DNA from: Phycisphaerales bacterium Planc_01
Lineage (GTDB): Bacteria > Planctomycetota > Phycisphaerae > Sedimentisphaerales > Anaerobacaceae
DNA length: 64,000 bases
Assembly (NCBI GenBank): GCA_001603075.1
Contig: LVBB01000024.1
Coordinates: forward strand, 1 to 64,000
Direction: 5' to 3'
Shown here: one piece after another, positions 1 to 64,000 of the stretch
Numbering within the stretch: position 1 is the stretch's first letter
Layout of the letters: each line of letters opens with the position of its first letter
Position numbers and translations under genes: made by a program
Notes under the pieces: model-generated
What the model was told of the DNA's origin: nothing
What the model saw: the letters and a program-made list of their open reading frames with translations, nothing else
Database searches by the model: none

Positions 1-2343
1 ACCCATGCCGCCGCCCATCATGCCACCGCCCATGCCACCGCCGCCCATCATACCGCCGCCACCCATGCCGCCACCGCCGCCCTGGTCGCCCGAGCCGCCG
101 CCTTGGGGCATGCTCATCATGGTGCCCATCATCCCCATCATCATGCCTGTCATCAACCCCTGCATGCCGCCGTAGTTGGCGGGCTCGCCGACGAGGTCGG
201 TGATGTCATAGACGCGGGTCTCCATCTTCTGGGTGGGCAGAGACTGCTGCGTGCCGATGGTCACGACGCCCTTGTTGACCACGTAGGAGACGGGCGAAAA
301 GGCCGTAACCGGCGTGACGGCACGCGTGAGGTTTTCCAGAGCAATGCTCAGCTTGACGTTGCGTAACCCTTCCATGTCGATGTTCGTGCTCGGCTCGACT
401 TCCGCATTCTCGTAGAGGTCGCGCCAGAGGACGACGATGCTCAACGGAGGCTGGACAGAGGCACGAATGATTTCGATCGCCTGACTCAACGGCATCTCCG
501 GACTCAGGGCAGACAGATCGACGATCGTCTCAAGCTGCTGATAGACCCGCATACTCTCGGGGTCCAGTCCGATCGGCTCGTCCGGCTTGCGCCGCGCGGA
601 GATCTCGCGCCAGTTCTTCGGATACGTCACCTCGTCGGCGTACGGAATCCCCGCCTCGGCCGTGTTCATGAAGATCTGCGCTCGCTGCCGGTTGTACTCC
701 TTGTCCAGCGAAATCTGCTTGCGCATGTAGATCATATCTTCCAACTGCTGTTTGAGCGTCAGAGCGTCATCGTGAAGCGGGTCGATGGCCAGGAGGCTCT
801 CAATCTGTCCCAGCGCCGCTTCGTAGCGCTGCTGCTTCCAATAGGCCTTGGTCCGCGACAGCAGTTCGTCGATCTTCTGCTGGCGATCCGTCTCGGCCTC
901 GCGACGAAGACGCTGCTGGGCCTCGACGGCCTCCATTCGCTTCTGCTCGGCCAACTGCTGGTCCCGGGCCACTTCGGCCTGTCCGATCGCTTCCAGGACC
1001 CCGCTGAGCCGACCGCTGTGTTGCCGGTACAGCTCGTCGCCGAGATGAAGCTGATTTTGATTGACGAGGCGCTGAGCCTCGTCGATCGGCTCCCGCGCCT
1101 TCTCAAACTCGCCCTGAGCCATGAACGTCTGGGCCCGATCGGCGGCATCGCTGACGACCGCCTGCATGTGACTTCGAATGATGTTCCTTCGCCGATTGAT
1201 CACTTCGATGAACCCGCCCTGAGCGTCGGCCGTCCCGGCGGCGTTCGACGGAGCGGCGGCTTGCCTCTGCGATGAATACGCCGGGCTCTGCGAAACCGCA
1301 AGCAACCGGTCGATCGTCGCGATGTAGTCCTCCGGCCTGCGGCCTTCCGGCGCGGTGAACAGGCCGCTCTCGGCGACCTCTACGAACCCTTCGCGCGCCG
1401 CTTCCAGTTCCCCTTCCGAATACATCTCCCAACTGCGATTGTACAGTTGCTCGATCCGTTGTCTGTCGCTCTGCGGCAGTCGGCCCGCTGCAGCGCCCGC
1501 CGCCGGATACACCGTCGGCATCACTGCCAGGTCGCTCGAGGTCAGCGCTACCGACGACGAGCCGGACAGCGCAATCGGCTGGCCCGCCCCGGCGCCCTGC
1601 GAGGCCCCGTCCATATCCTGGAGATACCCTTGGATCGTCTGGACCATCGGCGCCGGCATCATTCCACTGTCGAGGACCTGCGCGAAGCCCGCCCGGGCCG
1701 TCTCGAAGTCGCCGGTGTGATATGCCTTCACACTCTGATAGTACAACTCAGCGATCTGGCTCTTGGACCGGTCGAGGGTGCCACCGGTCTGGTTGTCGCT
1801 GGCCTGCCCGACCGTCGGATTCGCCGGCGCACCGTCTGCGCGCAGCGGTGCCCCAGCGACGGAGGACGCCGTTTCGATCTGACGTAGAGCCGAGCCAACT
1901 TCCGAGCGCTCCTTGTCGGTCAGGAACTCGCTGTTCTTGACGCCCTGCAGGCTCTCCCGCGCCGCGCCGAGCTGACCGCTGCCGAGCAGCTCTTCACCCG
2001 TCTGCTTGGCCGCAAGAGCGTGCTTGCGCTCGATGGCAGCCAGGCCGGACTTCTCCAACATCGACTCCAGCTTGCGACGCTCCAGGGGTTCCAGAAACTC
2101 CCCGTACCCCTGGGCCATTTGGAAGGTCTTCTCGGCCTCGATGTAGTAGCCTCGTTCGTATTGCTCGGTCCCGACGCGCATGAAATACTGCACCAACTGG
2201 CGCATCATGGCGTCATCGCTGCCTTGTCCGCTCTGCGATGGGCCCACCTGGGCGAAAACCGTCACGGAAAGCAAGACCGATGCCAGGACGATTGACACGG
2301 ACCCCCCCCGCAGAGACTTAGCGAATACACTTGGCCTGTCCAA
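1..2343 (-). CDS. Secretin-like (GspD/PulD-type) protein, 3' part outside window
   Basis: The minus frame is open for 781 codons from a TTG at 2343 to the left edge, so the C-terminus is missing. The TTG is preceded by AGGAGG (complement of 2351-2356) with 7 bases between; a GTG at 2298 is the alternative. Residues about 14-35 form a signal peptide ending FAQ. Residues 40-330 look like TPR-type alpha-helical pairs, and a Gln/Glu/Arg-rich probable coiled coil follows at about 400-500. Next comes a stretch resembling a secretin/STN short domain, with AIEIIRASVQPPLSIVVLW and later TRVYDITDLV. The visible end is a Gly/Met low-complexity tract. In planctomycetes such proteins carry the secretin pore after this point, so a role in type II secretion or type IV pilus export is inferred. 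The pore domain itself lies outside the window. Confidence 0.7.
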   Translation of the reverse strand, partial: MDRPSVFAKSLRGGSVSIVLASVLLSVTVFAQVGPSQSGQGSDDAMMRQLVQYFMRVGTEQYERGYYIEAEKTFQMAQGYGEFLEPLERRKLESMLEKSGLAAIERKHALAAKQTGEELLGSGQLGAARESLQGVKNSEFLTDKERSEVGSALRQIETASSVAGAPLRADGAPANPTVGQASDNQTGGTLDRSKSQIAELYYQSVKAYHTGDFETARAGFAQVLDSGMMPAPMVQTIQGYLQDMDGASQGAGAGQPIALSGSSSVALTSSDLAVMPTVYPAAGAAAGRLPQSDRQRIEQLYNRSWEMYSEGELEAAREGFVEVAESGLFTAPEGRRPEDYIATIDRLLAVSQSPAYSSQRQAAAPSNAAGTADAQGGFIEVINRRRNIIRSHMQAVVSDAADRAQTFMAQGEFEKAREPIDEAQRLVNQNQLHLGDELYRQHSGRLSGVLEAIGQAEVARDQQLAEQKRMEAVEAQQRLRREAETDRQQKIDELLSRTKAYWKQQRYEAALGQIESLLAIDPLHDDALTLKQQLEDMIYMRKQISLDKEYNRQRAQIFMNTAEAGIPYADEVTYPKNWREISARRKPDEPIGLDPESMRVYQQLETIVDLSALSPEMPLSQAIEIIRASVQPPLSIVVLWRDLYENAEVEPSTNIDMEGLRNVKLSIALENLTRAVTPVTAFSPVSYVVNKGVVTIGTQQSLPTQKMETRVYDITDLVGEPANYGGMQGLMTGMMMGMMGTMMSMPQGGGSGDQGGGGGMGGGGMMGGGGMGGGMMGGGMG

Positions 2344-2350
2344 AACCTAA

Positions 2351-2356
2351 CCTCCT
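2351..2356 (-). promoter_or_regulatory. Strong Shine-Dalgarno fixing a TTG start
   Basis: The complement reads AGGAGG, 7 bases before the TTG at 2343. No ATG or GTG has comparable spacing, so this site decides the start of the secretin-like gene. Confidence 0.6.
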
Positions 2357-2601
2357 GCCTGAAAAAACATCACCCTCTTGCGGAAAACCTGCTACAATCG
2401 TTGGTTATTCAAACCTCCAGTTGAAGGATATAGGCCAGAATGACTACTGTAATCTATTAAAATAGCCAATTTTTTGCAAGGGAAAAATTATACCCCAGTC
2501 CCTTTGGCCGATAAAATCCCATCTCTTGCCAAGAGAAACCGCAAGTCGAAGCCATTGGACCGGAAATTGAGTGACGCGAAAAGTGGGGGGCTTTGGGCAA
2601 C

Positions 2602-3459
2602 GTGAAAACAGCAGGAAAAACGCGCGATATACGGGCGAAAGACAGCGTCCTCAAACCGCTCGTTCTGGCCATAGAAACTTCCAGTCGCGTGGGTTCCGTC
2701 GCCCTGGCATCAGGCCAGGACCTGCTGGGCCAAGCCGTCTTCTCAGCCCCCCTGCGGCACAGTGCGGAACTCTTCCCTGCCATCGTCGGACTCCTGAGCC
2801 GGTCGGGCTACCGTCCGCCGGACCTGAACCAGGTGCACATCTCCATCGGCCCCGGCAGCTTCACTGGCCTTCGGATTGCCGTTGCCGCCGCCAAAGCGAT
2901 GCATTTGGCCGGCGGCGTCCAGATCGTCGCCGTGGGCTCTCTCGACGCCATCGCCGCCAACGTCACAGACGCATCCCCAGGCAGCGCGTTTCAGGATATC
3001 GGGAAAGAATCCACCGCGCGGCCGCGATTGGCGGCCGTTCTCGACGCCAAGCGAGGCCAGTTCTACACCGCAGTCTATGAGTATCAGGGCCGGGATCAGC
3101 AAGCCCCGCCAGAGGAAGCATCCGCTGGCCCCGGCTATCGGATCCCCGCCCCGGCCGGCGGGTCGTGGTGCAAGATCCTGCCCGACTGTCTCCTGACGGC
3201 CGCAGAGCTCCTGGACCGTTTCGCCGCGCCCGAGCATCCGCTCCTCGCAGCCGGAGACGGCCTGCTCTACCATCAGGACCGCTTCCAGGCCGAGGCCGTT
3301 CACATCCTCGACCCGCGGCACTGGAGTCCCCGCGCCGAGAGCATCCACCTGCTGGGCGGCCAGAAGGCGACCGCCGGCCGATTCTCGGACCCCCTGACCC
3401 TTGTGCCCTTCTACCTGCGAGGCCCCGACGTGACGTTACGGAAGACCGCGTCCTCGTGA
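2602..3459 (+). CDS. tsaB: tRNA threonylcarbamoyladenosine biosynthesis protein TsaB
   Basis: This 285-residue protein is the TsaB partner of TsaD, needed to make the universal t6A modification at position 37 of ANN-decoding tRNAs in the cytoplasm. The N-terminus has the ASKHA-fold signature VLAIETSSRVGSVAL, then HSAELFPAI and the hallmark IGPGSFTGLRI stretch. TsaB proteins are usually about 220-240 residues; this one has an insertion around residues 120-190, rich in Pro/Ala/Gln. I chose the GTG at 2602 because the G-rich tract at 2585-2590 then lies 11 bases upstream; a TTG at 2593 would be only 2 bases from it. It is divergent from the secretin gene, and no other t6A gene is in the window. 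Confidence 0.9.
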   Translation: MKTAGKTRDIRAKDSVLKPLVLAIETSSRVGSVALASGQDLLGQAVFSAPLRHSAELFPAIVGLLSRSGYRPPDLNQVHISIGPGSFTGLRIAVAAAKAMHLAGGVQIVAVGSLDAIAANVTDASPGSAFQDIGKESTARPRLAAVLDAKRGQFYTAVYEYQGRDQQAPPEEASAGPGYRIPAPAGGSWCKILPDCLLTAAELLDRFAAPEHPLLAAGDGLLYHQDRFQAEAVHILDPRHWSPRAESIHLLGGQKATAGRFSDPLTLVPFYLRGPDVTLRKTASS

Positions 3460-3812
3460 CCCGACAAACCGTCCATAAGCCCCGCCTTGAATGCGCGGCA
3501 ATATCCGATCCGTGACTGAGTCAGACTGCCGGACGACCGCCCCCCAGACACCCCGCCGGTCGAGAGCGCGTCGCCACTCAGGCATAAGGACACCCGCGAT
3601 GATGGCCGACCGAAAGGTGACCATCGAGGCGACAGCCGAGCAACTCGCAGGGAAATATCCAAGATATTTATTCCTTTCTCGTCCGTTTTCTGGTATATGC
3701 AGCAGTGCAACACAGGGCATCCCTTGTGGATTCGACCGCAGCTTCAGCACCGGGCGACGTTGGCCGGAATGCCCCCAACGAATTCTTGCGATGCAACAGA
3801 AAGGACAGGCAC
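3460..3812. other. Intergenic region and leader of the RRM gene
   Basis: There is no convincing gene in these 353 bases. A perfect 7-bp inverted repeat (AAATATC, CAA, GATATTT) lies at 3653-3669 in an AT-rich patch about 145 bases before the RRM start. It could belong to the promoter or to a structured leader. Longer frames that run through here only extend the RRM gene upstream without a ribosome binding site. Confidence 0.4.
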
Positions 3813-4241
3813 ATGAACATCTATGTGGGCAATCTGGCTGCGAGCGTCACCGAAGACCAGTTGCGAGAGGCCTTTGCCGCCTTCGGCGAGGTGGCATCTG
3901 TCAAGATCGTTCGCGACGGCGCTACCCGAGAATCGCGGGGATTCGGTTTCGTCACAATGCCGAACGAGGAACAAGCCAAGACGGCCGTCCAGGAGATGAA
4001 CGACCATGAATTCGAGGGCCAGGCTCTCAAGGTCGAGCCCGGCCGCAGTCGCACCGTCCCGTCTGGATTCGGCGAGCGGCGCCCGGGCGGTGGCGGCGGA
4101 GGCAGACCGGGAGGAAGGCCGGGCGGCAGCAGACCGGGTGGACGCCCGGGTGGCAGGCCCGGAGGCAGCTACGGCGGCGGTCACGGAGGTCGCCCCGGCG
4201 GTTCGGGCAGAGGCCCAAGCAGAGGACGTGGGCCGTTGTAG
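3813..4241 (+). CDS. Glycine-rich RRM RNA-binding protein
   Basis: This 142-residue protein has a single RNA recognition motif followed by a Gly/Arg/Pro tail. The RNP2 motif is IYVGNL at residues 3-8 and RNP1 is RGFGFVTM near residues 44-51, both with the aromatic residues needed for RNA stacking. After about residue 80 the protein is GGRPGG-type low complexity, which usually adds non-specific RNA affinity. The family (cyanobacterial Rbp type) is often cold- or stress-induced and acts on mRNA in the cytoplasm. The start at 3813 was chosen because the RRM begins at once and AAAGGA lies upstream. It appears monocistronic. Confidence 0.88.
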   Translation: MNIYVGNLAASVTEDQLREAFAAFGEVASVKIVRDGATRESRGFGFVTMPNEEQAKTAVQEMNDHEFEGQALKVEPGRSRTVPSGFGERRPGGGGGGRPGGRPGGSRPGGRPGGRPGGSYGGGHGGRPGGSGRGPSRGRGPL

Positions 4242-4371
4242 CAGAGGCGTCGGCGCTGGGCCGCCCAAGGGACATGGCCTTGCCGACCCTGTGGTGATCC
4301 ACTGTCAATGTCGCAGTCGCTGGCCCGCGGTATGAGGCGCTTCGGTGATCGCGTGCGGCCGGCCAGGACGC

Positions 4372-5535
4372 CTATTGCTCTGTGAGCAGCCGGGACAGCA
4401 TAGCTTCCAGAGCCCCCCATGGACTGAATGTGCCTGCGACATTGCCCCGAGGATCGATAACGACCACAGCCGGCCATTGATCGATGCCGTAGGTCTCGTG
4501 CACGGCGCCCCAGCCCTTACCGCTGTCGATGCCCACGGGAAACAGCAGCTCCCGACGACCCCAGTAGAGTCGGTGCGCCTCAGCCAGGTTGGCATCCAAC
4601 TCCGCCACATTCGACACCGAATTGTCGTGCACTCCGATGATAACGACCCCCTGCTCGGCCCACAAATCGTGCAGTTCCATCAGTTGCGGCATCGTCTTGA
4701 GGCAGGGGCGACTCCAACTGCCCCAGAACACCAGAACCACCACGTTTCCCCTCAGCAGTCTCAGTTCGGCGGGCTGTGACCCTCTCCACTCGACGACTCC
4801 GTTCAACTCAGGGGCGGGTGTCCCATACAACTCGGCCAGCCTGGTCGGAGGAAGATCGATCAGACCGATGTCGAGATCCTGGCGACCGGCCTCGACGACC
4901 ACCGGCCAGCGCAGTCGCTTGGTCTCAATGCCGGCCGGCCCCTCACCGAAGCACTCCAACTCATATCGGCCGGCGGGCAACAAGAACTCATACCGCCCCC
5001 GTTCCGAAACGAAGTACATGACCAGTTGGCCTCGCGAATCGTAAAGGAAGGCCACGGTCTTTCGGAGCGGATGGCCCAGTTGGTCCAGGCCGCGGCTGAC
5101 CAACTGCCCATACACGCGGCACGCCGCCTCCAGGCGAATGTCCACGCGACTGCCCGTACTGCCCTCAAGCACCTGCTTGTAGCCGACCCACCCGCGAGAC
5201 TCGTGCTGCACGTAGAAGTTCCGGTGCTCTGCGTCCGCGCCAGTCAGCTCGATCTGCCCGTCGCTGTCCGAACAGAACGGCCAGTGCCGCTTCTGCCCCC
5301 GAAGCCACATCAGGATCGTCTGCGGCGGATGACCCTGGCTCTGCTCGAAGATGTTCAGTCCGGTGCCGACCTTGGCCCCCGCCACCGGAACGCCTTCGGG
5401 CCCGACGATCCGCAAGACCAGGTTGCGTTGTAAGGTCCCTTCGTCGAGCTGTGCCCCCTGGGTCAACCGCGCGCACGCCCAGAGCACCGACAGGGTCGCC
5501 ACCAGAGCAACAAAGAGCGTCCGCGTCCCATTCAC
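4372..5535 (-). CDS. Secreted thioredoxin-fold (TlpA-like) protein lacking the first active-site Cys
   Basis: From a GTG at 5535 the 387-residue protein begins with a clear signal peptide (basic n-region, VALVATLSVLWA core). An upstream ATG at 5604 is possible but would bury that signal. Residues about 35-230 are beta-rich and look like carboxypeptidase-regulatory/Ig-like segments. The C-terminal 140 residues form a TlpA/AhpC-TSA thioredoxin fold, with VVVLVFWGSWSRPC, a VIIGVHDNS strand and the cis-Pro region QWPAVVVIDPRG. The usual WCxxC is WSRPC (Ser275, Cys278), so only one Cys remains and ordinary disulfide exchange is unlikely. Peroxiredoxin-like, chaperone or binding roles remain open. 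It points away from the RRM gene. Confidence 0.75.
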   Translation of the reverse strand: MNGTRTLFVALVATLSVLWACARLTQGAQLDEGTLQRNLVLRIVGPEGVPVAGAKVGTGLNIFEQSQGHPPQTILMWLRGQKRHWPFCSDSDGQIELTGADAEHRNFYVQHESRGWVGYKQVLEGSTGSRVDIRLEAACRVYGQLVSRGLDQLGHPLRKTVAFLYDSRGQLVMYFVSERGRYEFLLPAGRYELECFGEGPAGIETKRLRWPVVVEAGRQDLDIGLIDLPPTRLAELYGTPAPELNGVVEWRGSQPAELRLLRGNVVVLVFWGSWSRPCLKTMPQLMELHDLWAEQGVVIIGVHDNSVSNVAELDANLAEAHRLYWGRRELLFPVGIDSGKGWGAVHETYGIDQWPAVVVIDPRGNVAGTFSPWGALEAMLSRLLTEQ

Positions 5536-5900
5536 AACAGTCCAACCCCCAAAACCACCAAACGGATTGCCACCTCCGTCCAATGTCAAGGATAGAGTCG
5601 GCATCCAGGATTCGTGTCTTCACCGCGAAGTGCGCTGCTCGCAGCATCCGCACCGCTCAGCGGTCCGACCTCTCGTTCCGTAGCACCCACACTCCATAGG
5701 AAACTATCGTTATCCAGCGGCCATGGCCCAAGGGATATAATCCGCACTGGGCGGGTAAAATTGCCCTATGGACAGAGGGAATTACGGACATGGGCAAGCC
5801 AAAGGCTCACAGTCCGCGTCCCGAAAGACCCATATCTCGCTTCGGTCTTAACCGGCCAGTCCTGCGCCAAGGTCCCAATATCCTGGAATGTTCCGGTCGG
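5536..5900. other. Intergenic region between two TlpA-like genes
   Basis: No gene is supported here. Plus-strand frames in this stretch run into the opposite strand of the downstream lipoprotein gene. A TATAAT hexamer lies at 5736-5741 on the plus strand, but there is no good -35 partner and no plus-strand gene behind it. Confidence 0.35.
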
Positions 5901-6500
5901 TCAGCCGGAAATCGTATACGTTCCGGCCAGGACCCGATCGAGCACGGTTTCGAGGTCGCCCATCGGGTGACCGAGCCAGACAACGCGGCCCTCGGCGTCG
6001 ACGACGAAGGCCGCGGGAATACCGCGCTGCCCGAACGCCTTCATATAGCCCTCCGCCACCTTTCCCGCCGCATCGACGGCCACGGTGTAGGCCATCTGAT
6101 CGCCCTTGCCGGTCACGAATGGCTTGACCGTGGCAACGTCCTCATTCGAAACGCCGACGAACACAACGCGATCGCCGTACTTGGCCTGTAGTTGCGTCAG
6201 ATGCGGGATGCTGTCCCGGCACGGCGGGCACCACGTCGCCCAGAATTCCACCACGTACACCCTGCCCGGCGTAATCGTAACCGGTTCGCCCTTGACCCAG
6301 TTCAGCCCGACCAATGGGTACGCGGGGTCCCCCAGCTTCGTGGGCACGGCCGCAGCAACCGCTTCCACCGCTTCGGTCGCCGACTCCAACATCGCAGGGG
6401 CCGGATTGCCCGACTCACTCGCCTGAGTGCCGTCATCCCGCTTGCCGCAGCCGGCCAGCACCAACATGGACAGTATCACAATGCCAATCCGCATAGTCAT
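5901..6500 (-). CDS. TlpA/ResA-family thiol-disulfide oxidoreductase lipoprotein
   Basis: This 199-residue protein is a membrane-anchored periplasmic thioredoxin. A lipobox (LAGC, Cys18) ends a short hydrophobic signal, followed by an Ala/Glu-rich linker to about residue 55. The thioredoxin domain has the canonical FWATWCPPC motif and the cis-Pro loop RGIPAAFVVD. The family reduces disulfides, typically in cytochrome c maturation or envelope protein quality control; the substrate here is unknown. The ATG at 6500 has AAAGGA 7 bases upstream. Unlike the redoxin at 4372-5535, both active-site cysteines are present. Confidence 0.88.
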   Translation of the reverse strand: MTMRIGIVILSMLVLAGCGKRDDGTQASESGNPAPAMLESATEAVEAVAAAVPTKLGDPAYPLVGLNWVKGEPVTITPGRVYVVEFWATWCPPCRDSIPHLTQLQAKYGDRVVFVGVSNEDVATVKPFVTGKGDQMAYTVAVDAAGKVAEGYMKAFGQRGIPAAFVVDAEGRVVWLGHPMGDLETVLDRVLAGTYTISG

Positions 6501-6714
6501 CCGGTCATCCTTTCGTCAATTGTCTCATCAGCGGCCACATAATTGCATAGTGTTCCCCTGTGAATACGCCCAAACCCGCACGGAGTTCGGCCCGCTGATT
6601 TTTCGGTAACGCGGGACAGCCCCGCCCGTCTTCCACAGCGAGGGTCGCTACAACAGGCCACAAGAGCCGACCGGGCCGAAGCACATCCCGGCATCGACAA
6701 TAAGGAGACACAGG

Positions 6715-7803
6715 ATGCTCAGGATGATCTCGACTGTACTGCTGCTGCCGCTGCTGGCCGCCGGCGCCGGGCGCGATCCGGCCGACTACGTTCGCATCGA
6801 GCCGCTCAGCAACCGCGTGCTGCTGGCCTGGTGGGTCGGGACCGGACGGTGCAACCTCACCGCCATCCGGTCAGAGAAGGGGCTGGTCATCATCGACACG
6901 GAAATGTCGCCTCGCGTCATGGCGCCGATCAAAGAGCGGATCGAGCGCCAGTTCGGACGCAGCGACTGGGCGTACGTCATCAACACGCACGCGCACATGC
7001 ACCACGCCGGCGGCAACAGCCTCTTCAGGAACGCCGTCGTCGTCGGACATGAGAATCTCGTTGAGGACATGCAGTGGTTGATCGACAAACAGACCGACCC
7101 TGACCGCAGACGCATGGACCTCGACGGCGCCACCCGGACCCTCCAGACCCTCCGGGCCAACCTGGGTCAGGTCGCCGGCAACCGCACGTACACCCGAATG
7201 ATCCAGGGCGAGATCCGGTTCTGGGAGCTGTACATCGAGGATGTCGAGACCGGCTACGAACTGGTCAGGCCGTCGCTGACGTTCGCCGACCGGCACACGC
7301 TGGACCTCGGCGATCTGACGCTGGAGTTGGTCTTCTTCGGCAAGGGCCACAGTCTCTCGGACATCCTGATCTACATCCCGCAGGAGCGGCTGCTGGTCAC
7401 GGGCGCCATCGCCTATCAGCGGGCCCATCTGCCGGAGATCGGGGAGCGGTCCGAGATGCAGGACGTGCAACGGTTCTTTACGGTCCTCGACGAGCTGCTC
7501 GATCCCGCCATGCAGATCGACCGCGTGGTCCCGTCGCACAGTCCTCCCCTGCGCAAGAGTGACCTCGTCCCGGTCCGCGCCTATTATGAGAAGATGCTGG
7601 CCGGCGTCCAGGCAGCGCAGCGAGAGGGGCTGAGCTTCGAACAGGCCGCCGAGCGTCTCGCCCAGCGAAGGGCCTTTGCCGGCTACCTGGAACCGCCGCC
7701 GGGCCATTGGGCCCACGGCATGCACCGCCGCAACCTGAGAAACCTCTGGCGCATCGTCCAGGACGAGTCGGCGCCGGTGCATACGGCGAAAACGGAAGAT
7801 TGA
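6715..7803 (+). CDS. Secreted metallo-beta-lactamase-fold hydrolase, copy 1
   Basis: This 362-residue protein has a short N-terminal signal (ISTVLLLPLLAAGAG) and an MBL fold. The metal motif is THAHMHHAGGN (His92, His94, His96, His97), close to the family HxHxDH but with His in place of Asp. Later ligand candidates are GKGHSLSDI near residue 215 and VPSHSPPL near residue 280. The C-terminal third is helical. MBL-fold proteins hydrolyse many ester, amide or phosphodiester bonds, and the substrate cannot be told from the sequence. The start has AAGGAG 7 bases upstream. It is followed after 54 bases by a close paralogue in the same direction. Confidence 0.85.
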   Translation: MLRMISTVLLLPLLAAGAGRDPADYVRIEPLSNRVLLAWWVGTGRCNLTAIRSEKGLVIIDTEMSPRVMAPIKERIERQFGRSDWAYVINTHAHMHHAGGNSLFRNAVVVGHENLVEDMQWLIDKQTDPDRRRMDLDGATRTLQTLRANLGQVAGNRTYTRMIQGEIRFWELYIEDVETGYELVRPSLTFADRHTLDLGDLTLELVFFGKGHSLSDILIYIPQERLLVTGAIAYQRAHLPEIGERSEMQDVQRFFTVLDELLDPAMQIDRVVPSHSPPLRKSDLVPVRAYYEKMLAGVQAAQREGLSFEQAAERLAQRRAFAGYLEPPPGHWAHGMHRRNLRNLWRIVQDESAPVHTAKTED

Positions 7804-7857
7804 TGCGCGTCGCGGGCGGGTCGGTTTCTGTCGTTCGTCTATTGATGGAGGCTCAGG

Positions 7858-8964
7858 ATGGTCCAAGCGATTTCTCTCGTGTGGTTGCTGCCACTGGTGG
7901 CCGCCGGCGCCGGGCGCGATCCGGCCGACTACGTCCGCCTCCAGCGGCTCAGCGAGCGCGTGGTCCTGGCCCATTGGATCGGGCCGGACCGTCTGTGTCA
8001 TCTCGTCGGCATCCAGTCGCAAAAGGGGCTCGTATTCATCGACACGGAGATGTCGCCTCGGATCACCGCGCCGATCAAGGAGCGGGTCGAACGGGCGTTC
8101 GGACGAACGGACTGGGCCTATCTCATCAACACGCACGGCCACCACGCCGGCGGCAACGGCGCCTTTGCGGACATCCCCATCGTTGCTCACGAGAATCTGG
8201 CGGAGGAGATCCAGTGGCGGATTGACACCCAGACGGATCCGCAGCGCAAACGCAAGGCAATTGACGACGCCGCACAGATTCTCACTGCTCTGCGGAACGA
8301 CCTCCGCCAGCTCGGAGCCGGCCGAACCTACGCCCGGCTGATGCACGGCGAGATCCGGTTTTGGGAGTTGTACATCGAGGATCTGCAAGAAGGCTACGAG
8401 GTCGTCAAACCCACGCTGACGTTTTCCGACCGGCACACGCTGGACCTCGGCGACCTCACGTTGGAGCTGGTCTTCTTCGGCAAGGGGCACAGTCACTCCG
8501 ACATCCTCGTCTATGTCCCGCAGGAGCGGCTGCTGTTCACGGGCGCGGTCGCCTATCAGCGGGCCCACCTGCCGGAGATCGGCGAACAGTCGCACATGGA
8601 GGACGTGCGACGCTCTCTCACGGTGCTCGACGAGTTCCTCGATCCCGACGTCGCAATCGACCGCGTGATCCCATCGCACAGCCCGCCCCTGCGCAGGAGC
8701 GATCTGGTCCCGATCCGCACATACTACGAAAGGATGCTGGCGGGCGTGCAGGCGGCGCAACGGCAGGGGTTGTCCCTCGAGCAGACGTCCGAGCGTCTGG
8801 CGCAGGCCCGGGCGTTCCGCACGTATCTGGAGCCCCCGCCGGGCCACTGGGCCTATCGCCTGCACGAGCGCAATCTGAGAAACCTCTGGCGAATCTGCGA
8901 AGAGCCGTCGCCGCCGAACCAACGTCCAGAAGCAACGACCGATGCGAGAGCCATGCCAAAGTGA
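7858..8964 (+). CDS. Secreted metallo-beta-lactamase-fold hydrolase, copy 2 (tandem paralogue)
   Basis: This 368-residue protein aligns along its whole length with the preceding gene and clearly arose by tandem duplication; even the DPADYV and EPPPGHWA segments are shared. The metal motif is shortened by two residues, to THGHHAGGN (His93, His95, His96), so the canonical HxHxDH spacing is lost. Other landmarks are kept, including GKGHSHSDI and IPSHSPPL. It could have altered metal binding or a changed substrate range. GGAGG lies 6 bases before the ATG. It converges with the sigma factor gene downstream. Confidence 0.83.
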   Translation: MVQAISLVWLLPLVAAGAGRDPADYVRLQRLSERVVLAHWIGPDRLCHLVGIQSQKGLVFIDTEMSPRITAPIKERVERAFGRTDWAYLINTHGHHAGGNGAFADIPIVAHENLAEEIQWRIDTQTDPQRKRKAIDDAAQILTALRNDLRQLGAGRTYARLMHGEIRFWELYIEDLQEGYEVVKPTLTFSDRHTLDLGDLTLELVFFGKGHSHSDILVYVPQERLLFTGAVAYQRAHLPEIGEQSHMEDVRRSLTVLDEFLDPDVAIDRVIPSHSPPLRRSDLVPIRTYYERMLAGVQAAQRQGLSLEQTSERLAQARAFRTYLEPPPGHWAYRLHERNLRNLWRICEEPSPPNQRPEATTDARAMPK

Positions 8965-9021
8965 ATCCACCTCGGCAGATGTCGAGCGAGCGTGCCGAAG
9001 ACACACGGTCGCTCTGCGCCG

Positions 9022-9585
9022 CTATATGGAGCACGCAAGAGAGGTCCGAAGGGAGGCTTTGGCGCGGTGGAAGCGGACGCGGGCGCGCTGCGGCGTGGTG
9101 CGGGTGCGGCTGGCGATCTCGGTGTACGGCAGATCCTCGTAACAGCGAAGGCGGACGACGTCCCTGTGTCGCCCCTGGAGCCGCTCGACGGCCGTCGCCA
9201 CACGTTCGAGCGTCTCGGCGTAAACCCGCGAGTCCAGCAGACTGTCGGCGCCTGCCCACTCGCCGTCGGCATGGCAGCAATCCTGAAGCACGCGCTCCAC
9301 CGATGCCTGGCGACGGCGTTTGCGGAAGGCGTCCTGGGTCTTGGCATAGGCGATCCGATACATCCAGGGCCAGAAACGCTGCGGCTCGCGCAGCGATTCG
9401 ACCCCGCAGATCATCGCCAGCAGCGTCTCCTGCAACACGTCTTCGGTGACATCGTGACGCAGCGTGATCCGAAAAACGAAAGGATGCAATCGCTGCCAGA
9501 CCACACCGGCCAACTCGCCCATGCCCGCCCGGTCGCCCGCACGGGCCCGATCCAGCAGGACCATGTGTTGATTCTCCGCACTCAT
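9022..9585 (-). CDS. ECF-type RNA polymerase sigma factor
   Basis: This sigma-70 family protein of about 187 residues has region 2 (DVTEDVLQETLLAMICG, then FWPWMYRIAYAKTQDAFRKRRR) and a C-terminal region 4 helix-turn-helix (LPYTEIASRTRTTPQRARVRFHRAK). The length fits planctomycete ECF-like factors. The ATG at 9585 has GGAG 7 bases upstream; a GTG at 9591 is also possible. No anti-sigma factor with a recognisable zinc-binding domain lies next to it. The next upstream gene on this strand (9712-11505) is a zinc-ribbon membrane protein that might sense or transmit a signal, but that link is only positional. Confidence 0.87.
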   Translation of the reverse strand: MSAENQHMVLLDRARAGDRAGMGELAGVVWQRLHPFVFRITLRHDVTEDVLQETLLAMICGVESLREPQRFWPWMYRIAYAKTQDAFRKRRRQASVERVLQDCCHADGEWAGADSLLDSRVYAETLERVATAVERLQGRHRDVVRLRCYEDLPYTEIASRTRTTPQRARVRFHRAKASLRTSLACSI

Positions 9586-9711
9586 CGCCACGCTCCACGC
9601 GCTATCCGCTTACCTTTGCCGGCAGGACGATCCCGCCCGATCTCATCGGCCGACGTCTGCCCCCCCTCCACCACGGCCGTCACCTGTATGAGGCCGCCAT
9701 CGAAGCAACGG

Positions 9712-11505
9712 TCACATAGATTCGACAGACGAGTCGTCGTTTGGTTCCTCCGAATCGGTGGAGTTTTCGGACGCGACGGGCCGTTCGCAGGATTCTGCGC
9801 CCCCATCGAGCACGCGCCAGGCGGGCGGCGCCAACTCGGGCAGGTCCCACGGGCCGTTGCACCGGTGGCAGCGGTCCATGTCGGGCCGGCGGCGCAGCCC
9901 GCAATTGGCGCAGGTGACGAGCGCCTCTTTCGGCCGGGTCATGCGATACGTGATGTACGCCGGCAGGCCGAAGGCGAGCGTGCCGAGCAGCCACAGCGAG
10001 CGGACACCGCCGGGCAGGCCCGTATCGGCCGCATCCCGCACCACGCGCCACGCCAGGAGCACCGCCAGCAGAATCCCAGGCAGGATGATCCAGACGGCAC
10101 TGAGCAACTGCATGACGATGCCCTGGCGCACCTGGTCCCGCTGCATCGCCGCGAACGAATTGGGCACGAGCAACAGGGTCCGATGGCTCGCGCCGGCCTC
10201 GATCCGATTGGCAAGCAAGAATGAGGCAAGCGTCAGGGCAGGCGGATGAACGTTCTCCAGCAGGTACTTCGACACCGTCAGCGCCGGCGCCCACGGCCTC
10301 TCGAACAAAGCGGCCCATGCTGAGTTGATCCACGGGGTTCGCCTGACGGGCAGGGCGTTGGTCCTGTCGCCGTCCGCCATATCGTTACTGTTGACGATGC
10401 TGAAGATCTGGGCCTTCTCCGAATAGGGGACCGCCCGCGTGTCGCCATTGGCGACAAGTTTGCCGTCCTTGTCGAAGATCGACATCGCCAACGAGGTCCC
10501 CTGCTGCGAGACGCCGGCCGCCAGCAGTCCGGCGTACTCGTGTTCGGGCCCGATCGTGATCGCCTGGACCTCGTGCTTGAGCAACTGGGAAGGCCGACGC
10601 GACCCTTCGCCGTATAGGGTCTTGGGAACAGGCAATGTGCCCTTTGCGGGGACCAGTTGCAGCGTTCGCTGGTCCAGCAGAACGATTTGCCCGGATGCGT
10701 CGATCACAGGGACGTATCGGCTCCAGTAGCCGCTGCTCGTGCTGAATCGGATCGTGAAACGATGCTCATACCGCGGCGCCGATTCTTCGTCCTGTGCCTC
10801 GCGCAGGACTCGTTGCATGGGCGCCCCCCAATTGAGGCGGAGACCTTCGTAGTACGGCGCAGAGCCCATCACAAGCGGCCTTCGCAGTATGGTGTCCGTC
10901 AGCTCCGCTCCGGCCTTGACGGTCATGGCTTCGCTGTCGATCGCGTAGAAACGATGCAGCTTCCTGTCGTAGACGATGTGGTGCAGCGAGGCACCGGCAA
11001 CGTGGACGGGATCGTGGAATCGGCCAAGCTCCTCGCCCGCCGACTTGGACACGCCGTCCGGTCCGGCGTAATGGACCGCCGTCGGCCGCTCGACGCTCCC
11101 TCCACCGTCGCGGCGGTCCCAGTACGTGTCACGAAACACGATCTGGCCGGCCGACCGGTCGAAGTACATCCACGCCTTGTCGGGCGAATAGTAGAACACG
11201 TCCGAGCGGTCCCCGCCGGGGCTTCGGGAGAGGAAGTAATCGACGAACCCCAGCGTCAGAAGTAGGGATTCGGCATCCATTCGCGTGGAGGCGATCGATC
11301 GTCGGTCGGCATTGGGATCGTTCTCGATCTCGTCGGGCAGAATCCCCGACGGCGAAACCTCCACTCGCGTGGCCTCCTCCGGCATGCGGGCGCAGAGCAG
11401 GAACTCCGAGAAGAAGCGGCCCCAATACAGGGGGATCGCGAAGAGCACAAGGACCATCACGCCCGTGGCCAGGACCCTGATGCCGTAGTTCGTAGTGGTT
11501 TCCAT
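9712..11505 (-). CDS. Large membrane protein with C-terminal zinc ribbon
   Basis: I do not recognise a named family for this 597-residue protein. It has an N-terminal membrane segment (about residues 11-30), a large beta-rich extracytoplasmic region (about 35-440) and two membrane segments near 455-525. A short cytoplasmic tail carries a zinc ribbon (CANCGLRRRPDMDRCHRCNG, two CxxC pairs). Residues 160-420 include short repeated strands that could form a propeller or lipoprotein-like sandwich. It is the last gene of the ABC operon, 12 bases downstream of a permease gene, so a role as an accessory or sensor of that exporter is inferred. Confidence 0.65.
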   Translation of the reverse strand: METTTNYGIRVLATGVMVLVLFAIPLYWGRFFSEFLLCARMPEEATRVEVSPSGILPDEIENDPNADRRSIASTRMDAESLLLTLGFVDYFLSRSPGGDRSDVFYYSPDKAWMYFDRSAGQIVFRDTYWDRRDGGGSVERPTAVHYAGPDGVSKSAGEELGRFHDPVHVAGASLHHIVYDRKLHRFYAIDSEAMTVKAGAELTDTILRRPLVMGSAPYYEGLRLNWGAPMQRVLREAQDEESAPRYEHRFTIRFSTSSGYWSRYVPVIDASGQIVLLDQRTLQLVPAKGTLPVPKTLYGEGSRRPSQLLKHEVQAITIGPEHEYAGLLAAGVSQQGTSLAMSIFDKDGKLVANGDTRAVPYSEKAQIFSIVNSNDMADGDRTNALPVRRTPWINSAWAALFERPWAPALTVSKYLLENVHPPALTLASFLLANRIEAGASHRTLLLVPNSFAAMQRDQVRQGIVMQLLSAVWIILPGILLAVLLAWRVVRDAADTGLPGGVRSLWLLGTLAFGLPAYITYRMTRPKEALVTCANCGLRRRPDMDRCHRCNGPWDLPELAPPAWRVLDGGAESCERPVASENSTDSEEPNDDSSVESM

Positions 11506-11517
11506 CGTTCGGCACTC

Positions 11518-12159
11518 CTAAAGCGAAGACGACGCGAAGCGGCACCAGGTGCCGGCCAGGCAGGCGAGGATGAAGATCGCGAGGATGGCGGCGACAGCCG
11601 GACCGAACCCCTTGATCACGAGCAGCAGCGGCACGAGCAGCACCACAGGCAGCACGCCCAGCGTCGGGGCCAGCGACCGGCGGTGCCAGCCCGCATAGAC
11701 TCCCACGCTGTAACACGCCAGGCACATCAGGAAGAGGCCGCGAAACACATCGGGCACGATGCCCCGATAGACCGGCACCCCGTCCACATTGGGACCAAAC
11801 AGCATCGTCGCCGCGACGGCCGGCGGGACCAGGAGGATCAGGATCACCAGCACCCCGGCGGCGATGCGGGCGATGAAGATCTGCGCCCGCGTGACGGGCA
11901 GCGCCGTCAGAAAGGCCGAGATGTTCCGCGCCCGGTCCCCGTACATCTGGGCCACTCCCAGGCCGCAAAGTCCGACCACAACCGCGACCGTTGCCGTAAT
12001 GCCTCCTGCGATGCCGAAGAGTTCGCGGTCGCTTCCGTCGAAGCTCAATACAACCGAGACCAACATCGCGGTCAGCAGTCCGCTCAGGATCAGGGCGGTC
12101 GCGAAATAGGCGACGTGGTCGATGATCTCTCGTTTCAACAGCGTCCAATACGTTCGCAT
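11518..12159 (-). CDS. ABC-2 type transporter permease
   Basis: This polytopic protein of about 213 residues has six predicted hydrophobic segments. It is the size and pattern of ABC-2 permeases that pair with CcmA-like ATPases. The start at 12159 has GAGG 6 bases upstream; an ATG 12 bases further up would overlap the ATPase stop by 11 bases. The gene immediately follows the ATPase at 12161-13075, so the two very likely form one exporter. The substrate is unknown. Confidence 0.78.
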   Translation of the reverse strand: MRTYWTLLKREIIDHVAYFATALILSGLLTAMLVSVVLSFDGSDRELFGIAGGITATVAVVVGLCGLGVAQMYGDRARNISAFLTALPVTRAQIFIARIAAGVLVILILLVPPAVAATMLFGPNVDGVPVYRGIVPDVFRGLFLMCLACYSVGVYAGWHRRSLAPTLGVLPVVLLVPLLLVIKGFGPAVAAILAIFILACLAGTWCRFASSSL

Positions 12160-12160
12160 G

Positions 12161-13075
12161 TCAGACCTCACTTCCTTCGACGACCGCCGCGGTGGCCGGC
12201 CTCGTACACTCGATGAAGATGTCTTCCAGCGTCATCGCCAGTTCGGTGCAGCTCTGGGGCCCGAACGTTTCGAGGATCGCCTGCTTCTGCGGGTTCCAGT
12301 CGGCGACGGTCAGCACCATCTCGCGTCCGGCGTTTCGCTGGTGGATGATCTCGGTGATGTAGAGGTCCTTCGGGGCCTCCGATGGGAACATGACCTGAAG
12401 CTTTCGGACGCGGCGTTTGAGCTCCTCGAGCTCGCAATCGACGATGAGCTTGCCGGCGACCATGATGCCGATCCGGTCGGCGATGCGCTCGACGTCGCCG
12501 AGGATGTGCGAGCTGAACAGAATCGTACGGTCCTGTTTCTGGATCAGGTCGATGGCCAGTTCGAGGAACTGGCGTCGCGCGACGGTGTCGAGGCCGAGCG
12601 TCGGGTCGTCGAGGATCAGCAGCTCGGGATCGACGGCCATCGCCAGCGCGAGGTTGAGTTCGGCCCTCATGCCGGCCGACAGCTCCTTGATCTTGCGATC
12701 CATCGGCAGCCGGAAGGTCTCCATGAGCTGGCTGAAGAACGCCTCGTTCCAGTGCAGCGCCAGGTCCCGGCACAGGCCGATGAGCCGGCGGACGCGGTAG
12801 TTCTGGATCAGGTTGTGTCCCTCGGCCACATATCCGATGCGGGCGCGGGCCCTGGCGGACAGGCATCGCGAATCGTGCCCGAGCAGCATGGTCCGGCCGC
12901 GCGTGGGCGGCTCGAGGCCCAGCAGGGTGCGGATCAGCGTGGTCTTGCCGCACCCGTTGCGGCCGAGCAGCCCATAGATGCACCCGCGAGGCACCTTCAG
13001 GTCGATGCCGTTCAGCACGCACCGCCCCTCGTAGTACTTGACCAGGTTCTCAACGACAATCGGATGGTCATCCAT
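12161..13075 (-). CDS. ABC transporter ATP-binding protein (ABC-2 exporter)
   Basis: This cytoplasmic ATPase of about 304 residues has Walker A GLLGRNGCGKTTLIRTLLG, a signature-like region IKELSAGMRAELNLALA and Walker B ELLILDDPTLGLD, followed by the H-loop ILFSSHI. The C-terminal 80 residues are the extra domain typical of drug/antibiotic-type ABC-2 exporters. The signature is SAGMR rather than LSGGQ, as in many YtrB-like proteins. GAGAGG lies 6 bases before the ATG at 13075; an upstream ATG at 13096 abuts the previous stop. It pairs with the permease just downstream. Confidence 0.9.
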   Translation of the reverse strand: MDDHPIVVENLVKYYEGRCVLNGIDLKVPRGCIYGLLGRNGCGKTTLIRTLLGLEPPTRGRTMLLGHDSRCLSARARARIGYVAEGHNLIQNYRVRRLIGLCRDLALHWNEAFFSQLMETFRLPMDRKIKELSAGMRAELNLALAMAVDPELLILDDPTLGLDTVARRQFLELAIDLIQKQDRTILFSSHILGDVERIADRIGIMVAGKLIVDCELEELKRRVRKLQVMFPSEAPKDLYITEIIHQRNAGREMVLTVADWNPQKQAILETFGPQSCTELAMTLEDIFIECTRPATAAVVEGSEV

Positions 13076-13096
13076 TTGAAACCTCTCGTTCCTCAT

Positions 13097-14374
13097 TCAA
13101 CGGTCCACGTCCTGCCCCCCCGCCGCCTGCAACGCCGCCGGGGCGCGGTTTGAGTCCTGTCCATACCATGCGTCAACGATCTTCCCGTCGCGCCCGATGA
13201 CGAAGTTGACGGGCCCTTCGCTGGATTTCATCCCATAGCCTTCGGCAAAGAGCCTCGCCGCCCCCTCGGAGGAATCGAGGACGCAGGGAAACGAAATCGC
13301 CTCGTCGCGTACAAACGTCTGCGCGATGCGTCGGTCGTCGGCGACGTTCACGCCGAGAATCGCCAGTCCCTTGTCTTTCGTCTTCCCGTGCAACGACTGG
13401 AGATATCGCATCTGTTCGCGGCACTCGGGCGAACCGACCTGCCAGAGACAGAGCCATACGACCTCGTCCCGCAAGTCCGACAGGCGGATCGCGTCTCCAG
13501 AGATCGAGGGCAGCTCGAAATCGGGTGCATCTGAGCCGGGCTTCAGAAGGAAGTCTTCCAACTCCGGCGGCTCCCACGCGCGGAACCCTTCCGGCGGCGA
13601 CCACGCGAACCGCTCGTCCGAAATCGCAGCGTTGACCTCCACGCGCGCCCATTCCTCGGCGATCACGCGGTTGGTGTCCGCCAGCCGAACGATCTCCTTG
13701 ACCCGGCGAGGCAGATGGTCCTTCCGCGAGAGCCAGTAGTGCCGCGTGCGCTGCGCCTTGAAGTAGCTGACCTCGATCACGTCGCACTCCTCGCCCGAGG
13801 CCTCGTTCGTCCCTCGAAGGCGAATTCCGTCAATGTGGGGCTCGAATTCATCCGCACCGTTGAAGAACACACTCGGTGACCACACAAGATCGCTCCAGGC
13901 GACGCCGAGCCGAGCCATTTCGTCCGCGACACCGGCCGGGGAGCCGGCCATGTCCACATAGACGTTGGATTGCGTCGATTCGTTACGTTCAAAGTCGTCG
14001 ACTTTCAGAAACGGCCGGTCGCCCGACCAGAAGACCCGCAGCCGATCGCCGTCGCCAACGACCGTCGTGACCTTCGTGCTCATCCCGTTGGTCATCTCCA
14101 CGCGAACGAGATTCGGTTTCTTGAGCTGGACGCTGTAGGCGGAAGGCCCGCTGCCGGGACCGCTGCAGAAACTCCGATACGACAGGGTCCGGGCCTGGTG
14201 CGCCGCCTCGATCATCGCCTCGTACAGGGCCCGCGCCGCCGGTTCCTCGGCCACGATCATCGCCGGCCGCCAGCGGGCAGCCGAAGCGCCGAGCACGTAC
14301 AGGGCCCAGACCTCGACAATCACGGCCGCCGCCGTCACCACGATCCAGATATTGGTCTTCTTTCTCATCTGCAT
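13097..14374 (-). CDS. LolA-like domain fused to a redoxin domain (one active-site Cys)
   Basis: This 425-residue protein has an N-terminal membrane anchor (about residues 9-30). Residues 40-265 are a beta-rich module resembling LolA/DUF2092 lipoprotein-binding folds, with YSVQLKKPNLVRVEM as the typical strand. Residues 278-415 are an AhpC/TSA-TlpA redoxin (APDFELPSISGDAIRLSDL, then VVWLCLWQVGSPEC). The expected CxxC is SPEC (Ser315, Cys318), so only one Cys is left. It lies between two ABC modules, with 24 bases to the upstream gene and its stop touching the next reading frame. A role in envelope lipid or lipoprotein handling linked to the exporters is inferred. Confidence 0.72.
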   Translation of the reverse strand: MQMRKKTNIWIVVTAAAVIVEVWALYVLGASAARWRPAMIVAEEPAARALYEAMIEAAHQARTLSYRSFCSGPGSGPSAYSVQLKKPNLVRVEMTNGMSTKVTTVVGDGDRLRVFWSGDRPFLKVDDFERNESTQSNVYVDMAGSPAGVADEMARLGVAWSDLVWSPSVFFNGADEFEPHIDGIRLRGTNEASGEECDVIEVSYFKAQRTRHYWLSRKDHLPRRVKEIVRLADTNRVIAEEWARVEVNAAISDERFAWSPPEGFRAWEPPELEDFLLKPGSDAPDFELPSISGDAIRLSDLRDEVVWLCLWQVGSPECREQMRYLQSLHGKTKDKGLAILGVNVADDRRIAQTFVRDEAISFPCVLDSSEGAARLFAEGYGMKSSEGPVNFVIGRDGKIVDAWYGQDSNRAPAALQAAGGQDVDR

Positions 14375-14398
14375 ATAGACGTCAAAGGTTCACGACCG

Positions 14399-15163
14399 TT
14401 ACTCCCGCACGCGCGAGAACTGCCGACGGCACAGCAGTAGGATGCCGACGGCGCCGTAGACACACGTCAGCACCAGACTGTGCACGACGCAGGCGACGCT
14501 GTGGGACAGACTGAACCGGCCGACGGTCAGGGCGTGCGGGCCGTACTCGCCGCCGGCGAATTTGCGCAACAGCTCGAAGGGCGGCCATGCGTACCGCACG
14601 AAGGCCGTCAGCCACCCCGCCCCTGCTTCTCCACGCAGCAGAACCATCAGGGCGTTCATCAGGAGATAGCCCGCGACGAAGACGACGAGCAACAGCAGGG
14701 AATTGAACGCCCGCCCGAGAACCACTGACAGGGACGTCGAAAGGGCCGCGACCGCATTGAACAGCAGCCACGTAGCCAGAAGCCACACCCCAAGCCCCTC
14801 GATGCTGTTCTTCGGCGTCAAGAGATCGAGAACACCGAGCAGGACACCCGTCAACAGCAGATGGACCGCGGCCTGAAGCGACAGACCGATCCATCGGAAC
14901 AGGTAGAGCTTGCCCGTCCAGAATGGCTTGGTGACCAGCACGCAGATGCGTCCCGAGGCGATGTCGTCGCCGAGGATTCCGGCGCTGAGGGTCAAGGCCA
15001 GGAACAGGCCGCTGCCGATGAGGATGAACTTGCCCATGGTCTCCGTTTTGGCGGGAACGAAGCTCCACCAGAACACGCCGTACACCGCCAGCCAGCTCAG
15101 GTGCGCGATCCAGATGTAGCTCCGGCGGAAATAGGTTTCTCGTATCAGCTCGTACGCTCTCAT
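14399..15163 (-). CDS. ABC-2 type transporter permease
   Basis: This 254-residue membrane protein has about six hydrophobic segments and the motif ILGDDIASGRICVLVTKPF, typical of ABC-2 permeases of the NosY/YtrC kind. The start codon overlaps the stop of the upstream ATPase (ATGA at 15160-15163), so translation is probably coupled and the two proteins form one transporter. The substrate is unknown. Confidence 0.82.
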   Translation of the reverse strand: MRAYELIRETYFRRSYIWIAHLSWLAVYGVFWWSFVPAKTETMGKFILIGSGLFLALTLSAGILGDDIASGRICVLVTKPFWTGKLYLFRWIGLSLQAAVHLLLTGVLLGVLDLLTPKNSIEGLGVWLLATWLLFNAVAALSTSLSVVLGRAFNSLLLLVVFVAGYLLMNALMVLLRGEAGAGWLTAFVRYAWPPFELLRKFAGGEYGPHALTVGRFSLSHSVACVVHSLVLTCVYGAVGILLLCRRQFSRVRE

Positions 15164-16140
15164 CGGCTATCCCCTTCATCACAGAGGCGAAGGAAGACCT
15201 CCTCGATGTTCTCTCGCCGCAGAAGCACGCTCGTGATCTTCGCTCCTGCGGCCACGAGGTCGCGGACGACGTCGGGGACCTCGTCGGGCTCGCCGATCGC
15301 GATCATCAGTTCGGTGTCGCAAACGCTGAGCACCCTGGACGACGGAAGGGCCGCTCGCGCGACCGCCTCGCCGTCGGAGACTACACCAACACGTAGTTGA
15401 CCCGCCTGGCTGGCGGTCAGCTCGTCGCCGAACTGCACGATCCGGCCCCGGTGCATGAAGATGTAGTCCGAGGTCAGCTTCTCCAGCTCGCCCAGTCGGT
15501 GCGAGCTGATCACGACCGATGCGCCGGCGTCACGCAACTGCTGGAGCAGATCGCGCAGCTCGACGATGCCGATCGGATCGAGACCGTTGCTCGGCTCATC
15601 GAGCAGCAGCAACGGCGGATCGGACATCATGGCGATGGCCAGGGCCAGCCGCTGTTTCATGCCTTGGGAGAAATCGGACGCCGGCCGGTCTGCAAACTCC
15701 TGCATGTGCAGCCGCTGAATCGATGCGTCCACCTGCCGCGCAATGCTCTGGGCCGACAAGCCCAGCAAGGCCGCGTGGTACCGCAGCACAGCCCGCGCGG
15801 TGTAGAGGCCGGGAAAGACCGGGTGCTCCGGCATGAAACCCAGGTAGCGACGTGCGGCGACCGACCGGGCCGGGCGCCCGCAGATCGTCACCCGCCCTTG
15901 CGTGGGCAGGATCAATCCTGCGATCAGGTTCAGCAAGGTGGACTTGCCCGCGCCGTTGGGGCCGATCAGACCGACGATCTGGCCCCTGCGGACGGATAGA
16001 GAGACATCCCGCAGGGCACACACCGCCTTGTCGAGACTCGCAAACGGCCTGCGGAAGACCTTCGTCAGTCCGTGACATTCCACGACCATAGGCTGCACCC
16101 CGGCCTCGCAAGCGGTTTCCTGTTCTGTCTGTACGAGCAC
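15160..16140 (-). CDS. ABC transporter ATP-binding protein
   Basis: This protein of about 326 residues is the ATPase partner of the permease it overlaps by 4 bases. It shows Walker A GLIGPNGAGKSTLLNLIAG, signature FSQGMKQRLALA, Walker B PLLLLDEPSNGLDP and switch VVISSHR. The C-terminal domain binds the partner in related exporters. The frame stays open further upstream, but the GTG at 16140 has AGGAAGG 6 bases before it and avoids overlap with the gene ending at 16166; an ATG at 16089 is the shorter alternative. Confidence 0.9.
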   Translation of the reverse strand: MLVQTEQETACEAGVQPMVVECHGLTKVFRRPFASLDKAVCALRDVSLSVRRGQIVGLIGPNGAGKSTLLNLIAGLILPTQGRVTICGRPARSVAARRYLGFMPEHPVFPGLYTARAVLRYHAALLGLSAQSIARQVDASIQRLHMQEFADRPASDFSQGMKQRLALAIAMMSDPPLLLLDEPSNGLDPIGIVELRDLLQQLRDAGASVVISSHRLGELEKLTSDYIFMHRGRIVQFGDELTASQAGQLRVGVVSDGEAVARAALPSSRVLSVCDTELMIAIGEPDEVPDVVRDLVAAGAKITSVLLRRENIEEVFLRLCDEGDSR

Positions 16141-16165
16141 GCCGTACCTTCCTTTCCGGATTCGC

Positions 16166-17557
16166 TCAGATGTTCTCGGTCGTGCTGCCCTCGGCGTCGC
16201 TGAACCGCCAGAGCAGATCGTGGTCCGGGACCTTGCTGCGAGGATCGTCCGACCTCTTACGTTGCCTCGCAGCACCGCCATTGTCTTGCGTGTCTTCACC
16301 GACGCTGTAGACGAGGAAGCCATCGGGCTCAACACGGTAGCGCAACGGTTGCTCCACGTACGGATCGATGAGCTTCTCCAGCTTCAAATCGTCGAGCGAC
16401 GGCGGAAATGTGCCGTGTTCCCTGCGGTATTCGAGCAGCCCCAGGCCGGCCCGCGTCATGTGCAGCCGGGCGACCATATCGCAATGGACCCCTTTGAAGA
16501 AGTCGTTCACGTGCGTGGCCCAGTGCGTGAGGAAGTGCTTGCCCCGCGCATCGTTGAACTCCTTGCGAATGCCCGTGTCCCTCGGCACATAAGGACTCTC
16601 GAACATCTCTACCGCTTTGTGCATCGCCCGCAGGTAGGCGGCGTGGGCCGCGACGAACAGCGGCCGGAAGGTCACGATGCGGAACATCGCCCGATTGATC
16701 GTCTCCAGGGCGTTGTCCTCGTTGCCCACCGGCTGATCGTGCTGCATGGCCTCGTACAGCTCGTCGCTGGATAGGCCGAAGAACCACTCGCCTCGCACCA
16801 GGCGTTCGGCGTCCACCGCTCGCACCAGGGGTTCCACGCCGTCGAGGTCTTTGAGGATATCCTGCATCCTCCGACAGGTGTCCGCATCCGGCGGCGCGAC
16901 GGCGCAGAGCGTCTGAATCGTGTAACAGCAGTCTCGGATCAAACACAGACGCGCGAACTGCGTGTCCATGCTCGGATCGGCGGCCAGTGCGTCCGCAATC
17001 TTGAACTGACGCCGCACGGCATCCCAGACCTGGGCCGCGTCTCCTGCTTTGGCTTGGCGGTATGCCTTGGCTCTGGCGATGGTGGCGAGGCGTCGCAGAT
17101 CGTGGAGTTGGAACGGCCCATCGAGTTGGCCGGCTTTGTAGTCCCGCTCGAATCGACATTCGGGTCGCTGCATGGCCTCTTCGAGCAAAGACAATGCCGA
17201 AGCAACGTCTTCCCGTTGGATGAGTTCTTCGAACTCGCCTATCCCATTGGCGTCGAGATCGTCGGCCAGGAAGCCATACGCCAGCCGGCCCGTGTATTCG
17301 AGCAGGTCCTTCTTCGGGGCCGGCACGCCCTTGAGCGTGGCAACCGCCTGCTGGTAGAGCATCGCGGCGTTGCGCGATTCCGGAATCGGCTCCGGGATCA
17401 CTTTGGCTGACGTCATAGGCCGGCCCGCCGTTTCCAGATCCGCGTAGGCCCGGCGCAGTCTGATCTGCGAGCGGGCCAGCGCAACGCCATAGACCGCGAC
17501 AAGCAAGCCAACGACAACACCCATGCCGATCAGTATTTTTTTCGACCGTTTCTGCAT
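16166..17557 (-). CDS. Membrane-anchored protein of the GntR/ABC operon, function unknown
   Basis: This 463-residue protein has an N-terminal membrane segment (about residues 8-30) and a mostly helical extracytoplasmic body. I cannot assign a function. Near the C-terminus, GLLEYRREHGTFPPSLDDL resembles the segment seen in many planctomycete envelope proteins and in pseudopilin-like C-terminal regions. GAGGG lies 6 bases before the ATG. It sits between the regulator gene (27 bases upstream) and an ATPase gene (25 bases downstream), so it is probably part of the same transport or envelope-stress module. Confidence 0.65.
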   Translation of the reverse strand: MQKRSKKILIGMGVVVGLLVAVYGVALARSQIRLRRAYADLETAGRPMTSAKVIPEPIPESRNAAMLYQQAVATLKGVPAPKKDLLEYTGRLAYGFLADDLDANGIGEFEELIQREDVASALSLLEEAMQRPECRFERDYKAGQLDGPFQLHDLRRLATIARAKAYRQAKAGDAAQVWDAVRRQFKIADALAADPSMDTQFARLCLIRDCCYTIQTLCAVAPPDADTCRRMQDILKDLDGVEPLVRAVDAERLVRGEWFFGLSSDELYEAMQHDQPVGNEDNALETINRAMFRIVTFRPLFVAAHAAYLRAMHKAVEMFESPYVPRDTGIRKEFNDARGKHFLTHWATHVNDFFKGVHCDMVARLHMTRAGLGLLEYRREHGTFPPSLDDLKLEKLIDPYVEQPLRYRVEPDGFLVYSVGEDTQDNGGAARQRKRSDDPRSKVPDHDLLWRFSDAEGSTTENI

Positions 17558-17584
17558 CTTCGTCCCTCATGTCTGGAAATCGCC

Positions 17585-17980
17585 CTACGCCTCTTTCGAA
17601 ACCAGATTGAATCGCTCGACTGCACGGTTGAACCACTCCACGAGCGTCGCCTTGTCGATTTGCATGTGAAAGGCCTCGACCACGATGCGTTCGAGTTCGT
17701 CGCAGACGATCCGCCGGCGCACCGCCTTGCTGAGACTGCTGTCCAGGCTGGCGACGAACGCCCCGGCGCCCGCCCGGGTGACGATGATCCCCTCCTGTTC
17801 GAGCTGGCGATAGGCTTTGGCGATGGTGTTCGGGTTGATCGTGAGCTGCTGGGCCAACTGGCGAACGGTCGGCAGCCTCTCGTCCCGCGCGAGCCGGCCG
17901 AGCGCGATCTCGCGTTTGACCTGATCGATGATCTGGAGGTACACGGGCCGGTCGGATGCGTTGTCGATGCGAAACTGCAT
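17585..17980 (-). CDS. GntR-family (YtrA-like) transcriptional regulator
   Basis: This 131-residue protein has an N-terminal winged helix (PVYLQIIDQVKREIALGRL, then LPTVRQLAQQLTINPNTIAKAYRQLEQEGI) and a short helical C-terminal part. That small size, without a large ligand domain, marks the YtrA subfamily, which usually represses the ABC transporter genes beside it. The ATG at 17980 has GAGG 6 bases upstream; an ATG at 18046 would lie above the promoter and operator. It is the first gene of the operon that runs down to 9712. A candidate operator lies 16 bases upstream of the start. Confidence 0.9.
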   Translation of the reverse strand: MQFRIDNASDRPVYLQIIDQVKREIALGRLARDERLPTVRQLAQQLTINPNTIAKAYRQLEQEGIIVTRAGAGAFVASLDSSLSKAVRRRIVCDELERIVVEAFHMQIDKATLVEWFNRAVERFNLVSKEA

Positions 17981-18323
17981 GGGCCACCTCAGTAATTGTA
18001 CTATTAGAACTATTACAAGAATAACGCCGGCCCCCGCCGCGTTCAAGAAGAATCTTCAGAAAATCTGCTCGTGGGTGCACTTCGCGTTTGCAGGTGGCCC
18101 GTCGGATGGGCCTTCATGGCATATCGACTTGCTCAGCGGCCCAAACACACCCGCAGGCTCTTCTGCTGCACAAGCAAGGGGCAGGTCGTGTGCCGTAGGG
18201 GCGACGTCCGCCAGCGGCGGATTGCCCCTGCCACTTCGCTGCGGCCGGAACGACGGGACTTGCGCGAGGAAGACAACGGGATGGCGAGCGATCGAGGACG
18301 TCTTCGTGCAGACGGTGGGCCCG
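17981..18323. other. Promoter region of the GntR/ABC operon and downstream spacer
   Basis: The first 50 bases hold the promoter and operator described separately. I see no gene, terminator or RNA in the remaining 290 bases up to the methyltransferase stop. Confidence 0.5.
17996..18018. promoter_or_regulatory. Candidate GntR/YtrA operator overlapping the operon promoter
   Basis: The segment begins TTGTA and ends TACAA, an imperfect palindrome, and contains two direct ACTATTA copies. On the minus strand TACAAT can serve as a -10 element with TTATTC 18 bases further up as a weak -35. YtrA-type repressors usually bind such AT-rich palindromes next to their own promoter, so autoregulation is inferred. 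Confidence 0.5.
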
Positions 18324-19316
18324 CTACGCCTTGCGGGCGCGGATCAGGGAGTGCATGCCTTCGTCCTGGTACAGCAACTCGACGTCGGCGAAGCCGGCCG
18401 TGGTCAGGTCGTCGCGATACTCCTCGAAGGTGTAGGAATTGCCGCCCTCGGTGCCCACGAGCATGTTGACGGCAAACAGCGCGCCGGCCGGCGGTTTCGT
18501 GCGGGACCGGTCCAGCACGACGTCGCGGATCAGCAACGTCCCGCCGGCCGTCAGGGCCGTGTGAATCCTGGCGAGAAGGGCGCGATTCTGCTCGCGGGAG
18601 TTCTGGTGAGCGATGGCGCTGAGCCACGCCAGATCGGCCCCGCCCGGCAGGTCGTCATGGTTGTAGTCACCCGGCACAAGCGCGGCGCGGTCGATCAGGT
18701 TCGCCGCCGCGAGGCGTTCGTTGGCCAATGGGATCACTTCGGGCAGGTCGAACAGGACCGCCGTACCGCTCGGGACAGCCCGCAAAAAGGCAATCGTCCA
18801 GGTGCCCGAAGCGCCGCCGATATCCAGAAGACGCTGGAATTTCAACGGTCCCAGCCGCTCGATCACCGTCGGGGCGATGGGGCCGCTGAAGACGTCCATC
18901 GCACCGATGAACGCCTCGATGTCGGCGGCCTCACCGCGTATGCTCGGGGTCCGTTCGGCAGGACCGCCGTCACGAACGACCCTGGCAAGCTGGCTCCAGC
19001 GGCGAAGGCAGTTGGCCTGATGGCGCAGTGCGGCCAGGACATTGTTCGTCGAATCGGCGCTGAGCAGGCCAGCGACCCCCGGTGGGACCTCGTAGCCGGC
19101 ATCCGTCTTCTCAAGGAGTGCCAGGGCCGCGAGGGCGTCGAGCAGAATCGTGGTGGCCCGCACGTCGCAGCGGAGGGTCTCCGCCAGGGCCACAGCGCTC
19201 ATTGGCCTGCGGGAAAGAACCGTGAGAATGTCCAGGTCCGCCGCCGCCGAGATGAGACAGGCCGGCTGGAATGCCCGAACCGTTTCCATCAGTCGTGCCT
19301 CTGTCCACGGTTGCAT
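18324..19316 (-). CDS. SAM-dependent O-/N-methyltransferase with dimerisation domain
   Basis: This protein of about 330 residues has the two-part layout of the plant-type O-methyltransferase/hydroxyindole family. An N-terminal winged-helix dimerisation domain (to about residue 105) contains MSAVALAETLRCDVRATTILLDAL. A Rossmann SAM domain follows, with motif I LLDIGGASGTW, an acidic ribose-binding DLPEV and LLIRDVVLD. The substrate is unknown. The ATG at 19316 was preferred; an ATG at 19364 and a GTG at 19322 are also open. The gene stands alone between the ABC operon and a divergent lipoprotein gene. Confidence 0.85.
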   Translation of the reverse strand: MQPWTEARLMETVRAFQPACLISAAADLDILTVLSRRPMSAVALAETLRCDVRATTILLDALAALALLEKTDAGYEVPPGVAGLLSADSTNNVLAALRHQANCLRRWSQLARVVRDGGPAERTPSIRGEAADIEAFIGAMDVFSGPIAPTVIERLGPLKFQRLLDIGGASGTWTIAFLRAVPSGTAVLFDLPEVIPLANERLAAANLIDRAALVPGDYNHDDLPGGADLAWLSAIAHQNSREQNRALLARIHTALTAGGTLLIRDVVLDRSRTKPPAGALFAVNMLVGTEGGNSYTFEEYRDDLTTAGFADVELLYQDEGMHSLIRARKA

Positions 19317-19473
19317 CGCCACGATTCTCCCTTTTGTTGGACGCGCCGCGTCACCGTGCCGCAACGGAAGGGCAGGGTACGGAAGACCTTACGAACAACT
19401 GATCGTACCAGCGACGCAGGCGAAAAGACACGAATTTCCGGGGCGCTTCGCCACAGTTTTTCGGCACTGGCCC

Positions 19474-19502
19474 TTGACGAGGTTGCCAAGTTGGGATTTA
19501 CT
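19474..19502 (+). promoter_or_regulatory. Predicted sigma-70-type promoter for the lipoprotein gene
   Basis: TTGACG at 19474-19479 and TTTACT at 19497-19502 are separated by 17 bases. They lie about 120 bases before the start at 19621. The -35 element is good and the -10 moderate. Confidence 0.45.
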
Positions 19503-19620
19503 ATGGCCTTTAGCATGCTGGAGTCGCAGCTTGGGTTCCACTCGGTGGCGCAGACGCGTCCGACGGGACCTGGCCCGAACCGGCAGATAGGCGAATGGAC
19601 AGTTGAAAGGAGACTTTCCG

Positions 19621-20412
19621 ATGACAAGGACCGTTATCATTGCCACAACCCTGCTCTTGCTGGTCGCCGCCGTGGGATGCACCCCTTCGGATCGCGGATT
19701 AGGTCACAGACTGCCCCAGCGAACGACTTATGCCAGCCCAATGCCGGCTGCGGAAGCAGACCAGGTCGTCGGCTCCACCGACGAGGTGGATCTCGTAGAA
19801 CAGGTGGCGACGCATCGGCGGTCCTACCGTCGCAGCCTGGAGCTGCTCGTCACGCACTACACGGTCGTCGGGGACAATCGCAAGCTCAAGTGGGCCCAGG
19901 AAGAGCTGCGGGCCCTGGACCGGATGCCACAGTATCGCTATATCATCGACGCCCAGGTGATGCCGGCGGACCTGCGGGCGGTGACCCGAATCCCCGCAGC
20001 GGACGAGATGTATCTGGACGCGGTCGAAACGCAGCGACAGGCCGAGCCGATCGGGATCCTCAAAGATGAAGAGCTGTTGCGGGTTGCCCTGTCGAAGTAC
20101 AACGCGTTGATCCGCCAGTATCCGAACTCGGATAAGATCGACGATGCCGCATACCGGGCGGCGGGAATCTACGAGTATTTCAAGGACTATGAGATCGCCC
20201 TGCTCTACTACCAGCGTGCGTATCAGTGGGACGCGGACACGCCGTACCCCGCGAGGTTCCGTGCCGCCTCGGTCCTCGACCGAAGGCTGCGACGCCGCGG
20301 CGAAGCCCTGGAACTGTATCAGGAAGCCGTGCTCAGAGAGGGCGACCGATACGACGAGTGGAAGATGTATGGCGAGCGACGCATCAGAGAACTCAGCACT
20401 TCCGAGAACTGA
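19621..20412 (+). CDS. Lipoprotein with tetratricopeptide-like helices
   Basis: This protein of about 263 residues has a signal peptide ending in a lipobox (VAAVGC). The mature part has a low-complexity linker and then TPR-like helical pairs, such as ALSKYNALIRQYPNSDKIDDAAYRAA-type text near residues 155-190 and YYQRAYQW with LELYQEAV further on. This resembles BamD/YbgF-type or tetratricopeptide envelope lipoproteins, so an outer-membrane-side scaffold role is inferred. AAAGGAGA lies 7 bases before the ATG at 19621; an in-frame ATG at 19603 has no such site. A strong terminator follows, so it is probably monocistronic. Confidence 0.75.
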   Translation: MTRTVIIATTLLLLVAAVGCTPSDRGLGHRLPQRTTYASPMPAAEADQVVGSTDEVDLVEQVATHRRSYRRSLELLVTHYTVVGDNRKLKWAQEELRALDRMPQYRYIIDAQVMPADLRAVTRIPAADEMYLDAVETQRQAEPIGILKDEELLRVALSKYNALIRQYPNSDKIDDAAYRAAGIYEYFKDYEIALLYYQRAYQWDADTPYPARFRAASVLDRRLRRRGEALELYQEAVLREGDRYDEWKMYGERRIRELSTSEN

Positions 20413-20449
20413 TGCCATCGAACAGGTTCGTTGGCCAAACGCCTTTTCG

Positions 20450-20480
20450 GGGCCTGACGCAGCGTCAGGCCCTTTTTTTT
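20450..20480 (+). terminator. Intrinsic (rho-independent) terminator
   Basis: A GC-rich perfect inverted repeat, GGGCCTGAC and GTCAGGCCC with a 5-base loop, is followed directly by eight T residues at 20473-20480. It lies 38 bases after the lipoprotein stop and separates that gene from tilS. Confidence 0.9.
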
Positions 20481-20516
20481 GGTGTTGCGGGGCTTGCCTG
20501 AGAAACCGTACGGGAA

Positions 20517-21944
20517 ATGGGCATGGAGCCGCTTGAGCGGAAGGTGGCGGATTTCGTCCGGGACAACGATCTGTTCGCGGGAGCCGGACGGATTCTGCTG
20601 GCCGTCTCCGGTGGCGCCGATTCCATCGCCCTGCTGCACGCGATGCATCGACTGACGCAGCGTGGCGTGATCGCGGCCGAATTGCTCTGCGCCCATCTCA
20701 ATCACGGGTTGCGAGGGGCAGCCGCCGATGGCGATGAGGATTTCGTGGTCCGGCAGGCACGCGAGCTGGACCTGCCCATCGTCGTCAGAGCCATCGACGT
20801 GAAGGCCCATGCCCGCCAACACCAACTCTCCATCGAGACGGCGGCACGGCAGCAACGTCTGAACTGCCTTGCCCAGATCGCCCGCGAATGCAACTGCCCG
20901 TCGGTCGCGATGGGCCACCAGAAAGACGACAACGCCGAGACCGTCCTGCATCGGCTCGAACGCGGGACGGGCTTTCGCGGTCTGGCGGGTATTCACCCGA
21001 TGCGACGAGCCGGGGCGAACCTTACGTTCGTCCGCCCACTGCTCTGCTGCTCGCGTGCCGAAATCGTTGAGTATCTCCAATCGAGAGACCTGACCTGGCG
21101 GGAGGACCATACCAACGTGGACTGCATCCACGCCCGCAATCGCATTCGGCATCGGCTGCTCCCGGCCCTTCAGGCGGAGTCCTGCGGCTCGCTCGTCGAG
21201 GAACTGGCGGCCCTTGCGTCTTCGGCGCAAAGGCTTCACAACCGAGTCGCGGCCGAGGCGATGAGAGCGGCTGGAGAACACGCCGTGTCGGGCCCAGAGG
21301 AAGCCACCGTTAGTGCGGAGACGCTGAGCGGGCTTCCCAGACCGGTCGCCGTCGAACTGCTCCGGCAACTGCTGACCACGCTGGGCCTCGGTGAACGAGA
21401 CCTCACCCGGCGACACTATGAAGAGCTGTTGGGACTCGCCCGACCATCTCCGCGGAAGAGAAGGTTGAGTCTCCCCGACAACTTCTCGGCGCAGCGTGAA
21501 TCCACTACAGTCGTTCTCCGGCGGCCGAGGCCCCAGAGCGAGGACCGGCCCAGCCCCGTCGAGCTGTGCATTCCCGGCACGACCCAATTCGGGCCCTGTC
21601 GCATCGACGCCCGTCTCCACGATGCAACACCAGTGGACAGAGCCGCCATCGCCGCCAACGGGAACCCGTTCGTGGAGCACCTCGATTTCGACCGCATCCG
21701 CCTGCCCGTCGTCGTGCGGGCTCGCCGAGACGGCGACCGCTTCATTCCGCTTGGCCAGCACAGCGAGAAGAAGCTCGGCAAATTCCTCACCGCCGCCCGA
21801 GTGCCCGAAACGATGCGTATACGAACCTTTGTGATCGAGGATGCAGAGAGAATCCTCTGGGCCTGTCCCATCCGTATCAGCGAACACGTCAAGGTCACGG
21901 AGAAGACGTCGATCATCCTTGATCTGAGGATCATGGAGGTGTAA
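20517..21944 (+). CDS. tilS: tRNA(Ile)-lysidine synthase
   Basis: This 475-residue cytoplasmic enzyme converts the wobble C34 of the CAU-anticodon tRNA-Ile to lysidine with ATP and lysine, so that it reads AUA. The PP-loop ILLAVSGGADSIALLHAM lies near residues 26-43. It is followed by the family pattern MGHQKDDNAETVLHRLERG and a TilS C-terminal domain (FIPLGQHSEKKLGKFL, near residue 412). Length and domain order match full-length TilS. An ATG six bases downstream is equally possible. The gene is essential in most bacteria. It is followed by a pilT-like gene after 39 bases, possibly co-transcribed. Confidence 0.93.
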   Translation: MGMEPLERKVADFVRDNDLFAGAGRILLAVSGGADSIALLHAMHRLTQRGVIAAELLCAHLNHGLRGAAADGDEDFVVRQARELDLPIVVRAIDVKAHARQHQLSIETAARQQRLNCLAQIARECNCPSVAMGHQKDDNAETVLHRLERGTGFRGLAGIHPMRRAGANLTFVRPLLCCSRAEIVEYLQSRDLTWREDHTNVDCIHARNRIRHRLLPALQAESCGSLVEELAALASSAQRLHNRVAAEAMRAAGEHAVSGPEEATVSAETLSGLPRPVAVELLRQLLTTLGLGERDLTRRHYEELLGLARPSPRKRRLSLPDNFSAQRESTTVVLRRPRPQSEDRPSPVELCIPGTTQFGPCRIDARLHDATPVDRAAIAANGNPFVEHLDFDRIRLPVVVRARRDGDRFIPLGQHSEKKLGKFLTAARVPETMRIRTFVIEDAERILWACPIRISEHVKVTEKTSIILDLRIMEV

Positions 21945-21983
21945 TCTCTACCGACCGATGAGAACAGCAAAAGGAGGGATGAG

Positions 21984-23012
21984 ATGATCGCTCGTAAGCA
22001 GTTGCTGGAGCATGCCAAGGCACAGGGGGCCACGGACATTCATATCTGCGCCGGGGCGCCGGTTCTCTTTCGCATCGGCGGCAAGCTTGTGCCCGTGACA
22101 AAGGAGAAGCTCACCGCCCAACAGAGCCAGGAGATCGCGTACGATCTTCTAACGGTCGAGCAGAGAAGGCTCTTCGAGGAACGGTTGGACTACGACCTCA
22201 TGCTGGCCGAAGACAACGGACGCTATCGCATCAACATAGGGTACTTCGACAGCGCCGTCGGCGCGACGATTCGCATTCTTCCCGCCTATGCCAGGACGAT
22301 CGCCGAGCTGTTTCTCCCGGACGTCGTCAGGGATCTGGCCCATCGACGCAAAGGCCTGGTCCTGATCACCGGCGCGACCAGCCAGGGCAAGACCACCACA
22401 ATGACCGCGATGATCGACGAGGTCAATACCACCCGCGAGAAACACATCATCACCATCGAGGACCCGATCGAATATACCCACGTGAACAAGACCGGCGTGG
22501 TCCGTCAGCGTGAGATCGGCCGCGACACGCAATCGTTCCAAAGCGGGCTGCGGGCGGCCCTGCGTCAGGACCCCGACGTGATCGCTATCGGAGAAATGCG
22601 AGACTATGAGACGATCAAGATCGCGCTGACAGCGGCTGAGACGGGCGTGCTCGTGCTCTCGACGCTGCACGTGATCTCGATCGACAAGATTCTCGAACGC
22701 CTGCTCAGCTATGCGCCGGCACACGATGAGGGGCAACTGCGGTTTCTGCTGGCCGAATCGCTTCAGGGCGTCATCCATCAGGAGCTGGTCCCCACCGTGG
22801 ATGGCCGCCAGCGGGTGGCCTGCGAGGTGCTGGTGATGACCAGCGCGAGCAGGAACATCATCCGTCGCAAAGGCGGCTACTTTCTGCGAAGCGTGATCGA
22901 GACGGGCAAGAAACATGGCATGGTGACGATGGAGGAATCGATCCACAGCCTGCTCGATCAGAAGATCATCACCGAGGCCGTTGCCGAGAGCATCCTGGCC
23001 AACTACAAGTAG
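21984..23012 (+). CDS. pilT: PilT-like type IV pilus/secretion ATPase
   Basis: This 342-residue protein has the PilT layout: an N-terminal PAS-like region (ATDIHICAGAPVLFRIGG) and a RecA-like ATPase core. Walker A is GATSQGKTTT, where most PilT proteins have GPTGSGKS(T/T). The Asp box (IITIEDPIEY), Walker B (DPDVIAIGEMRD) and His box (STLHVISID) are present. PilT hexamers power pilus retraction and twitching at the inner membrane. GGAGG lies 6 bases before the ATG. No pilin or PilB/PilC gene is in the window, so a retraction role is inferred from the family alone; the secretin-like gene at the left edge might be a partner. Confidence 0.85.
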   Translation: MIARKQLLEHAKAQGATDIHICAGAPVLFRIGGKLVPVTKEKLTAQQSQEIAYDLLTVEQRRLFEERLDYDLMLAEDNGRYRINIGYFDSAVGATIRILPAYARTIAELFLPDVVRDLAHRRKGLVLITGATSQGKTTTMTAMIDEVNTTREKHIITIEDPIEYTHVNKTGVVRQREIGRDTQSFQSGLRAALRQDPDVIAIGEMRDYETIKIALTAAETGVLVLSTLHVISIDKILERLLSYAPAHDEGQLRFLLAESLQGVIHQELVPTVDGRQRVACEVLVMTSASRNIIRRKGGYFLRSVIETGKKHGMVTMEESIHSLLDQKIITEAVAESILANYK

Positions 23013-23050
23013 CCCGCGGCGGACGCATGTCGTCCTCGAAGCGGTCGCGG

Positions 23051-25201
23051 TCAGAAATCGCAGAGGCCCGAGATGCAGCCGCCGGAGTAGTCGTTCTCCA
23101 CCGACACCAGTTCACCGGGCGAACCCTGTCCACGGGCATCCGGTTGGCCCATCGACAGCACCTGCTCGCTCTTGGAGCCGTAGCGGTAGACCGTGATGCC
23201 CTTGCACTTCAGTCGGTGGGCCGCCAGATAGATCTCGCGGACGTCGTCCAGTGTTGCGTCGGCCGGCAGGTTGATCGTCTTGGAGACGGCGTTGTCGGTG
23301 TACTTCTGAAACGCCGCCTGGATCGCCAGGTGCTGCCGGGCCGGCACGTCGAACGTCGTCGCGAACAGTCTTCTCATCTCCGGCGGCACCCCTTTGACGT
23401 TTTCCAGCGATCCGCTCCGTGCGACCTCGGCCAGCAGTTCCCGACGGAAGAACCCTCGGTTGCGGGCGATTGTCTCGAACCACGGGTTCGTCTCGAAAAG
23501 ACGCGTCCCGGAAAGGACGTTGCGGACAAAGCTGACAGCAAAGAGCGGCTCGATGCCACTGGAGCAACCGGCGATGATGCTGATCGTTCCGGTCGGGGCA
23601 ATCGTGTTGACCGTGGCGTTGCGGAGTTTGCGACCGCCTTTGGCGTGGATCGATCGCCGAAACGCGGGGAAAGCTCCCCTGTCGCGAGCCAGTTGCGCCG
23701 AGGCGTTGAGCGACTCGGTGCGGATGAATCGCATGAGCCGGCGCGCGAATGTCACCGCCTGCGGTGAAGCATAGGTGATGCCCAGACGAATCAGCATATC
23801 CGCAAACCCCATCACTCCCAGGCCGATCTTCCGGTTGCGCCTGGTCACGTCGGCAATGGACTCGAGCGGATAGCGATTGACATCGATCACGTCATCGAGA
23901 AACCGCACGCCCCAATGGACACGGTCTCGCAGCCTGTCCCAGTCGACCGCAGGAGCTTTCGCCCGGCCCTGCCGTTCCGTGACCATTCGGGCCAGGTTGA
24001 TCGAGCCAAGGATGCAGCTTTCGAACGGCAACAGGGGGACTTCGCCGCAGGGATTGGTCGCCTCGATCGCCCCCTGCTGCGGTGTAGGATTATGGCGGTT
24101 GATGGGGTCGAGAAAGACCAGCCCCGGATCGCCCGTCCGCCAGGCGGCGTTGACCATCCTGTCGAACAAAGCGCCGGCGTTGATCCGCCCGGCGCGTCGG
24201 CCGGTCCGCGGATTGATCAGGGCAAACGCCCTGTCACTCGCTACCGCCCGCATGAATCTGTCCGTGACGCCGACGGAGAGATTGAAATTCGCCAGGACGC
24301 CGCTGCGACCCTTCGCCTCGATGAACTCGACGATGTCCGGATGGTCGCAGCGCAGGATGCCCATGTTGGCCCCCCGGCGCTTGCCGCCCTGGACGATGAT
24401 CTCCGTCGCCTTGTCGAAGATGCTCAAAAACGAAATGGGGCCGGAGGCATGCCCCTGCGTCGAGGCAACGACATCGCCGCGAGGCCGAAGCCGGGAGAAC
24501 GCGAACCCCGTGCCGCCGCCGGTCTGGTGGATGCGGGCCATTTCTCCGAGTGCCTTGAAAATCCCCTCGATCGAGTCTTCAATGGGAATGACGAAACAGG
24601 CCGAAAGCTGGCCGAGACGCGTGCCGGCGTTCATCAGGGTCGGCGAATTCGGCAGGAATTCCAGATTCCGCATCATCTCGTAGAATCGCTGCCGCGCCTC
24701 GTCCGAGACCGCAGGCGATCCATAGTTCGCCTCCGCCTGGGCCACGTGCCGAGCCACCCTGTCGAACAGCTCACTCGGCGTCTCGACAACCCGACGGGGC
24801 GGGTCCCTGAGCAAGTACCGCCTCTTGAGCACCTCGATGGCGTTGACCGACAGCTTCAGATCGTCTCTCGAACCCAAGGCCACCTTGGCCAGGCGTATCT
24901 GCGAGCGGTCCTCACGATACAGGATATACGCCTTGGCGACGCGACGGTGTCCCTCGCTCATCAGGACCGTCTCGACCACGTCCTGAATGTCTTCGATGCC
25001 GGGGACTCCCTTGCCGTAGCGTCGGACCAGATGACCGATGACGCCTCGCGTCGTTTCGGCCGCGACCTTGCCCGCCCGCTTCGTATCGCGGAAGACCTCA
25101 AACGCCGCACGTTCGATGGCGTCCTGAATTCGCCTCCCATCGAACGGCACCACACGACCGTCGCGCTTTCTCACTCCACCCGGCACCCTGACACGGCTCA
25201 T
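23051..25201 (-). CDS. nrdJ: Adenosylcobalamin-dependent (class II) ribonucleotide reductase
   Basis: This 716-residue cytoplasmic enzyme reduces ribonucleotides to deoxyribonucleotides with a B12 radical. An ATP-cone (residues about 5-95) provides allosteric control. The catalytic barrel shows NSPTLMNAGTRLGQLSACFVI-type text, NPCGEVPLLPFESCILGSINLARM-type text around residues 385-410, and PTGTISIIAGCSSGIEPLFA. The C-terminal tail ends with CISGLC, the redox Cys pair that re-reduces the active site. No NrdB gene is near, fitting class II. The ATG at 25201 was chosen because the ATP-cone begins there; longer frames lack a conserved N-terminus. GTG at 25204 follows GGGAGA. Confidence 0.93.
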   Translation of the reverse strand: MSRVRVPGGVRKRDGRVVPFDGRRIQDAIERAAFEVFRDTKRAGKVAAETTRGVIGHLVRRYGKGVPGIEDIQDVVETVLMSEGHRRVAKAYILYREDRSQIRLAKVALGSRDDLKLSVNAIEVLKRRYLLRDPPRRVVETPSELFDRVARHVAQAEANYGSPAVSDEARQRFYEMMRNLEFLPNSPTLMNAGTRLGQLSACFVIPIEDSIEGIFKALGEMARIHQTGGGTGFAFSRLRPRGDVVASTQGHASGPISFLSIFDKATEIIVQGGKRRGANMGILRCDHPDIVEFIEAKGRSGVLANFNLSVGVTDRFMRAVASDRAFALINPRTGRRAGRINAGALFDRMVNAAWRTGDPGLVFLDPINRHNPTPQQGAIEATNPCGEVPLLPFESCILGSINLARMVTERQGRAKAPAVDWDRLRDRVHWGVRFLDDVIDVNRYPLESIADVTRRNRKIGLGVMGFADMLIRLGITYASPQAVTFARRLMRFIRTESLNASAQLARDRGAFPAFRRSIHAKGGRKLRNATVNTIAPTGTISIIAGCSSGIEPLFAVSFVRNVLSGTRLFETNPWFETIARNRGFFRRELLAEVARSGSLENVKGVPPEMRRLFATTFDVPARQHLAIQAAFQKYTDNAVSKTINLPADATLDDVREIYLAAHRLKCKGITVYRYGSKSEQVLSMGQPDARGQGSPGELVSVENDYSGGCISGLCDF

Positions 25202-25364
25202 CACGGCGAATCTCCCACGGCGGTCACCCTCACCGACCGCCCCATCTGCCAAATGGCAATCGCCCCCCTTCCGTCTACCATAAGGCCGCAAACGACAAAC
25301 CACCAAGAGTTTTTGCGGTTTTCTTGCCTGCCCGTTCGTGAACGGCGGAATTCTATCAAGATTC

Positions 25365-25394
25365 TTGACTCGATGTACGATCTAAGGATATAAG
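25365..25394 (+). promoter_or_regulatory. Predicted sigma-70 promoter for the Wza-like gene
   Basis: TTGACT at 25365-25370 and TATAAG at 25389-25394 are separated by 18 bases and lie about 80 bases before the GTG at 25472. This is one of the best promoter matches in the window. Confidence 0.65.
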
Positions 25395-25471
25395 CTCTCG
25401 CGCCGAGTTTCCATACGGCTGCCGAGCACGAAGACATAGTCCCATAACAATAGACGAAAAGGAGAGTCAGA

Positions 25472-26236
25472 GTGAATCCATCGAAACCACTTGGGCTCGT
25501 AGCTATTCTGCTCGCCGTCAGCCTGGTCGCCGGGTGCTTTTCTTCGAATCCCGAAGATATCCGCGCCTTCGTGAAACCCTATGAAGTCGACGTGACCGCC
25601 GAGAACTACACGTTCCAGCCCCCGGACGAAGTCGAGATTCACTGCGCCGACGTGCCGCAGATCGACATGCAACGTCAGCGTATTCGTCCGGACGGCAAGA
25701 TCAGTTTCGAGGCCCTCGGTGAAATCGAGGTGGCCGGCAAGACCCCACGGGAAGTCGCCGTGATCCTCGAGGAGAAGGTCGCCCAGCTCTATGCCCTCCC
25801 CGGCGACAACCCGATCGACGTGCGTGTCGCCGCGTACGCCAGCAAACTCTACTATATCGTCGGCCAGGTGGCGCGGCCCGGTCCGCGGACCTACACCGGT
25901 CGCGACTCCGTCGTAACCGCCCTCATCGATGCCCAGCCGAACCCCATGGCCTGGGAGAAGCGGGTCCAGGTCGTTCGGCCGTCGGCCACCGAGGATGAGA
26001 GACCGATGATCTTCGAGGTCAACTACACCCGAATCGTCAAGCACGGTGACACAACCAAGAACGTGCTCCTGGAAGAAGGCGACATCGTGTTCGTGCCGCC
26101 GACGATCCTGGCGTCCATCGGTCTGCTGATCGAAGAGTTTATCAGCCCCGTCGCAAGGGCCTTCTACGGCGCCTATCTCGTCCAGAACCCGCCGTCGAGC
26201 GGAGGCAGCTATACGCCAACCGGCGCCCGCTACTGA
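25472..26236 (+). CDS. Polysaccharide export lipoprotein (Wza/GfcE-type, Poly_export plus SLBB)
   Basis: This 254-residue outer-membrane-directed lipoprotein begins with a GTG, six bases after GGAGA. A lipobox (VAGC) ends the signal. Residues about 45-115 form a Poly_export domain (FQPPDEVEIHCADVP, then RIRPDGKISFEALGEIEVAGKTPREV). A SLBB domain follows (YYIVGQVARPGPRTYTGRDSVVTAL). Wza-type proteins form the outer-membrane channel for exopolysaccharide and work with a Wzc-type kinase; the matching kinase gene is at 36388. It is shorter than Wza (about 380 residues), so it has a single SLBB repeat. A good promoter lies upstream. Confidence 0.9.
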   Translation: MNPSKPLGLVAILLAVSLVAGCFSSNPEDIRAFVKPYEVDVTAENYTFQPPDEVEIHCADVPQIDMQRQRIRPDGKISFEALGEIEVAGKTPREVAVILEEKVAQLYALPGDNPIDVRVAAYASKLYYIVGQVARPGPRTYTGRDSVVTALIDAQPNPMAWEKRVQVVRPSATEDERPMIFEVNYTRIVKHGDTTKNVLLEEGDIVFVPPTILASIGLLIEEFISPVARAFYGAYLVQNPPSSGGSYTPTGARY

Positions 26237-26285
26237 TGGCCGGATGGGAAGGTTCTTCGGACAGGCCCCACCGGAAGACAGACGT

Positions 26286-27098
26286 ATGAACGCACGGCGA
26301 TTGCTGAAGCTGACACACTTGGCCAGCATGATGTGGTTCATGCTCTGCGTGGGCTATATCGTCGTGCGGGCGTTGTACGAGGCCGGGTTCCGCTGGTGGG
26401 TGATCTTCACCCTTTCGGGTCACTCGGCGCTGGCGGTTTTCCTGCTGGTCAGCCTGTATCTGTTCGCCGTGTTTCGCGGCGTGGGCAGCGCGCAGCATAT
26501 CGCGCAGGAACACCCTCTGACGAGCACGCAATACTATATGGGGCTCTACGTCGCAGCCCCCCTGCTGGGCGGCCTGGCGGGCGTCCTCGGCATGTTGGGA
26601 GTCAGCGATCCGCACCGATTCCTCGCGGGGATTTCGCTGGGGACGCTGGGAACGACGTTTGCGGTCTGGGTCCTCATCGACCCGGTTGCCGGTCTGGTCG
26701 AGATGCTCCTGCCGGACAGCCGCAGACACCGAGCCGAGCGTCTGGCCAAAATCGAGGCCGAGCGGCGGGCCCGTCACGAACGACGGGAGCGTCTGCTGGC
26801 CGAGGCCTTCGCGCGCGAGGCCCAGGAGCGACAGCGCTGGCAGGAACGGCTCCAGCCGCACGCCGAGCGATTGGCCGGACTCCTTGCAACCGATGCCACC
26901 GGCCTGCACAAGGCCGAACAGGAGGCTGTCGATATCGGCGCCAAGGCATGGCGGCTCGGCGGCCTGACGTGCATGCGCCAACTGCGCGACATGGCCATCG
27001 AGATCCGCAAGGGCCAATCCGGACGGACCGAGTCCGTCGATTATGTCTCCTACTGGTGGGACGGAATCGGAGATTGGCGAAGGCCGTCGCTGGGCTGA
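26286..27098 (+). CDS. Predicted inner-membrane protein with charged helical tail
   Basis: I do not recognise a family for this protein of about 270 residues. The first 140 residues contain four hydrophobic segments (near 10-32, 38-60, 82-105 and 112-135). The remainder is a charged, Arg/Glu/Ala-rich region (residues about 140-190) likely to form a long cytoplasmic helix, followed by a short globular end. The gene begins 49 bases after the Wza-like gene and is presumably co-transcribed, so a role in polysaccharide export or its control is possible. The frame is open to 26244, but the ATG at 26286 precedes the first membrane segment directly. Confidence 0.6.
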   Translation: MNARRLLKLTHLASMMWFMLCVGYIVVRALYEAGFRWWVIFTLSGHSALAVFLLVSLYLFAVFRGVGSAQHIAQEHPLTSTQYYMGLYVAAPLLGGLAGVLGMLGVSDPHRFLAGISLGTLGTTFAVWVLIDPVAGLVEMLLPDSRRHRAERLAKIEAERRARHERRERLLAEAFAREAQERQRWQERLQPHAERLAGLLATDATGLHKAEQEAVDIGAKAWRLGGLTCMRQLRDMAIEIRKGQSGRTESVDYVSYWWDGIGDWRRPSLG

Positions 27099-27177
27099 TC
27101 GGCGCGCCGGCGGATCTTCATGATCCCAGCAAACCACGCTGTCCGGCGCGCGACGCCGCAGTCTTTTCAACCGTCTC

Positions 27178-27750
27178 TCACCCCTTCACGGAGCGACGAC
27201 GCCTCAACGCCAGCAAAGCCCCCAAGCCAAGCAGACCGACCGTAGCCGGTTCCGGAATCGGTTCCCCCAGATTGTAGACAGCCGTCAAGGTCGACGAGCC
27301 CAGCGTAACGCGCGACCCGCTGATGCCGGCGTCGATATCCATGTACACATACAGGCTGCCGTCGTTCCACAGATCGGCCAGGACGGACGCCGGCAGATTG
27401 AACGAGGTCGAACCCCACGTCCAGTCCCCGGTCTCGCCCAGGATGCCCAGGCGAACGCCGTTGACGTAGATCACATTCTGCATCCCGGCATCGACGTCCC
27501 AGGTGCTCAGAGACAGGGTCGCCGAGAGGATCCCGTTGGCGCCGGCCGGCGCGGTCAGTTCGTGGGTCCAGCCCCAATCCTGCCACATGCCCCGATGGTG
27601 CGGGGGATGGTCCAGGATCGAGCCGGGCTCGGCGAAATACTCGTCGTACGAGTAGTCGAGGGTCTGACTGACACTGACGGTGTCGGCATGCACCACGCCG
27701 CAGAGAAGGACCGCACAGGCGGCCACCACGGCTATCGCTACTGCTCTCAT
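27178..27750 (-). CDS. PEP-CTERM exosortase substrate protein
   Basis: This 190-residue exported protein has a signal peptide (AVAIAVVAACAVLLCGVVHA) and ends with the classical PEP-CTERM sorting signal: PEPATVGLLGLGALLALRRRRSVKG, cut here as PEP motif, hydrophobic stretch, RRRR. The mature part (residues about 25-165) is a beta-sandwich-like domain with Trp/Asp-rich strands (NGVRLGILGETGDWTWG). Exosortases cleave such tails after the PEP motif during export. The start at 27750 has GGAGG 7 bases upstream, in a purine-rich run; a longer frame to 28056 has no site. The ligand or role of the domain is unknown. Confidence 0.88.
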   Translation of the reverse strand: MRAVAIAVVAACAVLLCGVVHADTVSVSQTLDYSYDEYFAEPGSILDHPPHHRGMWQDWGWTHELTAPAGANGILSATLSLSTWDVDAGMQNVIYVNGVRLGILGETGDWTWGSTSFNLPASVLADLWNDGSLYVYMDIDAGISGSRVTLGSSTLTAVYNLGEPIPEPATVGLLGLGALLALRRRRSVKG

Positions 27751-28071
27751 TCTCCTTCCTCCCATATCTTCTCTTCGTTCTCTTCCTGACACACTCGGCA
27801 CGACTCGACACCGCGGCGAAGCACCTGCCCATCCATGAACGGTCGCGAGCCCTGCCCTGCAGGTCCAGGCGGTTTGTCTTACACCGCATCCGGCCTGTGT
27901 CAGCGGATCGGCTGGCCTCACGGCGAGCCTTCCGCTTGTAGAAGAGGCCCCGGAAGGAACCTCGGTTCCTTCCGGGGCCGTCAATCGCATGAATCGACTC
28001 CACTGCTCACCGCACATCCAGCCGCTCGTAATCGAGCCCGCCAGCCGCGCGGTCAAAACCCAGTCCGCTGA
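27751..28071. other. Spacer between two exosortase-substrate genes
   Basis: It contains the ribosome binding site of the downstream gene at 27751-27763 and a long perfect hairpin at 27946-27979. No gene is supported. Confidence 0.45.
27946..27979 (-). terminator. Long perfect hairpin, probable terminator or RNA stabiliser
   Basis: Two perfect 15-base arms (GGCCCCGGAAGGAAC and its complement) enclose a 4-base loop. It lies 93 bases after the stop of the upstream minus-strand substrate gene. Only a weak T-run (TCTTCT) follows on the minus strand, so efficient intrinsic termination is uncertain; it could instead stabilise transcript ends. Confidence 0.55.
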
Positions 28072-28812
28072 TTACAGCGTCCTGCGGCGGCGAAGCCAAC
28101 CCACCAGACCCGCACCCAGCGAGCCAAGCACGACAGCGCCCGGAGCCGGAATGACCGGAGTCTCACCGTTGCCCGGATCCTCGCCGTTGCCGGGATCCTC
28201 GCCGTTGCCCGGATCCTCGCCGTTGCCGGGATCCTGGTAGACAGCCGTGAACGCCGAGACCTGCGCCCAAGCCGTAATCTTGAGCTGGGCACTGTTGTTA
28301 TCCGTCAAATTGTAGTGTCCGGCGCTCGACAAGGTCAGGGTGATGTCATCATTCGAACCCGATCCCACATAGGTGCTCGAGTAACCAACGGAGGCACCTG
28401 TGTTCGACAGCAGTTCCATCTTCACCCAGTAGTCCACAGTGGCCCAGTCCCCGGGATTCACCAAGGTCTGAAGGGCAGTCGCTGTGAAGTTGGCGGTAAA
28501 CGTCGTCGGCAGGGCTTCAAAAAGGTGGACCACCGTCCAGTGAATCGTGCTCGTCACAGGCGCTCCCACAGTCGGGTCGGCATCGGCATCCACATCTTCA
28601 ACCGATGTATTGATCGAGATGGCGCCGAGACTCGTGCTGGACCCCTGAGTGGGCGAGTACCAGTACTCTGGTGCATACCCTGTCGTCGTCACATTGCCGT
28701 TTCCGACAATGGTTATGGCCGAGGACGCTGCCAGGCCGGCCGGCGCCGTCAGCGCGACCGTCAGCAGTGCCGCAGCACATACCATTAACACCCTTCTCGC
28801 ATTCATACTCAT
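28072..28812 (-). CDS. Exosortase substrate with variant PAPGA sorting tail
   Basis: This 246-residue exported protein has a signal peptide (MNARRVLMVCAAALLTVALT) and a Thr/Ser/Asn-rich beta domain (residues about 30-205). A DPGNGE repeat region and then the C-terminal tail IPAPGAVVLGSLGAGLVGWLRRRR follow. The tail has the layout of PEP-CTERM signals (Pro motif, hydrophobic segment, basic end), but with PAPGA in place of PEP and a GWLRRRR end. Such tails are common in Phycisphaerae, to my knowledge. A GGAGG element precedes the ATG. Surface display after cleavage by the exosortase at 38717 is inferred. Confidence 0.83.
   Translation of the reverse strand: MSMNARRVLMVCAAALLTVALTAPAGLAASSAITIVGNGNVTTTGYAPEYWYSPTQGSSTSLGAISINTSVEDVDADADPTVGAPVTSTIHWTVVHLFEALPTTFTANFTATALQTLVNPGDWATVDYWVKMELLSNTGASVGYSSTYVGSGSNDDITLTLSSAGHYNLTDNNSAQLKITAWAQVSAFTAVYQDPGNGEDPGNGEDPGNGEDPGNGETPVIPAPGAVVLGSLGAGLVGWLRRRRTL
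28166..28237 (-). repeat. Tandem 18-base repeats encoding DPGNGE hexapeptides
   Basis: Four consecutive 18-base units start at 28166, 28184, 28202 and 28220. They encode repeated DPGNGE just before the sorting tail. Copies differ only by an alternating C/G base, which suggests recent slippage expansion. The segment probably acts as a flexible acidic linker between the domain and the anchor. Confidence 0.9.
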
Positions 28813-29610
28813 GTCTCCTCCTAACTCTCTCTTGTTGTCTGGCCATCACGCAGCGTCGATGGCCGTCACATCATACCGCTACCGCCGTCCATGGCCTCAG
28901 CGTCCGCGCGACCAAACCATCGCGCCGCATCGCCTCTGCCGCCATGTGCGGTGTTGCCGCTCTCCGATCGAGAGCGATACCTTTCGAGCGAGTCCTTGAC
29001 CCGAAGGCCTTGCGCGCACCGGCCCTCCATCTCGGACAGGCCCGTAGCAGCGCTCTCGTCACCGAATGCGCGGTGGTCCCAGAGCCGGCCCCACCGTGAT
29101 CGGCCGCAGAAAACGAACGACACCCCGACGGGCCAGAAAGGCCCGACATCGGATCAATCCTTGCGATCCGTGCGGCGAGACGCTGGTGGCTGGCACGACA
29201 GTCGAATCGTGCCCAGCGTTCACACTTCGGGGCAAAACATGGAAACCAAATACACAGGTCGGAATTTGCGAAATCATCGGCAGCGCGCCGGCGGGCCAAC
29301 CCCGCGTCGGTTCGAGGTCTTCATCGAGAGACGGCCGTGCATCCGCGCACGCGCTGCGGGGCCCGGCCGAAGCCGGCTTGCCCCTCGCCGCACGGACCAG
29401 CGACGCCATCGTCGCTATCCATCTCTGACATCTCTCGAACACCGCTGCTCCTCTCAGACGGACGGCACCGGATGCGCCGACGGGCCAGCTTGAAGAAGCC
29501 TCGCCGACCACAAACGAACCGTCAGAGGAAATACCCTCTCTCCAGGTGTCAATCCATGACGTGAAGGAAACGCAGTGTACACCCCTCCGTTGAGGCACAC
29601 GATTGGGTTT

Positions 29611-29639
29611 ATTGTACCTGTCCGTGCGGCCTATGTCAA
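29611..29639 (-). promoter_or_regulatory. Near-consensus sigma-70 promoter on the minus strand
   Basis: On the minus strand TTGACA (complement of 29634-29639) and TACAAT (complement of 29611-29616) are separated by exactly 17 bases. Transcription would start near 29604 and run toward the exosortase-substrate genes, almost 800 bases before the first start codon. Confidence 0.65.
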
Positions 29640-29705
29640 AGCAATTTGGCATAAAATCCGAAAATACCGGCCGGGGTGATATCGGCGGAGTCATCGAAGG
29701 CCGGC

Positions 29706-29727
29706 ATATACCTCTTATGGAGTATAT
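29706..29727. promoter_or_regulatory. Inverted repeat upstream of the promoter, possible regulator site
   Basis: ATATAC and GTATAT arms are separated by 10 bases. A 20-base element of similar form lies before epsI (60652-60671), with 12 of 20 positions identical. The LuxR-type protein encoded nearby is a candidate binder; this is inference. Confidence 0.35.
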
Positions 29728-29882
29728 CTTAAGTGGTAGACGCCGCACAAAAAAAAGGTGGGCGGGGCGCACTCCGGAGGAAGCTTCGCAGGCGGACAAG
29801 ATGCCCAGGAGATATGGAGTGACCGTGGCGATCGTCGTGCGCAGGCAGACCGGCCCGCAACGATCGCCTCGACAGGTCGGTC

Positions 29883-30233
29883 TCAGTCGAGAGACGAGAT
29901 GTGGGGACGGGGTCCCGGCAGGGACGACGGGCCGTTGGCCTCGTGGACGAACCGCAAGAGCATCGCGATCTTGCTCTTGACCTTCACCTTGCGGTAGATG
30001 TTCCTGACGTGCGTCTTGACGGTCCCGGGACGGATTTTCAGATCGCGGGCGATCCGATCGTTCCTGAAACCCCGGCACACCATCTCGGCAATCTGCACCT
30101 CCCGCGGCGTCAGCTCATACCGACGGCGTACGTAGGACCATTGCCGGCCGTCCAGGAGCACCTGCATCGCCTCCGGATCGGCCCCGTCGCATCTGCGACC
30201 ATCACCCTTGTTCGTCTGCTCTGGAACGGACAT
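29883..30233 (-). CDS. LuxR-type helix-turn-helix transcriptional regulator
   Basis: This 116-residue protein is essentially a single LuxR/GerE DNA-binding domain: LTPREVQIAEMVCRGFRNDRIARDL, then RPGTVKTHVRNIYRKVKV. It has no receiver domain, so it is not a normal response regulator. Its ATG directly follows the TGA of the large TPR gene, so translation is coupled and it belongs to the exosortase operon. LuxR-type regulators are common in exosortase/exopolysaccharide loci, so it probably controls this locus or its substrates. The first 30 residues show no known domain. Confidence 0.88.
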   Translation of the reverse strand: MSVPEQTNKGDGRRCDGADPEAMQVLLDGRQWSYVRRRYELTPREVQIAEMVCRGFRNDRIARDLKIRPGTVKTHVRNIYRKVKVKSKIAMLLRFVHEANGPSSLPGPRPHISSLD

Positions 30234-33200
30234 TCATCCAACGCCTTTCTGCAACTGATCGAGAAGACGCTCCGCATCGGCCAGATCTTTCTCCGACAAC
30301 ACGCTCTTTCTCTGCGCCGGATCGGTCGTCTGGCGGCTCTGACGATGAAGGGCCAGTGCCTGCTGCACGTGCCGGATCGCATCGGCCCTGCGTCCCATCT
30401 CGGCATACACCCTGGCGAGATGGAAATGCGTCGAGGCCTTTGCCGGCGCATTGCCCGGATACAGCTCGACGCAGCGAGTCAAGTCCTCAAGGGCCTTGTC
30501 GAGATGCCCCATCCGGTGGTGGATCACGCCGCGCGTGTCGATTAAGTCGATGTACTCAGGCCGCATCTTCAGGCCCCGGTTCGCCAACTCGAGCGCCTTG
30601 GCACACTGGCTCTGTTCTTCGCAGAGCAGCCACGCCAGACTGTTGAGGGCGAAGACGTCGTTGGGGTCCATCTCGATGATCCGGCGATTCAACGCGATGG
30701 CCTCCTCGGGTCGGCCCGTTGTAGCGGTCACGTTGGCCAGCAGGTGGAGCAATCCGGCCGAGCGAGGGTGGCTCTGAAGATCGGCCCGCAGCAATTCTTC
30801 GGCGACCTCCAGTCCGGGCTTCTCGGCACCGGCGACCAGATCCCGGGCGAAGGTCGCAGAGACGACCAGATCGTTGGGGTGTGCGGCGCGCCAGTCGGCA
30901 ATGACCGCCTTTGCCTGAGCCCATCGCTGTTGCGATACGAGCGACCGGGCCCACGTCAGGACGAGAGCCGCGTTGTCCGGCTCGGCCTGCACCAGGCGAC
31001 GGAAGATCGCCGCCGCCTCATCGGCCTGGCCGGCCTGGTAAAGGACACTCGCCAGGGCGACTTCACCCTGTTTGCGGGCGGGGTCTTTCAAGGCCGCCAC
31101 ATGCTGGCGAAGAACCCGGATGGCCTCCTGTGGGCGGTCCGAACGCACGTAGGCGTTCGCCAACTGAGACACGACGTTCGTGTCGTTCGGGTCGCGGTCG
31201 ACCAGCCCCCGGAGAGTCGGCACCGCCAGCATCGCCGATCGACGTCCCTCCGCACGGGCCTTGAGCAACAGCAATTGCCTGTTGTCAGGATTGTGGGCCA
31301 GCCCCTGAAGGGCCGCGTCCATCGCCTCGCCCAGCTCATCCTCGCGCAACTCCAACGTGCACAGGAGCGCCCACACCCTCGGCAGCCTGGGGTTTTCCGC
31401 AGCGATTTCCCGAAGGATCCTCCGGGCCTGTACGGTCGCCGGCGCGGTCTCGCGTCGCAGTAACAACTGCGCTCTGGAGAGCTTCAGTTCCATATCCCCC
31501 GGATTTGACTGGAGCGCCTTGTCGAGCAGGACCTCCGCTCGCTCCAGGAGCGCCGCGTCCTGCGAGTCGAGGAAAAGGGTCAGGGCCCGCCGCTGCACCG
31601 GCAAATTGTCCGGCTCCAACTCCAGGGCCTTCTCCATGTCGGAGACGGCCATGTCCATGCGCCCCATCTGGCGGAAGAAGTCGGATCGCACCAGCCAGAC
31701 TTCCGCCTTCTGCGGCTCCAGGGCCACCATGCGGTCGAAGTCGGCTTGCGCCTCGTCGTACCGCTTGAATGCCATGTAGGTGGTGCCGCGGAGCATTCGA
31801 CCGAAGACGTCGTCCCGGCGAGCAATCGTCTCATCGCAGAGGCGAAACGCCGCCTCGGCGTCGCCACGTTCGACATCGAGCTGAACCTGCGCAACCACCA
31901 CGGAGACCGACTCGGGATCTCGGGCCTTGACCGCATCGAGAACACCCTGCGCTTCCTCGTATTTCTTCTGCGCCGCCAGTGTGGATACGAGTCTCAGTCC
32001 GGCCAGTGTATCGTTGGGGTCCTTCCGCACCAGTTCGCGCAGAATGTCCGAGGCCGAAGCCAGAGCGTCCCGTCGCGCATCCGAGTCCGCCGCAAGGGCC
32101 CGCCGCAGATGTCCGTGCAATCGCAGTTTCTGGATGTCGGGGTCGTAGAGGTCGCGTGACTGGGCCCGATCGAGCATCCGCTGGGCTCCCTCGTCATCGC
32201 CCGCCTTGTAGAGCGTCTGCACCATCCGCGTGATGACGCCGACATCGTCCGGCCAGCGCTGGAGCGATTCACGATACATCGCCAGGGCCAGTTGCAGCTC
32301 GCCGGCCTTTTCGTGGGCGGCCGCCAGCAACAGACGGCTGGCACGATCGTCCGGGCTGGCCAGGAGATTCTCCTGAAGGAGCCGGACAATCTGACTGTAA
32401 TAGTTCGGGAAATCCTCGGAGAGGATCCAAACCCGCGCCTGTTCGACGCGCCATTGCCAGCCGCTCTGCCCCTCGATCGCCTTGATCTGATCGACGATCG
32501 TCTGCGCCTTGACCGGATCGCCGATCACGCGCTCGAGGGCCAGGAGGCGTCGCCTCGGCTCGACGTCATCGGGGAACTGGGCCGCCAGTTCGGTCAACCA
32601 CTCGTAGAGCCGTTCATTCTGTCCCCAGGATGCATACAGCTCGGCCAGCAGCATGCTGAGACTGCGTCGATTCGCTCCCTGGACCGTCGCCAGAGCGTCC
32701 TTGACGGCTGCCTCGCACGCCGGACGGTCACCCTGTCGGTTCAGCAGCAGGGCCAGTTGCCTGACGGGTTCGACGTTCTGCGGAAACCTCTGCATCGTCT
32801 CGCGCAGCAGTGAAACGGCCTGGGTCCCATTGCCCTCGTCGGCGTACAACTGTGCCCGCAGCAACACCGCTCTGAGTCCGACGATCGGGTCGGTCCGGAG
32901 CTGATCCAGCAGGGTCGCGGCCTCGCCACTCCGCCCCTGAAACAGGGCCGTCTGGGCCTCAAGCAGGCGGACCTGTCCGGCGTCCCCAGCGGCACCGCCC
33001 AGCGCGGCCAGCTTGGCCTCGATATCCCGCCAGGCGTTGCGCGTCGCCGCTGAGTCGCCCTGACCGGCGAGGATCCGCATGCGGGCCTGGAGCTCCAACA
33101 GCACGGCTTCTCGTTGATCGGGAATGAACCGCTGCACCTGCCGGGCCTGTTCCAGAACCCCAGGCCAGTCCTCCGTCACGGACAGCAACTGGGCCAGGGC

Positions 33201-34520
33201 CAGATTGACCTGCGGGTAGTTGGGCATGTCGGAGGCCAGCAGACGAAGCTGTTCGATCGCCGAAGGCAGATCGCCCCTCTGCCGTAGAATGGATGCCAGG
33301 GACATCCGCACAAGGGGCGGGTGCCCCCGCCAGAGCGGATCCTGACGTGACTGGTACCCCAGCGCAATCGCCTTTCTCCAAAAGGCTGTCGCCTCCGGCA
33401 ACTGGTCCTTCTGCTGGGCAAGGTAGCCTTCGAGAAACGCGCATCGTCCCGGATGCACGTTTTTCATCTGCATCTGCCGAATGCAGTCGGCGGCTTCCTC
33501 GAATCGTTTGGCTCGGACCAGCAGCTCGCCGGCCCAAGGCATGAAATCCCACGGATACGCCGCCAGTTCCTTCAGACCGTCCCGGGCGACAGTCTCCATT
33601 TCCTGCTCGGAACCGGATTGCAGCGCCACAGCGGCCCAGTACCGCCACAGGTCTGTCTCCGTCGGCTCCTTAGCCCGCAGGGCGGCGATCTGCTCTCTGG
33701 CCTCGTCATATGCCCGCGCCTGAATCAGCTCCGCGATCATTCGCAGATGGGCCCGCGTGTCGGACAGGTCGAGGCTGGCGGCACGCTCGAAATCGGCCAT
33801 GGCATTGGGCAGGTCGCCGCTTCGCCGCAAGAATCCACCTCGCAGGATATGGGCCCAAGCCGATTCCGGGTTCCGGCTGACGGCCTCCTCGAACCAATAG
33901 TTGGAGGGTTTGTTGGCGTCTTCGGGGCTCTCCGCCGCCAGCATTCCCAGTATTTCGTAGGCCGGGACATGGTCCGGATGCTCGGCGACCAGTTCGAGGA
34001 GCGTCTTCTGGGCCTCCGCAAGATTCCTCTGCTGGATCAGTGCCAATGCAAGAAACCGTCGGACCACCGGATCATCGTGGGCTTCGAGGAACCGCCTGGC
34101 CTTGAGTTCCGCCTCCCCCGGACTGCGTCCAATGGAGCGGTCCGCCGCACTGAGGCCCAGATAGATCTCGATCAGCCGTCTGGCTGCTTCTGTGTGGCCG
34201 CTGTCGAGTCGAAGGACCGACGAATAGGCCGATATCGCCTGGTGAATGTTGTCCGATGCGCTTGGCCTGATCTTGAGTTGGGCCTCCCCGTACATAAGTA
34301 GTCGGCTGACATCGTCGCCATTGATGGTCAGGTAACGCCCGATCTGCCTGGCCGCTTCTTCCCAGTCCCCTGCCGCAAAGGCCTGCTCGCCCAGAGGCAG
34401 CGATTCCTCTGCCAGCACACTTCTCTGCCACTTGTGCAGCGACAAAGCCGCAACAGCCAGAACCACCACGCCCACAACCAGAACGATCGCCAATGTCCAG
34501 TTGAAGTATCGCTGTGCCAT
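30234..34520 (-). CDS. Giant TPR membrane protein, PrsT-like
   Basis: This 1428-residue protein has one N-terminal membrane segment (residues about 9-28, AIVLVVGVVVLAVAALSL). The rest is a long row of tetratricopeptide repeats from about residue 38 to 1400, with repeated A/L/Y positions such as PDDVGVITRMVQTLYKAGDDEGAQRML. TPR arrays act as protein-protein scaffolds. TPR proteins of the PrsT kind occur next to exosortase and are thought to link export with polysaccharide assembly, but known ones are shorter (about 900 residues). It lies between the sugar transferase and LuxR genes and is co-transcribed with both. The periplasmic face probably carries the repeats. Confidence 0.8.
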   Translation of the reverse strand: MAQRYFNWTLAIVLVVGVVVLAVAALSLHKWQRSVLAEESLPLGEQAFAAGDWEEAARQIGRYLTINGDDVSRLLMYGEAQLKIRPSASDNIHQAISAYSSVLRLDSGHTEAARRLIEIYLGLSAADRSIGRSPGEAELKARRFLEAHDDPVVRRFLALALIQQRNLAEAQKTLLELVAEHPDHVPAYEILGMLAAESPEDANKPSNYWFEEAVSRNPESAWAHILRGGFLRRSGDLPNAMADFERAASLDLSDTRAHLRMIAELIQARAYDEAREQIAALRAKEPTETDLWRYWAAVALQSGSEQEMETVARDGLKELAAYPWDFMPWAGELLVRAKRFEEAADCIRQMQMKNVHPGRCAFLEGYLAQQKDQLPEATAFWRKAIALGYQSRQDPLWRGHPPLVRMSLASILRQRGDLPSAIEQLRLLASDMPNYPQVNLALAQLLSVTEDWPGVLEQARQVQRFIPDQREAVLLELQARMRILAGQGDSAATRNAWRDIEAKLAALGGAAGDAGQVRLLEAQTALFQGRSGEAATLLDQLRTDPIVGLRAVLLRAQLYADEGNGTQAVSLLRETMQRFPQNVEPVRQLALLLNRQGDRPACEAAVKDALATVQGANRRSLSMLLAELYASWGQNERLYEWLTELAAQFPDDVEPRRRLLALERVIGDPVKAQTIVDQIKAIEGQSGWQWRVEQARVWILSEDFPNYYSQIVRLLQENLLASPDDRASRLLLAAAHEKAGELQLALAMYRESLQRWPDDVGVITRMVQTLYKAGDDEGAQRMLDRAQSRDLYDPDIQKLRLHGHLRRALAADSDARRDALASASDILRELVRKDPNDTLAGLRLVSTLAAQKKYEEAQGVLDAVKARDPESVSVVVAQVQLDVERGDAEAAFRLCDETIARRDDVFGRMLRGTTYMAFKRYDEAQADFDRMVALEPQKAEVWLVRSDFFRQMGRMDMAVSDMEKALELEPDNLPVQRRALTLFLDSQDAALLERAEVLLDKALQSNPGDMELKLSRAQLLLRRETAPATVQARRILREIAAENPRLPRVWALLCTLELREDELGEAMDAALQGLAHNPDNRQLLLLKARAEGRRSAMLAVPTLRGLVDRDPNDTNVVSQLANAYVRSDRPQEAIRVLRQHVAALKDPARKQGEVALASVLYQAGQADEAAAIFRRLVQAEPDNAALVLTWARSLVSQQRWAQAKAVIADWRAAHPNDLVVSATFARDLVAGAEKPGLEVAEELLRADLQSHPRSAGLLHLLANVTATTGRPEEAIALNRRIIEMDPNDVFALNSLAWLLCEEQSQCAKALELANRGLKMRPEYIDLIDTRGVIHHRMGHLDKALEDLTRCVELYPGNAPAKASTHFHLARVYAEMGRRADAIRHVQQALALHRQSRQTTDPAQRKSVLSEKDLADAERLLDQLQKGVG

Positions 34521-34615
34521 CGGAGGTATCCTTTCTGCTCAATCCTTGCGATTCATGTCGGCCTCGGCATCTGCGCCGCGCGTCCGTGCAGGCCGCCAAC
34601 GGGACCGGCCCTCGA

Positions 34616-36328
34616 TCAGAACTGACGGATGAAGTTCTCCACCATCTTCCGGAAGGTGCACCAACACACCCACAAGTCCATTTGCGGCGAGAGTTCCTGC
34701 ACGTACTTGGTATCGTAGTAGATCCATTCCTGGAAATCGCGGAAGGGTTCGCGCGTCCGATACACCTGCCAGAGTCCTGTGATGCCCGGACGCACGGAAA
34801 GCCTCGCGTCGCGCCAGGAGGGGCACAGCGTGTTTTCGGTCTCCGGTGACGGTCTCGGACCGACAATGCTCATCTGCCCGCACAAAACATTGAAGAATTG
34901 TGGAATCTCATCCAGATAGGTTTCCCGCAGGAAATGCCCGACCGTGCTGATGCGCGGATCGTCGGCCATCTTGAACTGCGGGCCGTCCACCTCGCTGACG
35001 AAGCGCAGCTTGTCCTGAATCTCAGCGGCGCCGACGCGCATGGTCCTGAACTTGACGCAGCCGAACAGCCGTCCATGAAGTCCCTGGCGTTTGTCCTTGT
35101 AGAACACCGGCCCAGGGGAATTGATCTTGATGGCCATCGCAATCAACGGGACGACGGGAGCGAACAAGACCAGAACGATGGTCGCGGCGACGATGTCCGC
35201 GATTCGCTTGAATCCGCCGGCATAGGAGAAACGCGGCCATGTCCGGAAGACGCCTGCGTTCTGCCGCCAGGCCGGTCTCCTCCAGGGCCCATCCGCTCGG
35301 AGGCACCGAGCGTGCCGGGTGGGAGGTTCGCCGTCCGGGCCGATGACGACCGAGCGATGGCAGAGCCCTTCGGACTCCACGACGGCCTGGGGCCCCACGA
35401 TCGACGAATCGACGATGGCTGCCCGCCGGACGGTGCAACCGTCGCACAGGATACTGGGACCGACAATCGCGGCGCCGGGCTCGATGCACACGCCGTCGCC
35501 GATCAGCACCGGACCGATGATCCGCGCCTCACGCGAGACGTTCGTGTCGCCGCCCTGCACGTACACCCGAGCGCCGAGTGATGTATCAGGAACCGCTCCC
35601 GCAGGCGGCCATTGGGCCAGCACCGCGTCACAAAGCACCAGGAGCCCCTCTGCAGAACTCAGATCGGCCACCGAGCCGCCCAGTGAGACGGCCTCCATTC
35701 TCATCCCGCGCGATCGACACCGGTCGACCATCTCATCGAACGCATGGGGCAGGCCCTCGCGCAGGATCCCTTCGGCATGCTCCGACCGCAGGAAGAGATG
35801 CTGGGGCCAGTCGGTCGGCATCGGCGTTGGCTCGACGCCGTCCCTGTAGAGCCGCCGATACCCGACGAGTTCTCCGTCTTCCGTCAGACGGATTCGCTCC
35901 CGATAGGCCAGCAGCCCGGGGTCCACGGTGACGGCTACCGCGTCGGCGGACGTTTTGGCCAATAGCGACACCAGACGGTCGCTGATGTGGGCGACAAAAC
36001 GCCCGTTGGAAAATACGAACCACGGGTGTTTGCGGATGCCCCCCCACCCGATGTCGGCCCCATCCGTCACGACACGCATACCGTCCCGCTCAAAGTCCCG
36101 AAGCGGATCACGCGGCCAGGACGAGGGGAACGCCCACACGACATCATTCGGTACGAGGCCCCCTGCCAGCTCCGAGAAACCGACGTTGCCGCCAGCCGAG
36201 CCACTCAGGCGAATCATGCCGCTCAAAACGGCGTTCGACAGCGGACGCACCGACAGCGCCGACCGAAGCAAGTCCATCTCGGACCGTCCGGGCGAATCAC
36301 TCTCGTCTCGGATGACAATCAGCCTCAT
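34616..36328 (-). CDS. Sugar-phosphate transferase with NDP-sugar/hexapeptide head
   Basis: This 570-residue protein combines three parts. Residues 1-230 look like a degenerate nucleotidyltransferase-type head. Residues about 245-340 resemble left-handed beta-helix hexapeptide repeats (ARIIGPVLIGDGVCIEPGAAI). Residues about 370-570 form a bacterial sugar transferase (WcaJ/UndPP-glycosyl-1-phosphate transferase), with one membrane segment, the KFRTM motif, ETYLDEIPQFFNVLCGQMS and GPRP. The transferase part places a sugar-1-phosphate on undecaprenyl phosphate and so starts the glycan. The head is unusual, and a similar head precedes the exosortase at 38717. It is transcribed between the Wzc-like kinase and the TPR gene. 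Confidence 0.85.
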   Translation of the reverse strand: MRLIVIRDESDSPGRSEMDLLRSALSVRPLSNAVLSGMIRLSGSAGGNVGFSELAGGLVPNDVVWAFPSSWPRDPLRDFERDGMRVVTDGADIGWGGIRKHPWFVFSNGRFVAHISDRLVSLLAKTSADAVAVTVDPGLLAYRERIRLTEDGELVGYRRLYRDGVEPTPMPTDWPQHLFLRSEHAEGILREGLPHAFDEMVDRCRSRGMRMEAVSLGGSVADLSSAEGLLVLCDAVLAQWPPAGAVPDTSLGARVYVQGGDTNVSREARIIGPVLIGDGVCIEPGAAIVGPSILCDGCTVRRAAIVDSSIVGPQAVVESEGLCHRSVVIGPDGEPPTRHARCLRADGPWRRPAWRQNAGVFRTWPRFSYAGGFKRIADIVAATIVLVLFAPVVPLIAMAIKINSPGPVFYKDKRQGLHGRLFGCVKFRTMRVGAAEIQDKLRFVSEVDGPQFKMADDPRISTVGHFLRETYLDEIPQFFNVLCGQMSIVGPRPSPETENTLCPSWRDARLSVRPGITGLWQVYRTREPFRDFQEWIYYDTKYVQELSPQMDLWVCWCTFRKMVENFIRQF

Positions 36329-36387
36329 TGCAGACTCAAGCCCCGGATCGACCGATCCGCCATGGCGGATCAGCCGTCACGACCACC

Positions 36388-38700
36388 CTATCCCTGTGGA
36401 TTCCGTTCACGACCTTGGGGGGTCAGCAGCAGTTTCTTCTGCTTGGCCGCCTGGCGCACGGGTGACGCGTTGCGGATCCGATAGCCATAGTCATAGCGAC
36501 AAACCCCCTGCTCGGCGCGGACATTGCTGAGGATCGCGCCAACCACATGGGCTCGAATCCGGGCAAACCTCTCTTTGGTTTCCGCCAGATCCGGGGCCGT
36601 GGTCTGGCCGGCAAAGCCCACCAGAATCACCGCATCGGTCAGTTTGGCCCAAACCAGGGCGTCCGGGAAGGCCAGGGCCGGCGGGGTATCCACGATCACA
36701 TGATCGTATTCCCGGCCCATCTTCTCCATCTGTTGAGCCGCCGTGGAGCAAGCCAGCAGTTCGTACGCATCCGCCAGGCTGCGGGGATTGGCGGCCAATA
36801 CGTGCAGACCGCTGCCGGGCACGGTGCAGACGACCTTGCCCGGGTCTTCTCCCAGAAGCACCTCCTGGGTCCCACCGGAACCGTTTGGCACGTTCAACAT
36901 ATACCGCACGTCCGGCTTGCGCAAATCCCCGTCGACCAGCAACACCTTCTTGCCCGACTTGGCCAGGCTCGTCGCCAGATTGACGGCGAAGGTCGTCTTG
37001 CCCTCCCGTGCGCGAGGACTGCAAACCGCCAGCTTGTGCGGTATCCCGCCGCTGGCAAGCAATCCGAGATTGGTGCGGATTGTCTGATAGTCACTGGCAA
37101 TCTGCTCGGCAAATTGCGCCGGCTTGATCGTATGCGAACTCGTTGTCGTACCCAGTACGGGCAGGCCCAGATGCCGGGTCATATCCTCCGGGGTCTGAAG
37201 TGTCTTGTCCATTTTGTCACGGAAGAAGGCCAGCACCAACCCAAGGGCCAGACCCCCGAAGAATACGCCCGCCGCCATTTGCGAACGACGGTCGTCCGTC
37301 TCGACCACATAAGCCGAGTAGGCGGGACTGATCCGAGGGCGTCCCTGACGCTCCATTTCCATCAGCTTGATCTGGCGCGTCACCTGATTGTACAATTCTT
37401 GATCTACCGAGAGCCTGTACTGGAGGTCCTGGATGTTCAGGTTCGTCTGGCCGACCTTCTGGGTCTTCGTATCCTGGTCCTTGAGTTCTCCGGCCAGCTT
37501 CTCCTGGTGCGCGATCAACTGCTGCAACTCCAACTGGGCATTCTTGAGCTTCTGCTGTGCGATCGCGCCAAGGCGTTCCTCGAGTTCGGCGTTGAACTCC
37601 TCCTCCAGAGTCTTGCGCTTCTCCTCCTTGGCCTGCTCGAACCGCGTCAGCAACTCCTCCTGCTTGGTGAGCGCGGGGTTCTCCGGCCGGTAGTTCTGCA
37701 TGGCCACGAGCAGATCGCGTTTCAGTTGCACGATCGTCTGCGACAACTGCTGGAACTCCGGATCGGAATTGACATACTCCTTGCGGGCCGCCACGATCTG
37801 GTCCGGAGGCATGTTGACGTCCGTCGCGGCCTGGGCCAGCATGGCCACGTTGGTCTCCAGCGCGAGCCGCCGGGTCTCCAGCGCAATCCACTGGGACGAC
37901 AGGGTGCTCTGCATCCGCAGTTCCATATCGTGCCGCGTGTCCAACACGGTGGTCCCGTATTCGTCAGCCAGCTTGCGAATCGTCTCCTGCTGATCGCTGA
38001 TCTTCCCAAGCAACTGGGTCTGCTGGTTCGTCAGAATCCGCAGCCTCGCACTCTCGGCTTCGATCGAATCGGTTCCGTACTTGTCCTGATAGTGATTCAG
38101 AAAAGCGTTCACGACCTGAATCGCCTCCTCCGGATCCGTCGTCTTCATCGTCACAGCCATCAGTTCAGTCTGCGGGACATGACCGGCGGAAATCACACCG
38201 CCGGCCACCGCGTTCTTCAGGACAATCGCCGGATCGGGCTTGGCCGTTTGCGGCGAAAATCTGGCCCGAAGCCTGGCCAGGGGCGTCTGAGGCTCGCCGC
38301 TGAACAGACGCAGATTGCGGCCCCCCAGCTCGTCGGCGATTCTCTGAAGGACCGGGCCGCTGGTCAGAACGGTGACCTGGGTGTTGACCAATTCACGGTA
38401 CCCTGCGCTGCCGCCCCCCCGGGCCTCGCCCTCGCCCGTCAGAACGCTCTCGACGACCGGCGCAACACGCACGGCTCCGCGGATCGTGTGGACCGGCTGA
38501 ACGAGGAACCAGACGGCCGGCAGACCGGCCGCACTGACGATCACGGTCACGGCCAGCGCAATGTACCACCGCCTCACCACCGCCAGCAACACGTTGGGCT
38601 TCGGTTCCGACTCGGGCTCGGCATCCAACAGCAGCGGGGTCTCATGGACGCCGGGCTTCTGCTCGATCACCTGATCCAGATATTTTTCGAGATTGTTCAT
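36388..38700 (-). CDS. Wzc/GumC-type chain-length regulator and BY-kinase
   Basis: This 770-residue inner-membrane protein has a Wzz domain (membrane segment near residue 45, then a long periplasmic coiled coil, residues about 180-470) and a second membrane segment near 490. The C-terminal part is a cytoplasmic BY-kinase: Walker A SPRAREGKTTFAVNLA, Walker A' KVLLVDGDLRKP and Walker B VIVDTPPAL. The end has a Tyr cluster (CRYDYGYRIR) as in autophosphorylating kinases. Wzc proteins act with Wza-type channels to control export and chain length; the likely partner is the gene at 25472. It sits 16 bases after the exosortase gene. Confidence 0.92.
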   Translation of the reverse strand: MNNLEKYLDQVIEQKPGVHETPLLLDAEPESEPKPNVLLAVVRRWYIALAVTVIVSAAGLPAVWFLVQPVHTIRGAVRVAPVVESVLTGEGEARGGGSAGYRELVNTQVTVLTSGPVLQRIADELGGRNLRLFSGEPQTPLARLRARFSPQTAKPDPAIVLKNAVAGGVISAGHVPQTELMAVTMKTTDPEEAIQVVNAFLNHYQDKYGTDSIEAESARLRILTNQQTQLLGKISDQQETIRKLADEYGTTVLDTRHDMELRMQSTLSSQWIALETRRLALETNVAMLAQAATDVNMPPDQIVAARKEYVNSDPEFQQLSQTIVQLKRDLLVAMQNYRPENPALTKQEELLTRFEQAKEEKRKTLEEEFNAELEERLGAIAQQKLKNAQLELQQLIAHQEKLAGELKDQDTKTQKVGQTNLNIQDLQYRLSVDQELYNQVTRQIKLMEMERQGRPRISPAYSAYVVETDDRRSQMAAGVFFGGLALGLVLAFFRDKMDKTLQTPEDMTRHLGLPVLGTTTSSHTIKPAQFAEQIASDYQTIRTNLGLLASGGIPHKLAVCSPRAREGKTTFAVNLATSLAKSGKKVLLVDGDLRKPDVRYMLNVPNGSGGTQEVLLGEDPGKVVCTVPGSGLHVLAANPRSLADAYELLACSTAAQQMEKMGREYDHVIVDTPPALAFPDALVWAKLTDAVILVGFAGQTTAPDLAETKERFARIRAHVVGAILSNVRAEQGVCRYDYGYRIRNASPVRQAAKQKKLLLTPQGRERNPQG

Positions 38701-38716
38701 TACACCATCTCCAGTA

Positions 38717-40681
38717 TCACGACTCCGGGATCTGTCGCGGCGGCCGACGCGCGATGACGGCCGGCGACACCTCTCGCGGCGGAGTGGTCAGCCGTGACAG
38801 AACCCATAATTCCCCTACCACCATCGCCAGCGCCAGAGGCATCATGGCGTATCCGCCAAAATCGTGAAACGCCTTTTCCACGTGTTCGCCCTTGAGGAAC
38901 GTGAATGCGACGGCCGTCACGGTGAGCCTCAGCGTGTTGCACAAAAGGGCAATCGGCAGGCTGGAGAGCAGAACAAGAAGCTTCTCCCACCAGGCCCGTC
39001 GGGTCAGCAGTACGACCAGTCCGCTGATCACGATGAAGGCGGTGATCATCCTGAGACCATTGCAGGCCTCGGCGACCGCCACGCTCGTATCACCGATCTT
39101 GATGATATTGCCGTCCCTGGCCACCTCGTAGCCCGCCAGTTCGAGACAGAATACAGCCGATGTGGTCGCCCACCGCTGAAGGGGCAGGGCCAACGCCGAC
39201 TGCACGCGGTTCGGCCACGGCAGCATCAGGCACAGGAACAGCAAGGCCGGTGCGAGTTTTCGAAGGAAACTCCAGCCCAGAAGCAGCAATACAATCGCCC
39301 CAACCGACAGGACAATGGAAAGCCCCTCGGCCGAACGGAACATGAGAATCAACCCCAGGCCTCGCATCATCTGGGCCAGGAGGAACACGACAATCCCCGC
39401 TGCGACGGCCGGTCTGACCGGCACCTCCTTGAGGTCCCGCCGCCATGACCAGACAACGTAGGCCGTGAGAAACGGAACAAGCAGACCGGCCGAATACTCG
39501 TCATTCCGGCGCCAGATCCCGTAGAGATCGACAAACGTAGACCAGTACGACCACAGCAACACCACGAGAAGAGCCGCCCCTCCGGCCAGATAACCCATCT
39601 GTCTGGCCGACAGCCGGGCCCAGGAAGGCAGCCGGTTCGCCACGGACTCAAGCGGCCCGCAGACACGCGCGAACACATGATGCAATCCCAACCACCCCGC
39701 CTGATGCGCCGGGGAGACGGTCCGCTCGCGAACCACAGCCCCGTCAGACAACTGCGAGCCGCTGTCGAGAATGGACTCGAAGACCTCACATCGATTCCCC
39801 ACCCGCACCCCGTCCCAGAGCGCGCTTCGGACGACGACACTGTCGCGCCCCACCACGACCTCGGAGCCGATGAAGGCCGGGCCCAACACGATCGCCCCTT
39901 CCGAGATGCTCGCGTCCTGACCGATCCCGACGGGACCGCAAATTCTTGCCGACGGATGAATCGAAGCGCGCGATGCGACCGCCAGAGGATCGTTCACCAC
40001 CCAATCGTTGGTACGTCCGGCGTCCGAGGCCAGGTGCATCGTCATCGCATGCAGATAGCCCTCGCGATCGTGGAAACTCCCGATTTCGCTGGGCGATACG
40101 ATCGGCCGGACCACCCCTCCGGCACGAAGGATCGAAGGGATCAACCCCTCTTTGATGTCGGAGTAACCTCCCGCAGGAATCAGACGCAGGACATCCGGCT
40201 TGCACAAGTAGATTTCGGCAGGCGACCCCGGCTGCGAAGCATCCCATCGGCTCGGGTTGAACACGACCGTCAGATCGGAACCACCGGCAAAGTGGCTCTC
40301 GATCAGACCAGCCAACCGAGGCGGCGAGGCAATGCCGCCCGAGAACACCAGGATCAGATCGCCGCCATCAGACCCCACCGCATCGCGGAGACAGCCGGCC
40401 GTACCCCCGGTCAGATCCTCGATCAGCACCGCGATCTCCAGGCTGCCCCCGGAGCGGATAGCCTCGACACGCTCGGCGACATCCGCTTCGCAACAGACGA
40501 CAACCCGGCCGATTCCCTCCTCGGCCAGATGGTCAAGCAGCCGCGCAAGAACGGGCTTGCCCGCAATCGGCCACAGTGCCGCGGGCAGACGGGTCCCCAG
40601 CGGACAGCGTCCGAAATCCTGCCGACCGACGAGAACGACGGTCCGAATATCGAGCTTCTCTATCAGAAGATTTCCTTCCAT
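38717..40681 (-). CDS. Exosortase fused to an NDP-sugar nucleotidyltransferase-like head
   Basis: This 654-residue protein has a nucleotidyltransferase-like domain at residues about 10-230 (PLGTRLPAALWPIAGKPVL, the GxxTR-P-KP signature). Hexapeptide-type repeats follow (about 245-330), then an exosortase at about 360-640 with eight or so membrane segments. All three exosortase catalytic residues are there: Cys540 (VAEACNGLRM), Arg585 (LCNTLRLT) and His606 (KAFHDFGGYAM). Exosortase cleaves PEP-CTERM-type tails at the inner membrane. The fusion to a soluble sugar-nucleotide domain is not something I know from usual exosortases. The start at 40681 is where homology begins; longer frames are unsupported. 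It begins the exosortase operon. Confidence 0.9.
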   Translation of the reverse strand: MEGNLLIEKLDIRTVVLVGRQDFGRCPLGTRLPAALWPIAGKPVLARLLDHLAEEGIGRVVVCCEADVAERVEAIRSGGSLEIAVLIEDLTGGTAGCLRDAVGSDGGDLILVFSGGIASPPRLAGLIESHFAGGSDLTVVFNPSRWDASQPGSPAEIYLCKPDVLRLIPAGGYSDIKEGLIPSILRAGGVVRPIVSPSEIGSFHDREGYLHAMTMHLASDAGRTNDWVVNDPLAVASRASIHPSARICGPVGIGQDASISEGAIVLGPAFIGSEVVVGRDSVVVRSALWDGVRVGNRCEVFESILDSGSQLSDGAVVRERTVSPAHQAGWLGLHHVFARVCGPLESVANRLPSWARLSARQMGYLAGGAALLVVLLWSYWSTFVDLYGIWRRNDEYSAGLLVPFLTAYVVWSWRRDLKEVPVRPAVAAGIVVFLLAQMMRGLGLILMFRSAEGLSIVLSVGAIVLLLLGWSFLRKLAPALLFLCLMLPWPNRVQSALALPLQRWATTSAVFCLELAGYEVARDGNIIKIGDTSVAVAEACNGLRMITAFIVISGLVVLLTRRAWWEKLLVLLSSLPIALLCNTLRLTVTAVAFTFLKGEHVEKAFHDFGGYAMMPLALAMVVGELWVLSRLTTPPREVSPAVIARRPPRQIPES

Positions 40682-41285
40682 CGGTCCAGGTCTTGTTCCG
40701 ACGCCCGTCCTGCCGCGAGGGCCGACAGCTTGGGACAGACGCAGACACACCACCGCTCGCGCGATATCACACCCTCGCCGGCGCGCCCCGGTTCGGTGCA
40801 CCGCGACTGGCCACAACCAAACCCTCGGCGATATCCTGTTCTCCTGATCGCATCAGAACTCGGAAACGATGATCCTGCCATCACTCTCCTGGAACATACT
40901 ACCACATCGGGGCATGCGCATCCAGTCAATTCCAGCACCGCCGCCGCGGCGGGCCGGCGTCTCGGCACCACAGAAACGTCCGATATCGACCCACAAAACT
41001 CGGACGCGCGGTTCGTCCCCCCCACCGGAATAGCCGCTCCCCCCCGCGTCAGTCTCCTCCGACCACGACGAGCGTCTATACTGCTCCCGGACAAGAACGG
41101 CACCGGAGCCGGCCTTCCATGGATGAGAGTTGCACGCTGACAGTCCACCCGATCGTCCGCTGCTCGGGCAGCGACATCGAGAACCGTACTGTGTCTGCGG
41201 ATGCTATCGGTTCGCAGACTCGAGGCATCTTCCGCCGACGAGCAACTCTGGAGAATCGTGTGAAGAAGCTTTTCGCTCCCCCGTG
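40682..41285. other. About 600 bases without a supported gene
   Basis: A minus-strand frame of 208 codons spans this region (ATG at 41289, stop at 40663), with start/stop overlaps that would suit an operon. Its codons are rich in AGG, AGA, GGG and TGT, and its sequence is low in recognisable structure, so I do not accept it. The region more probably holds the promoter and leader of the exosortase operon. Confidence 0.5.
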
Positions 41286-41774
41286 TCACTTGCGGCGCTC
41301 GATCGACCGGACGAAACAGCGAATGCGTTCGGCGACCACCTCCGGGCTGGCCGTGCGAGGCTGAGGCGAGAAGGACTTCAAGCGCGTCAGCTTGGCCGCC
41401 AGTTCGCTCGCCTTGTGCGCAACCAGGATATGACCGAGGGCCTCAAACTCGTCCGCCAGCGCCACCTGGTGATCGTTGACGTGCTCTCCGTACTTCTTCC
41501 GCCGGGGCATCGCCAGGAGAGGTTTGCCGCAATCGAAGGCCAGCATGATCGTTCCCATCCCGGCGTGGCCGATGATCGCCGACGCCTGCCGGAATCGCCT
41601 GTCGAACTCGCCTTTGTCCAATGAAGCCACCGCCTCAAAATGGCGAGGTTCGTATACGCTGTTCCCAATCTGAGCGAAAACCTCGTCATCCAAATCGTAT
41701 GTGTCAAAGAACTCGTCAACAGCCTGAACCAGACGATCGAAAGGAAACAGTGTTCCAACGGTCAGAAAGATCAT
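41286..41774 (-). CDS. Alg13/EpsE-like glycosyltransferase subunit (catalytic domain)
   Basis: This 162-residue protein matches the C-terminal half of GT28-type transferases: MIFLTVGTLFPFDRLVQAV at the start and the UDP-sugar-binding ASAIIGHAGMGTIMLAFDCGKPLLAMPR-type text near residues 65-90. In this split family the soluble catalytic part (Alg13/PssE/EpsE) works with a membrane-bound partner (Alg14/PssD/EpsF). The partner gene is just upstream, overlapping by ATGA, so a two-part transferase is very likely. The second sugar of the lipid-linked chain is a plausible product, by analogy with PssD/PssE. Confidence 0.85.
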   Translation of the reverse strand: MIFLTVGTLFPFDRLVQAVDEFFDTYDLDDEVFAQIGNSVYEPRHFEAVASLDKGEFDRRFRQASAIIGHAGMGTIMLAFDCGKPLLAMPRRKKYGEHVNDHQVALADEFEALGHILVAHKASELAAKLTRLKSFSPQPRTASPEVVAERIRCFVRSIERRK

Positions 41775-42238
41775 ATCACTGCTCCCACGTACTCCACCCC
41801 ACGATACTTCCGGGCCAGTCCCGGCCATTGGACAAGAAACAGATCCGTAAACGGCCGGATCAGTCTGCCGGACAGCGACAGGCGATGGACGTTGGTGATG
41901 CTGTCCAGCCAGATCACCTTCGCCCCCATCAGATGCCCCAGCAGCGCGACAATGCACCCCGGGGCCGCCCCCGTGCTGATGACCAGATTCGGTCTTTCCT
42001 TGCGGAGGATTCGCATGCTCCGAAAGAACACCGCAATGACGCGAAGCGGGTGCTGGCGGTTGCACTCGCCAACGACGTACACCGGGCCATGGCCACCAAG
42101 CGACGCGCGGACGAGTTCGGTAGTCGTAATCCAGCAGACCGTGCGGCCGGACCAGACACTGGCGATCTTGAGCAGTTGACTGAGGTGCCCGCCGGCGGAC
42201 GCCACCAAGCACATTCTGAGCGGTTCTTTGCTTTTCAC
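41771..42238 (-). CDS. Alg14/PssD-like glycosyltransferase subunit (membrane anchor)
   Basis: This protein of about 155 residues starts at GTG 42238, overlapping the stop of the asparagine synthase gene (GTGA). It has the PssD/Alg14 pattern MCLVASAGGHLSQLL near the N-terminus, then VISTGAAPGCIVALLGHLMGAKVIWLDSIT. It anchors and activates the catalytic partner encoded next door (41286-41774). An ATG at 42214 would shorten it by eight residues. Upstream extension of the frame goes back into the preceding gene. Confidence 0.82.
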   Translation of the reverse strand: MKSKEPLRMCLVASAGGHLSQLLKIASVWSGRTVCWITTTELVRASLGGHGPVYVVGECNRQHPLRVIAVFFRSMRILRKERPNLVISTGAAPGCIVALLGHLMGAKVIWLDSITNVHRLSLSGRLIRPFTDLFLVQWPGLARKYRGVEYVGAVI

Positions 42239-44136
42239 GATCGGGGACTCACCTTCGGGCAGAATTCCTTCTGGGCTATGGAAACAGGACGATTGCAGAA
42301 CACATCGCTCCAGACCGACAGTCCAAGGAGCGACCAGATCTGGAGCCAGTTGTCCTTTCGTCCCGAACAATGATCGTCCAGGACCTTCTGAAGCTCGCGT
42401 TTGTCCAGCAATCCGCGGAGCAGGCCCTCGCGGGCACAAATTCGGTCATAGCACAGATCGCGCAATGGGCCTCGAAACCACTGCGTCAGGGGCAGGCGAA
42501 AGCCCACCTTTCTGCGATGGACGATCGTTTCAGGCAGGTACTTCAGCGCAATCTGCTTAATGAGCCATTTTCCGACAAACCCCTTGACCTTCACATCGCC
42601 GGGAAGGCCAAAGGCGTATTCGACCAGTTCATGATCCAGGAACGGAACCCGTCCCTCAACCGAAGCCCCCATCGTCATGCGATCACCACGGTCAAGAAGA
42701 TTGTCGGGAAGCCAGACCTTGCAGTCGGCGTACAGCATGGCTTCCAGCGTCATGCCTCTGCCAAGACGCTTGACGTACTCCTGCAGGGGACGGGGCCAGG
42801 AATCATGATCCGGCATGAGCAGCGCCTTCTCCCAACGGGTGAACGGAGCGAACCACTGCGGCCATCGATCCGCCGGATTCCGTTCGCACAGACTCCTCAA
42901 GGCCACTTCGACGCGCCTGAGCCTGGCCGGCAATGCCGCGTGAAGAGCCTGTGCCAGCCGGCCCGGTATCCAGTTGATCACTGGAGAGAAACGGTCGTAC
43001 GCATATTTCGGATAGCCTGCGAACAACTCGTCGCTGCCTTCTCCCGAGAGCAACACCTTGACGTCCTGCCGAGCCATCTTCGAAAGCAGATACAACGGCA
43101 CATCGGCCGGTTCGCTCAACGGGCTGTCCCGGATCCACGCCAGTTTCTCCAAATGGTCGGCAAAGCCATCCTCCTCCAGGACGAGTTCATGGTGATCGGT
43201 GCGGTATTTTTGAGCCACAAGGCGGGCGTGCGGGAGTTCCGACCACGTCGTGTCACGGAATCCGACGGAGTATGTCCGCACAGGAGCGTTGGTCAGCGTG
43301 CTCATCATTGCCACAATGAGACTGGAATCCACCCCGCCGCTGAGAAACGCCCCCAACGGAACATCGCTGATAAGCCGGCGTTGTACGGCGGTCCTGAGGA
43401 GCGATTCGGTCTGCGCTTCGATGTCGCCCGGCTTCGTCGCCCTTGGATGAACGTCGGGCTGTCGCAACGGAATGTCCCAGTAGGGTCGATCAACAAGCCC
43501 GTTGTCGGTCACAGTCACAAGATGTCCAGGCCGGACCTTGTAAATACCTTCAAAGAAGGTGGCGGGAGCCGGAACGGAGCGGAAGGTCAGATAGTGCCAA
43601 ATGGCTTCTGCGCTCGGCCGAGGGCCGATTCCCGGGTGCTGAAAGAAGGCTTTCGGCTCCGACGCGAAAACGAAATCGCCGCCGCATTGGCTGTAATAGA
43701 GTGGCTTGATGCCCATACGGTCGCGGGCCAGGAAGAGCCGCCGGCACTTCGCATCCCAGATGCCAAAGGCAAACATGCCTTGCAGATGACCGACCATCTC
43801 CAGGCCGTATTCCTCATACAGGTGCACGAGTGTTTCGGTATCGCCGGACGTCCGAAACACATGTCCCTTGCTCACCAGGCGTTCGCGCAACTCCCGGTAG
43901 TTGTAGATCTCGCCGTTGAACGTCACCCACACGGTCTCGTCTTCATTCGACAGAGGCTGCCTGCTTCCTTCCACGTCGATGATGCTCAGACGAACGTGCC
44001 CCAGGACCGCACAGTCGGCGGCAAACAGCCCCGCCCCGTCCGGGCCCCGGTGGCGCATCACATCCCGCATGCGGACGACAATGCCGCTGTCCATTGTCGG
44101 GCGATCGAAGTTCGTGATTCCACAAATACCGCACAT
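42235..44136 (-). CDS. Asparagine synthase (glutamine-hydrolysing), exosortase-locus type
   Basis: This protein of about 633 residues begins MCGICGI, so the class II glutaminase nucleophile Cys2 is in place. The glutaminase domain (residues about 2-215) is followed by the ATP pyrophosphatase synthase domain with the PP-loop GAFLSGGVDSSLIVAMM. Asparagine synthase-like enzymes are typical members of exosortase/exopolysaccharide loci, where they probably amidate sugar or peptide parts rather than free aspartate; that is inference. The ATG at 44136 precedes the catalytic Cys directly; an ATG six bases upstream gives two extra residues. Confidence 0.9.
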   Translation of the reverse strand: MCGICGITNFDRPTMDSGIVVRMRDVMRHRGPDGAGLFAADCAVLGHVRLSIIDVEGSRQPLSNEDETVWVTFNGEIYNYRELRERLVSKGHVFRTSGDTETLVHLYEEYGLEMVGHLQGMFAFGIWDAKCRRLFLARDRMGIKPLYYSQCGGDFVFASEPKAFFQHPGIGPRPSAEAIWHYLTFRSVPAPATFFEGIYKVRPGHLVTVTDNGLVDRPYWDIPLRQPDVHPRATKPGDIEAQTESLLRTAVQRRLISDVPLGAFLSGGVDSSLIVAMMSTLTNAPVRTYSVGFRDTTWSELPHARLVAQKYRTDHHELVLEEDGFADHLEKLAWIRDSPLSEPADVPLYLLSKMARQDVKVLLSGEGSDELFAGYPKYAYDRFSPVINWIPGRLAQALHAALPARLRRVEVALRSLCERNPADRWPQWFAPFTRWEKALLMPDHDSWPRPLQEYVKRLGRGMTLEAMLYADCKVWLPDNLLDRGDRMTMGASVEGRVPFLDHELVEYAFGLPGDVKVKGFVGKWLIKQIALKYLPETIVHRRKVGFRLPLTQWFRGPLRDLCYDRICAREGLLRGLLDKRELQKVLDDHCSGRKDNWLQIWSLLGLSVWSDVFCNRPVSIAQKEFCPKVSPRS

Positions 44137-44148
44137 ACCCATCCCACC

Positions 44149-45066
44149 TCAACCCGGCGACCATCCCGGTCTTCGTAGCCGCACAACAGCCAACAGCCGG
44201 CTCAATTGTTCTTGCCGGAGGAATCTTACAGCCTCCGTCGGCATTTGACGAGATTCTCGGCGAAAGCATCCATAGGAGAACCCGACCATGCGCAGCAGCC
44301 CGGACAGAACGTAGGGCCGCTCCCACACGCACCGCTTGGCACACTTGAGGATCATAAACACCGGATGGGTCCCCAGGCAGTAGTCCGTCAACCCGAGCCG
44401 GAACCTGGCCCGTAGGAGCGAACGGCCGTCGCCCGTGCCCACCGGGCGATTGTGAATCACCTGAATGTCCGGAAAGGACCAGGTTTGCCATCCGTGCATG
44501 CGAGCGAGCACCTCGACACCCGAGTCTTCTCCTCCATTTCTGAAGGCAATATACCCGCCGATCCGCTCGTAGCACTCTCGTCGGAAGACCTGAATCGCCT
44601 TCGGCGTGGAGCGCCGGTCGATTCGCGCCTCCACGAATCCCCCGCCTTCCTTCTCCAGATATGTCCCGGTGGCAATGCCCAGTTCGGGATACCGGGCAAA
44701 TCGTCCCAGCACGGCCTCATAGTAATCCGGGCACAACTCGATGTCGGCATCGAGGATCGCCAGATACGCATACGCGGTGCCGTCCAAGGACCGAAGTCCC
44801 TCCTGGATCGCATACACATTGCTCGCGTAGTATGTCTGGCCGGCGACCCTCTCCCGGCGCAGATAACGAATCCAGTCGTGGCACCGGCAGTACTCCTGAA
44901 CGATCCGACCCGTCTCGTCCGCTGACCCATCGTCTACAACAACCCACGCCAACGGTCGAACCGTCTGGCGCACGACGCTCTGGATCGTTCGCTCGATGAA
45001 GGCCGCCTCATTGAAGGCCGGCGTCACAACCACATAGGTCGGTCTTTCAACAGTCACAGTACCCAT
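44149..45066 (-). CDS. Family 2 glycosyltransferase
   Basis: This 305-residue enzyme has the GT-A signature VVVTPAFNEAAFIERTIQSV and VVDDGSADETGRIV. The Asp-x-Asp metal motif is in AILDADIEL near residue 108. It transfers a sugar from a nucleotide donor to the growing glycan on the cytoplasmic side of the membrane. The C-terminal helices are basic and may be membrane-associated. It sits 13 bases from the asparagine synthase gene and 9 from the next transferase. Donor and acceptor are unknown. Confidence 0.85.
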   Translation of the reverse strand: MGTVTVERPTYVVVTPAFNEAAFIERTIQSVVRQTVRPLAWVVVDDGSADETGRIVQEYCRCHDWIRYLRRERVAGQTYYASNVYAIQEGLRSLDGTAYAYLAILDADIELCPDYYEAVLGRFARYPELGIATGTYLEKEGGGFVEARIDRRSTPKAIQVFRRECYERIGGYIAFRNGGEDSGVEVLARMHGWQTWSFPDIQVIHNRPVGTGDGRSLLRARFRLGLTDYCLGTHPVFMILKCAKRCVWERPYVLSGLLRMVGFSYGCFRRESRQMPTEAVRFLRQEQLSRLLAVVRLRRPGWSPG

Positions 45067-45075
45067 AGGCCGTCT

Positions 45076-46053
45076 TCAAGCCCCAGCAGGCCTGTCCTTC
45101 CAGGCAAGACGTTCCCAGCCTCCCAGACTCCGGGCGCAGCCTCGTGCATAGATCGCGGCATTGGCGAGATTCCGATCCCGCTCGCCCGGAACCAGGAGCG
45201 CCCGCAGAAACCAATACGGAACGCGAAACCCATACCAGCTCGCCGTAAGAAGACATGCCAAGCCGTAGGAAAGAAAGGACTTGTGCTTGCGGATGAATCG
45301 CAGGATTCCACTGCGCAGTTGAAGTGTCGTCTCGCCTTTCACTTGCTCGCTGCTCTTGCCTCCGAGGTGAACGATCTGTCCCTCGGGCGCATAGACCACC
45401 TTCCAGCCGGCCTGCCGGAAGCGATAGCACCAGTCGGTCTCCTCGGCGTACATGAAGAACCCTTCATCCATGGTCCCGACCCGCCCGATGGCTTCGCGCC
45501 GGACCAGCATGAAACACCCCGAGACCACGTCCACCTCCCGCATCTCCTCGTGGTCCCACCACGTCATGTGTTCGCGGCCGAACATCCGATGGCGAGGAAA
45601 CACCCTGTACAGATGCGTGCTCGACAACAGCATGTTGAACAGCGAGGGAAACATGAAGCACGTCGGCTGGAGCGTGCGGTCGGCATTCAGGACACGACAG
45701 CCCACAATCCCGGCCTCGTCATGCGCATCGGCGAAAGCCACGGTCCTGGCGATCGCCCCATCCAGCACGATCGTGTCACTGTTGAGCAACAGGATATAGC
45801 GTCCCTTCGCCACAGCGATTCCCTGGTTGTTGGCCGCCGCAAAGCCGCGATTCTCGGTATTCACGATCCGTCGGACATGCGGAAACTCCCGCCGAACCAT
45901 CTCCACGGAGCCGTCCACCGATGCGTTGTCCACGACGACGATCTCGCAGCAGACCTCGCCGGCGCATTCTTCGATGGACCTAAGGCAATCGCGTAGGATG
46001 TCTCGCGTGTTCCAACTGACGATGACGATCGATGCGTCCGGGATCTTTTCCAT
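45076..46053 (-). CDS. Family 2 glycosyltransferase, rhamnosyltransferase-like
   Basis: This protein of about 325 residues has SIVIVSWNTRDILRDCLRSI, a VVVDNASVDGSVEMV region and LNSDTIVLDGAI, as in WbbL/RfbF-type enzymes. The MDEGFFMYAEETDWCYRF segment is the usual acceptor-side motif of this family, which includes rhamnosyltransferases; an RmlC gene is in the locus. The ATG at 46053 lies inside the C-terminus of the upstream O-antigen polymerase/ligase gene, an overlap of 74 bases. A TTG six bases further up is the alternative. Confidence 0.86.
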   Translation of the reverse strand: MEKIPDASIVIVSWNTRDILRDCLRSIEECAGEVCCEIVVVDNASVDGSVEMVRREFPHVRRIVNTENRGFAAANNQGIAVAKGRYILLLNSDTIVLDGAIARTVAFADAHDEAGIVGCRVLNADRTLQPTCFMFPSLFNMLLSSTHLYRVFPRHRMFGREHMTWWDHEEMREVDVVSGCFMLVRREAIGRVGTMDEGFFMYAEETDWCYRFRQAGWKVVYAPEGQIVHLGGKSSEQVKGETTLQLRSGILRFIRKHKSFLSYGLACLLTASWYGFRVPYWFLRALLVPGERDRNLANAAIYARGCARSLGGWERLAWKDRPAGA

Positions 46054-47320
46054 GCTCAAGACGATAGACAGTCAAGGCCTCTTCGATACGCAAGGCTTTC
46101 GGGTCGGAGAAGACCCAGCCGACGATGGCAAACGTCATATACAGTGGCAGAATGATCTGTCCAAAATAGGAGACGCCAAGAAAGGAGACGCAATGCCCCA
46201 GAATCGAAACGCAGATCCCCCACAAGAGCCATTGATGCCCCCTTGAGATCTGACGGAGAGAAGCTGCGCCCACTTTGGCGACCGCTCGGATCAGCAGGAT
46301 CACGAACAGGATCAGAGTGATCATCCCGCCACGGACACCCTCGAGGACGTACTGGTTTGTGATGTCGTGCAATCCCCAGCCCCAGTGGGCAGTACCGTAT
46401 GTCCCCAACAGGAACCACTCAGAAACATGGTTGACCGCCTCGTTGATGAGATAGTACCGATGCCATCCGGTCGATCCCCCGACCACATTCACTCGGGCAA
46501 TCAGATGCCATACCGGAGCCTTCATCACAATGTGCAACGCGACGGTCATCGCCAGCAGACACCAGGCAACCGTGCGCCCATACCGGCGGTATGGGAAGGC
46601 GGCGACGAGAGCAAGCACAAGCAGCATCGCAAGCAACGGCGTACTTGAACGCGTCGCAATCACGATGAACACACCCGCCACCGTGGCTGCCATATAGAAC
46701 CACGTGCGCCCCTCGGCCTTCCAGAGCCCTACAAAGAGAGGAATGACCGTGGCCCAGAACAACCCCAGCATGATCGAATGCGGGAACGATGCCTGACATC
46801 GATAAGCACCCTCGCGAACGGTCGTACCGACTCGGCCCATGACCGCAAACGGATTCTGGCCTGTCGCCCACTCGACCGCCACCAGGACCACCATCACCAG
46901 CGAGCAGACCGCCAACATCCGGCCGATTCGCTTGACGTCCGCCAACGTCCCCACGCTCTTGCGAAACACCCAGTACATCCCAATGGCGTCAAAAAGGACA
47001 CCGCATTTGTAGATAACGGCGCCGAAGGTCCCCCACCGCAGAACGTAGATGATCGCACCGACCACGGCCCATGCGATCACCAGTTTGTCGAACGAGTGGA
47101 GACGCAGAGTCGCGTGATCCTGCCCACATATGATTCGCAACGCTCCGACAAGCACGAGAATCCGCAGAACGGTGAAGTCCAGGTCCACAACGATGATCCG
47201 CTGGTCCGCCGGCACGAAGCATGTCGCGATGATGTACGGCAGAAGGAAGTACCTCTTCGGCACCAGGAGAACCAGGAGTGACAGCACGACAGCGAACGCA
47301 ATGGTAAGCGGTGTAATCAT
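45980..47320 (-). CDS. O-antigen ligase/polymerase-like membrane protein (Wzy/WaaL type)
   Basis: This protein of about 446 residues has some ten or more membrane segments and the large loop near residues 300-345 (GWHRYYLINEAVNHVSEW, then GWGLHDITNQYVLEGVRGG) typical of Wzy_C/WaaL enzymes. These join or ligate lipid-linked repeat units in the periplasm. The ATG at 47320 starts directly before the first membrane segment and overlaps the upstream stop (ATGA at 47317-47320). Its last residues overlap the next gene by 74 bases. Whether it polymerises or ligates cannot be decided from sequence alone. Confidence 0.82.
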   Translation of the reverse strand: MITPLTIAFAVVLSLLVLLVPKRYFLLPYIIATCFVPADQRIIVVDLDFTVLRILVLVGALRIICGQDHATLRLHSFDKLVIAWAVVGAIIYVLRWGTFGAVIYKCGVLFDAIGMYWVFRKSVGTLADVKRIGRMLAVCSLVMVVLVAVEWATGQNPFAVMGRVGTTVREGAYRCQASFPHSIMLGLFWATVIPLFVGLWKAEGRTWFYMAATVAGVFIVIATRSSTPLLAMLLVLALVAAFPYRRYGRTVAWCLLAMTVALHIVMKAPVWHLIARVNVVGGSTGWHRYYLINEAVNHVSEWFLLGTYGTAHWGWGLHDITNQYVLEGVRGGMITLILFVILLIRAVAKVGAASLRQISRGHQWLLWGICVSILGHCVSFLGVSYFGQIILPLYMTFAIVGWVFSDPKALRIEEALTVYRLEHGKDPGRIDRHRQLEHARHPTRLP

Positions 47321-48279
47321 TGGCACCTGGCCCTGCGGCACCGATAGCAATCGATGACGGCAAACGGGGCGAGAAAATAAGCCAATGGCTTGTAGTAGTA
47401 CGGATCGGTCGGATGAAGCCGCAGGCAGAATGCCGCCGTTCTCAGGGCGTCCGCCACGCACCCGGCCCTGCGCAGATCGAGCACGCTTTCCATGAAATGT
47501 GGCACCACGGCCTCACGATCACGGTACATCAGACGGGGGGAACGACGTCGTGGCGGCCGGATGTATGCCGCCGGATCGAGCCCCCGTCTGCGGCACGCCC
47601 GCTCGACGACCTTTCTGACCATTTGCTCCGTGCGATCCATGTCGATTCGCGACGTCGAGCCGAGCCGCACGCGATAGGTATAGAGGCATGCCCCCAGGAC
47701 CATCATCTCATGCCTTTCCCCCACCTGCAAAATGTAGTCGATATCTTCCGCCACTGACAGACTTGGTTCGTATCGGATGTCCGAGACCATGGCGGTCCTG
47801 TACATCGGCGTCGGACCGTGCGCCGGCATCCTGAACCTGTCGATGTCCCGCCGACATTCTTCCGGACTCTTGCTGGCAAAACGAGGGGCGACGACCTTGT
47901 CCCCCACGATCAACTCATGACCGACAAACACGCCGGCGAGACCCGGATGGTCCATCAGACACTCGACTTGCTGGCTCACACGGTCCGGATGGCTGATGTC
48001 ATCCGCATCCTGCGTGACGTGAAAATCGCCGGACATCTCCTGCAGACAGCGGTTTCTTGCTGCAGCAACGCCGGAGTTCTTCTGGGTCAGGATGCGCACA
48101 CGAGAATCCTTGATATCTCCAATCGAGTCGATGCAATTGTCAGTGCTCCCATCGTCCACAATAACGATCTCGATGTTGGAATACGTCTGACACAGAATGC
48201 TCTGTACGGACGCCCGCAGATCGTTGCCGGCGTTGTGAACTGGCATCAGCACGGAAACGAGAGGTCGTTTCCTCGACAT
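47317..48279 (-). CDS. Family 2 glycosyltransferase
   Basis: This protein of about 320 residues shows VSVLMPVHNAGNDLRASVQSI and VIVDDGSTDNCIDSI, and a DADD motif (QDADDISHPDRV), all GT2 hallmarks. The ATG at 48279 has GGAGG 7 bases upstream; an in-frame ATG eight codons earlier has none. It overlaps the next gene by four bases (ATGA). The C-terminal part is basic. Donor and linkage are unknown. Confidence 0.87.
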   Translation of the reverse strand: MSRKRPLVSVLMPVHNAGNDLRASVQSILCQTYSNIEIVIVDDGSTDNCIDSIGDIKDSRVRILTQKNSGVAAARNRCLQEMSGDFHVTQDADDISHPDRVSQQVECLMDHPGLAGVFVGHELIVGDKVVAPRFASKSPEECRRDIDRFRMPAHGPTPMYRTAMVSDIRYEPSLSVAEDIDYILQVGERHEMMVLGACLYTYRVRLGSTSRIDMDRTEQMVRKVVERACRRRGLDPAAYIRPPRRRSPRLMYRDREAVVPHFMESVLDLRRAGCVADALRTAAFCLRLHPTDPYYYKPLAYFLAPFAVIDCYRCRRARCQ

Positions 48280-48312
48280 CAGAAGTCCTCCTGTACAGGA
48301 CATCTCGGCTCA

Positions 48313-49176
48313 TCAACCGCGATTGCCTCTCTGCCGACTGGCAGACCATGTTTGCCGGAGCAGGTTTGTCACTCGGTGCCTCGCCCCCGCCCACTTTCGC
48401 CGCCAGCCTCCGTAGTAGTTTGGATCATACGGATCGTCAAGCAGGTTCCGGATGATCTCCGATCGCCATTCCAGGAGACTCTGAACATTCTCGAAACGCC
48501 GGGCCTGCAGGCCGGCGGTAACGGCGGCTTGCTCGCGCAGACCCGTCTCCGTGCGCACCTTGCTGTACGGACTCATGGGATCGTCCATGTGCTCCTGGTA
48601 AATGAAGGGATAGTAGAACCCGTTGATCCGACCGGCGGCAGCCATTCTCAGCCAGTACTGCGTGGTGGCCTTCTCTCGAATCGGCCCGAACTGCTCGAAG
48701 TCCGCTCGCTTGAACAACAGGCCCGTACCGCAGGTCCACGGGTGCCGAAAGATCTGATGCGCACCGAACGTCTGGATCTTGTGTCTGGCACGCTCGTAAT
48801 CGAAATCATCCGGAAAGAAATGCCAGCAGGCGACCACGCCCAACCGCTCGATGTCGCGGTGCGCCTCAGCCAGCGCACGGGTCCAACCCGGAGTAACGAT
48901 GCAGTCGTTGTCCAGCTTGCCGAGCAGATCGGCCTTCGAGCGACCCCAGACCTCGTTAACCGCCGTGGTCTGTCCGACGTTCTCCCTGCTCAACACGACG
49001 TCCGCAATTCGTGGATCGCCCACCTCGTTCTTGAGGTATTCGACCGTCCCGTCTGTCGAGGCGTTGTCCCAGATCGTCAGGGAAAACTCCTCCTTCGGAT
49101 CGGCCAGAACGGACGCCAGCGCCAACCTCGTATACTCAAGCCGCTGGTGCGTGATGAACACCAATTCAATGGCCAT
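48313..49176 (-). CDS. Family 2 glycosyltransferase-like protein
   Basis: This 287-residue protein starts directly with ELVFITHQRLEYTRLALASV and has TIWDNASTDGTVEYL and the metal motif KLDNDCIVT, as in GT2 enzymes. A long segment around residues 125-200 contains the acceptor-binding HPWTCGTGLLFKR. The gene lies 33 bases from the next transferase and 16 from the GT4 gene, so it is part of the glycan operon. Confidence 0.84.
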   Translation of the reverse strand: MAIELVFITHQRLEYTRLALASVLADPKEEFSLTIWDNASTDGTVEYLKNEVGDPRIADVVLSRENVGQTTAVNEVWGRSKADLLGKLDNDCIVTPGWTRALAEAHRDIERLGVVACWHFFPDDFDYERARHKIQTFGAHQIFRHPWTCGTGLLFKRADFEQFGPIREKATTQYWLRMAAAGRINGFYYPFIYQEHMDDPMSPYSKVRTETGLREQAAVTAGLQARRFENVQSLLEWRSEIIRNLLDDPYDPNYYGGWRRKWAGARHRVTNLLRQTWSASRQRGNRG

Positions 49177-49192
49177 AGGGCAATGCCTTCAC

Positions 49193-50302
49193 CTAACGCA
49201 CCGTGCGGAAGCGAAACAGACGTCCTCCCGAAAGGCAGCGGTCGTAGAGGGCCTTGGTTGCCTCGGCCGCTTTCTCCCAAGTCCACTGCGCGGCCTTCCG
49301 TCGGTTGTGTTCGCCCATTTGCGGCAGCGCATCAGCCCTCTCGATCGCCTCTCGGATGCCTTCGAGAAGCCCCGTCTGCGATTCGGGATCGTAGAGAAAG
49401 GCGCCGGATTCGTCCAGCACATCGGCCAGAGACCCCATCGTCGGAGCAATGCATGGCTTGCCGAACGCCATCGCCAACAGGGCGGCTCCTGAAGACAAGA
49501 CGCGCCGATACGGCAGTACAACAACATCGGCCGCATTCATATACACCTGAATCTCATCATCCGGCACGAAACCAGGCCGGAAGTATATGTGATCCGTGCC
49601 CGCGCTGGCTGTTTCTATCGCCCGGGCAAATTCATCATTCAAGGGCTGGCCCGCGATAAAGAGCATCGCGTGATCCGTCGCGACCCGCTGAAACGCCCCA
49701 ATCAACTCCAGCACACCCTTATAGGGGCGGATCGCACCGAGGAAGAGGAACATCAGACGCGAGTCGTCCAGAGCCAGCTTTCGGCGGGCGGCAGCACGAC
49801 CGATGTGGTTGGGATAGTCGCCCATGTAGCTGCCATGCGGTATCACGGTCACACGGTTGGGATCTCGCAGCCGCCACGTTTGGATAACCCTCTGCTTGGC
49901 ACTCGGCCCATGGACAATCAGTTCGTTTGCCAGTGCAGCGACAATCCTCGCCAGGAGCCAATCGCATCTTGGATAGATCGATTCGTGCGGCAGAAGATTG
50001 TGGATCGTCCAGACCAGAGGGACCCCGTGGATCCGCAGCAGAACCAGTCGTACAACAAAGGCCAGACACCAGAAACACTGTCGCCCCCGCCATCCAAACA
50101 CAGGAAGCCAGTGCACGTGGACAACGTCCGGCCGGCCATTCAGAACGACACCATATCGAAACAAACCCTTCAGGGAGCGCCCCGTGTCGACCTCGACCCC
50201 CAATGCCGACAGTTGCCCCGCTAAGGCATCCTGATACGGGTTCCCGGCGCCCCAGTAGGGAACGAAAGCGACCGATGTCCTCCTGCACACGTCCGCACAC
50301 AT
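49193..50302 (-). CDS. Family 4 glycosyltransferase
   Basis: This 369-residue enzyme has the GT-B fold of GT4. The N-terminal half has VVHVHWLP and WTIHNLLPHES. The C-terminal half has VIPHGSYMG, FLFLGAIRPYKGVLELI, and the E-x7-E-type donor site region VVVLPYRRVLSSGAALLAMAFGKP-like near residues 270-295. It retains configuration on transfer of a nucleotide sugar. It is the only GT-B transferase among the GT2 enzymes here, apart from the Alg13/14 pair. An ATG is used at 50302. Confidence 0.88.
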   Translation of the reverse strand: MCADVCRRTSVAFVPYWGAGNPYQDALAGQLSALGVEVDTGRSLKGLFRYGVVLNGRPDVVHVHWLPVFGWRGRQCFWCLAFVVRLVLLRIHGVPLVWTIHNLLPHESIYPRCDWLLARIVAALANELIVHGPSAKQRVIQTWRLRDPNRVTVIPHGSYMGDYPNHIGRAAARRKLALDDSRLMFLFLGAIRPYKGVLELIGAFQRVATDHAMLFIAGQPLNDEFARAIETASAGTDHIYFRPGFVPDDEIQVYMNAADVVVLPYRRVLSSGAALLAMAFGKPCIAPTMGSLADVLDESGAFLYDPESQTGLLEGIREAIERADALPQMGEHNRRKAAQWTWEKAAEATKALYDRCLSGGRLFRFRTVR

Positions 50303-50700
50303 TCACAACGCCTCTCAGAGATCACCGACTTGCGCCGGAACACAGCGTTCAGAGAACCATGGAATCGGAGTCTTCCTTCCGCCGCCAGGAACAACCGTTC
50401 GTGTTTTCCCCATAGGCAAACGAGACGTCCGGCTCTGGCGGGTGACAGCATGACCGATGCGCGTCCGGCGGTCGCCCCTGCAATCCCGCTGCGGTCTCAT
50501 CAGCATCCGGCTTGGATCTTGCACTCTCCACGCGTTGACGATCTTCTCCTTGGCGGTTGGCCCGGGGGGTTCGGTTCGTCTACCATCCCAGTGAAAACCC
50601 TTGTCGGCACACCGTCTCCTTCCGACAGATCGATTCATGTGACGGAAGACTATGACGTGCGACCCACCGGTGCATGGGACTCGTCCTGGTCCCCGCCCGA
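50303..50700. other. Spacer of about 400 bases inside the glycan cluster
   Basis: Short frames exist on both strands but have Arg/Ser/Pro-rich low-information sequences and no ribosome binding site, so I accept no gene. A remnant gene or leader is possible, but I see no matching protein motif. Confidence 0.4.
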
Positions 50701-51702
50701 CTATGGGCATTCGTCCGGCACCGTACCCGCTTCGGGCGTTGGGGTCGGTGCGACCGGGCGATCGCGATGCGCATTCCGACGCGGCAAGCGGTGACCGGCA
50801 ACCCATGATAGAACACCCAATTTGATGCGTGCCTTGAGGAATTGAGTCCGGTACCGACGCGAATAGGGAAACGTCTTCAGGATACCCCGAGCGGAGGCGA
50901 AATCTTCACAGTCGATGCGACGCCATAAGCTGATCAGGGCGTAGTAATCCAAGGCCGCCTCGGTGAGCTGACGGTAGCGATCCGGACAGTCGGCGAACAC
51001 ATCAACGGGGCGTTGCACCAGCGAGTGGACGGGATAGGCCCCCACCCGTCCATGCCCCAGGACGGATGAGTCGTACCACAGGCGCAACAAGGGCTCTTCA
51101 CATACGTAGAGAGGGTAGTTCAGGAGGACACGCAGCCAGAGGTAGGCATCTTCGCCGTAGGTGCACCCCCCTTCGTGATATCCGCCCAGATGATCCATCA
51201 CCTCGCGGCGGACAACCGCCGCGCCTTGGGCAAACAAATCGACACACGCCTTGACCGTCTCCGGAGGGGCGTCGGTCGGCAACGCACAATGTCCCCGCAA
51301 AGGGAGGTTCCGGTGGTGCTCCAGGTACGTTTCCGTGCCTTCCCCCAGAAAGTAGTTGGTGACGAACACGGGGCATCGATCAGGTTCGCTCAGCGCGCCG
51401 ACGGCGCGTTCGAGAAAACCGGGCCGCCATTCGTCATCGGCGTCCAGGAAGGTCAGATAGGGCGCTGTACTCAGACGGATACCATGATTGCGCGCGGCAC
51501 CTGGTCCCCGGTTGGTCTGGCGGATCAATCGCACACGAGGATCACCACATGCCTGCACCACAGCCCCGCCGTCATCCGTAGACCCGTCATCGATGACGAT
51601 CACCTCGAAGTCCTGCCACGTCTGCCCGAGGATGGACGCCATTGTCCGGCCAATGTACTTCGCCTTGTTGTACAGTGGAATGATGACCGATACGAGAGCC
51701 AT
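50701..51702 (-). CDS. Family 2 glycosyltransferase
   Basis: This 333-residue protein begins VSVIIPLYNKAKYIGRTMASI and has VIVIDDGSTDDGGAVV and the DxD-type LDADDEWRPGF, the standard GT2 core. After residue 220 the sequence is less conserved. It follows the pyruvyl transferase gene by 11 bases and is probably in the same transcript. Donor and acceptor are unknown. Confidence 0.88.
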   Translation of the reverse strand: MALVSVIIPLYNKAKYIGRTMASILGQTWQDFEVIVIDDGSTDDGGAVVQACGDPRVRLIRQTNRGPGAARNHGIRLSTAPYLTFLDADDEWRPGFLERAVGALSEPDRCPVFVTNYFLGEGTETYLEHHRNLPLRGHCALPTDAPPETVKACVDLFAQGAAVVRREVMDHLGGYHEGGCTYGEDAYLWLRVLLNYPLYVCEEPLLRLWYDSSVLGHGRVGAYPVHSLVQRPVDVFADCPDRYRQLTEAALDYYALISLWRRIDCEDFASARGILKTFPYSRRYRTQFLKARIKLGVLSWVAGHRLPRRNAHRDRPVAPTPTPEAGTVPDECP

Positions 51703-51713
51703 TGTTCTGCTCG

Positions 51714-52934
51714 TTATGTGGTCCGCAACAGATGTCGCCCCGCTTGCCTAGCGCGATCGATCACATGCGGAAGATTCTGCTGCAGCACCGCTCGTATCTC
51801 CTCACCGTTGCGCCGCAGCGATTCAAACCGTTCGATCAACGTTCGCGTCTCCATGGAGGCGATGTCCACCACATAATCCCCATGTCCGAGCAGGTCGCGA
51901 TTGATCCCCCAGGCTTTCACGCTGTAGCCGATGGAGATCGTGGGGACTCGGGACGACAAACTGGCGATCGTCGAGTGGGTGCGCGCCCCGATGAAGTAAT
52001 CACACTGAGAGATGGCGTATTTCATCTCACAGGCATTGAGCGTTTCCGGTAAGACCGTACACTGATCCGGACGATTCACGCGACAAGCCACATCCCGGCA
52101 GACGGCAAGATCATTGCGGCCCTCGACAGACTGGATGACATGTGGAACGAAGAGAATTCTCGCCTCGTACGTGTCGCACAGGTGGGCACAGAAATCCACA
52201 AACATCTGAGAGTAGGCTTCCGTTCCTCTCCCTCGCTTCCAGTGACCTGCCAAATCGCTCATGCCGACACCCACGCGCACAACTCCCTTGGCGTCGAAAA
52301 AGGGCAGCGTCACCGTCGGCGGGGTCGCTGCCAACAGAAACGCCGGATCGGAAACGCGACAGACGTTTTGTGTCACACCCAGGTGGCGGAGGTATTCATA
52401 GCTCTTGTCTTCGCGCACGGTGATCAGATCGACCCGACGCAGTTCGTCGGCCCATACTCGCTCTTCCTCAGGTACGTCAAAAGGACCGATCGAAGCCCCC
52501 CAGATGACCGTCTTGGCCCCGTATTTCCGTGCGGCCTTGAGCGTGTCGAAGAACTGTTTCGGACTGCCGTAGTCATCGGAGAAGTTGTCTCCCCCGACAC
52601 TAATGACCACATCTGCTTCTTTGTAGAACGATCGGGACAGGTAATCTTGCACGGACAGGTCGGCGCAGAACAGACGCCGATGCAGTGTCTGAAGCACCCA
52701 GGTCGGGCCGTACCGTGACGCTCCATCGGGCCGACCGGGTATCACCTTGTCAATGGCGATCCCCCCTTGTTCGATCTGCACTCGGTCGCGGTCCGAGTCG
52801 TAGGACGCCAGCACAATGGTACTGTCATCGACCGCGCCTTTGATGATGTCCACGGTGCAACGGACAATGGCTTCGCAGCCACGGTTGTAGAACCCCCCAT
52901 GGCCAACAAGAAGAAAGACTCTGGACACGATCAC
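51714..52934 (-). CDS. Polysaccharide pyruvyl transferase
   Basis: This protein of about 406 residues has the family pattern VFLLVGHGGFYNRGCEAIVRC at the start, then VISVGGDNFSDDYG and KTVIWGASIGPF. It adds a pyruvate ketal from phosphoenolpyruvate to a sugar of the polysaccharide, which gives the chain a negative charge. The start GTG at 52934 overlaps the TGA of the Fe-S protein gene (GTGA), so the two are coupled. The C-terminal segment (IGARTHSTIASLSSRVP) is also typical. Confidence 0.88.
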   Translation of the reverse strand: MIVSRVFLLVGHGGFYNRGCEAIVRCTVDIIKGAVDDSTIVLASYDSDRDRVQIEQGGIAIDKVIPGRPDGASRYGPTWVLQTLHRRLFCADLSVQDYLSRSFYKEADVVISVGGDNFSDDYGSPKQFFDTLKAARKYGAKTVIWGASIGPFDVPEEERVWADELRRVDLITVREDKSYEYLRHLGVTQNVCRVSDPAFLLAATPPTVTLPFFDAKGVVRVGVGMSDLAGHWKRGRGTEAYSQMFVDFCAHLCDTYEARILFVPHVIQSVEGRNDLAVCRDVACRVNRPDQCTVLPETLNACEMKYAISQCDYFIGARTHSTIASLSSRVPTISIGYSVKAWGINRDLLGHGDYVVDIASMETRTLIERFESLRRNGEEIRAVLQQNLPHVIDRARQAGRHLLRTT

Positions 52935-54331
52935 CGATCCCCCAAGGCAACGCCTCTTCGGCGTACGAAGCTCCAGACATGCAGGATCCGACCCCACAAG
53001 CGTAGCGGAAACAGACAAACGGCCATCCACAGGCGAAACAACCAGAGTCCGCGACCGACCGCCCTTTGCATTCGCCAGGCGAGCTTGCTGGAACGCGTCG
53101 TGGCCTCGTCAAGACGCACGGCGGTCTTCCTGGACCCCGCCAAACTGGGCACGGGCCGCACTCGCTTGACCGGGGCGGCCACGCCACGATCCCGGGCGAG
53201 AGCGAGGCGATCAGCCAATCGCTCGCGCTTGACACGCAAACCGCTCCGCTGACTCCTGATGGCATCTTCCGGCGCAATGCGGGCGACATGGACTTGCTCG
53301 GACGGCCCTGCGGCACGGAACAGATCGACCAAGTCGGGATGACGCACAACCACGATGCTCGTGCCGTCCGGATCGCTCATGTATGACGGCAACCACGCGT
53401 CCATATAGGCGGCATCCCCCAATTCGGCGAAGAGATCGTCGCAATAGTTGCACGCCCGGAGCTTGAAGTACCCGTTGCACCACGCTTGTCCCATCCCCTC
53501 CGTCCAGTAGACCGTTCCCTCTCGATCGGGGGCAGCAGGATGTCCGCACACAAACCTCATGCCGTAGTTGTCGGCAGATCGCGTTCCATTCTTCACTCGG
53601 AATTGCACGGCGCTCAGTTGTCGCGGGGCACCTCCTCCCAACGCGCAGATGTAATCTGCGAAGAATGTGCTCTTCTGCTGGCCGCAGACGAGTCCCAAAT
53701 GGTACTTGACGCGATCCCGGAGTTTGCGGTTGATCTGCTCGGCCCTCCTCAGGGCCTTCAGAACGCAGGGCAATCCCACCACCGCATAGCGACCTTCGTT
53801 CTGGAGAATCGTCGAGACGACATCGCTCATCTCGACGGGATAGTAGCAGGACCGTGCGCAGTGCCTGACCTCCTCGACCGAACGGCAAATCGTGAACTGG
53901 AACAGTCTGCCTGGCCCGGTCAAAGGCTGCACACAAACGGCATATTCGATATGCCCGTCTTCCATCAGGCGACTCAACGTCCAGGTCAGTAGCCCCCCGG
54001 AAGCGCCCTCGCGTCGCATCTCACCGGTCGCATTACCCACGAAACAACCGGCATAGTAACCCAGAGACGCGTCGTGATGGATACCTGCTGTTCCGGAAAA
54101 CAAGCGGGCCGCCAATTCATCTTCATTCGGTCCCTGGGCGGAGAACGGACAGACTTGGGCACACAAACCACAGCCGTTGCATGTACCTACCACCACGGGC
54201 TTGTATTCACCGTACGGATCGAGCTGCATCTTCAGAGCGTCTGCAGGACAGATCCCGGCGCACAGGCCACACCCGCAACAACGGTCGCTCTGCAGAACGC
54301 AATCCTCTATCTGTTGCCAGCCGGACCTCAT
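52931..54331 (-). CDS. Fe-S protein with F420-hydrogenase beta-subunit (FrhB) domains
   Basis: This 466-residue protein has two 4Fe-4S ferredoxin motifs near the N-terminus, CCGCGLCAGICPADA and CNGCGLCAQVCPF. They are followed by FrhB/FdhB N- and C-terminal domains (GASGGLLTWTL, VGLPCVLKALRR, YCDDLFAELGDAAYMDAWLP). True F420 reduction is unlikely as such here; similar proteins occur beside pyruvyl transferases in polysaccharide loci, where their role is unknown. The neighbour is indeed a pyruvyl transferase with overlapping start. A redox step on the sugar or its donor is inferred. Confidence 0.85.
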   Translation of the reverse strand: MRSGWQQIEDCVLQSDRCCGCGLCAGICPADALKMQLDPYGEYKPVVVGTCNGCGLCAQVCPFSAQGPNEDELAARLFSGTAGIHHDASLGYYAGCFVGNATGEMRREGASGGLLTWTLSRLMEDGHIEYAVCVQPLTGPGRLFQFTICRSVEEVRHCARSCYYPVEMSDVVSTILQNEGRYAVVGLPCVLKALRRAEQINRKLRDRVKYHLGLVCGQQKSTFFADYICALGGGAPRQLSAVQFRVKNGTRSADNYGMRFVCGHPAAPDREGTVYWTEGMGQAWCNGYFKLRACNYCDDLFAELGDAAYMDAWLPSYMSDPDGTSIVVVRHPDLVDLFRAAGPSEQVHVARIAPEDAIRSQRSGLRVKRERLADRLALARDRGVAAPVKRVRPVPSLAGSRKTAVRLDEATTRSSKLAWRMQRAVGRGLWLFRLWMAVCLFPLRLWGRILHVWSFVRRRGVALGDR

Positions 54332-54573
54332 CGAACGGCAATCAACTCCCTGTTGCAGGAACGGTTCTCATCCTGACGAAGAATCGACCATGAGGCAGTG
54401 GTCCCAAGACCCTGGTCATGCTCAGAGTCGTCAGTCGCACCCACAAGTGCGTATGGATATGATGCTTCAGTACCGATCCAGGATCATCGTGCCGCTCCCT
54501 TCAGACAAGGCAACTGCCTTGCCGTGCCGGGCAAGCCTCGGTTCCTCACAATCCAACGATTGACCCCACAACG

Positions 54574-56493
54574 TCAGCGCAACACGTCTTGCCCTTCTCC
54601 ATGACTTCGAACCGTGCGAGGAGCGTCCACAGCCTGGATCGGTATCGCCGGCGCACCGGCGACCTCCCGCCGGCGGCCGGTCTTGTACTCGTCCAGAATT
54701 CCGAGCCAGACGGCGAGCTGTAAGAGGCGAAATCCGTGTTCCCAATGGAGGTTCTTGTCCTCCAGCAGCGTCTGTCCGCTGCCCTTGAACAGCACGCCGT
54801 CGAAGCGGCTCAGATTCGGTCCGTATTCGTGCCGAAGCCTGGCAAGTTGCCGGCTCTCTCGCCCGTACGTCGGATAGTCATGCCAGGAATGCTGGATCGC
54901 GACCTTCCGTCCAAGATGCTCTGCAATCTGCGTCCATCGGTCCTGTGATTTGCGTATCGCTCGCTGGACCAGACGCCAGAGATGGCGGCTCCCCGGCCGG
55001 ACCCCGTCATTGGCGGAGGGAATCCTCGCCCCTGGTCCATAGAGCCCCCGCACGGCCTCATGGAAGATCCTGCCCCCGGCCTTCAACGCCATGGGGCAGC
55101 GGAAGCCGAACTCGACGATGCGCCGATCTGTCGCAATCAGGCTCTTCGGCAGCATGCGTCTTTCCGCATTCCAGCCCGCCGTTCTTGAGTCCTGCGGATT
55201 CAGAAGCATCCATTCGGCCGCGCTCGATCGCTCGGAATCGGCGTATGCGGCGTAAAAGACGTCTCGTCGTGCGGCGATCTGTTCTACCATATCCGCGGCG
55301 AGATACCCTCGCGCAACAGAATCGACCCCAGCCCACCCGCTGGTGCATCGTCTCTTATACGTTGCCGGCAGGAGCCCGCCCATGCGCCCGACGCGAACGA
55401 TATCGTGAGCGAAATAGCCCTTCAGATACGTGTCAAGCTTCGTGCCGTCCAGAATTCGCCGGGCACCGAACCTCTCGATCTCATCCAGCAATCCGATCGC
55501 ATGGGCATGCATGAACTCCCCCTCGCACCCGATGAATCTCGTCACGGACTCGATCGTGCCGGCGAGATACTCGGGATCTCTGACGATCCGATGCCATGGC
55601 CTTGCATAGCACCGAGCGATCCTCTCGGCCGTTCTTGTCTCCCGATTCGGCCGGTCGCAGAACGTCAGGCCGAAACACTCCCTTTCGCCCGGCACAACCG
55701 CCATGATCAATCTCGAATCGAGCCCGCCGCTCAACTGAACGGCGACTCCGCCTTGCACGATACGATCCCGGACCGATTCGACCAGAACCGATCGCAACTG
55801 GTCGACCAAGTCCCGCTCATCGTACTCGACGAGTTCGTTCGGCGGCTGCCAGTAGGAGGCACTCCGGGTCTCCACCCGCCCATCGGCATCAGGCCGTGCA
55901 TCATACACGCTCGCCGACTCGAGCCGAACGACACCTTCATGAGCGCTGTACGGGAAGCTGATACTGCCCGTCGCGAGAAACTCCCCTACACTCACCGGAT
56001 CGATCTCGTACTGACGCGTCGTCAGCGACGCCACGGAGTCCGCGTGCGTCCCGAACCCGTGAAACGTGCCATCGCTGTGCCGCAAACCATAGACCGGAAC
56101 GAAATTCCGCAGATCCGTCACGATCGCAAGGCCCTGTGCGTGTCCGAATACGATGGCGAACGCCCCGTTGAGTTGCCGAAAGAGCGGCTGCGATCTCACC
56201 ACCGATTCCACATCGTCGGTCGAACCGCCCGCGCTGCAGAGACACTCGACCAACGCGTCCCAAAGTGCGCCCCTGTCGGGTGCAACCAGATCACCAACCC
56301 ACGCGAGAAGCATACCGTCTCGGAACAGGATATTCTCGCCATCGACGCGCGACTCCTCCATCACGGCGAGCCGGCCCCAGGGAAGATTGAACGCCCGTGC
56401 ACAGGGCGCACGATTCGCATACGGTCGTTGCAGAGTCGCGATCAGGGTCTCACAACTGCACCCAGCATCCATGCTTACGAGGAAATCCGTCAT
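54574..56493 (-). CDS. Asparagine-synthase-like protein lacking the glutaminase Cys
   Basis: This 639-residue protein has the two-domain layout of asparagine synthase. It begins MTDFLVSM, so the N-terminal nucleophile Cys2 is missing and glutamine cannot be hydrolysed in the usual way. The synthase domain keeps a PP-loop, GVAVQLSGGLDSRLIMAVV, near residue 255. It may adenylate a carboxyl group and use free ammonia or another amine, or act like a ligase for sugar modification; these are inferences. It is one of two such genes in the locus, and 61 bases from a QueC-like PP-loop gene. Confidence 0.83.
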   Translation of the reverse strand: MTDFLVSMDAGCSCETLIATLQRPYANRAPCARAFNLPWGRLAVMEESRVDGENILFRDGMLLAWVGDLVAPDRGALWDALVECLCSAGGSTDDVESVVRSQPLFRQLNGAFAIVFGHAQGLAIVTDLRNFVPVYGLRHSDGTFHGFGTHADSVASLTTRQYEIDPVSVGEFLATGSISFPYSAHEGVVRLESASVYDARPDADGRVETRSASYWQPPNELVEYDERDLVDQLRSVLVESVRDRIVQGGVAVQLSGGLDSRLIMAVVPGERECFGLTFCDRPNRETRTAERIARCYARPWHRIVRDPEYLAGTIESVTRFIGCEGEFMHAHAIGLLDEIERFGARRILDGTKLDTYLKGYFAHDIVRVGRMGGLLPATYKRRCTSGWAGVDSVARGYLAADMVEQIAARRDVFYAAYADSERSSAAEWMLLNPQDSRTAGWNAERRMLPKSLIATDRRIVEFGFRCPMALKAGGRIFHEAVRGLYGPGARIPSANDGVRPGSRHLWRLVQRAIRKSQDRWTQIAEHLGRKVAIQHSWHDYPTYGRESRQLARLRHEYGPNLSRFDGVLFKGSGQTLLEDKNLHWEHGFRLLQLAVWLGILDEYKTGRRREVAGAPAIPIQAVDAPRTVRSHGEGQDVLR

Positions 56494-56554
56494 CGTGGGC
56501 GTTCCATACCCTCAGAGCCATCAGGTGAATGCACCGGGCAGGCGCCCGAATCCA

Positions 56555-57361
56555 TCACCGTGGCAGACCATTCCATGTGAGAGATCGAAGGATTCGTTTC
56601 GCCGTGCGACGCGGAAGCCGGCGCAGGCACAGGCATCGATATCGAAACAGAGCCGCTCGTGGCAACCGCCGCCGCAACCCTTCTTCCACGACGAGCTGGC
56701 ACGGGTTGCACACACCGCACGGCCGACCTCCAATCGGTGCAAGACAAAACCATGTCTGCATCAGGATCTCCGAACAGTCCCTCCGTCCCATCTGCTCGTA
56801 CATCTGCTTCTTCGTGGTATCGAGAAGCGGGAACCGAAAGAAGGAGAAGACGTTCGACGCGTCCGAAGCATCCTTCTCCGCATCGATGATCCAGTACCTG
56901 CCGACATGCTCATCATTCACCGCGATCACGCGATCGTGCAGACATTCCGCAATCCCGCCATGCGGCTTGCTGTCGGCCACAATGGACATCTCCAGAGCAC
57001 GAAAGCCGCTCTGCTTCGCCAGCCGCGGCAGCCAATCGTACTGACTGCCGAGGTGCCACCTCCTGGCGAGCCGGAGATAACTCCCCGTGATCGTTGCATC
57101 TTCGGCGATGTCGTGAATCGAGAAGAACCTGTGTGGCAGGATTCGACCTTCCGCGCATGGAAACCGCTCGACGATCCCTCGCTTGATGCGATCCATCGTC
57201 TGGATCTCGATCAGGCTGCTGAGACGTTCGGTGTCGATGACGTACACCGGCTGGATCGTCGCCCGAGTATCGAGGATCAACTGGAGCAATCGAAACGTCG
57301 AGTCCCATCCTCCCGTCCACAGCATGTTCACAACAGGAGCGTCGCCCGAAGGTGCGTCCAT
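56555..57361 (-). CDS. QueC-like PP-loop ATPase with zinc motif
   Basis: This 268-residue protein has an N-terminal PP-loop, LWTGGWDSTFRLL (Thr16-Ser21), and a C-terminal zinc motif Cys206-x8-Cys215-x2-Cys218-x2-Cys221 (PCGVCNPC). This order and spacing match QueC, which makes the nitrile of preQ0 from carboxydeazaguanine. It is not a normal QueC in context: it sits in the glycan locus, without queuosine genes, beside a Cys-less AsnB-like gene. The Ser of the usual SGG loop is Thr. A role in making a nitrile, amide or amidine on a glycan-related acid is inferred. Confidence 0.75.
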   Translation of the reverse strand: MDAPSGDAPVVNMLWTGGWDSTFRLLQLILDTRATIQPVYVIDTERLSSLIEIQTMDRIKRGIVERFPCAEGRILPHRFFSIHDIAEDATITGSYLRLARRWHLGSQYDWLPRLAKQSGFRALEMSIVADSKPHGGIAECLHDRVIAVNDEHVGRYWIIDAEKDASDASNVFSFFRFPLLDTTKKQMYEQMGRRDCSEILMQTWFCLAPIGGRPCGVCNPCQLVVEEGLRRRLPRAALFRYRCLCLRRLPRRTAKRILRSLTWNGLPR

Positions 57362-57459
57362 CTTTCTACCCCAGCCTCACGGCCTGTCTGCCTCCCACCA
57401 CCGTATCCCCATCACCCGCTCCCAGAACCATCTGGGGCTCTTTACGATATTCTCGTCCG

Positions 57460-58038
57460 TCAGACCGAAGACGAGCGGCCGTCAAAGACGAAATCTCGTT
57501 CGATCGAACGCAGCGAGGAAGCGGCCAGATCCTTCTCGGATACGATCGGGTCCAAGACCTGCCAATCGATGCCCAGGTCCGGATCGTCAAATCGGATGGA
57601 CCGCTCGTGTTCTCTCGAGTAGCACGCCGTACACTTGTACATGAATACAACCGTCTCCGAGAGGACGGAAAAGCCGTGCGCGAAGCCGGGCGGAATCCAG
57701 AATTGCACGTGGTTCTCATCATTCAGCTCCACCGCCACGTGCTGGCCGAAGGTCGGAGATCCGAACCGGATGTCCACCGCCACATCGAGGACTCTCCCGT
57801 GGAGCACGCTGGTCAGCTTGCCTTGGGCAAATGGCCCGACCTGATAATGAAGGCCGCGTATCGTCCCCTGCCGCGAGAACGAGCAGTTGTCCTGGACGAA
57901 TTCGCCGGCGACGCCGACTGCCTCGTACCTGGCCCTGTTGTAGTGCTCGAAGAAACACCCCCGTTCATCCGGATACACGTCGGGCTCAATCAGCAGGAGA
58001 CCTTCCATCCGCGTTTGTGATACCTGCATCTTCTCCAT
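57460..58038 (-). CDS. rfbC: dTDP-4-dehydrorhamnose 3,5-epimerase
   Basis: This 192-residue cupin enzyme epimerises dTDP-4-keto-6-deoxyglucose at C3 and C5 on the way to dTDP-L-rhamnose. The family motifs are clear: DERGCFFEHYN, DNCSFSRQGTIRGLHYQ (catalytic His), LDVAVDIRFGSPTFGQHVAVEL and WIPPGFAHGFSVLSE. RfbA, RfbB and RfbD are not in the window, so they lie elsewhere or a different keto sugar is used. The gene is 6 bases from the flippase gene and likely co-transcribed. L-rhamnose in the glycan would suit the rhamnosyltransferase-like gene at 45076. Confidence 0.93.
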   Translation of the reverse strand: MEKMQVSQTRMEGLLLIEPDVYPDERGCFFEHYNRARYEAVGVAGEFVQDNCSFSRQGTIRGLHYQVGPFAQGKLTSVLHGRVLDVAVDIRFGSPTFGQHVAVELNDENHVQFWIPPGFAHGFSVLSETVVFMYKCTACYSREHERSIRFDDPDLGIDWQVLDPIVSEKDLAASSLRSIERDFVFDGRSSSV

Positions 58039-58044
58039 CTCGTA

Positions 58045-59658
58045 TCAACTTCTGTCCGGCTCCTCGGACCCCGTGCCGCTCGAAACAGCGGAAAGCGATG
58101 AGGGCCTTGGCTGCAACCTCTGGCAGCCACGCACCAACGCACCGACAATCTCGCGAATCTGAGTTCGGTCGTAGGTGTCGAACGAATACAGTACCAGGAC
58201 CGCCAGATAGACGACCAGGCCCGCTGCAACGTACAGTCCGAGCAACGCCCACGTCGTCGGCGGGTGGACAATCTCCAGGCCGACCCACACCAGCGTGGCG
58301 GGTGCTCCCGGAAGCAATCCTCTGACCATTACCTCTCTGAACCACTGGCCCGGTCCGATCTCGACGAGGCGCCAGCTCAGTGGAAGACTCACCGCGCCGT
58401 GCGCCGCGGCGGCAACCAAGCCCGCTCCGGCCAATCCCAGCGCTCCCAGGCGCAGCCATCCCACGAAGTAGAGAACCAAGGCGATCCGGACCACCTGTAT
58501 GGCCGCATACCGCAGCGCCATGGGGCGCATCTGGTCCTTCGCCTGACACAACTGGGGAAGCATCCAATGGGAGAAGCCCCATATCGTTGTCAGAAGGGCC
58601 AGGACCATCACAAAGGCCATCTCGATATACGCTGGTCCCAAATACAGCGTAATCAACTCGCGACAGTAAACGATCGCGGGCAAGGTAACACACAGGACGA
58701 TCCACAAACCGTAGCGACCGCCGCGCAGATAGAGATTCCGCATCTGCTCGTGACGTCCGGTGGCATGCATGCCAATCAACTGCGGCAGCAGCGGCGCCAC
58801 GGCGACGGCCGCGAAAGACTGAATGTGCCGCATGGGCATCGTCCCAATGTGATAGGACGTCACATCCCCCAGCCTGGCCAGCTTGTTCAAGAACACCGGG
58901 TCTAAAATTCGCTGTGCCGACGCGGCGCAGTTGATGACAAGGCTCCACCCTCCGAAGCCCATGATCCGTCGGGCAATACTCCAGTCGATCCGGCGGGCAC
59001 AAAACCGCATGGCGGGAACCCGTTTCAGCGAGATCACCACCATGACAGCAGAGGAAAGCGACTGCGCCAGGACCTCCGCGACGACCAGCCACAGAACACG
59101 GGTGCTGACGCCAAACAAGAGGGCGAAGAGCAGCGAGATCTTTACGATCTCCACCAGGAGCCCGATCAGATTCTGCAGAACGAACCTCTGCTCGACATAC
59201 AGACCGAACTCGAACGGCGTCAGGGGCAAGCGCATCGCAGTACAGCACACCAGCAGCGCGAACATGATCCGAGCGTCCCACAGTCGCCCCGGAGGAATCG
59301 TCAGCAGATGGCCGATATGCCATGAAAACACCAAGCCCCCCGCCAAACACCCAACGGCCACCACGAGCAACAGTACGGCCATCGTCGAGACGATGCTTGT
59401 GACCTTCTCGTCGTCACCCAGTGCGTAGGCCTCTGTCACGAATCGGGCGAGGCCGGCAGTGAGAAACATGCTGAACAAGGGAATGAACAAGACGACGCTG
59501 GACACGAGTGGATACAGGCTGTATTCGACGTCGCCGATGCGGCGCAGAAGATACTGATTCAGCCAGATCAGCACAGACACATAGAGGATGCGCCGGAGCA
59601 CGGAACTGGCAGAATTGACAAGAAAGAGCCTCTTGCTGAGTTGTATCCGTGAACTCAT
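58045..59658 (-). CDS. Oligosaccharide flippase (Wzx-like, MATE/MVF fold)
   Basis: This 537-residue inner-membrane protein has about twelve to fourteen hydrophobic segments and the layout of polysaccharide-biosynthesis flippases. It moves the lipid-linked repeat unit to the periplasmic side, where the polymerase/ligase acts. The N-terminal segment SSVLRRILYVSVLIWLNQYLL is typical. It is the most upstream of the glycan-assembly genes, after epsI. No lipid specificity can be read from sequence. Confidence 0.87.
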   Translation of the reverse strand: MSSRIQLSKRLFLVNSASSVLRRILYVSVLIWLNQYLLRRIGDVEYSLYPLVSSVVLFIPLFSMFLTAGLARFVTEAYALGDDEKVTSIVSTMAVLLLVVAVGCLAGGLVFSWHIGHLLTIPPGRLWDARIMFALLVCCTAMRLPLTPFEFGLYVEQRFVLQNLIGLLVEIVKISLLFALLFGVSTRVLWLVVAEVLAQSLSSAVMVVISLKRVPAMRFCARRIDWSIARRIMGFGGWSLVINCAASAQRILDPVFLNKLARLGDVTSYHIGTMPMRHIQSFAAVAVAPLLPQLIGMHATGRHEQMRNLYLRGGRYGLWIVLCVTLPAIVYCRELITLYLGPAYIEMAFVMVLALLTTIWGFSHWMLPQLCQAKDQMRPMALRYAAIQVVRIALVLYFVGWLRLGALGLAGAGLVAAAAHGAVSLPLSWRLVEIGPGQWFREVMVRGLLPGAPATLVWVGLEIVHPPTTWALLGLYVAAGLVVYLAVLVLYSFDTYDRTQIREIVGALVRGCQRLQPRPSSLSAVSSGTGSEEPDRS

Positions 59659-59832
59659 GGAACTCGTGGATTGCCCCGCGTTACCCGGATGGTCTATCCG
59701 CCCCCCGAGCCGTTGAGTGCGTCTGCATGGGCGTCAATTGGACAGACTCCGTCCCCGTCGGCCGCACCCACCGGCCGCGTTCAACACCTTCACCGACGGG
59801 ACTTCCGTCGGGTCGACCGAGAAGAGCCGACG

Positions 59833-60645
59833 TCACCTGCCGGATTCAGCCGTTCCATCACCCCATGACGACTCCTGCGGTCGAGGCGGCCATCTTACCT
59901 GACCATGCTGATCGGGAAGAATGGCAAGGATGGCGTCTGTCAGGTCCGCCACCAAAGACCGGACCGCATGCTCGAACGTTGAACTGACTTGAACCTGGGC
60001 AACATACCTGGCCGGATTGCCGGCTATATTCGGGCGCCGGCCCAAGAAGCCGGAGAAATCCCTCTCACGAAGCGTGATCTGTCCATTGACAACGTAGAAA
60101 CTGAGGACGACCACCCGCTGATGACTCGGCGCCGCCTTGCGAAACCGGTGAATCAGGCACTCTATTCGCCGGCCGGAATGGGTCACGAACTCGGACGTTG
60201 AAGTCCCATCGTGTATCCATCCGTGCGCCGGGAAACATACCATCGGTTGATGTCCGAGCATCCCCGCCGGACGCGAAGAACAATAGACCACGTACGCATC
60301 AGCCCAAGTCCGGTCAGACTCTTTGACATAGCGCCGACTGATGTAATCGTCAGCGAAATTGGACCGCATATATTCCTCTGTGACACTGGGAATTTCAATC
60401 GTCTCGCCCAGCCACCCATTCACCTCAATGGGCACCTCCGTCAAGGACACGGGAGGCGGAATCGGCGCAGGCTCCTGCCATCGGTCTGCTCCGACACGAT
60501 ACGCGACCCCCGCGCCAACCAGCAGCAACACCCCGATGGCCCCAGCACCCCATATCGATGCTGTGCCACCACAAGGCGGCCTGCAAGCCGTCTTGCGGAT
60601 GGCATCGGGCCCCTCAACCTCGACACTGCACCGATCGCTGTACAT
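59833..60645 (-). CDS. epsI: EpsI-family exosortase-associated protein
   Basis: This 270-residue protein has an N-terminal membrane anchor (about residues 30-50, GAGAIGVLLLVGAGVAYRV) and an EpsI domain: VPIEVNGWLGETIEIP, YVVYCSSRPAGMLGHQPMVCFPAHGW and, near the end, HQRVVVLSFYVVNGQITL. In many exosortase systems EpsI is encoded next to or fused with exosortase and aids its action in the periplasm. Here it lies almost 20 kb from the exosortase gene, at the other end of the locus. No Shine-Dalgarno is seen, and a possible -10 (TATACT) ends only 5 bases before the ATG, so the message may be nearly leaderless. Confidence 0.86.
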   Translation of the reverse strand: MYSDRCSVEVEGPDAIRKTACRPPCGGTASIWGAGAIGVLLLVGAGVAYRVGADRWQEPAPIPPPVSLTEVPIEVNGWLGETIEIPSVTEEYMRSNFADDYISRRYVKESDRTWADAYVVYCSSRPAGMLGHQPMVCFPAHGWIHDGTSTSEFVTHSGRRIECLIHRFRKAAPSHQRVVVLSFYVVNGQITLRERDFSGFLGRRPNIAGNPARYVAQVQVSSTFEHAVRSLVADLTDAILAILPDQHGQVRWPPRPQESSWGDGTAESGR

Positions 60646-60651
60646 CTATGA

Positions 60652-60671
60652 GTATACCCTAAAGGTGGTAT
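60652..60671. promoter_or_regulatory. Palindromic element before epsI
   Basis: The core ATACC and GGTAT arms are separated by 8 bases, and the element overlaps a likely -10 (TATACT on the minus strand, complement of 60651-60656). It resembles the inverted repeat at 29706-29727. A LuxR-type regulator site is a reasonable guess. Confidence 0.35.
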
Positions 60672-60983
60672 TTCATACTTCCCGACCGAACCCTCGCAAC
60701 AGAACCGTCAGGAAAAGGACGGTCCCCGGTTCATCCATGCCGGAAACCAGCAGTCAAAGAACATTCATTCTATCGCCCCTATCGGCTCGCTGTCAACGCC
60801 GCTCAAGCCAAAAACCGCCGATCGGAGCCAATTGCCCGCGCTCAGGACGACACGACGGACTGCCCGATAACCATCGACACACACCCACAGAAGGCCGCTT
60901 GTTATCAGACCGACCCACATGCCCTCGGACTACCCGAGATGGCGGGACGCAAACCCCATCCAGGACAGCATGGGGGAATCGGT

Positions 60984-61012
60984 TTGTTCGTGAACGGCTT
61001 TGTTTGTACGAT
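60984..61012 (+). promoter_or_regulatory. Predicted promoter of the beta-helix gene
   Basis: TTGTTC at 60984-60989 and TACGAT at 61007-61012 are separated by 17 bases and lie about 90 bases before the ATG at 61103. Confidence 0.45.
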
Positions 61013-61102
61013 TTATCCAAAGAGCACAGACCGACAGCGAATAGTCCGTCCGCCCCTGTGCTTCCTGTTACCGGGCGGGCAGTTCAGTACACGGGGGAAC
61101 AT

Positions 61103-64000
61103 ATGTCGTACACCAGTAAGGCGGCCCAGCCCGGCTTGCGTCGAAGCGCACGCCGGCGCGCACGAAATGAAGTGGTCTTCTTCACTTCGATCGTGGCGCT
61201 GTTCTTCGCCTACGCGGCGCCGTCCGGTGCCGCTACCTATTATGTCGATGCCGGCCAGGGCAACGATGGCAATCCCGGAACCAGCCAGCAGCCGTGGAAG
61301 ACCATGGACAAAGCCCAGAGTACAGTGGGTGCCGGCGATACAGTCAGAATCCGCAGCGGCAGTTACGGCTCTCTGGCATTCACCAGCTCGAGCCCGCGCG
61401 GCGCCTCCTGGGAGGCCCCCATCACCTACGTCGCGGAAGCGGGGCAGACACCCACGTTCTCCCGCATATCCATCAGCGGGGTCGCCCGCGCGTGGTACCT
61501 CGTGTTTGACGGCCTGACGGTGTCCACGGGCCTTGTGCAAGACACTACAGCCATCAGTCTCAAGGATGCCTCGGCCGTCAAGGTCGTGCGTTGCCACATC
61601 GTCGGAAGCTACGTGCCCTACAAGTATGCCGGCCTGCCGGGGCACGGTGTCCTGTTTCTGTCGGAGACCAGCGATCACTACAACGACGTGACCGTCGACC
61701 AATGTGAGATCACCGGTTTCACAAAGGGCATCGCCCTGGCAGGAAATGCCGGATCGAACATCGTCTTCTCGAACAACACCATCTATAATATGAGCGGCAG
61801 CGGCATCCTGCTCAACGCCGCAGGTACGCGAGAGAACAAGACGATTGTCGTCTCCGGCAATCATATCTACGACCAGAATCCAAGCGTCATACGTCAGGAC
61901 GTTTTTGGGCAGAAGTCCGGTGACTTCCAGATCAACGAGGTTGTCACACAGGCACAGACAGGAGCCACGGCAACGGTGGTCTCTCAGACGGCCGACTCCA
62001 TTCGCATCATACCGAGATCGCTGACCGGTTTTCAAACGGGATCCGGCAAGACCATTACGGGCCAGAGCAGCGGCAAGACGCTGACCGCTCCGACCCAAGT
62101 CCAATATGTCGAGGGCGAGCATGGCAGCGGCCTTGAGATACGCACCCGCAATCTCATCGTCCGAAACAACATCATCCATGATTATGGCAACACCCGAGGC
62201 ATACGGTGCTATCCGGGCCACTACGACGGGCAGAACGGGTCGCCCACCGGCGGCTATAGCAACATGCTGTTTGAAAACAACCTCATCTATGACACCAGAA
62301 ACAGCAACGCGGTCGAGTTTCCCGAGAGCGGTCAGAACTTTGTCTTCCGAAACAACACCGTGGTCGGACAACACCGGGGGCAGACCGGCCCGTACTACTA
62401 TGAAGGCGCCATGTCCCTTTCGACCATGTCCGGCGTCGATGGATCGAGCGTAGTCATCGCCAACAACATTCTGATCGGCATCACTGGAACGCCCCCGGCC
62501 CAAGCGGTCGTCAAAGGCAATGTCATGTATTCCCTGGGCGGCTGGCAGACGGGATGGAAGAGCGCGAACGATTTCCCCGACAACATCATCGTCAAGACGG
62601 ATTCCGGGTCCTCTCGTCCCAACTACTTCGAGGGATCGGGCAACTTCTTCGTAGGCGGCGCGTTGTTCGACCAGCATAGCTATACTTTCCCCAATACCAC
62701 GCACGGTAAGAACCTGAACGAGGCCTACAGACTGGCGGCTGGGGCGGGGGCCATTGGATTTGCCGTCGCACAGCACGCCCCCGCAACCGATCTGACCGGG
62801 AATCCAAGAATGGGCCAGCCGGACGCCGGATGCTACGAGTATCTGAACTCCAATTCGGGGAATCGAGCGCCGGTTCTCCGGACTATCGGGAGCCGATCCG
62901 TGAACGCGGGCAGCCTCCTGACCTTCACCATAACGGCCGACGACGCAGACGGCGATACTCTGACATATTGGGCGACCGGCCTGCCGAGCGGAGCCACATT
63001 CACAGGACAGACCTTTGCGTGGACCCCGGCGGCGGGCCAGGTCGGGACCTATCAGGTCACGTTCCGGGTCACCGACGGAAGCCTCAGCGATTCGCAGACC
63101 GTGACAATCACGGTCCAGCAGGCCAGCCAGAGCTCCAACAGCAAACCGACCCTCGCAGAAATCGGCAACAAATCGGTCAGCGAGAATGCGACGCTGACAT
63201 TCTCGGTCAGTGCGACGGACCCGGACGGGGATCCGATCACGTACTCGGCCACGGGTTTGCCCAGTGGGGCGAGCTTCTCCGGTCGGACCTTCCGTTGGAC
63301 ACCCACCTACGGCCAGGCCGGAAACTATCAGGTGACCTTCACCGCCAGCGACGGCCAGAACCAGGACTCGGCAACCATCACGATCACCGTGGTCAAGGTC
63401 AACAGGGCACCGGTCCTCGGCGAAATCGACGACCGGTTCATCGATCAGGATCAGTCCGTGGCCTTTCCTCTGGCGGCCAGCGATCCGGATGGAGACAGCC
63501 TCACGTACTCCGCCAGCGGTCTGCCCGCTGGAGCAAGTCTCACAGGCGGCTCTTTCAGTTGGACCCCTTCCGCCTCTCAGGTCGGTTCGCATAACATCAC
63601 CTTCGTCGTCAGCGACGGAGACCTTCAGGACCGTCAGAGCGTGACCATTGTCGTGGCGGGAACCGGTCCCGACGGCACGGCGCCGACCGTGGCGCGCCGT
63701 TCGCCGGAGCCCGAGGCGATCCAGGTGTCGCTGAACAATCTTGTGACGCTGCACGTCACCGATGCCGGCAGAGGCGTGAATCCTGAGTCCGTTGTGATCC
63801 GGGTGGATGATGCGATCGTCTATCAGGGCGATGTCAGCGCCTACGAAAGCGCGAACGGACGGTGCAGTCGATCCGGAATGCCCAACGACTATCGATTCAT
63901 CTATCAGGCCAACGAGCCGTTCACCTTCGATCACACCGTTCGCGTGACGGTCAATGCCGCGGATCGCGCAGGCAACGTGATGAGCGCGCACTCGTATTCT
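61103..64000 (+). CDS. Secreted beta-helix protein with Ig/cadherin-like repeats, 3' part outside window
   Basis: The plus frame is open for 966 codons from the ATG at 61103 to the right edge, so the C-terminus (and any sorting tail) is missing. GGGGG lies upstream of the start. A twin-Arg-rich N-terminus and hydrophobic core (residues about 24-40) form a signal. Residues about 45-580 are right-handed parallel beta-helix repeats (TYYVDAGQGNDGNPGTS, then many xNNxI turns), as in pectate-lyase-like surface proteins. Three cadherin/He_PIG-type repeats of about 88 residues follow (near 588, 679 and 766), each with GLPSGA and DPDGD motifs, then a further Ig-like domain. It may bind or act on polysaccharide at the surface. 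Confidence 0.85.
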   Translation, partial: MSYTSKAAQPGLRRSARRRARNEVVFFTSIVALFFAYAAPSGAATYYVDAGQGNDGNPGTSQQPWKTMDKAQSTVGAGDTVRIRSGSYGSLAFTSSSPRGASWEAPITYVAEAGQTPTFSRISISGVARAWYLVFDGLTVSTGLVQDTTAISLKDASAVKVVRCHIVGSYVPYKYAGLPGHGVLFLSETSDHYNDVTVDQCEITGFTKGIALAGNAGSNIVFSNNTIYNMSGSGILLNAAGTRENKTIVVSGNHIYDQNPSVIRQDVFGQKSGDFQINEVVTQAQTGATATVVSQTADSIRIIPRSLTGFQTGSGKTITGQSSGKTLTAPTQVQYVEGEHGSGLEIRTRNLIVRNNIIHDYGNTRGIRCYPGHYDGQNGSPTGGYSNMLFENNLIYDTRNSNAVEFPESGQNFVFRNNTVVGQHRGQTGPYYYEGAMSLSTMSGVDGSSVVIANNILIGITGTPPAQAVVKGNVMYSLGGWQTGWKSANDFPDNIIVKTDSGSSRPNYFEGSGNFFVGGALFDQHSYTFPNTTHGKNLNEAYRLAAGAGAIGFAVAQHAPATDLTGNPRMGQPDAGCYEYLNSNSGNRAPVLRTIGSRSVNAGSLLTFTITADDADGDTLTYWATGLPSGATFTGQTFAWTPAAGQVGTYQVTFRVTDGSLSDSQTVTITVQQASQSSNSKPTLAEIGNKSVSENATLTFSVSATDPDGDPITYSATGLPSGASFSGRTFRWTPTYGQAGNYQVTFTASDGQNQDSATITITVVKVNRAPVLGEIDDRFIDQDQSVAFPLAASDPDGDSLTYSASGLPAGASLTGGSFSWTPSASQVGSHNITFVVSDGDLQDRQSVTIVVAGTGPDGTAPTVARRSPEPEAIQVSLNNLVTLHVTDAGRGVNPESVVIRVDDAIVYQGDVSAYESANGRCSRSGMPNDYRFIYQANEPFTFDHTVRVTVNAADRAGNVMSAHSYS

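Follow-up and report, generated by a model that had tools for sequence, protein, structure and literature searches.

An exosortase gene of Phycisphaerales bacterium Planc_01 is fused, in one open reading frame, to an N-terminal head predicted to combine a catalytically dead sugar-phosphate nucleotidyltransferase (NTase) with a left-handed beta-helix (LbH). A homologous head is carried by a phosphoglycosyl transferase (PGT) that is encoded in the same operon and predicted to initiate polysaccharide synthesis. We consider, with a probability of about one half, that the head is a non-catalytic docking and/or regulatory module tying the exosortase to the polysaccharide-initiation complex. As judged from sequence comparisons, an exosortase whose head type is shared with a PGT, present in a large planctomycete group, would be a previously undescribed form, and no description of the head-exosortase fusion was found in the open-licence papers searched. 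The same kind of NTase-derived pseudoenzyme would be employed on two different membrane enzymes, and the fusion singles out two domains behind a possible link between protein sorting and polysaccharide.

The fused gene and its exosortase

The window analysed here is the whole stretch of 64,000 nucleotides (contig LVBB01000024.1, positions 1 to 64,000, forward strand). The fused gene (P0001) is a single uninterrupted frame of 654 codons plus a stop, with its ATG at position 40681 on the reverse strand (Table 1). The initial annotation had read this frame as a fusion of an NTase-like head to an exosortase, and the fusion is real. A pattern scan in which each species was represented by one genome yielded 77 loci, all from planctomycetes save L122 and L168 (‘uncultured bacterium’). 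Head and exosortase lie in one frame at 62 of these loci, the exosortase being partly cut by the contig end at some of them; the head is separate at 12 loci, and three loci end with the contig before the layout can be told. Since one frame is common to 62 of 77 loci, the fusion is not due to chance. Within the order of the window, the head was found at E ≤ 1e-30 in 88 of 161 genomes. The best head frame reaches at least 600 aa in 73 of these 88 (counted by frame length, the exosortase part having been checked in a portion of them) and is shorter in the other 15, several of which are at contig ends. Outside the class, the fusion was also detected in a family of the same phylum (f57; L202, L203 and L206).

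Selection was estimated from six pairs drawn from four sequences. The dN/dS ratios were 0.16–0.26 for the NTase domain, 0.14–0.32 for the beta-helix, 0.09–0.17 for the exosortase and 0.38–1.31 for the linker, all of them rough values, as dS often exceeds 1 and approaches saturation in several pairs. The low ratios of the head show that it is translated and selected as a protein and, since its domains are under purifying selection, the start of P0001 lies before the head. Moreover, a methionine occupies the identical column in P0001 and four near relatives. A start just before the first membrane segment of the exosortase, which the initial annotation had named as a possible refutation, is excluded by the ratios of the head and this shared column. 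An artefact, in which a sequencing error or a wrongly read start merges two genes and translation really begins immediately ahead of the membrane domain, would be in line with the three loci (L177, L208 and L211) where head and exosortase are adjoining separate genes followed by the kinase gene. The frequency of the single frame and the in-frame purifying selection on the head leave this explanation a negligible probability, and a misplaced start or an assembly join was rejected on these two grounds.

The Pfam profile Exosortase_EpsH (PF09721) matches residues 373–628 of P0001 (E = 7e-62; 209.5 bits for a cut-off of 25.7), and TIGR02602 gives 143.8 bits (cut-off 105.55). Cys540, Arg585 and His606, from which a full exosortase had been proposed, are invariant in the 48 aligned fused proteins. 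By domain and triad, P0001 is thus predicted to be an exosortase. It resembles the known exosortases (EpsH/Xrt) in its complete domain, its invariant residues and its EPS locus, and the PEP-CTERM proteins and EpsI-like gene of exosortase systems are likewise present in the window; it differs from them by the soluble pseudo-NTase/LbH head of about 350 residues in front. In the 2006 description (PMC1569441), the extra region on an exosortase is a C-terminal EpsI. In the window, the EpsI-like gene lies about 19 kb away from the exosortase, neither fused nor adjacent to it. The AlphaFold model of P0001 (mean pLDDT 84) comprises an alpha/beta domain predicted with confidence, then a beta-helix and a membrane part made of helices, with a head-to-membrane orientation that is not reliable (pTM 0.56). 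By eye, the linker is Arg-rich directly ahead of the first membrane helix and no signal peptide was seen in P0001.

Candidate substrates are encoded in the same genome. The PEP-CTERM search gave 11 places at E ≤ 1, four of them above the cut-off, including one in the window, while six of 14 control genomes gave matches at E ≤ 1 and none gave any above the cut-off. The weaker PEP-CTERM-like protein of the window was unmatched in the other profile searches of the window. In addition, the genome encodes two more exosortases, both headless (L001 and L003). The one of these on contig C124 lies near two PEP-CTERM matches, both below the cut-off.

Table 1. Coordinates of the fused gene, its parts and the surrounding genes in the window
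Feature	Position	Strand	Remark
Fused gene P0001, pseudo-NTase/LbH head + exosortase	38717..40681	(-)	654 aa + stop
NTase-fold domain, residues ~11–235 of P0001	39977..40651	(-)	predicted; catalytic residues lost
Left-handed beta-helix (hexapeptide) domain, residues ~236–322 of P0001	39716..39976	(-)	
Fast-evolving linker, residues 323–372 of P0001	39566..39715	(-)	from dN/dS and model
Exosortase domain, residues 373–628 of P0001	38798..39565	(-)	from Pfam
Cys540 codon	39062..39064	(-)	invariant 48/48
Arg585 codon	38927..38929	(-)	invariant 48/48
His606 codon	38864..38866	(-)	invariant 48/48
Wzc-like chain-length / tyrosine-kinase gene	36388..38700	(-)	between both headed enzymes
Phosphoglycosyl transferase P0002	34616..36328	(-)	Bac_transf at residues 374–563; homologous head
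PGT head, residues ~1–345 of P0002, NTase-like + LbH	35294..36328	(-)	from hhalign and model
TPR protein nearest PrsT of XrtA/PEP-CTERM systems	30234..34520	(-)	290.5 bits, cut-off 312.2
PEP-CTERM protein, candidate substrate	27178..28056	(-)	motif 27193–27261
Weaker PEP-CTERM-like protein	28072..28812	(-)	motif 28081–28152; 19.1 bits, below cut-off
Separate EpsI-like gene	59833..60645	(-)	27.8 bits, cut-off 42.8

Fold of the head and loss of the catalytic residues

Profile searches relate the head to sugar-phosphate NTases. The NCBIfam model for mannose-1-phosphate guanylyltransferase matches residues 14–323 of P0001 (E = 8.5e-20), with 70.9 bits for a cut-off of 440, and the best beta-helix match is the Pfam family LbH_EIF2B on residues 238–322 (E = 6e-11, under the family cut-off). 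PF00483 gave no match on P0001 alone at E 0.01; it matches 36 of the 48 aligned members of the P0001 family at this threshold. For the P0001 model, Foldseek placed tlr0611 (UTP-glucose-1-phosphate uridylyltransferase), Arabidopsis VTC1 and human GMPPA/GMPPB at the top ranks. The VIA-align list, which covers the head alone and is silent on the exosortase part, gives the NTase fold of the predicted head Z-scores of 25–30 to GMPPs, eIF2B and AGPases, with 30.3 for chain F of the GMPPA/GMPPB complex (rmsd 3.0 over 316 residues; chain taken as GMPPB from its length) and 29.3 for eIF2B-epsilon (5b04_I). The NTase-like and hexapeptide parts that had been read directly from the translation are thus recovered by both profiles and model.

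We then compared the head with the NTases of the same genome, as single sequences. Seven NTP_transferase genes are present besides P0001, and five of them have a recognisable signature: the signature pattern missed L184 and L185, L181 and L182 were visibly misaligned, and L180, L183 and L186 were kept as controls. We take the canonical residues to be the catalytic Arg of the GGxGTR loop, the Lys of PK and the Asp of GD, the FxEKP region being presumably the sugar-phosphate segment. At these places, P0001 has GRQDFG for the loop, Ala34 for the Lys and Gly116 for the Asp, i.e. all three catalytic residues are lacking in the alignment. This comparison was extended to 106 heads, fused or free, with more than 290 bits to our own profile and near-identical copies removed; more diverged heads, e.g. 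that of L096, fall outside this set. The Arg is kept in three heads, the Lys in three and the Asp in one, and no head keeps two of them together. Moreover, the sugar-binding segment counts 9–29 residues (mode 19) in the 106 heads versus 38–42 in the three control NTases, and when the head profile is aligned with NTases of solved structure, this gap at the FxEKP segment appears again.

As the three residues are gone in P0001, no head keeps two of them and the sugar segment is shortened in all heads, a working NTase, or a head supplying a nucleotide sugar, is most unlikely. The segment GTRLPAALWPIAGKP (containing GTRLPAAL), which the initial annotation had cited for the NTase-like domain, corresponds in the alignment to ...RPKPxxxxAGxP of the NTases, past the GGxGTR loop, and its GTR is therefore not that of the signature. 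An active enzyme making or delivering a nucleotide sugar at the membrane would fit the fold and the weak family matches, but the missing residues and the other NTP_transferase genes of the genome make it extremely improbable. This candidate was rejected on the lost catalytic residues. The proposed tie between sorting and glycan precursors divides into two parts: coupling as such gains support from the operon and the homologous PGT head, while its enzymatic version, with a head supplying nucleotide sugar, is contradicted.

The head family has conserved motifs of its own (DFGRC, GTAGCxRD and GYxDIKExLIP). In DFGRC, D22 and F23 are each retained in 77 of the 106 heads, G24 in 90, R25 in 73 and C26 in 82. 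G93, G96 and D175 are present in every head, and K177 and E178 in 105 each. Taking alignment and predicted model together, we consider the head of P0001 to be a pseudoenzyme conserved across its family, with the fold of GMPPB and eIF2B-epsilon. It is similar to GMPPA, the dead regulatory paralogue of GMPPB, in its NTase and LbH fold, its dead active site and the presence of a homologue in the same system (the PGT head). It differs from GMPPA in being joined to a membrane exosortase, in having its homologue on a PGT and not on an NTase, and in its shortened sugar segment. The epsilon/gamma pseudo-NTase subunits of eIF2B are likened to the head by the LbH_EIF2B match and the Z-score; in contrast to P0001, they belong to a eukaryotic translation factor without attached membrane enzyme.

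An NTase fold with a conserved but altered signature region (D22-F23-G24-R25-C26, G93xxG96, D175, K177 and E178) would suit a head that is chiefly a ligand sensor, binding a nucleotide sugar, a sugar phosphate or a nucleotide without turnover and gating the exosortase allosterically. Precedents are found in two papers: GMPPA binds GDP-mannose without catalysis and serves as its sensor (PMC11228364), and UMP has been proposed to regulate the PGT WbaP via an extra N-terminal domain (PMC10942596). However, almost every head has an altered signature loop and the sugar-phosphate segment is shortened in 106 out of 106, which makes canonical nucleotide-sugar binding unlikely. The head may sense a sugar phosphate or a nucleotide sugar, but a chiefly sensory role is rather unlikely. 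Finally, four cysteines (26, 63, 97 and 160) recur in the head, with at least three kept in 89 of the 106 heads and all four in 44. They could form a metal or redox site through which the head would sense metal or redox state, but buried cysteines are common and C160 is present in just 11 of 33 stand-alone heads. Such a function appears very unlikely.

The head in polysaccharide loci

The surroundings of P0001 point to polysaccharide (EPS) assembly. The Wzc-like kinase gene begins 16 bp past the exosortase stop, on the same strand. Glycosyltransferases, a pyruvyl transferase and an asparagine-synthase-type amidotransferase are found further out; the amidotransferase comes closest to its XrtA-system counterpart (554 bits for a cut-off of 816.9). 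At 52931–54331 (-), an FrhB/FdhB-type F420-hydrogenase beta-like protein with 4Fe-4S motifs is encoded beside a polysaccharide pyruvyl transferase in a glycan locus.

The heads of the exosortase and the PGT align colinearly over 293 columns (hhalign Prob 99.3, E = 7.9e-21). Structure searches with the model of P0002 recover the PGT PglC and also tlr0611, VTC1 and GMPPA, these last three with low TM-scores of some 0.3 relative to the query. Its N-terminal part is NTase-like plus LbH and not a 4-TM bundle, the membrane helices being judged from the model alone. PF02397 (Bac_transf) matches all 53 headed PGTs, and D473 and E474, which we take to be the catalytic Asp-Glu pair, are invariant. By contrast with the large monotopic PGTs (e.g. 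WbaP), which share with P0002 the PGT domain and an N-terminal accessory part but have there a 4-TM bundle and PF13727, none of the 53 headed PGTs matches PF13727 at E 0.01. PGTs in which the pseudo-NTase/LbH head replaces this usual part were observed at 34616–36328 (-) and in L103–L179, and no description of a pseudo-NTase-headed PGT was found in the open-licence literature searched.

This gene order is widely kept. Downstream sequence of 4.5 kb or more is available for 47 fused loci, and a same-strand PGT gene lies there after a gap of 2.27–2.73 kb in 46 of them. The exception, L123, shows no PGT in the next 4 kb, despite 7 kb of sequence beyond the fusion, and counts against docking. The PGT carries a head-profile match at 57 of 58 PGT loci (L164 is without). 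Moreover, an ORF of more than 600 aa begins at most 300 bp past the fusion in 49 of the 62 fused loci; it is the kinase in the window and in the loci inspected gene by gene. In the order, both heads are present in 83 of the 161 genomes; five have the exosortase-type head only, nine the PGT head only and 64 neither, with thresholds of E ≤ 1e-30 for the exosortase-type head and E ≤ 1e-15 for the PGT head; these counts are not independent, owing to kinship and the shared operon. Two of 94 genomes were dropped from the PGT-head list: G382, where the match falls in its own head-exosortase frame, and G390, with a weak match in a 328-aa frame. In the four genomes examined out of the nine with a PGT head only, the contig ends inside the exosortase gene, and the head would therefore lie past it. 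The co-occurrence and synteny of both heads are also expected from one shared operon and common descent.

Natural variants separate the head from the exosortase. A separate head, the kinase and a headed PGT, with no exosortase in the stretch, are found at L078, L207/L142, L209/L151 and L210/L144, and L172 and L063 are more distant cases of this arrangement. At L176, the stretch holds the head and the PGT alone; at L073, the exosortase is a separate gene after the PGT. In another family of the class, a single frame of 698 aa joins an exosortase-type head to a PGT (L096:8582–10678, +). The exosortase of L014/L214, which belongs to the main clade, is accompanied by the kinase, whereas the 1.2 kb of contig upstream contain no head; this locus counts against the pattern. 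In the variants observed, it is the EPS kinase and the PGT, more than the exosortase, that recur beside the head; the simplest reading of the fusion is therefore that it brings the exosortase into the EPS-initiation complex.

Proposed coupling and origin of the fusion

We regard the head as a component of the EPS locus, where some lineages have it as a gene of its own beside the Wzc-like kinase and the headed PGT. Borne by the exosortase, it would dock with the head borne by the PGT through LbH/NTase faces and hold the exosortase where polysaccharide synthesis begins. PEP-CTERM proteins would then be processed at the place and time of polymer production, and the head pocket may bind a ligand tuning this coupling. 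The docking, its cytoplasmic site, the ligand and the effect on sorting are what we infer. In the more specific form of this proposal, the two heads would form a cytoplasmic hetero-assembly and sorting would be physically, perhaps allosterically, coupled to EPS initiation, which we put forward tentatively and at somewhat less than even odds. One precedent for such pairing is the docking of eIF2B-gamma with eIF2B-epsilon. Another is dead GMPPA, which works by pairing with its homologue GMPPB (PMC11228364).

Mirror trees were compared over 49 loci. The partial correlation was 0.33 between the exosortase head and the PGT head (95% 0.16–0.52), 0.40 between the PGT head and the exosortase, and 0.35 between the kinase and the exosortase. 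These values are compatible with a head-head contact and give the head-head pair no specific support. LbH domains are common oligomerisation elements, and the head might do no more than homo-oligomerise the exosortase or anchor it to a different partner, for example the Wzc-like kinase; the head of the PGT would then be a separate paralogue with its own role. The large ORF close behind the fusion and the kinase-exosortase correlation would agree with this explanation. It does not by itself account for the joint presence or absence of both heads, though a shared operon could, and we regard it as unlikely.

Exosortase genes are nearly always located among EPS genes. This link was unexplained in 2006, because disruption of EpsH in Methylobacillus left the polysaccharide unaffected (PMC1569441), and a dependence of the polysaccharide on the exosortase is for the same reason not expected here. 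A natural fusion whose head is a homologue of the one on the EPS-initiating PGT suggests that the two are physically connected; if true, the hetero-assembly would explain in one lineage why exosortases reside in EPS loci.

Finally, we looked at the origin of the fusion. The N-terminus of one PGT of family f19 (L099, a single sequence) reaches an hhalign probability of only 7% against the PGT heads. In a quick exosortase tree of 96 rows, whose careful search is unfinished, three fused proteins of this family are separate from the main fused clade, which includes two unfused rows (L014 and L177). In a set thinned to 51 rows by leaving out some of the main clade and four long rows, forcing the fused rows into one group cost 28.58 log units (p-AU 0.123). 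A common origin of all fusions is therefore not rejected and is compatible with this test. Family f19 (L017, L098 and L100) forms a second, diverged head-exosortase group, for which an independent origin is possible.
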